Shown here one piece after another: positions 1-21,343 of a stretch of DNA of 21,343 bases. The notes below the pieces were generated by a model. The model was not told the DNA's origin, ran no database searches, and saw nothing but the letters and a program-made list of their open reading frames with translations. The position numbers were made by a program, and so were the translations under genes. The DNA is from a virus. The stretch lies in IMG/VR virus record IMGVR_UViG_3300022752_000451, positions 1 through 21,343 of that record; one strand, written 5' to 3'. Every line of letters begins with the position of its first letter. Position 1 is the first letter of the stretch.

Positions 1-79
1 CGAACATCTCAAGTTTGGCTTCGTGAGTTAACATATGAGCTTTTGCGATTGCGTTAGCGATATTTTTGATTTTAATCAT
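1..79 (-). CDS. Partial hypothetical protein (5' end only)
   Basis: The first 26 codons of a leftward gene that runs off the left edge of the window. It reads MIKIKNIANAIAKAH and continues open to position 1. Its ATG (79-77) overlaps the TGA stop (78-76) of the upstream gene as ATGA, the usual sign of translational coupling in phage operons, and this is the main reason for calling it. The visible part is basic and predicted to be helical. No family can be named from so short a fragment. Confidence 0.55.
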   Translation of the reverse strand, partial: MIKIKNIANAIAKAHMLTHEAKLEMF

Positions 80-468
80 TTTTCACATTCTGAGCAAACT
101 GGGTGTATCCATCGATTTTTTACTGTTAGTTTGGCGGGGAATGATCCACAAAAACTACATACTTCTGTGGATATATCTTCGTATTTACGAACAATGATAC
201 GTATCATTTCTATATATTCGTTTTTGATTTTACCACCTTCGTAATACGCTCTTAAACCACCGAACTTTTCTTTGATCTGAACAAAGTTAACTGGTGTATA
301 GTCGGGATTTTCTGAAAAGAAAACTTCGTGCTTTATTATATCCAAGCACAGTTGATCGATCATTATTTCCCAACCAGAAGGGCATTCAAGTTGTGCCAGT
401 TTTCCCAGCAATCTTGAATGCCGCTTTCTGATATTTTCACACCATACGTATTCAGTCACGGGCAGCAT
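76..468 (-). CDS. Conserved phage hypothetical protein with CxxC...CxxC zinc-ribbon-like end
   Basis: A 130-residue protein of unknown function. Residues 31-41 (SGWEIMIDQLC) and 64-75 (QIKEKFGGLRAY) match, from memory, a widespread phage hypothetical family with a GW..LId.LC segment followed by QvKEKFGgLRfY. The C-terminal 30 residues hold two cysteine pairs, C104-x2-C107 and C125-x2-C128, which probably bind zinc. The start at 468 lies 17 bases inside the upstream lipoprotein gene and has no clear ribosome binding site, so translation probably depends on coupling; a GTG three codons later is an alternative start. The stop overlaps the next gene's start by ATGA. The family resemblance is recalled, not searched, and no role is assigned. 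Confidence 0.7.
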   Translation of the reverse strand: MLPVTEYVWCENIRKRHSRLLGKLAQLECPSGWEIMIDQLCLDIIKHEVFFSENPDYTPVNFVQIKEKFGGLRAYYEGGKIKNEYIEMIRIIVRKYEDISTEVCSFCGSFPAKLTVKNRWIHPVCSECEK

Positions 469-661
469 CTACTGCCACAGTTGCATCTACGGCTACAGGA
501 GCAGCATCTGCAACCACTGGTACGTCAACAGCTGCTTCAACCACTACATCTTGAGCAACAGTTGCATCAACGGCAGCGTCTGAGGGTGTAGCAGAAGTAC
601 AAGAATCACATCCTGTAGCAAGGATACCAAGAACAAGAACTAGTGAACGAACATTAATCAT
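452..661 (-). CDS. Small Ala/Val/Asp-rich lipoprotein
   Basis: A 69-residue protein with a short basic N-terminus (MINVR), a hydrophobic stretch (residues 6-17) and a lipobox-like ATGC ending at Cys18. This suggests export and lipidation at Cys18, leaving a mature peptide of about 50 residues. The mature part is low complexity and strongly acidic, made of repeated VDA, DAA and VA steps with no aromatic residues after the signal. A strong AAGGAG about 7 bases before the ATG supports the start at 661. It is first in a leftward set, reading divergently from the gene at 760. Its role is unknown: a surface or envelope protein acting on the infected cell (superinfection exclusion is one known use of phage lipoproteins) is possible but only inferred. 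Alanine at lipobox position -3 is less common than leucine. Confidence 0.65.
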   Translation of the reverse strand: MINVRSLVLVLGILATGCDSCTSATPSDAAVDATVAQDVVVEAAVDVPVVADAAPVAVDATVAVDAARD

Positions 662-691
662 GATTTTCTCCTTTGTGTATATATGTTTGAG

Positions 692-720
692 TTGCTTGAT
701 TATGTTCTCAAGAACATAAT
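692..720 (+). promoter_or_regulatory. Candidate sigma70-like promoter for the rightward gene
   Basis: TTGCTT (692-697) and CATAAT (715-720) are separated by 17 bases, placing a start near 727 upstream of the only rightward gene (760). The -10 matches consensus at 5 of 6 positions and the -35 at only 3 of 6, so the call is tentative. The palindrome 699-720 covers the spacer and the -10, where a repressor would act. Confidence 0.4.
699..720. promoter_or_regulatory. Operator-like palindrome between divergent genes
   Basis: ATTATGTTCT, then CA, then AGAACATAAT: two perfect 10-base inverted arms with a 2-base centre. It lies midway between the divergent starts at 661 and 760. Neither side is followed by a T run, so it is unlikely to be a terminator. 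A dimeric repressor site controlling one or both genes is the simplest reading; the core GTTC-N4-GAAC resembles helix-turn-helix operators in general, but no regulator gene is visible in this window. Confidence 0.5.
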
Positions 721-759
721 GAAATGTAAACGATATTTATGACACATACGAGGTATATC

Positions 760-1086
760 ATGAAAAAAACTCTTATTGAACAAACACAACCAGCTGCGCC
801 AGCGGCAAACACCGCTGCTCCTGCTGCTAGCAGCCTTAGTGCTTCTGGTAAAAAGCTTCAAGACCGTTTGGCTAAGATTCCCGGCTTGGACAAACTCATG
901 AGCACCGTCACAAAGCGTGACGATGCAGCAGAGATTCTTGCGGCCATTGCAGAAAAACTTGGAGGAGACAAAGTAGCAGGATCTAAAGCACTAACAGCAG
1001 CACTCAATATTGCCAAAGAAGAAGAAAAGCTAAAAGAACACGCTGAAAAGCGTGTTCAAGCTTTTGTTCGTTATTTATTTGAGTAG
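760..1086 (+). CDS. Small helical hypothetical protein, the only rightward gene
   Basis: A 108-residue protein with no recognised domain. Residues 10-30 are Pro/Ala/Ser-rich and likely flexible. The rest is charged and strongly helical, with repeated Ala/Lys/Glu patterns and a possible coiled coil near residues 80-100. The ATG at 760 is chosen because GAGG lies about 7 bases before it; an in-frame ATG at 739 has no such signal and would fall close to the candidate promoter. It ends at 1086, directly against the stop of the convergent gene on the other strand with no gap. The opposite orientation to all neighbours suggests its own control, consistent with the palindrome upstream. The short PA-rich head plus helical body resembles other small phage virion or accessory proteins, but this is weak evidence. 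Confidence 0.65.
   Translation: MKKTLIEQTQPAAPAANTAAPAASSLSASGKKLQDRLAKIPGLDKLMSTVTKRDDAAEILAAIAEKLGGDKVAGSKALTAALNIAKEEEKLKEHAEKRVQAFVRYLFE
1021..1057 (-). terminator. Intrinsic terminator for leftward transcripts, inside the convergent gene
   Basis: On the minus strand GAACACGCT, loop TTTC, then AGCGTGTTC form a 9-bp perfect stem (1057-1036), directly followed by TTTTAGCTTTTCTTC. It sits about 30 bases beyond the stop of the leftward gene at 1087 and lies within the last codons of the rightward gene 760-1086. In the rightward sense the loop is GAAA and the following sequence is less T-rich, so the leftward function is favoured. Confidence 0.6.
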
Positions 1087-1371
1087 TTAGTTCTTGCGGA
1101 ATATTGGCAGCAAGTTTTCGCAAATAAAGTCCGACATTACTAGCACATGATAAAACTCTTTGGAGTTTTCAACAGTAAACCGAACCTCAACTAAATCATT
1201 ATCGTATTTTGCGACAAAAGTAACTTCGGCACCTTTAGGAATACGTGTTGCCGTTGAAAAATCCTGCAACACAAAGCCGAGCGACTTCTTAACAGGCAAA
1301 CATGGAATGTAATCAACGCTTGGTGTAACTCGATATTTGCGGTAACTGAATACCGGTTCCTTGATTGCCAT
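1087..1371 (-). CDS. Hypothetical protein
   Basis: A 94-residue protein starting MAIKEPVFSYRKYRV. It has an alternating hydrophobic/charged pattern (AEVTFVAKYDNDLVEVRFTVE) suggesting a small beta-rich fold; no catalytic motif or family was recognised. The ATG at 1371 is preferred over a TTG at 1413 because an extended -10 promoter (1397-1405) would start transcription around 1390, downstream of the TTG. An AAAGGA lies 13 bases before the ATG, rather far. The gene is separate from the next leftward genes: it has its own promoter, converges on the gene at 760-1086 and is followed by the terminator at 1036-1057, so it is probably transcribed alone. Confidence 0.6.
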   Translation of the reverse strand: MAIKEPVFSYRKYRVTPSVDYIPCLPVKKSLGFVLQDFSTATRIPKGAEVTFVAKYDNDLVEVRFTVENSKEFYHVLVMSDFICENLLPIFRKN

Positions 1372-1396
1372 GTGTGCTTGTCGATCCTTTAGGAAT

Positions 1397-1405
1397 AGTA
1401 TAGCA
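1397..1405 (-). promoter_or_regulatory. Extended -10 promoter
   Basis: On the minus strand TGC-TATACT (1405-1397) matches an extended -10 (TGn plus 5 of 6 of TATAAT). No good -35 lies 16-18 bases upstream. A small palindrome, AAAAGAT-T-ATCTTTT at 1423-1437, sits just upstream of where the -35 would be and could bind an activator. The predicted start near 1390 gives a leader of about 19 bases for the gene at 1371. Confidence 0.45.
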
Positions 1406-1461
1406 CAAAACAATCAAAATCTAAAAGATTATCTTTTCAGCTTGTTTGCAGGGGTTTTAAA

Positions 1462-1878
1462 TCACGCAGCTGCGGGTGGTGGTGCAGCAGGGGCAGGAGT
1501 TGGTGCCGGAGCGGCTTCAGGGGCAGGAGGTGCCGGTGTTTCTTCGCTTGATTTGACCATATCAACAGGAGTTTGATTTTGAACCACAGCACCAATGTTG
1601 CGAAGTTGTTGGTTGAACTTAACTTTGTCTTCATATGGCATCGATTTATAAAGCGTTGTTAGTTTTCCATAAACTTCTGGGTCTTGAAAGCTCTTCCCAG
1701 AGCGAATGGTGTTAAGACGACCAAGGATGTGATCCAAAGTAAGAGCTTCACCTGTTTCGTCATCAGTCGGAACATCGCCCCCGCCAGCAGAAGGGGGAAC
1801 AGCAGCTTCTGCTTGCTCTCTAAGAGCTTTAGCGGCTTCAAACAGTGAAAGAGCAAGAATGTTTTTTCTCATTGACAT
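1462..1878 (-). CDS. Hypothetical helical protein with Pro/Ala-rich tail
   Basis: A 138-residue protein of unknown function. It starts MSMRKNILALSLFEAA, an amphipathic helix. The centre (about residues 46-103) is a compact helical region with EDKVKFNQQLRNIG near its end. The last 25 residues are almost only Ala and Pro and must be disordered. GGAG lies about 11 bases before the ATG at 1878. The gene follows the 144-aa gene by 20 bases and probably shares its transcript. The MRKxIL...LFEAA start is reminiscent of small structural proteins of marine T4-like phages, but this is an impression, not an alignment. Confidence 0.65.
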   Translation of the reverse strand: MSMRKNILALSLFEAAKALREQAEAAVPPSAGGGDVPTDDETGEALTLDHILGRLNTIRSGKSFQDPEVYGKLTTLYKSMPYEDKVKFNQQLRNIGAVVQNQTPVDMVKSSEETPAPPAPEAAPAPTPAPAAPPPAAA

Positions 1879-1898
1879 AATAGGTTATTCTCCAACTT

Positions 1899-2333
1899 CT
1901 AAATATACCGCTTAAAGGAAAGATGCACGTTAACAGTTGTTGCATTGATATCTTTTCCAACAAAACGTGAAACCATCATTGGCCCAGCAGCAATTTTATA
2001 TACTCTGTCAGTGGTTCTCACTTCCAAATGAGAAATGGTTTCCACAAGGTTTTCTAGTAGCCATGCGTAATCAACCAAAAGCATTGTTCCAACAAGCTTA
2101 AGCTTTGCATCGTCAACAACAAACTTGTCTGCTTGCACAGGAACAACTGGAAACTCTTCTCTTGCAAAACACAAAAGAATGCTGGCGGGATCGGCCTTGG
2201 TTAACAATAAACCACCATCGGTGCGATCTTTGTTATTCCACACAATATCGTTTCCACCAACATCGATATCATCTGGTGCGTCGTCGCTTACCAGCATACG
2301 GGAACCGTCTTTACCTTCGATGAACTTTGCCAT
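1899..2333 (-). CDS. Hypothetical protein
   Basis: A 144-residue protein not recognised. It begins MAKFIEGKDGSRMLVSDDAP, has an acidic first third, and then alternates beta-like and hydrophobic segments (LVGTMLLVDYAWLLENLVE), ending NVHLSFKRYI. No signal peptide, cysteine cluster or catalytic motif is visible. The ATG at 2333 has GGAG 7 bases upstream and overlaps the end of the preceding gene by 23 bases, indicating co-translation. It probably belongs to the leftward operon running from 3947 to 1462. Confidence 0.65.
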   Translation of the reverse strand: MAKFIEGKDGSRMLVSDDAPDDIDVGGNDIVWNNKDRTDGGLLLTKADPASILLCFAREEFPVVPVQADKFVVDDAKLKLVGTMLLVDYAWLLENLVETISHLEVRTTDRVYKIAAGPMMVSRFVGKDINATTVNVHLSFKRYI

Positions 2334-2637
2334 TTATAAACTCCACTGCTCTTTTATCTATTCTGTCAATCAAATCGATCATTCCATCATCATCAGTATT
2401 AACGTTATGTTGTATTGATACTGACAACGATGTTTTTTCTATACGCATTATTGTATGCACGGTTTTTTCATGTTGCATGTTCAATATCTCAAACATCATT
2501 GTGTTTGCATCTTCAAGATTTTTGAAGTCGATATAGAAATTGCAAGAATGCCCTTCGAACTCCAAGCTTCGAAGGGCAGTCTTTTTTGGTTCATCTAAGC
2601 TAGATGAATGAAAAAGCTTTGTTATTGCAGAAAACAT
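2311..2637 (-). CDS. Hypothetical protein
   Basis: A 108-residue protein with no family recognised. It starts MFSAITKLFHSSS and alternates short beta-like stretches (SCNFYIDF, KTSLSVSIQHNV) with helical parts, ending in a basic KVHRR. The start at 2637 has no obvious ribosome binding site; it lies 29 bases after the stop of the 426-aa gene and just past a 9-bp hairpin, so reinitiation or coupling is likely. The 3' end overlaps the next gene. The start codon is less certain than the frame. Confidence 0.55.
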   Translation of the reverse strand: MFSAITKLFHSSSLDEPKKTALRSLEFEGHSCNFYIDFKNLEDANTMMFEILNMQHEKTVHTIMRIEKTSLSVSIQHNVNTDDDGMIDLIDRIDKRAVEFINGKVHRR

Positions 2638-2645
2638 TTCATAGC

Positions 2646-2668
2646 GATTTAGCTTAACGAGCTAAATC
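2646..2668 (-). other. 9-bp hairpin spanning a stop codon between two genes
   Basis: GATTTAGCT, loop TAACG, AGCTAAATC: a perfect 9-bp inverted repeat covering the TGA of the 426-aa gene and ending 9 bases before the next ATG (2637). In the leftward transcript it is not followed by a T run, so it is not a standard terminator; it could protect the upstream mRNA end or affect initiation at 2637. Confidence 0.4.
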
Positions 2669-3947
2669 ACTTCTTCTTGCCTGCTGCTGCTTTCTTGGCA
2701 GCAAGCACTTCCTTGGTAGAACCCTTCTTGCGACCACGCTTCGAAAGGGTGCTGAAGATCTGCTGACGAATTTCCTTGGCAGCAGGAAGGGTATCGGTAA
2801 AATCACCAAGAGTGTTGAAGTTGGTTTGCTTGTCTTGCTCTCCTACGAATGCCTCCTTGGCAGCAGCAATCGCTTCGTCACGGAAAAGCTCTGCTTGAGC
2901 TGGCTTCTTGGCAGCAATGGTAATCATTCCATGCACATCCATGCGACCTTCTTGGGTATCAAGTACCGCATCAAACACATCGTATTCAGCAGGATTAATC
3001 TTGCCACGGTTCACAGCGGGGGAGAACACGCCAGCGGCTTTGAGAGCATCAACAAACTTCTTGTTGCCTTGAGTGCGTGCCTTTTCTACTTGATCAAAGT
3101 TCTCAACATCCTTGATGGCTTTAGCAGCAGCGATATGTGCATCCACGAACATTTCGGAATACTTGCCAGCAGTATCACCAACAAGTTTGGTAAGCTTTTC
3201 AAGATTACCAATCAGTTCCTTCTTGTCGGCAGAGTCCATATCAGGATCTTTGATAAACTCCAGAACGGCCATGTTCTGATCGTTAGTTAGATGCTTCATT
3301 GCCTTCTTAAGACGATTAAGAACGCTCATTTCAGTGGTTGTTTCGGTAGGATCTTGAGAAAGCATACGAGAAATATCAGCCTTGCTGGTGGTGCCGGGAA
3401 TAATGTCGTATTCACCTTCCTCACCCGCAGCAGTTGCCGTTGCAGGAGCATCGGGCTCCACTTTCTCCATGCTCTTAAGCACATCCTTGTCAGAAAGATA
3501 TTGCGTGAGAAGATAAGCAACAGGATCGGGGTGAGAGCGAAGCTTGCCACCAACGGTTTCACCGTAAGCTTGACCGAAAACAATACCACGCTCTTTGTTC
3601 ATGACTTCAACGAACTCGTCAGGATCGTTAACGAGAGGCTTAAGCAGTGCCAAAGCTTCTGCCTTTTGTTCGGGTTCAAGATAAATGGGAGCAGTGCTAC
3701 GCTCTTGATCGGCCTTGTTAAGAAGGCTCACCATGCGACGAACGAAATCGAACTTGGTAGCATCTGGAGTGATCGTAAGAGTAGGCTTGCCCTTGGGAAG
3801 ATCGTTCCACATATCGATATACTTGCTGGAGCGGTATACCGTCTTTGCGTCATAACCCTTCTTCGTGCTCTTCTTGGCTTCCTCAACCATGCGAGCAGCG
3901 AACTCGTTGCGAACCATCGTGCGAATCGTGTTACGGAGCTGACCCAT
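2667..3947 (-). CDS. Large helical hypothetical protein with Lys-rich tail
   Basis: A 426-residue protein with no recognised family. It is mostly helical and highly charged. Residues 1-40 are basic (MGQLRNTIRTMVRNEFAAR), followed by a central acidic linker around residues 160-200 (Ala/Thr/Glu-rich) and a last 30 residues rich in Lys, Arg and Ala, ending KKAAAGKKK, which would suit nucleic-acid contact. The LRNTIRTMVRNEF start resembles the short basic helix that opens many phage virion proteins. AAGGA lies about 10 bases before the ATG. It heads the leftward cluster 3947-1462. A structural or DNA-associated role is possible but unproven. Confidence 0.65.
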   Translation of the reverse strand: MGQLRNTIRTMVRNEFAARMVEEAKKSTKKGYDAKTVYRSSKYIDMWNDLPKGKPTLTITPDATKFDFVRRMVSLLNKADQERSTAPIYLEPEQKAEALALLKPLVNDPDEFVEVMNKERGIVFGQAYGETVGGKLRSHPDPVAYLLTQYLSDKDVLKSMEKVEPDAPATATAAGEEGEYDIIPGTTSKADISRMLSQDPTETTTEMSVLNRLKKAMKHLTNDQNMAVLEFIKDPDMDSADKKELIGNLEKLTKLVGDTAGKYSEMFVDAHIAAAKAIKDVENFDQVEKARTQGNKKFVDALKAAGVFSPAVNRGKINPAEYDVFDAVLDTQEGRMDVHGMITIAAKKPAQAELFRDEAIAAAKEAFVGEQDKQTNFNTLGDFTDTLPAAKEIRQQIFSTLSKRGRKKGSTKEVLAAKKAAAGKKK

Positions 3948-4006
3948 TTTGTTTGTTCCTTTTTCTTTCTACTTGTTGTGTTTAAATAGCTTGACTGTTG
4001 AGATTT

Positions 4007-4558
4007 TTATCCTTGGAACCACTCTTGAGTACCAAGCTTGTTGTCTGTGTACACAAATCGATTGGTAGAATATACCATGTTGTTTTTAACAAGCCTATCG
4101 TTTTCCGACATGAGATACATCCAAGCTTCAACAATCTCAGAGCCGTTATACACCGACACAAGCCGTCGAGTATACATGCTGCCGTTACCTTCCAGCAGGT
4201 CTAGACGCTTCATCGTTGCAGAATCAACCTCATACAACTCACCCATGATTGCAAACGCATCATCAACGGCAACAGTCACCGCAGGAAAAGAACCAAGCAA
4301 AGGATGCATCCGAAAGTTACGATATACCGTTTCGGTAATACCGAAAAACTTGGAACCTTCCAAAAGCTTGTGATTACCAAAACCACGCTTGAGAGAGCCA
4401 TACACGAAAACCATGTACTTCTGGGGAAACATGGCCTCGATTTGATCGTCGCTCATGCTGCACATTTCATCCATAGCCTCTTGCTTGCGCTGGTCACACC
4501 ACGCAACATAATCAGGATCGGATGCAAGCTCTTGCATGAAAATGTCTTCGTCGTTCAT
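4007..4558 (-). CDS. Gamma-glutamylcyclotransferase-like (AIG2/GGCT fold) protein
   Basis: A 183-residue protein. After an N-terminal helical, acidic extension (residues 1-47), residues 48-180 show the GGCT/AIG2-like pattern: FVYGSLKRG (51-59, the YGSL substrate loop), NH.LL, a GELYEVD strand (106-112), LDLLEGNGSMYTRR (119-132) with Glu123 in the place of the family's catalytic glutamate, and VEAWMYLM near the end. Family members release 5-oxoproline from gamma-glutamyl amino acids or from gamma-glutamylamine crosslinks; the substrate here cannot be read. Phages carry such genes sporadically and their benefit is unknown. Start 4558 (MNDEDIF) is chosen over a GTG at 4582, which would overlap the candidate promoter. 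No ribosome binding site is visible, so the mRNA may be leaderless. Confidence 0.8.
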   Translation of the reverse strand: MNDEDIFMQELASDPDYVAWCDQRKQEAMDEMCSMSDDQIEAMFPQKYMVFVYGSLKRGFGNHKLLEGSKFFGITETVYRNFRMHPLLGSFPAVTVAVDDAFAIMGELYEVDSATMKRLDLLEGNGSMYTRRLVSVYNGSEIVEAWMYLMSENDRLVKNNMVYSTNRFVYTDNKLGTQEWFQG

Positions 4559-4564
4559 GGTAAC

Positions 4565-4593
4565 ATAATACCATACAACCACGATATTCTAAA
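4565..4593 (-). promoter_or_regulatory. Possible promoter before the GGCT-like gene
   Basis: On the minus strand TTTAGA (4593-4588), 17 bases, then TATTAT (4570-4565). The -10 matches 5 of 6 and the -35 4 of 6. The predicted start falls at or next to the ATG at 4558, implying a leaderless message, consistent with the missing ribosome binding site. The region is AT-rich, so chance matches are likely. Confidence 0.3.
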
Positions 4594-4612
4594 GGTTATT
4601 TTATTTTTTTGT

Positions 4613-4635
4613 AAACCCTTGAAAACTAAGGGTTT
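4613..4635. terminator. 8-bp hairpin after the uvsX C-terminal gene, orientation unclear
   Basis: AAACCCTT, loop GAAAACT, AAGGGTTT (8 bp), about 20 bases past the recombinase stop at 4654. Read rightward it is followed by TT, giving GGGTTTTT; read leftward the arm ends in TTT then ACAAAAAAA. It may be a weak terminator separating uvsX from the GGCT-like gene, but the leftward T run is poor. Confidence 0.35.
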
Positions 4636-4653
4636 TTAAGAGGTGGGAAAGAA

Positions 4654-5595
4654 TCAGTCTGCTAGCAAGTTTTTGCCAGCCCGACCAAGTTTTTCTACCT
4701 TGGCAGCTTCAACCTCGGTGGCACTACCAAGATCGATGCTGGCTACAGTTTTGTGGTTGTCATCACCATTCTTCATAATGAACGTTGCATCCATTAGAGC
4801 AGTGACGTAATCAGCATATTCTGGATTGTTTAGAATACGGCTTCCAAACTCGCTCTTGTAGAACTTTTCGTCCACAATAATCTCCCCAGTTTTAACGTCG
4901 TTTACTTGAAAGTATTTCCATTGTGATGTACCCTCTAGTTTGATCTTCTTACCTTCAAAGATAACAGGATCTTTGCATTTCTCACAATACTCACGAAGTT
5001 CATCGAAAACGTTTTCGTCCTCTCTCACTCCCTTACCAAAGTGAATCTCAAACGATACTTCTCTCCAAGGTCTTGCAACCTTGTTCTTAATGGTCTTACA
5101 AGTTACATTGATACCAATAACAGCTTCCTTGCCGTTGATGCTTTGTTTGATTTGTTGACCACCTGTAAGCTTGATACGAGTAGATGCATGATATGGAATT
5201 GCCATACCACCGGGAGTTGTGTTATGGTTAATTTGCCCTTCTGCCAGATAAGTTTCTGTATCTTCAACCATCATATCAACGACGGCCATAGGTTCTTCAA
5301 TAAGGACAGCTTCTGGATGGTTTTGTAGTTCAACCCACTCTCCATTCAAAAGAACACGGTGAACTGATGTACCTTTCAGAGAACCAAGCTTGTAGTGTTT
5401 TTGAACGCTTGGTTTTACAACTAAAGCACTAATAGGTTTCCATACCTTTTGTTGTGTTTTTTCATCCCAGCTTTCAACTTCATATTCATCTGAGCTGGTA
5501 TCAATTTCTAGTGGTGTATCAAACCTATCCACGCCAAACCGATTAAACAACTCTGCAAATGTAAGTTCTTCTATTTGATTTTTATTTGTGTCCAT
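4654..5595 (-). CDS. uvsX: UvsX/RecA-like recombinase, C-terminal part fused behind a split-intein C-fragment
   Basis: A 313-residue protein in two parts. Residues 1-125 are the C-fragment of a split intein, ending INHN; residues 126-313 (188 aa) are the missing end of the recombinase. The extein starts TTPGGMAIPYHASTRIKL, which continues RecA's L2 loop and following strand (E. coli TTTGGNALKFYASVRL), and includes KTIKNKVARPW, matching RecA's VVKNKIAAPF. The end is charged and acidic. On its own this protein lacks both Walker motifs and cannot be an ATPase, so it makes sense only after trans-splicing to the product of the gene at 6689-7936, giving a recombinase of 420 residues. GAGG lies 9 bases before the ATG, which overlaps the end of the endonuclease gene by 14 bases. 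The symbol reflects the T4-like context; recA would be equally defensible. Confidence 0.9.
   Translation of the reverse strand: MDTNKNQIEELTFAELFNRFGVDRFDTPLEIDTSSDEYEVESWDEKTQQKVWKPISALVVKPSVQKHYKLGSLKGTSVHRVLLNGEWVELQNHPEAVLIEEPMAVVDMMVEDTETYLAEGQINHNTTPGGMAIPYHASTRIKLTGGQQIKQSINGKEAVIGINVTCKTIKNKVARPWREVSFEIHFGKGVREDENVFDELREYCEKCKDPVIFEGKKIKLEGTSQWKYFQVNDVKTGEIIVDEKFYKSEFGSRILNNPEYADYVTALMDATFIMKNGDDNHKTVASIDLGSATEVEAAKVEKLGRAGKNLLAD
5221..5595 (-). other. C-fragment (Int-C, 125 aa) of an atypically split intein
   Basis: Residues 1-125 of the gene at 4654-5595. They contain nearly the whole intein fold: a start equivalent to the segment after strand 1, VWKPISALVVKPS (51-63), which lines up with VVWKPVLRVVRKPS of the neighbouring cis intein, block B GSLKGTSVHR (71-80) with the TxxH pair T76/H79, block F VVDMMVEDTETYLAEG (105-120), and block G ending His124-Asn125 followed by +1 Thr. 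Only block A is absent; it is supplied by the 15-residue Int-N at 6692-6736. The expected chemistry is Cys1 attack, Thr+1 transesterification and Asn125 cyclisation. Confidence 0.9.
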
Positions 5596-6625
5596 TTAAT
5601 ATTTCCTCTATTCTTTCTTTGACTATAGATTTATTACCAAGTATATCCGTTTCCCAAAAAGAGTGAACTTCATACCCTTGTTTGGTAAGATTAGCAACTC
5701 TATTTTCATCTTTCAACCATATAACGGAAGCTGGTACGTTTTCGTAAAGAATCTTATCGGCAGCATATAAACGGGGATTCCCATGCCAAAAATCTCCATA
5801 ACACTCAAAAATGAGGTTATATTTTGGAATCAAAAAATCAGGATATACGTATCCTTCATCAATTGGTATAGTAGGCTCATATACAAATTCAATATCTAAA
5901 TCCAATAGTAGTAAGCCAAATTCATATTCAATCTTGTTGACATCGTAGTTTTGTAATCTGTAATTTCTTGCAAATCTACCTTTATACCAAGCTGTTAATT
6001 TTTCCTCGTCGCAGGACATTCTTGCTTGTTCCCACATTTTTTTCGAGCTTTTTGAGATTTTTTCTTTTCTTTCTGGGTTGTTGGCCGCAAATATCAACTT
6101 TTCTCTGCCGCCTTCATTGATCCATTTTTTGTACTTCTCAACTCTTTTTTGTTTTACTTCGGGAGTTTGCGCTGCCGTAACTGCTTTTTTCTTATTGTCT
6201 GGATTACTGAACCATTCCTTTTTTAACCTAGACTGTAATTCGTGATTACTAGCCTTGCGAAGTTTTTCACGGTATTCTGGTTTCGCCATTGCAACTGCAT
6301 GGTTTTGTTTCATTTTTGCTTTTACAGAAATGAAATAAGACTCAACTGTGGATTGAAAAGCTTCATCTAACAATCCTTTTTTTAACGCATAAGCAAACGC
6401 ATATTCTTTGTTGAAGAACTGCTTCACAAAGTTGTAGACAAGAACGCCTGTCTCCTCACCAAGAAAATAAGTAAAATATTCCATCTTGGAAGGAGACAGT
6501 GGCATACCATTAATACTTTTTGGATAAATTTTACTTTCGGTAAAAAGTTTTTTCAACTTTACAGTATATTTCGGAATACACTCATCAATCCAGAATTTTA
6601 AATCGATATAATCTTCAGGCTTCAT
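5582..6625 (-). CDS. Free-standing Vsr-like (EDxHD-type) homing endonuclease
   Basis: A 347-residue protein lying between the two halves of the recombinase gene. The C-terminal third has the Vsr/PD-(D/E)xK-like nuclease signature: Glu235 in KIEYEFG, YPDF (261-264), the block FECYGDFWHGNP (273-284) with the ExxxDxWH pattern, and a closing GYEVHSFWETDI (317-328). This matches the family described for fractured split-intein genes and for I-Bth0305I. Residues about 115-200 carry four short basic repeats beginning KPE, NPD, TPE and NPE, each with Lys-rich helices, similar to NUMOD3-type DNA-binding modules. Residues 1-110 are not recognised. The likely role is to cut intein-free uvsX alleles so that the locus is copied in. 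A strong AGGAGGGG precedes the ATG by 5-6 bases but lies in a hairpin (6626-6688). Confidence 0.88.
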   Translation of the reverse strand: MKPEDYIDLKFWIDECIPKYTVKLKKLFTESKIYPKSINGMPLSPSKMEYFTYFLGEETGVLVYNFVKQFFNKEYAFAYALKKGLLDEAFQSTVESYFISVKAKMKQNHAVAMAKPEYREKLRKASNHELQSRLKKEWFSNPDNKKKAVTAAQTPEVKQKRVEKYKKWINEGGREKLIFAANNPERKEKISKSSKKMWEQARMSCDEEKLTAWYKGRFARNYRLQNYDVNKIEYEFGLLLLDLDIEFVYEPTIPIDEGYVYPDFLIPKYNLIFECYGDFWHGNPRLYAADKILYENVPASVIWLKDENRVANLTKQGYEVHSFWETDILGNKSIVKERIEEILNGHK

Positions 6626-6688
6626 TTTTTCCCCTCCTAAGCTTGTCGTTGGATCTATGATCTAACTATGACGCTAGGAGGGGAAAAA
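6626..6688 (-). promoter_or_regulatory. Hairpin burying the endonuclease ribosome binding site
   Basis: The gap between the uvsX 5' gene and the endonuclease ATG is nearly all one inverted repeat. A perfect 14-bp outer stem pairs TTTTTCCCCTCCTA (6626-6639, plus strand) with TAGGAGGGGAAAAA (6675-6688). Inside are a 4-pair partial stem (6643-6646 with 6668-6671, two of them G-T) and an 8-bp stem (6648-6655 with 6659-6666, one G-T) closed by a 3-base loop. The outer stem covers the AGGAGGGG just before the ATG at 6625. After the stem comes A-rich rather than T-rich sequence, so it is not a terminator. It should hold down endonuclease translation unless a transcript starts inside it or ribosomes open it. 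Confidence 0.8.
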
Positions 6689-7936
6689 TCAAACATTTCG
6701 TCGTCTTACTTTGATTTTTGTGTCGGGGGAAACACAAGAAGGATCTCCGTACATTGTGTTGTGTGAGAGAATCCCGTTACTGAGATAAGAGTGCTCGCCT
6801 TCAACCTCAATGTCAGCAATTTCGATATCCTCCAAAGAGCTCTTAATTTGGAATGTCTCCCAGCCTCCGATAGTTTTTATAAGAAGAGGATGTTTTTTGA
6901 CTGTTTTATAAATATCTTTGGCTTCTGCATAATACATTTCGCTTGGAAAATCAACACTTCGAACAAAAACTTTATGGTCTGGTGAGCAATCAAGTGAGAA
7001 GCCAGAATGTGTGGTGATGTTTATTCTGGGGGCGCTTGGTTTTCTTACAACCCGCAAGACTGGTTTCCAAACAACGTCAGAAAAATCGTTATGATCGGCT
7101 ATCAATGTCTTCACCTCCCAACCAGATATATCAACCGGCTTTCCGATGACCATATTGTTAAAATAGATTCCTATTTCTTTAAAAAATGAACGCATGGTGC
7201 CAACACGTTCTTGATTTGTACCAACCGGACGGTAAGATATCTTTGTTTCTGGGCTCACACACCCGATCTTAACTCTTTGCTGATTTAAAAGAACCAAACA
7301 AACGTTTTTATCACCGATTACATCTGTGATTTTACGGAAGCCTTTAGAAAGCACTCTAGCAGCTAGACCAATCGTGTTCTGGTCATAATCACCTTCAATC
7401 TCTGCCTTGGGAGCAGACGCAGCAACAGAGTCCCAAATAACCGTTACCGGTACATCAGCCTTGAGATTGCGAGCCTTTTCAATAGTTGATTCAATAACCT
7501 TGAAAATGTCTTCAATACAGGTTTCTTGAATAAACACGAAACGCTTGCGAATATCGATACCAAGACCTTCAAGGTTTTCTACAGAGGTAGCGTTCTCGGT
7601 ATCAATATAAACAACAATACCATTCATCTTTTGAGTTGACTTAGCAATCTCATAAGCGATGTGAGATTTACCAGAGCTCGGTGGGCCTTGGATTTCTACA
7701 ATACGCCCTTCTGCTACACCACCATTGCGACGGTTAGAGATAATGTAGTCAAGTTGTTTGGAACCTGTAGAAATCCAACGTTTAACTGTTGTTGGAGCTT
7801 CGTCGGTACCAAGGTTAAAAGCGATTTTGTTACCAGCTTCTTTGTTGATTTGCTTGATTAGTTCAGCAGAAAAGTCTGTGTCCTCGTTTGCTGCTGGTTC
7901 GTCTAATAGAGGCTTTTTGTTTGATTTGATTGCCAT
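6689..7936 (-). CDS. uvsX: UvsX/RecA-like recombinase, N-terminal ATPase part with two intein pieces
   Basis: A 415-residue precursor. Residues 1-225 are the recombinase ATPase core: Walker A GPPSSGKS (84-91), the catalytic-Glu region around IDTENA (111-116), Walker B VTVIWDS (164-170), and LLNQQRVKIG (216-225), the RecA L2-loop start with the nucleotide-sensing Gln219. Residues 226-393 are a complete mini-intein, 394-400 (TMYGDPS) a short extein piece matching RecA VMFGNPE, and 401-415 a 15-residue intein N-fragment, followed by TGA. It forms the recombination filament only after cis-splicing and trans-splicing with the product of 4654-5595. The start at 7936 (MAIKSNKK) has AAGGAG 11 bases upstream; an in-frame start at 7990 would fall inside the -35 box. 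It has its own promoter and follows the SSB terminator. Confidence 0.93.
   Translation of the reverse strand: MAIKSNKKPLLDEPAANEDTDFSAELIKQINKEAGNKIAFNLGTDEAPTTVKRWISTGSKQLDYIISNRRNGGVAEGRIVEIQGPPSSGKSHIAYEIAKSTQKMNGIVVYIDTENATSVENLEGLGIDIRKRFVFIQETCIEDIFKVIESTIEKARNLKADVPVTVIWDSVAASAPKAEIEGDYDQNTIGLAARVLSKGFRKITDVIGDKNVCLVLLNQQRVKIGCVSPETKISYRPVGTNQERVGTMRSFFKEIGIYFNNMVIGKPVDISGWEVKTLIADHNDFSDVVWKPVLRVVRKPSAPRINITTHSGFSLDCSPDHKVFVRSVDFPSEMYYAEAKDIYKTVKKHPLLIKTIGGWETFQIKSSLEDIEIADIEVEGEHSYLSNGILSHNTMYGDPSCVSPDTKIKVRRRNV
6692..6736 (-). other. N-fragment (Int-N, 15 aa) of the split intein
   Basis: The last 15 residues of the 5' recombinase gene, CVSPDTKIKVRRRNV, followed directly by TGA. It holds only block A, with the nucleophilic Cys1. 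The partner Int-C (5221-5595) supplies everything else, giving a total intein of about 140 residues. Known atypically split inteins have N-fragments of roughly 15-25 residues (for example the AceL-TerL and VidaL types), so the length fits a known but rare class. The RRR stretch is basic, while the Int-C start is acidic (QIEELTFAEL, EIDTSSDEYEVE), consistent with charge-driven association. Confidence 0.88.
6737..6757 (-). other. Seven-residue extein between two inteins
   Basis: Codes TMYGDPS, which matches VMFGNPE in the RecA L2 DNA-binding loop. It is bounded on the left by the Asn168 end of intein 1 (SHN) and on the right by Cys1 of the split intein. Its Thr is the +1 nucleophile for intein 1 and its Ser the -1 residue for the split intein. 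Confidence 0.88.
6758..7261 (-). other. Complete cis-splicing mini-intein (168 aa)
   Basis: Residues 226-393 of the 5' recombinase gene. It starts with block A CVSPETKISY (Cys1). Block B is GFSLDCSPDHKVFV (intein residues 87-100), with Ser93-x2-His96 in place of the usual TxxH. Block F is IADIEVEGEHSYLSNG (148-163), and block G ends SHN (166-168) with +1 Thr. No LAGLIDADG, HNH or other nuclease insert is present, so it cannot home by itself. It is inserted after RVKIG of the L2 region. Its length of 168 is typical for an endonuclease-free intein. Confidence 0.92.
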
Positions 7937-7961
7937 GTATGTTTGCTCTCCTTCTTCAAAC

Positions 7962-7990
7962 AACATAACACAGCAACACTCAAAAGTCAA
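7962..7990 (-). promoter_or_regulatory. Sigma70-like promoter for uvsX
   Basis: On the minus strand TTGACT (7990-7985) and TATGTT (7967-7962) are spaced by 17 bases, matching consensus at 5 of 6 and 4 of 6. The predicted start is near 7955, leaving a leader of about 19 bases that contains AAGGAG (7953-7948). Its place just after the SSB terminator supports a separate uvsX transcript that would continue through the hairpin into the endonuclease and the C-terminal gene. Confidence 0.65.
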
Positions 7991-8010
7991 ACAAAGTAAA
8001 CGAAAAAGTT

Positions 8011-8060
8011 AAACAGAAGAAAAAGAGAAAACCCCGGAGGAGAGATCCTGCCGGGGTTTT
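8011..8060 (-). terminator. Strong intrinsic terminator after the SSB gene
   Basis: AAAACCCCGG (8028-8037) pairs with CCGGGGTTTT (8051-8060), and inside it AGGA pairs with TCCT around a GAGA loop with one bulged base. In the leftward transcript the stem is followed by CTCTTTTTCTTC. It lies about 40 bases past the SSB stop and ends the SSB transcript before the uvsX promoter. Confidence 0.85.
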
Positions 8061-8101
8061 CCGTTTTGGGTGAAGAGGAGAAAGAGGATTAAGTTAAGAT
8101 A

Positions 8102-8947
8102 TCAGAAAGGAGCCAAGTCTGCGAAGGCATCTTCAAGTTTATCGGCAACAGGATTTGTTTGCTTTCTTCCTGTTTTAGCTTCTGTTACATCTGTTCCAGC
8201 TTCTCGGGTAGAAGCACTAGGAGTGCCACCAGTAAGGTTGGCAACAAACTGTTCTAGCACCTCAACAAGTTCTTCTGGAGCCTTGCATTGACGCTTAAAC
8301 ATTTCTTCAAGGTTTGGCACTGCATCCAGCCACTTCTTCGCTTGAGTTTTATCCTTGCTAAGAAGCGAAGGCTTTTTACGAGCTTGAAGGTTGATTTGCT
8401 TCACGGGTGAACCCTTGAAGAGCCGTGGCTTACCACCTTCGATTACTTGCGTAACTGAGCAAGTGAAGTCATAGCCAACATCAGGAGAAAGCATGTCCTC
8501 GTCAATGTTATCCTTGTGAGTTAGGATACCATAAACTTGGTCACGAGTTTCCTTGGAAAACTCCCAAACTTGTGGCCCCTTGTCTTCCTCACCACGAACA
8601 AGAATAACCGCATAAAAGCGTTCCTTGGCACGAAGATGCTTGGCAATAGACCAACCATCGGGGTGCTTCTTGCTGTTACGAAGCTCTTCAAACTGTTCCT
8701 TGATAGGATCAGGAAGACCGAATGAATATGGAGCAACCATACGCATTTGAGTTAGAGGCTCACCGTAATAAGACACGGTTTGAAATGGCTCATTAGAAGA
8801 GTTTTGAATCGGAAGAAAACGAATATCGTGTTCGCCCAGAGTAGGCTTCCAGTATACTTGCTTTTGGGTTGTACCCTTTGTGCCAGTTGAGGTTTTGTCG
8901 TTCTTTGAGAGAGCTGCCTTGATTGCATCGAGATTATAACTTGCCAT
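8102..8947 (-). CDS. gp32-like single-stranded DNA-binding protein
   Basis: A 281-residue protein with the layout of T4-type gp32: a short N-terminal head (MASYNLDAIKAAL), a core OB-type region from about residue 30 to 240, and an acidic, disordered end (DKLEDAFADLAPF). The best local match is HLRAKERFYAVILVRGEEDKG (about residues 104-124), which corresponds to gp32's KxSYWANILVVKD...EGK segment, followed by EFSKETRDQVYGIL (GKKIWDKI in T4). The gp32 zinc ligands (H...C...CPVC) are not present: the matching stretch PYSFGLPDP has no cysteine. It coats ssDNA and would work with UvsX and the polymerase. It follows the HD gene and has its own terminator. AGAG 8-10 bases upstream is a weak ribosome binding site. 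T4 gp32 is 301 residues. Confidence 0.82.
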   Translation of the reverse strand: MASYNLDAIKAALSKNDKTSTGTKGTTQKQVYWKPTLGEHDIRFLPIQNSSNEPFQTVSYYGEPLTQMRMVAPYSFGLPDPIKEQFEELRNSKKHPDGWSIAKHLRAKERFYAVILVRGEEDKGPQVWEFSKETRDQVYGILTHKDNIDEDMLSPDVGYDFTCSVTQVIEGGKPRLFKGSPVKQINLQARKKPSLLSKDKTQAKKWLDAVPNLEEMFKRQCKAPEELVEVLEQFVANLTGGTPSASTREAGTDVTEAKTGRKQTNPVADKLEDAFADLAPF

Positions 8948-9055
8948 TTTATTTGCTCTTTTCTTTCTTGACCACAGTTTTTGTTTGGTTGTGTTGAACT
9001 AACACCTAGTTTTGGTGGTCTATCTACTAAGTATTAGCAAAAAATCCAATCATGT

Positions 9056-9664
9056 TTATTGAATCGAAATAACCTTTTCTTTGCCTTTACCTTGCACACA
9101 AGCAGCTTTTACAGCTTGTGAAAGAATAACACAAATCCAAGGTTCTCCTTGTGTGGGAAGATCTTCTTTAACTGACTTATTCCCAACCACAGACATAGCA
9201 TACCATTCATCAATATCAATCTCAACGTTATTTTTCGAAAGTGTAAAAAGGCTTAGTTGAGATACTGGAACGTGTTGAAACCGATCAGCAACGTTGTAAT
9301 AAACTCCAAGCTTGTCACGATGCCAATCACTTGCATTGTCTACGTAATATTCTTTGCTTTCCGTGCCAACCTTGCCAATGTCATGAAACAAAGAACAGAG
9401 AATAATGCTTGAAGTAGCAACAGAGTCCGTAAGGTTGTATACTTGACGTAGCTTGGCAGCATTCTGCAATACACGTAGAGAGTGCTCAACAAGTCCACCG
9501 GGATGACAGCAAGTATAATCCCGCTTTGTTGAAGCAGGTGCAAGCATGATTCGTTCTGCATTGTTGTCCACATAACTTAGAATAGAACCCCCTTTTGCAC
9601 CTAGCTTTGCAGCTTGTGTCTTGAATAGCTCAAAGTTCTTGATAATGATTTGTTCTTGATTCAT
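9056..9664 (-). CDS. HD-domain phosphohydrolase
   Basis: A 202-residue protein. Its metal-binding motifs are His54 and His61 in HPGGLVEHSLRV (54-65) and His94-Asp95 in SLFHDIGKVG (91-100), the HD pair. His131 (QHVPVSQ) may be the next ligand. The usual later motif with a conserved WHxG is less clear (DEWYAMSVVGNK). Related HD proteins hydrolyse phosphate esters such as nucleotides, cyclic nucleotides or 2',3'-phosphates; the substrate cannot be read. Its ATG overlaps the polymerase stop as ATGA, so the two are made together, suggesting a job in nucleotide or nucleic-acid metabolism during replication. A role in degrading host signal nucleotides is also possible. About 108 bases without a gene follow, before the SSB. 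Confidence 0.8.
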   Translation of the reverse strand: MNQEQIIIKNFELFKTQAAKLGAKGGSILSYVDNNAERIMLAPASTKRDYTCCHPGGLVEHSLRVLQNAAKLRQVYNLTDSVATSSIILCSLFHDIGKVGTESKEYYVDNASDWHRDKLGVYYNVADRFQHVPVSQLSLFTLSKNNVEIDIDEWYAMSVVGNKSVKEDLPTQGEPWICVILSQAVKAACVQGKGKEKVISIQ

Positions 9665-10785
9665 AGCGTTGAAAACCCTTTGTCTGTGGACATATAAAAC
9701 GTAGTGGTTTCTAGCTTCTTAATGTCTACACTACCCAGCTTACACAATCCATTAATCAAACTAAAACTATTTTCGTGAATATCCAAGATCAATGCATCGT
9801 GAAGAATGAATATCGGAATAATATATTCCTGCTTATCAAGCTCTTCAACATACTGGAGGATATTCAAGAAACCTAGCATAGCTACATCCATTGCTGTACT
9901 CTGCACATAATGGTTTACAAGAGTGTGTGAGGTTTCTGTTTTTACTCTTCTTCCATAAAAATTGGCAATATACCGATTACCTGTTTCCTTCCATTGTTCA
10001 TAAAGTTTTGTTCTCATAGCTTCCAAACCAAACCAATCTGAGATCTGTCCAACAGTTGATTCTAAATCTCTAATGTTAGGCAAACGCTGGCGTAGGGTTT
10101 CAATGCCTGCACCATATAGCTCCGATAACACGATCTTTTTTACCACATCACGATTAACTTCTGGATTATCTTGGAATAGAGAAGTTCTTACAGATTCATA
10201 TATGTCCTTCTCTATCTCTTCTTTTGGTTGTGTTCCACTAGTAGCTAGTAACACTCTTGGTTCCAGTGATTTGTAGTCTAGAGATACAACTGTTCCATTA
10301 TCTTTCCAACGGCTTTCTAACACGCTTCGATAAATCTTTGGAAGGTGTAACAGCATAGGCCCAGAAACAGTTTTAAACCGTCCTGTGATATTGCTTACAC
10401 GATCATATTCAACTACGTTAGCATAACCATCTTGGTTAGGCTTAAACGATTGAATATGTCCAGTTTGATCGAGTTGTGAATATTGTTGATAGCGTTCAAC
10501 ATTAATCTTTGCTGGTTGAAGATAATCAAACACTTTTTGTGTTGGAATATACACATCTTGAAGATAAGAAAGATCAAGGCTGCTTAGTTCGGTATGAAAC
10601 CTTTCTTGATCCTTCGCAATCTCGTTATAAAGCTTTTCTGGCATGGTTAAATGCCATGGAACGGCATTGCCTTGCAATCGTGGAGACAAGCCTTTAAAAG
10701 CCCGTATAAAGCGTTCTGGGGCTTGTTGCGGTTGCTTGACAAGGTATAGTTGAGAAATGAGTTGATCGATATAATCCATGACCAT
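9661..10785 (-). CDS. Family A DNA polymerase, polymerase domain only
   Basis: A 374-residue protein covering just the thumb-palm-fingers part of a Pol I type enzyme. Motifs in order: TGRFKTVSGPMLLHLP (134-149), motif A VVSLDYKSLEPRVL (166-179) with catalytic Asp170, motif B R212...K216...Y224-G225, NHYVQSTAMD (291-300), and motif C FILHDALILDI (326-336) with catalytic Asp330. There is no 3'-5' or 5'-3' exonuclease domain; E. coli Pol I is 928 residues and its Klenow polymerase part about 400. Aligned by eye, the Phe762 position of Pol I is Leu220. Motif C reads HDA where the family usually has HDE. It sits after the baseplate-hub gene and upstream of the HD gene (ATGA overlap). The start at 10785 lacks a ribosome binding site; ATG at 10779 is equally possible. 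Confidence 0.88.
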   Translation of the reverse strand: MVMDYIDQLISQLYLVKQPQQAPERFIRAFKGLSPRLQGNAVPWHLTMPEKLYNEIAKDQERFHTELSSLDLSYLQDVYIPTQKVFDYLQPAKINVERYQQYSQLDQTGHIQSFKPNQDGYANVVEYDRVSNITGRFKTVSGPMLLHLPKIYRSVLESRWKDNGTVVSLDYKSLEPRVLLATSGTQPKEEIEKDIYESVRTSLFQDNPEVNRDVVKKIVLSELYGAGIETLRQRLPNIRDLESTVGQISDWFGLEAMRTKLYEQWKETGNRYIANFYGRRVKTETSHTLVNHYVQSTAMDVAMLGFLNILQYVEELDKQEYIIPIFILHDALILDIHENSFSLINGLCKLGSVDIKKLETTTFYMSTDKGFSTL

Positions 10786-10818
10786 ATGTTGCCATATGAT
10801 ATGAATAATCTATAGATT

Positions 10819-13800
10819 TTATCTGCGTGGTGTATGTGAGCGGTGGTGTCGTTGTTGTGTAGGAGTTGCGGGAGCTTGTGGTTGGCCTTGAGGGATAGCT
10901 GCGATTGTTTGCGCAGCTGTGTCGAGTTGGCTTATAAGGTTTCTGTAACGACCAAATGCATCAACTGCTGTGAACTTAATGGTTGTTTCAAAGCTTCCTG
11001 CTTCGATTTTATGTTGCAAACCAGTGATGTAATACATGTTGTCAATAGAAGTGTTGGTATTGTAATCGACAAATATTTCTTGACCGTATCGTAGGATTGG
11101 ACAACCTAAACTTGTCATGTTTAGTTCAACAGGATAAACGCTTAATGGAACACCGCCCGGTTGTTGACCGTTGGGCTGAACTGGCGAAGCGTTAAGCGAA
11201 CGTTGAATGTTGATTGTGTTTAATGCAGGGTCGCTTTGAGAGCCAAGAGTTGCAGTTTTGATTGTTGTGGCCATGGCTCCATAGATGATATGAGGCATAC
11301 CTTTCATGATATATTCTTTGAGTTGTTGTGGCCCACCAGAGAACCTATATTGACCTGAAGCTTCAGATTGTTGTCCTTCGGCAGAGTTTATAGGAGCAAT
11401 CAAACCAAGTCGTCGCACATCTTCCACAACAGCATTATGTAGCTGTCTCCAGTTTTGTCGCAACTCATTTCGTACATTTGTTCTTTGTTCTTCAGTGCGT
11501 GCGTTTGCGTTTTGAACCGCTAAATCTTCATTTGCTGTTCTTTGCGCAGGATCGCCGGGATAAGCACTTAAAGTACCAAGAACGTTTTCTGTTGCAAGAT
11601 TTAGCAACTCACGATATGGATTGTTTGGTGAACATGCTTTATCAAACACATGGATCTTGAGAACGGTTTGACTGTTGCCGGTTGTTGCATCAGCTTCAGT
11701 TGAAGGTGTTGCTTCTATCTCAAATGTAACTTGCGGAGGCACAAAATCGGGATGCTCACCGATGTTTTGTGTACGCATTCTTGTTTCCATGTCTCTTTCA
11801 AAGCTTCGTTCGTTTTTTGCTTCAACTTGTTGCTCTTCGTTAATTTTATATAAATCTGCTATGCCGTAAGCTGGATTTATTACATCGTCCACGATTCTTG
11901 AAGCCACGAAGCTCAAAAACTCATTAACACTTAAGTTTACAGTTCTGCTTACACTTTCCATACGCATTCTTCCGTATTCACGGGTGAAATAATCTGTTTG
12001 CACAGGAAACTGCGAAATGTTGCAATAACTCATCCAACTTGCCTTGTTGTTAAAGTTGTAAAAGTACATTTGCACTTCTTTAAACTTTGGTGTGTTATCT
12101 GAGTTTTTTAGCGCAGCCAAAGGTTTGGCAACAAAAGCTGTTAACAACGTTCCAAGAGAAACAACTTTGGCCCCGCTAAATGGTGGTAAACGTTGACCTG
12201 CTGGCAAAGCACTTGCACTATTATTGCCTGTTGATGGAAGTTGTTGTCTTGGAGTTGCTTCTCTGTTTTGGGTAGGCTGTGGTCGATCACGAGCTAAACT
12301 GTCTTTGATATTATTCCAAACAGGCATAGTTCTCAAAAACGAATCATTGTAAAAACGATCTTTGTTTGTTTTGTCCGGGCCATTGTTGAGACTGTTTAGT
12401 ATGGTTCGTATTTCCAAGTTAAGTGTTTGAGATACAGCAGTTAGTCTACTACGTTCGCCGGGAGCAGTGCTGTTTTCATTAACAGAACCTACAAGATTTT
12501 GAATAGCAGTCTTAAGTTGTTCTGCTGCTGGGCGCAAAGCGTCTGTTTTAGCTCGTTCATCCAAGGTTGCACTTAAACGACTTAGTTCTCGGATAACATC
12601 TCTTGACAATATCAAGTTGTTAGTGGCGTCACCGGCAGCACTCAAACCTTGAATGCCACGGATTTCTCTTCTGTGCGTAGAGCTGTCAGAGGATTGCGCT
12701 TGGTTCGGAAAAACTATTCCACTCAATCTGTTAATGGTTTCAGACAAACGTTCGATTTGTCTTATTTGAGTTTGAATACGGCTAGCGGCAGTTTCTCCAA
12801 CAATCGAAAGTTCAGTACTTTCAGCGGTGCCTCTACCAATCAAGTTCAAAGTAATGTATACTTGGCCAACTTCATCAAAGTTAAAGTTGCTTGTGACGAT
12901 AGTAAAGTGCTCAACAGAACGTGTTAGATTTAAAAGATCAGCATATGGATTTTGATCTCTTGCAAGATCTGGATGCAACCATCCATATTCTACTTCAAGA
13001 AACGTTTCACCGAATCTATCTGGTTTAACAAAGTCAGCAAACTCTGACATACGTGAGCGATCATGCAAAACTATTTCTAATGTTGCTGTACGTGTTCCTT
13101 GCAAACCATATGCACTCTTAACGTCAACGCTAAATGATTTAATCGAAGCTAATGGACGAAAAGGATCAATGATTGGTGCCAAATAGTTGTTGACTTGTTT
13201 ATAACCTTCAATGTTTTGCAACGACTGAGGCATTCGAAACAACTCAAGTCCTGTCACTGTATAAGTGTTAAAATCAACAACAGACGTTCTGTTGCCATTA
13301 ACAGAGCCTGTTGGGATTTGATTTGATTTTGCAAAGGCGTGCAAAGCTACATTGCTTTGTGTTTGTTCCCCTATGTCTCTTGCACCTTCAACAAACTTTT
13401 GCAACGTAATAGCACTTAGTTTGTTATCTACAAGTGTTTGCCTTGTGGAAAAAAACTTAACGTTCAAAACAGGTGTTGCTCTTGTTAACTCTAAAGTTGG
13501 AATGCCATTAAAAAACACGGATAATAGTTCAGCATTCTTTTCTCCCGGCATAAGCAACGGGTGATCCATGCGTACAACAGCAATACGTCGTTTTATATCA
13601 GAAACAAATTCTTGACTAACATTTTCTGTATCAAGGATAGGAACAGCAAAATCTAAATCTTTTAAGCAAATCTGGTTTTGCTCTAAAACAGAGTTGTCTT
13701 GTGCCGCTTCACAATAATGAATCTTGATGCAACGACTAATGTTAGCGATTTGTCGTTGCTGATCGGCTGTTGGAGTTTTTGTTACCAAATCATTTAAGCT

Positions 13801-14205
13801 TTTTCTTATTGCCTCTTTGTCATTTGTTAATATGGTTTTGGCAACAGTACTATCACCTTCCATCAGTATTTCAAATATAGGAACAAGTGCAGGATCAGCC
13901 CTTACATTTAAATCTCCTATAGCTGCTTGAACATCTGCGGCGTTTGTTGGTGTTCGACCATTTCTTGTTGAAGTAGTATCTGGCGTTGTACGGCTTCGAC
14001 CACCGGGAGGTGGTGGTGGGCGGCGGTCAGCTTGGCCTATCGCTTGCTGCAAAGAAAGAGCTGTTGCTATGTCTCTGCTGTTGATAAAGCCATAATATCT
14101 ACGAAAAAACGTTTTTAGTTGAGTTAGTCGGGCATTCTTTTGAGCACGAAGAGCAGACGGATTAAGAATCAAGTTTTCTGTATCAAGGTATAGCATGTTT
14201 TTCAC
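10819..14205 (-). CDS. Large baseplate-hub-like protein
   Basis: A 1128-residue protein. The C-terminal region (about 1025-1090: SLGCPILRYGQEIFVDY, MYYITGLQHKIEAGSFETTIKFTAVDAFGRY) has the pattern of gp27/gpD-type hub domains, in which a strand pair ending H.i..G.f.T.i.F precedes a short Tyr-containing tail. Residues 350-460 (SIKSFSVDVKSAYG, TATLEIVLHD, FLEVEYGWLHPD, VYITLNLIGRG) form another beta-rich, hub-like module. Pro/Gly/Arg-rich linkers occur at 61-90 and 640-675, and helical, Gln/Asn-rich sequence at 470-610. The end is His/Arg/Pro-rich. The protein is several times longer than T4 gp27 (391 aa), so it may combine hub and wedge functions. Start GTG at 14205 or ATG at 14196; neither has a clear ribosome binding site. 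Confidence 0.6.
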   Translation of the reverse strand: MKNMLYLDTENLILNPSALRAQKNARLTQLKTFFRRYYGFINSRDIATALSLQQAIGQADRRPPPPPGGRSRTTPDTTSTRNGRTPTNAADVQAAIGDLNVRADPALVPIFEILMEGDSTVAKTILTNDKEAIRKSLNDLVTKTPTADQQRQIANISRCIKIHYCEAAQDNSVLEQNQICLKDLDFAVPILDTENVSQEFVSDIKRRIAVVRMDHPLLMPGEKNAELLSVFFNGIPTLELTRATPVLNVKFFSTRQTLVDNKLSAITLQKFVEGARDIGEQTQSNVALHAFAKSNQIPTGSVNGNRTSVVDFNTYTVTGLELFRMPQSLQNIEGYKQVNNYLAPIIDPFRPLASIKSFSVDVKSAYGLQGTRTATLEIVLHDRSRMSEFADFVKPDRFGETFLEVEYGWLHPDLARDQNPYADLLNLTRSVEHFTIVTSNFNFDEVGQVYITLNLIGRGTAESTELSIVGETAASRIQTQIRQIERLSETINRLSGIVFPNQAQSSDSSTHRREIRGIQGLSAAGDATNNLILSRDVIRELSRLSATLDERAKTDALRPAAEQLKTAIQNLVGSVNENSTAPGERSRLTAVSQTLNLEIRTILNSLNNGPDKTNKDRFYNDSFLRTMPVWNNIKDSLARDRPQPTQNREATPRQQLPSTGNNSASALPAGQRLPPFSGAKVVSLGTLLTAFVAKPLAALKNSDNTPKFKEVQMYFYNFNNKASWMSYCNISQFPVQTDYFTREYGRMRMESVSRTVNLSVNEFLSFVASRIVDDVINPAYGIADLYKINEEQQVEAKNERSFERDMETRMRTQNIGEHPDFVPPQVTFEIEATPSTEADATTGNSQTVLKIHVFDKACSPNNPYRELLNLATENVLGTLSAYPGDPAQRTANEDLAVQNANARTEEQRTNVRNELRQNWRQLHNAVVEDVRRLGLIAPINSAEGQQSEASGQYRFSGGPQQLKEYIMKGMPHIIYGAMATTIKTATLGSQSDPALNTINIQRSLNASPVQPNGQQPGGVPLSVYPVELNMTSLGCPILRYGQEIFVDYNTNTSIDNMYYITGLQHKIEAGSFETTIKFTAVDAFGRYRNLISQLDTAAQTIAAIPQGQPQAPATPTQQRHHRSHTPRR

Positions 14206-14226
14206 ATATGAGAGGGCAGGTTTTTC

Positions 14227-14520
14227 TCAGCCTAAGAACTGAAGTGCTTGCTGTAGGTCTGGAATCACGATTCTTGTGTTTGGAGGCACCTGTAAACTCC
14301 AGCCAATGTTACTTGCGGCTGCAATGAGCCAATAGTATTTGCCATCACCGTAATATTGACCGGCCAACACATCAAGACGTATAACCTCTTTCAAAAATAT
14401 CACGTTGACCGCAATTTGACCGTTCGCTATAGCTGAACGAATGTTAGCAACTGTTTCGCTTGTGCCATACTGAAAGTTAAAGTTTAGTTTTGGTGTTAAA
14501 ACGTATCTACTTGTTGCCAT
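14227..14520 (-). CDS. LysM/gpX-like tail protein
   Basis: A 97-residue protein. Residues 48-90 contain RLDVLAGQYYGDGKYYWLIAAAS and VPPNTRIVIP, the pattern of the LysM-like domain in P2 gpX-type tail proteins, where a short repeat follows D.la...yGd..ywW.Ia.aN and ends with a P.g..l.iP strand. T4 gp53 has a related segment. Such proteins join the tail tube or hub to the baseplate wedges. It lies between two very large tail genes, separated by 7 and 21 bases, which supports a baseplate role. AAGGA lies about 11 bases before the ATG. Confidence 0.7.
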   Translation of the reverse strand: MATSRYVLTPKLNFNFQYGTSETVANIRSAIANGQIAVNVIFLKEVIRLDVLAGQYYGDGKYYWLIAAASNIGWSLQVPPNTRIVIPDLQQALQFLG

Positions 14521-14527
14521 AACTCAC

Positions 14528-17500
14528 TCAATCCTTGCGATCATAATACAAAGGTATACTCTTATCAACTGAAAAATAATCGTTTGCGTCTATTGTGCCA
14601 ACGTCACCCTGCGGGCCGGGGGTGGGTGATGGTGAGGTTGGCAGTGCGTTTGTTGATTGATCTGATCCAGCTATACCGTTGTTAACAAAGTAGTTTGAAG
14701 TATTTCCAACGGGCCAGATTGGTGCCATCATGATGCCGTTTGCATCAAGACCCGGAGTAATGTCGTGAATCACAGCCATTTGTAGCTGTACAGTGACAAA
14801 CATAGGTGCTCTTAAGAGATTGCTAGCATCGATGCCCCAGTTACCCTTAGCTTCGCTATAATCCACCTTAAAGCTTGTTATAACCCCAGCAAGACCTTTA
14901 CCTCCAGAAGAGTTAAAAGCTTTCATTATAGGGTTTTGTGTTGGACTATAAAAATCCGATGGGGTTAGTAGCGGCGCAGCTTGCGATGGAGTAGGTGGGG
15001 GTGCAGCTGCTGCGTCTTCGCTGGCTGCTTGTTGGTAGTACAGTTGAATAGTTGAACGCTTATCCCATATTTCGCTTCTAAAATGCTCGATTTTTATTTC
15101 AACTTCGGGAGCGGGCGCATTGTTTCTGCCAGTAATCGTACTTCCCCCGGTTTGTAACGTTTGAATATTTACAGTTTGGTTTTCTGTCACTCCAACTGTA
15201 ACATCATCGATGAATTTTTCTGGTTTGACATATACGCTGCCGAGGTGCCGCCCGGTGCCATTCCTTGTAACTTTTGCAATGATTCTACTGTTGTTGTTTC
15301 CGCTAATAGCTTGTCCGCCGATTTTAAAATGTCCTAAGTTTGGAAAATGTCTAACGTTGAAAACTAATGTATCGGCTGGGGTGAATACTTCGCTTGCAGC
15401 AACCGTAGGCACGTTGCTAACTGGCTGACGCCTACGATGCCGTGATCTGCTCGCTACTGCACTGGTGCCATCGTTGGGAGCTGCGCCAATAGTACGCTCA
15501 AGCATTTTATTCGCTCTGTTTCTCCTAGCTTGGCCGGGAGTTGGTTGCGTAGGTTGCGCTGGGTTGGCAGGCGCTGTTGAAGCCACAGGTGGTGGTGTGT
15601 ACCTTGCGTCTACATTATAATCTGTTAACGTTGTTGCTCCAAACAATCTTGCAACAGCCATCTTACTATAGTTGGTTTTGTATAGATCTCCAAGACGCAA
15701 ACGTATTACAGGTGTTGCGCCGGGAATTTGAGAAAATGGTTGAATAAACTTGATGTTATCAACAGTAACTTTTCTGCCTTGTGTCCATTGTGGATAAATC
15801 ATCATAGCAAGACGATTTACCTTGTACCACATAATGTCATGGTCTTCTGGATTCATTGCAACCATTTTAAAGTTCACAGAAACGTTTCTTGTTGTGCCTT
15901 TATAAATCTGAACTTTATCCATGCGGCCATAACCGTCTTGAGCAGAATATTCAACGCTGAAATCTTCGCTGGCTTCTTCAAGAAACGCATGAAACGAAAG
16001 GATTTCGTTTGTTCTCAAATCGTGAATGTAAAAAGGCATGAAATCTGCTTCTAAGATCGATTCAGTGTATTTAACAACTTCGGGATCTAATCTTCCAGAC
16101 TTTACAGCCGAAGCTCCTTCTGGCTCCGTTAACGTTGTGATTTGGGAGTTTTCGTAGTTTAATGGAGCACCAACCTGCATGTTCATTTCATCCCAGTGAG
16201 ATGAAAAACCATTGGCATATTTGCCTATACCAACGTTACTAAAAGAAGATAAAGAACCATGTAAAGGCAAACCCAACATACCGGCTGTTTTGTTACTCCA
16301 TGCCAAACCAGTTTGATTGCTCAATCGAGACTTGGAAATGTAGTTAGGACGAATGTCTGGTAAACTATCAACGTATGATGTATTGCTTCCTGTTACTGAC
16401 AATGAGCTATTGATGGTGCCAGCATTGATGTTTGCCGCAGCTTTTGCTCTTATATCAAACTCAAACTTAACTTTGTCGCCCATTCCCATCAAAACATTGA
16501 TAAAACGAACGATTTTCAAGTCACGGATTTTACGTATCAAGTTACCAATGCCGGTGACCGAAGCTAAACCTGTTAAGTCTAGAGCTGTATCTTCAACCAA
16601 ACTAATACCACTTCTTAAGATCTCACGAAGAATAACGTTTAATCTACCGCTTTCGGTAAGAACTCTTAAAGAAGTATTTGCAAGCTGCTGTCCGGCTGTA
16701 ATGCCAGTTCCTTCATTTCCTGATGTTGTACCAAAGCCAGAAAAACTAAAACCAAAAAACTCTTGAATGCCAGCGTTTAAACATTCTTCGGTTCTGTGAC
16801 GGGTGTAAGAGAATATGCCGTTGGTACCAAGAAACTGAGAAGCGATATCTCCAATATCTACTTGACTTAATGGATAAACACCAGAGTTTTGCAAAACAGA
16901 AGCACCAAGCAAACGTTTCTTTTCGTTGTTTCCCAAGTCTGCAAAAGAAGATGCTCGTCCTTGCGCATCGGCATCACCTATTAAGTTGAATGCATTGATT
17001 AATGCTGTAAGGCCGCTCAACAACAAAACATAAGCTAAAATCATTGCAACGCACAAAGCGATTTGACCTAAAGATATCAAACTATCAAACTGAGAATATA
17101 CGTTGTATTGGTTACCATATGATTGTACGTCATCGGTGTTGTCGATAAAGTTTGAGTTGTTTGGTTTTTCTGCCCCAGTAAGCTTTTTGATTTGAAATGC
17201 TGGAGTGAATCTACCAAGACTTACACGCTTTCCGATTCTTTGCTCGGACGGAATGGCCATTCTAGCTTGGGCTTCAGCAATATCACCAGCATCGTTGGAA
17301 CGTATAGTAAAATCCAAGCCAGCACGACCTTGCACAGCTTCAAACATAATGTTTAAGCCAATGTTTTTCATTTGCTCGATTGTCATTGGCGGTGCGGACG
17401 TTGCTGTATCTGGTTGGCTGCGAACGTAACTTCCCGATACGTAGTTAACTCCATTGCTCAAATTGCTAGCGTTCTTGTAAAAGTAAGAACCAAGCGTTAT

Positions 17501-18103
17501 TCTGTTGTCGTTTTTGTTTTGAGTTGCATCTGGGGTAACAAATTGGTTGTTTGGTTCAGAGTTGTGACCTCTAGAGCTCAACAAAATTCTGTTAATGTTT
17601 GCTTCGTGAAGCTTTGCATTTTCTTGATTGATATCTTTTTGGTATACGTTTATTGAAAAATTGCGCAAACCTGTGCCATTGTCTGCTTTATAGTGTACGC
17701 CCAACATATCAGGTGTGCTTATTATTGGATCGTTGGTATATGAGGGAGTTGGAACAGAGTTAAATTCTACTTTGGCATTCGCAATTTTATCGATATAATT
17801 TGGTTGAGTTGTATTGATAGGAATATCATTAACTTGAGAACGATTAACAACATATTCTGTAAATTGATTAAGAACTGGTTGAGCTATATCGATTTCATCA
17901 TCTATTGTTGGAGCAACAGGAGCATCGCCTTTGTTTTGATAATAGATCGTTAAACGACGAGAAAGCACCGGTATTGGAGATGGAGCAAGCGGTGCTTGCT
18001 CTGCATTTGTTTGTGGGCCGGGACGTTGTATTATGTTTCCTGTTGATTGCTCGGGAACAGGAGCAGACAACAACTCTGAGGGTGGTGGAACAATAGGCGG
18101 CAT
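14528..18103 (-). CDS. Large tail/baseplate structural protein
   Basis: A 1191-residue protein. The N-terminus is Pro-rich (1-45) and residues 180-340 are Asn/Ser-rich. A strongly hydrophobic stretch at about 342-375 (LISLGQIALCVAMILAYVLL) is long enough to cross a membrane. Residues 685-830 (ADFMPFYIHDLRTNEILSFHAFL, then VSVNFKMVAMN, VNRLAMMIYPQWTQG) and 1070-1115 (GVITSFKVDYSEAKGNWGID, RAPMFVTVQLQMAVIHDITPG) look like the beta-rich tail-tube or LysM-linker folds of myovirus tube-initiator and baseplate proteins. The two blocks are joined by Pro/Ala/Arg linkers (834-900, 1028-1048). AAGG precedes the ATG by about 7 bases. Position next to the LysM-like and hub-like genes supports a tail role; the exact counterpart is not identified. 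Confidence 0.6.
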   Translation of the reverse strand: MPPIVPPPSELLSAPVPEQSTGNIIQRPGPQTNAEQAPLAPSPIPVLSRRLTIYYQNKGDAPVAPTIDDEIDIAQPVLNQFTEYVVNRSQVNDIPINTTQPNYIDKIANAKVEFNSVPTPSYTNDPIISTPDMLGVHYKADNGTGLRNFSINVYQKDINQENAKLHEANINRILLSSRGHNSEPNNQFVTPDATQNKNDNRITLGSYFYKNASNLSNGVNYVSGSYVRSQPDTATSAPPMTIEQMKNIGLNIMFEAVQGRAGLDFTIRSNDAGDIAEAQARMAIPSEQRIGKRVSLGRFTPAFQIKKLTGAEKPNNSNFIDNTDDVQSYGNQYNVYSQFDSLISLGQIALCVAMILAYVLLLSGLTALINAFNLIGDADAQGRASSFADLGNNEKKRLLGASVLQNSGVYPLSQVDIGDIASQFLGTNGIFSYTRHRTEECLNAGIQEFFGFSFSGFGTTSGNEGTGITAGQQLANTSLRVLTESGRLNVILREILRSGISLVEDTALDLTGLASVTGIGNLIRKIRDLKIVRFINVLMGMGDKVKFEFDIRAKAAANINAGTINSSLSVTGSNTSYVDSLPDIRPNYISKSRLSNQTGLAWSNKTAGMLGLPLHGSLSSFSNVGIGKYANGFSSHWDEMNMQVGAPLNYENSQITTLTEPEGASAVKSGRLDPEVVKYTESILEADFMPFYIHDLRTNEILSFHAFLEEASEDFSVEYSAQDGYGRMDKVQIYKGTTRNVSVNFKMVAMNPEDHDIMWYKVNRLAMMIYPQWTQGRKVTVDNIKFIQPFSQIPGATPVIRLRLGDLYKTNYSKMAVARLFGATTLTDYNVDARYTPPPVASTAPANPAQPTQPTPGQARRNRANKMLERTIGAAPNDGTSAVASRSRHRRRQPVSNVPTVAASEVFTPADTLVFNVRHFPNLGHFKIGGQAISGNNNSRIIAKVTRNGTGRHLGSVYVKPEKFIDDVTVGVTENQTVNIQTLQTGGSTITGRNNAPAPEVEIKIEHFRSEIWDKRSTIQLYYQQAASEDAAAAPPPTPSQAAPLLTPSDFYSPTQNPIMKAFNSSGGKGLAGVITSFKVDYSEAKGNWGIDASNLLRAPMFVTVQLQMAVIHDITPGLDANGIMMAPIWPVGNTSNYFVNNGIAGSDQSTNALPTSPSPTPGPQGDVGTIDANDYFSVDKSIPLYYDRKD

Positions 18104-18122
18104 GAGTTACCTTGTTAGATAA

Positions 18123-18320
18123 CTATTTAGAACCTTGTTTTTTGGCTATTTCTTCGTATGCTTGCGAAAGACCGTTAAACTTACCTTGAAGCTGATCAAG
18201 CATTCCATGGATAGCCGTAACAGTTTTTTGTCTTTCATTCGCATCTTCAATTTGTTCCAAAAGACTTTTGATTATTTGATTTGACAACACTTGTTCACGA
18301 AGTTCTTTGTTTGATAGCAT
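18123..18320 (-). CDS. Small helical coiled-coil protein in the tail operon
   Basis: A 65-residue, all-helical, charged protein (SLLEQIEDANERQKTVTAIH, then LDQLQGKFNGLSQAYEEIAK), probably a coiled coil. Its ATG (18320) lies one base after the TGA of the tape-measure-like gene, and AGGA is about 10 bases upstream, so it is clearly made together with it. Small helical proteins at this place in tail operons are often assembly chaperones or minor virion parts; which applies here cannot be told. No family was recognised. Confidence 0.65.
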   Translation of the reverse strand: MLSNKELREQVLSNQIIKSLLEQIEDANERQKTVTAIHGMLDQLQGKFNGLSQAYEEIAKKQGSK

Positions 18321-18321
18321 A

Positions 18322-21300
18322 TCAGTTATATCCTGTGTAATTTGGGTTGAAAGCTGTTGTATTGAAAGCTTTTTGATTTGCCGCAGTTTCGGTCCTATAA
18401 GTTGTATCTCGTAGCGAAGCAGCGATTTCTCTGCTGTCTATTGTAACGCTAACGTTGATTTGTGCTTTAACTGCTGCGTTTTGAACTGCTAGGGTTTGTC
18501 TTCCACCAAGAGTTGTACCAAGGTTAGTTAAAGCAACTCGTAATGGACCATCGCCACCAGAAAGGTTACGAAGCTCATTAACGAAATCGTTGTAAGCAGT
18601 AACCATACTTCTCATTGGTGCAATAGCTTGTTCTCTGATCATGGTTGTTATTGACGAGATTCTCACCCCAGACTGATCAGTGCCACTTCCGAAGTGTTCA
18701 GCCAATATCGGCAAAATAGCGTTGCTAGGGCCGAATATTCTATCGATGTTTTCACGAAGCCGTGCTCCGGCACTTGCATCAACCGCAGCGATGTTGCCTA
18801 TTCCTGATGCTGCGCTTGTCAATTCTTGCAAACTATCCCGAACAGAAGTCAACAACGCTCCTTTGCCACGAATGTTTTCTTTTACAACCGATACGTTTCT
18901 AAAAGCTTGTGGATTCATTAGTGGGTTAACGCCGCTACCACCACTTGTAAGACCCGATATAACCTTGTCCACATTCTGAAGAGGAATATCCAAAAATCTG
19001 GCTGCTATAGGGGTTTGAGCACCCGTAGCTACACTATTGATGGAAGCAGTTGCTTCAATAAGAGATTTAACAGCTTCGAAAACGGTTTTTATTGTTTGTG
19101 CTTTTCCAGCGATTCCTCTGGGTGGTGTGAACGCCGCAACAGCTTTCAAAGCATTTTCTGTTGTTTCGCCATAACCGGGGACATTTCCAATCCGAGATTT
19201 GCTAAACAAACCAATCAACAAGTTTAAAGGCGGATTGATTGTATCAAGCACACTACGAACAGAAGTTGTTGTGGTTCCTCCAGTACCAGTTGTTGTTACT
19301 TGCAAAGAACTGGTTATACCAGCAACAACACCAATCAAATCAAAAACGTTTTTTATTGCTTTGACTTTTGAATCTAAACCTTTCACGTTTACGGGCATTG
19401 TTTGCAACGAACTAATCATGTTAGGAATGATCGTTGTAAACATGTTGCTTATTGCAGTGCTTATTGAACTTATTGTTGTTGAGATTAAGTTTGTTCTTTC
19501 TCTGATTTGTGCTGGTGTCAGAGTTGCAGCAGAAACGCTTTGTGAAGCAGTTTGGATAGCGTTCATGATTGGTGGAATGATTCTACCAATCACTTCCATG
19601 ATTGAAGCTATAGCTTGAATGCCTTTGATTTTGTTTTCATCAACAGTCATTGTTGCGATAGTATCAATTATTCCTTTTATACCTTTGTTCTCTGGATGTG
19701 CTGGGTCACCGTTGATTAGTTGTTGTACTTGTTTTGTTATGCTGCTCAAGTAGGTGCCCAACGCACTCATATCAACCTTTTCATCGGTGAACGTTCCGTC
19801 TACGTCTCTGAACGCTCTGATTTGATCTGGTGATAGCGTAAATACTTTCGCTAGCTCTGTAACACTTTTAAGGATGTTACCAATAGCTTCAGCACCTTTG
19901 AGTTTTTCTGGTGTTATTGCACTGTTACTTATAAGCGTACCAATGCTGGAAATCACAGAAGTTAACATTCTGCTCATAGAACCAACGATGTTCGTTATCA
20001 GAATCTGTATGTCAAGCAAAACTGAACTAATCTGGCCTTCAGTGTCAAGTTCATCAACCAAACCTGTGACCGCTCTGATCATTTCTGGTAAGGTCTTTGT
20101 TAAATCAACAATCGCTGGTACAAATGCTCCCAACAACACGGCACCTGCTTTAACCGCTTCTGTTTGAGCAGGACTTAGATTTTTAAAGCTTTCTGTGATT
20201 GTGGGAACAATACCTTGTTCTCCAAATATGGTTTTTAAAAATTCCTCCAAAGGTTGTTTGATTTTCATGAAGTTGTTTTGCGAAGAACCAAGGTCGCCAC
20301 CCAATAATGCACCAACCACACTACTTGTTCCAGTAGTTTCAGAAACAAAGTTAGCCAACGGACGCAACAGTCCAACTATTCCTTGTGCTATTGTTGTAAA
20401 AACTCCGGCCTTGGCTTTAAGTGTTTCTGGGTCGCCTTGAATGTTCGCAATAGAGGTTATGAGAGTTGTTGCCATTTCTTTAACTGTGGTAAGCAAACTT
20501 TCTATCTTGCTTGGGGCGCTTGACCAAACGCTGAAATCGATACCGATTATCGCACCAAGAACGCTTCTACCACTAGCTCCCATTAGCTCTGCGACCGCAC
20601 CGGCAATGTTTTTGATCAAGTCACTGATCGCTCCTATGATTGCGGACAAGGCTTTGGCTTTGTTTTCGTCAATGTTGATGGTAGACATGTCTCTTATTAT
20701 TTTTTCTGACATTTTTGCCAGAGCATACACAAACACCCCAGTTGCAACGATTCCTAATACTGCAAGTGGAGCTTTGGTTGCAATAATAAAAGCTATCCCT
20801 GCTAGTAGAGCAGTCAACACTCCTACCTTTGCAAACATATCAACCATTGAATCCATTATTGAGAAAGTTTTTTCTGCATCACTTTCTTTTATCGAACCTA
20901 GATGACCAATAGTTCGGATTGCGGTTTTTGTAACTCCATCAATAACTTCATCAACAGCAACAAGGCCAGCCAACGCAACACCAAAAGTAGCTATAACTGC
21001 CGCTCCAACAACCGATAACTCAAGAACTAAAAGGCCGACAGCCATGAAAATAGCTGTCATTCCACCGATAGCAGCTAAAGTCACTAACACTTCATCTATT
21101 TTGAAATCTTTGAAAGTTTTAATAGCCGTATACGCCGCCATACCAATGACGACCAAGGCAGCAGCAGCTGCAACCATGCCGATCATAATCTGTTGGGAGT
21201 TTATTTGAACACCAGTGCCAACAACGGCAAGTGTCGCAAACAAAGCAGCCATTCCAGCAAACAAAACAGTAAATGCGGTCATGACCAATATAGTGACTGC

Positions 21301-21343
21301 AACTTCATCAATTGGGAACTTGCCTAAAACTGTGATTGCAAGA
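18322..21343 (-). CDS. Tape-measure-like tail protein, C-terminal part (5' end beyond window)
   Basis: The frame is open to the right edge (18 more codons before a TTG at 21288, reading LAITVLGKFPIDEVAVTI), so about 1006 residues are visible and the true start lies outside. The first 200 residues carry several hydrophobic segments, including two copies of an (F)xIDEV.VT block 71 residues apart followed by membrane-like stretches. The next 620 residues are about eight helical repeats of roughly 77-92 residues (see the repeat entry). The last 100 residues are less hydrophobic, with an INVSVTIDSREIAASL strand region and a soft NPNYTGYN end. Long helical proteins with membrane segments next to baseplate genes are typical tape measure proteins, which set tail length and enter the cell with the DNA. 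A large hub protein is the alternative. Confidence 0.7.
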   Translation of the reverse strand, partial: LAITVLGKFPIDEVAVTILVMTAFTVLFAGMAALFATLAVVGTGVQINSQQIMIGMVAAAAALVVIGMAAYTAIKTFKDFKIDEVLVTLAAIGGMTAIFMAVGLLVLELSVVGAAVIATFGVALAGLVAVDEVIDGVTKTAIRTIGHLGSIKESDAEKTFSIMDSMVDMFAKVGVLTALLAGIAFIIATKAPLAVLGIVATGVFVYALAKMSEKIIRDMSTINIDENKAKALSAIIGAISDLIKNIAGAVAELMGASGRSVLGAIIGIDFSVWSSAPSKIESLLTTVKEMATTLITSIANIQGDPETLKAKAGVFTTIAQGIVGLLRPLANFVSETTGTSSVVGALLGGDLGSSQNNFMKIKQPLEEFLKTIFGEQGIVPTITESFKNLSPAQTEAVKAGAVLLGAFVPAIVDLTKTLPEMIRAVTGLVDELDTEGQISSVLLDIQILITNIVGSMSRMLTSVISSIGTLISNSAITPEKLKGAEAIGNILKSVTELAKVFTLSPDQIRAFRDVDGTFTDEKVDMSALGTYLSSITKQVQQLINGDPAHPENKGIKGIIDTIATMTVDENKIKGIQAIASIMEVIGRIIPPIMNAIQTASQSVSAATLTPAQIRERTNLISTTISSISTAISNMFTTIIPNMISSLQTMPVNVKGLDSKVKAIKNVFDLIGVVAGITSSLQVTTTGTGGTTTTSVRSVLDTINPPLNLLIGLFSKSRIGNVPGYGETTENALKAVAAFTPPRGIAGKAQTIKTVFEAVKSLIEATASINSVATGAQTPIAARFLDIPLQNVDKVISGLTSGGSGVNPLMNPQAFRNVSVVKENIRGKGALLTSVRDSLQELTSAASGIGNIAAVDASAGARLRENIDRIFGPSNAILPILAEHFGSGTDQSGVRISSITTMIREQAIAPMRSMVTAYNDFVNELRNLSGGDGPLRVALTNLGTTLGGRQTLAVQNAAVKAQINVSVTIDSREIAASLRDTTYRTETAANQKAFNTTAFNPNYTGYN
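18799..20670 (-). repeat. Tandem ~85-residue helical repeats in the tape-measure-like protein
   Basis: Eight diverged units begin with a Lys-Ala helix motif: NKAKALSAIIGAISDL, LKAKAGVFTTIAQGIV, TEAVKAGAVLLGAFV, KLKGAEAIGNILKSV, NKIKGIQAIASIMEV, SKVKAIKNVFDLIGV, GKAQTIKTVFEAVKS and RGKGALLTSVRDSL. Counted from the TTG at 21288 they start near residues 208, 289, 375, 461, 551, 639, 727 and 806, a spacing of about 77-92. A second shared element (RSVLGAIIG...KIESLL and SSVVGALLG...KIKQPL) occurs between the first units. This is a protein-level repeat; the DNA copies are diverged. Confidence 0.65.

What the first reader, a model, noticed from the sequence alone, without database searches (positions are those of the whole stretch)
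6692..7261. Two inteins seven residues apart in the same DNA-binding loop
A complete mini-intein and the start of the split intein flank only TMYGDPS. Compared with RecA (KIG-VMFGNPE-TTTGG), both insertions fall in loop L2, which contacts ssDNA. Making the protein needs cis-splicing and trans-splicing around a 7-residue extein, so the two reactions may constrain each other: the Thr opening this piece is the nucleophile for the first and the Ser closing it is the -1 residue for the second. A cis intein and a split intein this close is, to my knowledge, very unusual.
Basis: partly seen in the sequence, partly recalled or inferred. Interest (0 to 1): 0.92.

Follow-up and report, generated by a model that had tools for sequence, protein, structure and literature searches.

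The report
Cis and split inteins side by side
A phage's DNA-recombination protein (UvsX) is interrupted by two self-removing protein inserts only seven residues apart, one whole and one split between two genes, and related phages show that this short DNA-gripping loop is a hot spot that such mobile elements invade again and again, in one lineage three times over.

Summary
On the minus strand a UvsX/RecA-like gene carries a 168-aa contiguous mini-intein (6758-7261), then TMYGDPS (6737-6757), then the 15-aa N-fragment of an atypically split intein (6692-6736). Its C-fragment (5221-5595) follows a free-standing VSR-like endonuclease gene (5582-6625). Both insertions lie in loop L2. Key splicing residues are intact in both inteins, and intein 1 is under purifying selection (dN/dS 0.16). 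The pair is rare but not unique. Relatives show each site empty, or singly occupied, by cis or by split inteins. One other lineage (L015-L019) has split inteins at both sites plus a group I intron five codons further on. The two intein families are homologous, and each contains cis and split members broken at the same place. I read the pair as sequential invasion of neighbouring targets by two homing lineages: intein 1 is an older, endonuclease-free occupant, and split intein 2 with its endonuclease came later or was lost in the nearest relative. Cis-splicing probably runs first, then trans-splicing. No shared catalytic residue forces an order, so the suggested mutual constraint is unproven. 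Splicing itself was not assayed. Verdict: real, rare, a new variant of a known kind.

The parts
7262..7936 (-). UvsX/RecA-like recombinase, N-extein (225 aa, MAIKSNKK...QQRVKIG)
   Evidence: Pfam RecA E 5.9e-37; PHROG 97 UvsX-like E 1.6e-50; start codon placed by alignment with L001-L003
6758..7261 (-). Intein 1 (site 1): contiguous 168-aa mini-intein, Cys1 ... SPDH ... HN, +1 Thr
   Evidence: Pfam Intein_splicing; gp41-1, Aes123 PolB1 and DnaX inteins by profile; fold match 4o1r TM 0.75; dN/dS 0.156 against L002
6737..6757 (-). Seven-residue extein piece TMYGDPS between the two inteins (centre of loop L2)
   Evidence: aligns to VMYGDPN of intein-free L003
6689..6736 (-). N-fragment of split intein 2 (site 2), CVSPDTKIKVRRRNV + TGA stop
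   Evidence: homologous N-fragments with the same break in L045, L008, L049-L071
6626..6688 (-). RNA hairpin that starts next to the IntN2 stop and pairs the Shine-Dalgarno sequence of the endonuclease gene
   Evidence: MFE -30.3 kcal/mol, z -6.4; analogous SD-pairing hairpin in L067 with different stem sequence
5582..6625 (-). Free-standing VSR-like homing endonuclease gene (347 aa) between the two halves of intein 2
   Evidence: tblastn to the Aeromonas phage Aes123 'putative VSR endonuclease' between PolB intein halves and to a ME3 endonuclease; same C-terminal nuclease motif as the site-1 and intron endonucleases
5221..5595 (-). C-fragment of split intein 2 (125 aa, MDTNKNQ...GQINHN); its start overlaps the end of the endonuclease gene by 14 nt
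   Evidence: AF2 pLDDT above 90 for most of it
4654..5220 (-). UvsX C-extein (TTPGGMAIPYHAST...), +1 Thr of intein 2, to the stop codon
   Evidence: Pfam RecA E 7e-11, profile positions 198-261

Best explanation
The window carries a UvsX gene whose L2-loop coding segment has been invaded at two neighbouring sites by two related but separately mobile inteins. Site 1 (KIG^V/T) holds a contiguous mini-intein that has no endonuclease and is shared with the nearest relative L002. Site 2 (GDPx^TT) holds an atypically split intein whose 15-aa N-fragment ends the first gene and whose 125-aa C-fragment begins the third, with a free-standing VSR-like homing endonuclease gene between them. The most likely order of invasion is site 1 first, then site 2 into an allele already occupied at site 1. 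Maturation most likely runs as follows. Intein 1 folds and cis-splices during or soon after translation, using Cys1 and Thr+1 of TMYGDPS, and leaves a precursor ending ...KIG-TMYGDPS-IntN2. That precursor then binds IntC2-UvsX(C) and trans-splices through Cys1 of IntN2 and Thr+1 of TTPGG, giving intact UvsX. Shown here: anatomy, key residues, homology, allelic states and selection. Inferred: splicing activity, its order, and endonuclease specificity.
For: Exact anatomy. Allelic series in close relatives: empty (L003), site 1 split plus HEG (L001), site 1 cis only (L002), both sites (window). Intein 1 is shared with L002 at 89-90% aa, with dN/dS 0.156 and dS 0.42 near extein values of 0.27-0.30, so vertical and selected; site 2 is empty in L002. 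Families: 13 distinct site-1 and about 25 distinct site-2 intein-bearing UvsX loci. Mobility: window and L001 N-exteins are 99% identical while their site-1 inteins are 48%; L067 and L070 site-2 inteins are 98% identical at nt level inside diverged UvsX genes. The two families are homologous (hhalign E 4.5e-22). Predicted folds: intein 1 pLDDT about 77-94, IntC2 above 90; PDB match to NpuDnaB intein. Gene order matches Aes123 PolB with a VSR endonuclease between intein halves. Neighbouring inteins are known to enter mostly singly occupied alleles (PMC10643990).
Against: No splicing assay. No reads to exclude an assembly chimera, although the frames and the 14-nt overlap are coherent and both arrangements recur singly in relatives. 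Order of invasion rests on one relative (L002); loss of intein 2 in L002 is possible. Intein 1 block B reads SPDH, not the common TxxH, although the whole family shares the Ser. Two inteins so close might splice poorly in practice.
Confidence: 0.82

Rival explanations
1. The tandem is a functional unit: the two splicing reactions are coupled or regulated (for example, trans-splicing cannot start until intein 1 has left, or ssDNA or redox state gates both) so that active recombinase appears at a chosen time.
For: Both insertions lie in the ssDNA-contacting loop; spacing of seven residues makes steric influence plausible. PMC6195587 describes two inteins within one protein (M. smegmatis DnaB) that respond differently to stress.
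Against: Each intein family occurs alone with the other site empty (L001, L002, L028, L045, L008). Pairing is rare and the second pair has another architecture (both split). No conserved element spans the pair. The two reactions use different catalytic residues.
Confidence: 0.08
2. The split is an RNA-level event: the segment with the endonuclease is an intron, or ribosomes bypass it, so intein 2 is in fact translated as one chain.
For: A strong hairpin follows the IntN2 stop; related loci do carry group I introns a few codons away.
Against: No Rfam match, group I intron included, in window 5400-7400 even at E up to 1. IntN2 ends in TGA, with a second in-frame stop (TAG) close behind; IntC2 has its own ATG. 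The same break recurs in many relatives with quite different spacers, from 1 to 1270 nt.
Confidence: 0.03
3. Assembly chimera of two phage strains, one with the site-1 intein and one with the site-2 split intein.
For: Metagenomic contig of 21 kb; L002 has site 1 only and no close relative has exactly this pair.
Against: C-extein beside intein 2 is 98.5% identical to L002, whose own site 2 is empty, so a donor would have to carry nearly the same UvsX; the HEG/IntC2 overlap and all frames are intact; a second lineage with both sites occupied was assembled on five contigs from four datasets.
Confidence: 0.05
4. Intein 1 is a dead remnant, so that only intein 2 splices and the product is non-functional or the gene is a decoy.
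For: Splicing not assayed; Ser instead of Thr in block B.
Against: Cys1, block-B His, block-F Asp, penultimate His, terminal Asn and Thr+1 are all present and invariant or nearly so across the family; dN/dS 0.156; exteins strongly conserved.
Confidence: 0.04

Closest known systems
Aeromonas phage Aes123 PolB1 split intein with VSR endonuclease (JN377899; structure 9hth)
   Same: Fractured phage replication gene: N-half with IntN, overlapping free-standing VSR-like endonuclease gene, C-half with IntC; related nuclease; intein profile match E 2.4e-6
   Different: Other host gene, one intein only, no neighbouring cis intein
Atypically split inteins with short IntN (VidaL, 16 aa, 6vgv; PolB16 OarG, 15 aa; AceL-TerL, 25 aa), as reviewed in PMC13014065
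   Same: Break right after the first beta-hairpin (S1-type); IntN of 15 aa here
   Different: VidaL matches the site-1 profile only at E 0.1 and the site-2 profile not at all; no tandem described there
Neighbouring inteins in haloarchaeal MCM (sites a-d; PMC10643990)
   Same: Several homing inteins in close sites of one ATPase gene, including sites lining the ssDNA channel; double occupancy arises mostly by invasion of singly occupied alleles
   Different: All cis inteins, in an archaeal replicative helicase; the paper's text seen here gives no spacing, and the sites lie in different motifs (Walker A, DNA channel), not one short loop
Two inteins in Mycobacterium smegmatis DnaB (PMC6195587)
   Same: Two inteins in one DNA-metabolism protein
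   Different: Both cis; spacing not checked here
RecA L2 intein of Mycobacterium leprae (own knowledge, not tested)
   Same: Intein in the same RecA loop
   Different: From memory a third position inside VMFG^SPE; single large intein

Membership tests
Class 1 intein (intein 1, site 1) | Cys/Ser1, block-B His, block-F Asp, C-terminal His-Asn and Cys/Ser/Thr +1 | tested here: met
   C1, SPDH, IADIEVEGEH, SHN, +1 Thr; C1, block-B H, D and HN invariant in the family alignment
Class 1 intein (intein 1, site 1) | HINT fold | tested here: met
   AF2 model confident in residues 226-393; NpuDnaB intein TM 0.75; Pfam hit E 7.6e-7 but below Pfam's own cut-off
Class 1 intein (intein 1, site 1) | Autocatalytic splicing | not testable with these tools
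   Only purifying selection, dN/dS 0.156
Atypically split intein (intein 2, site 2) | Two genes; short IntN of about 15-35 aa; IntC with blocks B, F, G | tested here: met
   15-aa IntN with stop, 125-aa IntC with own ATG, TSVH, VVDMMVED, NHN
Atypically split intein (intein 2, site 2) | Trans-splicing activity | not testable with these tools
   Closest support: related C-fragment pair L056/L057 dN/dS 0.12
Fractured gene with free-standing VSR-like homing endonuclease | Endonuclease gene between the halves, VSR-like catalytic motif | tested here: met
   Gene order as in Aes123; E/D/E..GD..H motif conserved with Aes123, L001 and L019 endonucleases
Fractured gene with free-standing VSR-like homing endonuclease | Cuts the intein-free allele | not testable with these tools
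   Indirect: sporadic distribution and intein/extein divergence mismatch
UvsX/RecA recombinase | RecA core with Walker A and L2 loop | tested here: met
   Pfam RecA, PHROG 97; RecA folds top the PDB search
Group I intron (alternative for the interrupting segment) | Catalytic core | tested here: not met
   No Rfam match in window 5400-7400 at E up to 1; found in L019, L039 and L081 at a third site
VidaL intein | Sequence kinship | tested here: inconclusive
   E 0.1 with the site-1 profile, absent with the site-2 profile

The most novel reading that the evidence does not exclude
The L2-coding segment of phage UvsX is a three-slot homing hot spot (KIG^VMYGDPx^TTPGG^M) in which homologous inteins repeatedly change between split-with-endonuclease and contiguous forms. 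The contiguous intein 1 of the window would then be a re-fused split intein, i.e. evolution running from split back to cis, with its internal Met (TMRSFF) as the former start codon of the C-fragment.
Probability: 0.45. Interest if true: 0.78.

Novelty: new variant of a known kind. Interest (0 to 1): 0.72.

Why it matters
Natural proteins that need one cis- and one trans-splicing reaction around a seven-residue extein give a ready test of how close two inteins can sit and still work, which bears on multi-intein protein engineering. The loci also supply many new short-IntN split inteins together with contiguous homologues broken or fused at the same point, the material needed to ask how split inteins arise and whether they can revert. 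The V-to-T swap at site 1 shows an insertion site that had no nucleophile until the element brought one.

Tried and rejected
Intron or bypass reading of the split: no Rfam match, stop codons intact. Pair signature in bacterial and archaeal genomes: five pattern hits, all unrelated ORFs. Shifted-site pair pattern in viral contigs: one chance hit, L174; L014 from the first pattern scan is also a chance hit. VidaL as closest structural relative: not supported by sequence. Direction of cis/split change on the trees: many changes (site 2: 5 on the best tree, at least 4 forced by well-supported branches; site 1: 3-4 in bootstraps) but root and deep branches are weak, so the direction stays open. Mutual exclusion of the two inteins: not testable, because the sampling was chosen by similarity. 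Literature: no paper in the library holds both 'UvsX' and 'split intein'; the original fractured-genes and VidaL papers are not held and are cited from memory only.

Full report
What is there. The window is a 21,343-base IMG/VR virus record. The region 4654-7990 is read on the minus strand. The first gene is the N-terminal part of a UvsX/RecA-like recombinase (Pfam RecA E 5.9e-37, PHROG 97 UvsX-like E 1.6e-50). It starts at MAIKSNKK (7936), as in its relatives, not at the longer TTG start. After ...QQRVKIG comes a 168-residue mini-intein (6758-7261), then TMYGDPS (6737-6757), then CVSPDTKIKVRRRNV and a stop (6689-6736). A 347-aa endonuclease gene (5582-6625) follows. The third gene overlaps it by 14 nt and starts with a 125-aa intein C-fragment (5221-5595) ending in NHN, followed by TTPGGMAIPYHAST and the rest of UvsX (4654-5220).

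Both inteins look intact. Intein 1 has Cys1, SPDH (block B), IADIEVEGEH (block F), SHN and Thr+1. IntN2/IntC2 have Cys1, TSVH, VVDMMVED, NHN and Thr+1. The family profile of intein 1 matches solved inteins (gp41-1 7e-8, Aes123 PolB1 2e-6, DnaX 2e-5). An AlphaFold2 model of the N-half gives pLDDT mostly 77-94 over the intein and matches NpuDnaB intein (TM 0.75); IntC2 is modelled at pLDDT above 90 for most of its length. Against L002, intein 1 has dN/dS 0.156, compared with 0.082 and 0.017 for the two exteins.

Both sites are in loop L2. The intein-free relative L003 reads KIG-VMYGDPN-TTPGG. These are different residues, so no catalytic residue is shared and neither reaction is chemically forced to precede the other. 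That cis-splicing goes first is an inference: it is intramolecular, while trans-splicing must wait for a partner encoded about 1.1 kb downstream.

The allelic series explains the pair. Among close relatives, L003 is empty at both sites. L001 has a split intein plus endonuclease at site 1 and nothing at site 2. L002 has the same cis mini-intein as the window and nothing at site 2. The window has both. More distant relatives carry site 2 alone (L008, L045, L049 and many more). A pattern scan for the double signature (HN-x-M-x-G-D/N-P-x-C) in 2.9 million viral contigs found one other lineage, on five contigs L015-L019 (repeated with a wider pattern); a sixth hit (L014) and all five hits in bacterial and archaeal genomes are chance. 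In L015-L019 site 1 holds a split intein with endonuclease, site 2 a split intein without one, and a group I intron with a third endonuclease gene follows TTPGG (Rfam RF00028, E 2.4e-8 and 1.7e-4 for its two halves). So three elements sit within 12 codons, and a complete UvsX there would need two trans-splicing reactions and one RNA splicing. L074 carries the same site-2 intein without either neighbour, and L039 has site 1 plus the group I intron.

Cis and split forms interchange. The two intein families are homologous (hhalign E 4.5e-22). Each contains contiguous and split members, and the split ones are broken at the same place, about 14-18 residues in (longer in a few). On trees of 12 and 25 sequences the state changes 3-4 times at site 1 and about 5 times at site 2, at least 4 of them forced by well-supported branches. 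L067 and L070 are a snapshot: the same site-2 intein, 98% identical in DNA, split by an endonuclease gene in one and joined by a short linker in the other, inside UvsX genes that differ much more. Direction is not settled. For intein 1 of the window, the Met of GTMRSFF stands where L001's C-fragment starts (MRSLF), which suits re-fusion but does not prove it.

Mobility. The window and L001 share 99% of the N-extein protein, but their site-1 inteins are only 48% identical with saturated silent sites, so the same slot was filled by different intein lineages. At site 1 the first C-extein residue is Val in 68 of 68 distinct empty genes and Thr in 12 of 12 occupied ones. Val cannot act as the nucleophile and GTN to ACN needs two changes, so the Thr codon appears to travel with the intein. 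Endonucleases at site 1, at site 2 and in the intron share a C-terminal VSR-like nuclease domain; the window's enzyme is nearest to that of L045 (38.6%).

Comparison with what is known. The split-plus-endonuclease layout is the fractured-gene type seen in Aeromonas phage Aes123 PolB (the original description by Dassa et al. 2009 is cited from memory). The short IntN fits the atypical class reviewed in PMC13014065. Close double inteins are known in haloarchaeal MCM, where neighbours were shown to invade mainly singly occupied alleles (PMC10643990). That fits the window, where intein 1 lacks an endonuclease and is shared with L002. What I did not find described is a cis and a split intein seven residues apart, an L2 hot spot of three slots, or paired cis/split families at one site; the library is limited to open-licence papers, so this is not proof of novelty.

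Verdict. It is a new variant of a known kind, with unusually good natural comparisons for experiment.

Noticed in passing
window 6626-6688 (-): Strong RNA hairpin (z -6.4) beginning next to the IntN2 stop and pairing the Shine-Dalgarno of the endonuclease gene; L067 has an SD-pairing hairpin with other stem letters, L063 one that abuts it, and L008 keeps a hairpin with a similar loop though its endonuclease is gone. Resembles RBS sequestration of T4 homing endonucleases (PMC2988022); the loop similarity is unexplained.
   Followed up: partly
L019:3482-7781 (also L015-L018): UvsX gene broken by two split inteins and one group I intron within 12 codons, with two endonuclease genes.
   Followed up: yes
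L067:280-2214 and L070:4870-5795: Same site-2 intein, 98% identical in DNA, split with endonuclease in one phage and contiguous in another whose UvsX exteins are much more diverged.
   Followed up: yes
L021:2551-4521 (Salicola phage SCTP-2 gene 204): A gene annotated 'hypothetical protein' that is a UvsX-like protein with an intein in the Walker A loop and one at the third L2 position (KISGG^SGQIF), the place of the group I intron in L019.
   Followed up: partly
L050, L049, L056-L059: Site-2 inteins placed one codon earlier (GDP^TTTxGG instead of GDPx^TTxGG), as if the insertion point slid along a run of Thr codons.
   Followed up: no
window 9661-10785 (-): Family A DNA polymerase of only 374 aa, much shorter than usual; an upstream part may be missing or separate.
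   Followed up: no
window 4007-4582 (-): Gamma-glutamylcyclotransferase-like (GGACT) gene directly after UvsX, kept in L001-L003.
   Followed up: no

Follow-up and report, generated by a model that had tools for sequence, protein, structure and literature searches.

Repeat units and an apparently exchanged membrane-type cassette in the putative tape-measure protein of a large contractile-tailed phage

Phage host range is usually ascribed to tail fibres, and the tape-measure protein (TMP) of phage HK97 reportedly acts together with a host permease at the inner membrane. In phage lambda, the TMP gpH works with the host permease ManYZ at the inner membrane, being labelled by TurboID-ManZ during injection, and one TMP mutation makes ManYZ dispensable (PMC13190303). 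In the lactococcal siphophage TP901-1, TMP deletions, including those in the hydrophobic region, shorten the tail linearly, and the protein has hydrophobic regions and, separate from them, proposed repeats of 11 or 18 residues (PMC5099701). Basilisk-like phages also have hydrophobic TMP regions and, according to those who described them, tail lengths that did not track TMP gene size (PMC6145125). That TMPs are diverse in populations is already published, since TMP genes are among those most often hit by metagenomic islands in honeybee phages (PMC13331135) and four TMPs were found under positive selection in soil viromes (PMC10746233). The protein described here is ordinary in kind, a tape measure, but unusual in design, with membrane-type and helical repeat units following one another in one register.

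The window, by which we mean the whole stretch of DNA analysed, is 21,343 bases long and constitutes one entire IMG/VR record. The gene under study lies at its edge and comprises the following parts:

18322..21342, minus strand: 3' part of the probable TMP gene (open frame, relatives of 1667-2094 aa, synteny)
20674..21312, minus strand: three membrane-type repeat units of 71 residues each, residues 11-223 (mutual matches, hydropathy)
18625..20673, minus strand: eight helical repeat units of 81-89 residues, residues 224-906 (heads, spacing, self-alignment)
18325..18624, minus strand: C-terminal domain after the array, residues 907-1006 (predicted strands, from a low-confidence model)

The open reading frame has 1006 codons plus a stop, lacks a supported start, and runs into the contig edge; the earlier note, made from the window alone, had its coordinates right, with the frame open at the 5' end. 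Relatives indicate some 854 further residues upstream, and the window is accordingly judged to hold the last 1006 of about 1,860 TMP residues. What that note called the hydrophobic N-terminal part thus sits mid-protein. Relatives were found among viral contigs, giving eleven TMP contigs including the window, and seven of these carry a full-length gene:

L015 (contig shared with L002): 1860 residues
L016 (the same as L003): 1885 residues
L018: 1886 residues
L019, on a 260-kb contig: 1841 residues, class B
L014: 1840 residues, class B
L028, on a 241-kb contig: 1667 residues
L029: 2094 residues

The partial TMPs are those of the window, L017, L004 and L027. Class A comprises the window, L015, L016, L017 and L018, and class B comprises L014 and L019. 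A tblastn search of 50,697 phage records returned no match for the window protein or for L002, and a scan of genome contigs gave 590 pattern matches with no relative among them. Three of the eleven contigs stop near or inside the variable membrane stretch (in L015 numbering, the window at ~854, L027 at 831 and L004 near 1225), as expected where assemblies break on strain variation.

The array is read from eleven unit heads, at residues 11, 82, 153, 224, 306, 391, 478, 567, 656, 744 and 825, the first three of which are 71 residues apart, with spacings from 224 onwards of 82, 85, 87, 89, 89, 88 and 81. The repeats reported in the earlier note are hereby confirmed: its two IDEV-headed copies, 71 residues apart, are the units at 11 and 82, to which a third unit at 153 is added, and its eight Lys-Ala-headed units are those from 224 to 825, spaced by 81-89 residues. 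The periodic off-diagonals that it had expected of a dot plot are likewise present. In profile self-alignment, residues 1-772 of the window protein align on 72-852 with a score of 257, where 40 local column shuffles reach 28.9 at most; off-diagonals two units away score 112-119, and three-unit ones also appear. The same test gave 297 versus 35.4 for L015 and 75.5 versus 29.4 for the class-B protein L019 (20 shuffles each). Single sequences aligned to themselves scored 69.8 for the window protein against a maximum of 25.2 (15 shuffles), 167.9 against 29.1 for L029, 38.4 against 28.5 for L019, and merely 27.2 against 22.7 for L028. Units 1-3 align with one another along their full 71-residue length, the best E of each lying between 4.5e-14 and 2.7e-8, and units 4 and 5 match at E 5e-5; units 6-11 match other units weakly (best E 0.0014-0.024), the last one most weakly. 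An ungapped lag test found lags 71 and 142 significant in the membrane part (reached in none of 400 shuffles), but none in the helical part taken by itself (P 0.09), where units differ in length and so blur an ungapped lag. Beyond residue 740 it gave no significant lag in L016 (P 0.19), L019 (0.36) or L014 (0.18). At the DNA level no repeats are visible, nor were long ones found. Predicted structure suggests about two helices per unit (AlphaFold, mean pLDDT 43.5, used for secondary structure only), and the C-terminal domain, residues 907-1006, is 36-100% conserved across relatives. Membrane and helical units likely share descent, as suggested by their unbroken register and by a match of the unit 3 head to unit 4 (21.9 versus a shuffle maximum of 19.1, 40 shuffles), a link that leans mostly on the continuous register.

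Unit number is constant within class A, at 12 each in L015, L016 and L018, whereas L029 has 14, L019 and L014 have 11 each, and L028 has about 10; these counts come from chained self-alignments and are approximate, especially for L028, whose first two steps are 41 and 49. A position-specific unit-head score was discarded as a counting method, as it recognised mainly class-A units. The earlier note had supposed that tail length would change in fixed steps by gain or loss of units. Such gain or loss is seen among diverged relatives, whereas the closest relatives keep their unit number and change the sequence, so that most of the variation is of another kind than stepwise length change. The note's interpretation as a whole is partly supported, and its observation was mostly well read. 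By arithmetic from the TP901-1 figures, in which tails go from 118 to 65 nm for 347 residues, 0.15 nm per residue would give about 12-13 nm per 85-residue unit (PMC5099701), and the Basilisk-like tail lengths, as reported, counsel caution about any ruler reading (PMC6145125). Relatives with about 10, 11, 12 and 14 units offer a natural ruler test with a large step of about 85 residues.

What does vary between the closest relatives is one segment of the protein, which makes it more interesting than the earlier note had it:

20275..21343, minus strand: apparently exchanged segment, as far as it lies inside the window (no DNA similarity to L015; codon profile, protein matrix)

The window and L015 are 97.9% identical in DNA over 6.2 kb, but beyond window position 20274 the comparison shows no similarity up to the contig edge. 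L017 and L018 agree at 98.9% along the opening 2,378 bases of L017 and at 98.4% in its last 8,968 aligned columns, and between these flanks lie 1,008 bases with a single 83-base match. L015 and L016 are 89% identical on either side of 730 bases that differ in the same manner. The replacement thus measures about 0.7-1.0 kb, is in frame and nearly equal in length, and leaves unit number unchanged. Over L015 residues 896-1076, the five class-A proteins fall into three allele types that cut across two backbones: type 1 comprises the window and L017 (46% identical, both 181 residues), type 2 L016 and L018 (57%, both 186 residues), and type 3 L015 by itself (181 residues), with the other eight of the ten pairs at 22-33% identity. 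The flanks group differently, as (window, L015, L016) versus (L017, L018), with identities of 89-95% for L015/L016, 94-100% in the C-terminal part for window/L015, and 99-100% for L017/L018. Exchange of whole units was considered and rejected, since the left boundary lies at about 880-895 and the right one at 1138-1226, away from the unit heads. In a second, larger exchange, the class-B proteins share the N-terminal backbone (85-96% identity for residues 1-600) but have a different array between residues ~612 and 1780. The 1191-aa neighbour of the TMP also has unaligned patches in some pairs, such as L015/L016, so exchange reaches beyond the TMP.

Upstream of the TMP in L015, at a distance of ~1.2 kb, a GIY-YIG homing endonuclease gene occupies positions 5046-5789, where L015 shows no alignment to either L016 or L019; homing nucleases at the borders of phage exchange have been described (PMC10448857).

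These patterns suggest that the membrane segment is exchanged as a cassette, probably for inner-membrane partners or exclusion proteins. The same protein could, however, be a TMP whose membrane-like segment serves purely for assembly, through chaperone binding or tube packing, and varies by neutral drift and ordinary mosaicism. The TP901-1 authors were unable to demonstrate a role of the hydrophobic regions in membrane insertion and suggest chaperone binding (PMC5099701), and the patches in the neighbouring gene would fit mosaicism; yet neutral drift would not put 22-33% identity beside 99-100%, nothing but the cassette fails to align between L017 and L018 across some 12 kb at 98-99% identity, and allele types common to both backbones point to maintained variants, so that we hold this explanation to be unlikely. 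Assembly chimeras of co-occurring strains are a still poorer account of the cassette differences, and a quite improbable one: all contigs are metagenome assemblies, any single one of which could be chimeric, and three of the eleven break off close to or within the variable stretch, a place at which assemblies branch, but the three contrasts are independent, come from different samples, are in frame with the same unit number, and have allele-specific lengths of 181 or 186 residues, and branching assemblies themselves imply genuine variants in the samples.

Cassette exchange in a TMP presupposes that the protein is one, and its gene neighbourhood speaks to this:

18123..18320, minus strand: 65-aa ORF between the TMP and the hub-like gene (its counterpart in immuto is a small ORF of 74 aa)
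14528..18103, minus strand: putative baseplate hub-like protein, 1191 aa (profile matches the gene after the TMP in three phages)
14227..14520, minus strand: gp25-like baseplate wedge subunit (phrog_7145, E 6e-6)
10819..14205, minus strand: 1128-aa protein at the baseplate wedge gene position after gp25 (position, weak match)

In three other phages, immuto, Mel-JY01 and LR756508, the profile of the 1191-aa protein matches the gene that directly follows the TMP position (E 2.8e-8, 6.7e-8 and 1.1e-5); the protein has no family match in PHROG or Pfam; the gp25-like gene has matches in all three, and the 1128-aa protein matches weakly a 671-aa gene of Mel-JY01 (E 0.0017). The 65-aa ORF has no PHROG match, and Pfam matches solely below cut-off. 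In L015, the hub gene upstream of the TMP is recognised by PF12322 (E 2.8e-18) and also by phrog_150. The resulting order, PF12322/phrog_150 hub, TMP, small ORF, hub-like gene and gp25, is the same in immuto, Mel-JY01 and LR756508. In the Flavobacterium phage immuto, where the tail tape measure is annotated as such (QQO92151.1, 1006 aa) and the hub is PF12322-like, the genes run sheath, tail completion protein, hub, short ORF, tail tape measure, small ORF, and proteins of 716, 101 and 938 aa. The relative L004 matches two PHROG tape-measure families, phrog_305 (4e-7) and phrog_1535 (5.5e-6), whereas the window protein, L002 and L003 match no tape-measure family, the best PHROG match of the window protein being phrog_18362 at E 0.024, with nothing in Pfam. 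PDB profile searches gave unconvincing matches (E 0.015 or worse) or none, and no solved relative. AlphaFold models were poor (mean pLDDT 43.5 for the array and 44.9 for the N-terminal part); in a Foldseek search with the latter, 23 of the 26 named proteins among the 50 matches listed are tape-measure or minor tail proteins, at TM-scores of 0.2 or below and a best E of 3.5e-4. The protein appears mainly alpha-helical with hydrophobic segments, judging by hydropathy and the low-confidence model.

By gene order shared with an annotated TMP, the L004 matches and this hydrophobic, helical make-up, all of which uphold the earlier note's tape-measure reading, the window protein is almost certainly a TMP. 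It is very improbable that it is instead another repeat-bearing injected or baseplate protein, a notion to which its lack of a direct family match and the weak class-B matches to the internal virion protein family phrog_6056 (E about 1e-6) would lend themselves, given the gene order, the size and the L004 matches, and because the stretch from the hub gene to the 1191-aa hub-like gene offers no second long candidate. As to the phage, the sheath family PF04984 was above cut-off in one of three records searched, the 260-kb relative, the other two, both partial, having none; this sheath, together with the gp25-like gene in the window and PF12322 in L015, marks it by sequence as a large, contractile-tailed phage with a T4-type baseplate.

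Farther along the window, on the minus strand, UvsX looks fractured (4654-7990): an ORF at 6689-7990 covers RecA profile positions 6-201 and continues into a stretch resembling an intein (PF14890, below cut-off), one at 5582-6625 has a weak match to the nuclease-like DUF559, and one at 4654-5595 covers RecA profile positions 198-261. The locus resembles a split intein, with the halves flanking a free-standing endonuclease. A gamma-glutamyl cyclotransferase-like (GGACT) gene (4007-4582, minus strand, E 1.5e-23) adjoins the C-terminal half of UvsX.

Taken whole, the reading we favour with reasonable confidence is that of a contractile-phage TMP with a repeat ruler, whose membrane units are diversified and exchanged as a cassette. 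The membrane units of the window have five hydrophobic segments (Kyte-Doolittle 2.1-2.5) and L015 residues 765-1051 have eight (2.3-2.6); pore formation by such blocks during DNA entry, as the earlier note proposed, is plausible from hydropathy and from other TMPs. The complete protein would consist of a conserved head part (residues 1 to ~750), a chain of about 12 two-helix units, roughly four of them membrane-type (71 residues) and then eight helical (81-89), and a tail end of ~100 residues. Extended in the tail tube, the chain would set tail length, at about three rings of the tube per soluble unit. When the tail contracts, the chain would come out of the tube, and its membrane-type units would pass into the inner membrane and form or guide a DNA channel. 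There the segment would contact the host membrane and any exclusion proteins, and because of this its sequence would be diversified and exchanged: selection by host permeases or exclusion systems would fall on it, while a length constraint would fix its unit number. The cassette, in frame and of fixed unit number, would then be traded between co-circulating phages as the remaining protein stays nearly identical. Of all this, the repeats, the order of the genes, the hydropathy, the pattern of exchange and the numbers of units are observed, while the extended state in the tube, the length per unit, the entry into the membrane and the selective cause are inferred. A bolder proposal, which we offer tentatively and would sooner doubt than assert, is that the membrane units form a module for host specificity or for evading exclusion, a "second receptor" at the inner membrane, in which several ancient allele types recombine between backbones independently of tail fibres, at constant unit number and hence with tail length undisturbed.

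Two phages with 98-99% identity across about 12 kb differ there by a single swapped stretch, the membrane part of their ruler protein, and the swapped section may decide which bacterial membrane the phage injects its DNA through. If it does, predictions of host range from fibres only would be wrong for such phages, and TMP cassettes would be a readable marker.

Among known systems, immuto shares the gene order, and its TMP is alike in having internal repeats (offset 54, score 148 versus 29.4 in 15 shuffles) and several hydrophobic segments in its second half, but it does not match the TMP profile of the window group, and both its repeat and the protein are shorter. The TMPs of Mel-JY01 and LR756508 are also internally repeated, at offsets of 58 and about 42 residues; a single repeat length for all TMPs with the shared gene order was therefore rejected, and the period seems, from these sequences, to be re-set per lineage. 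T4 gp29 holds the same functional slot, near the hub and gp48 genes, but has 590 aa, one hydrophobic segment and no internal repeat clearly above shuffles (19.6 versus at most 18.6 in 10 shuffles). The membrane units here are natural candidates for a lambda-like contact with an inner-membrane partner. The TMPs of lambda and HK97, both siphophages, are known in this role via point mutations and binding, and from no exchanged membrane segment. In the parts of the open-licence literature covered, we found no TMP exchange localised to a membrane segment with alleles cutting across backbones. TP901-1 combines repeats and hydrophobic regions within one TMP as well, but the units here are of 71-89 residues and the membrane part continues their register. 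Repeats, membrane helices and diversity have each been described for TMPs, and the combination seen here is a variant on them.
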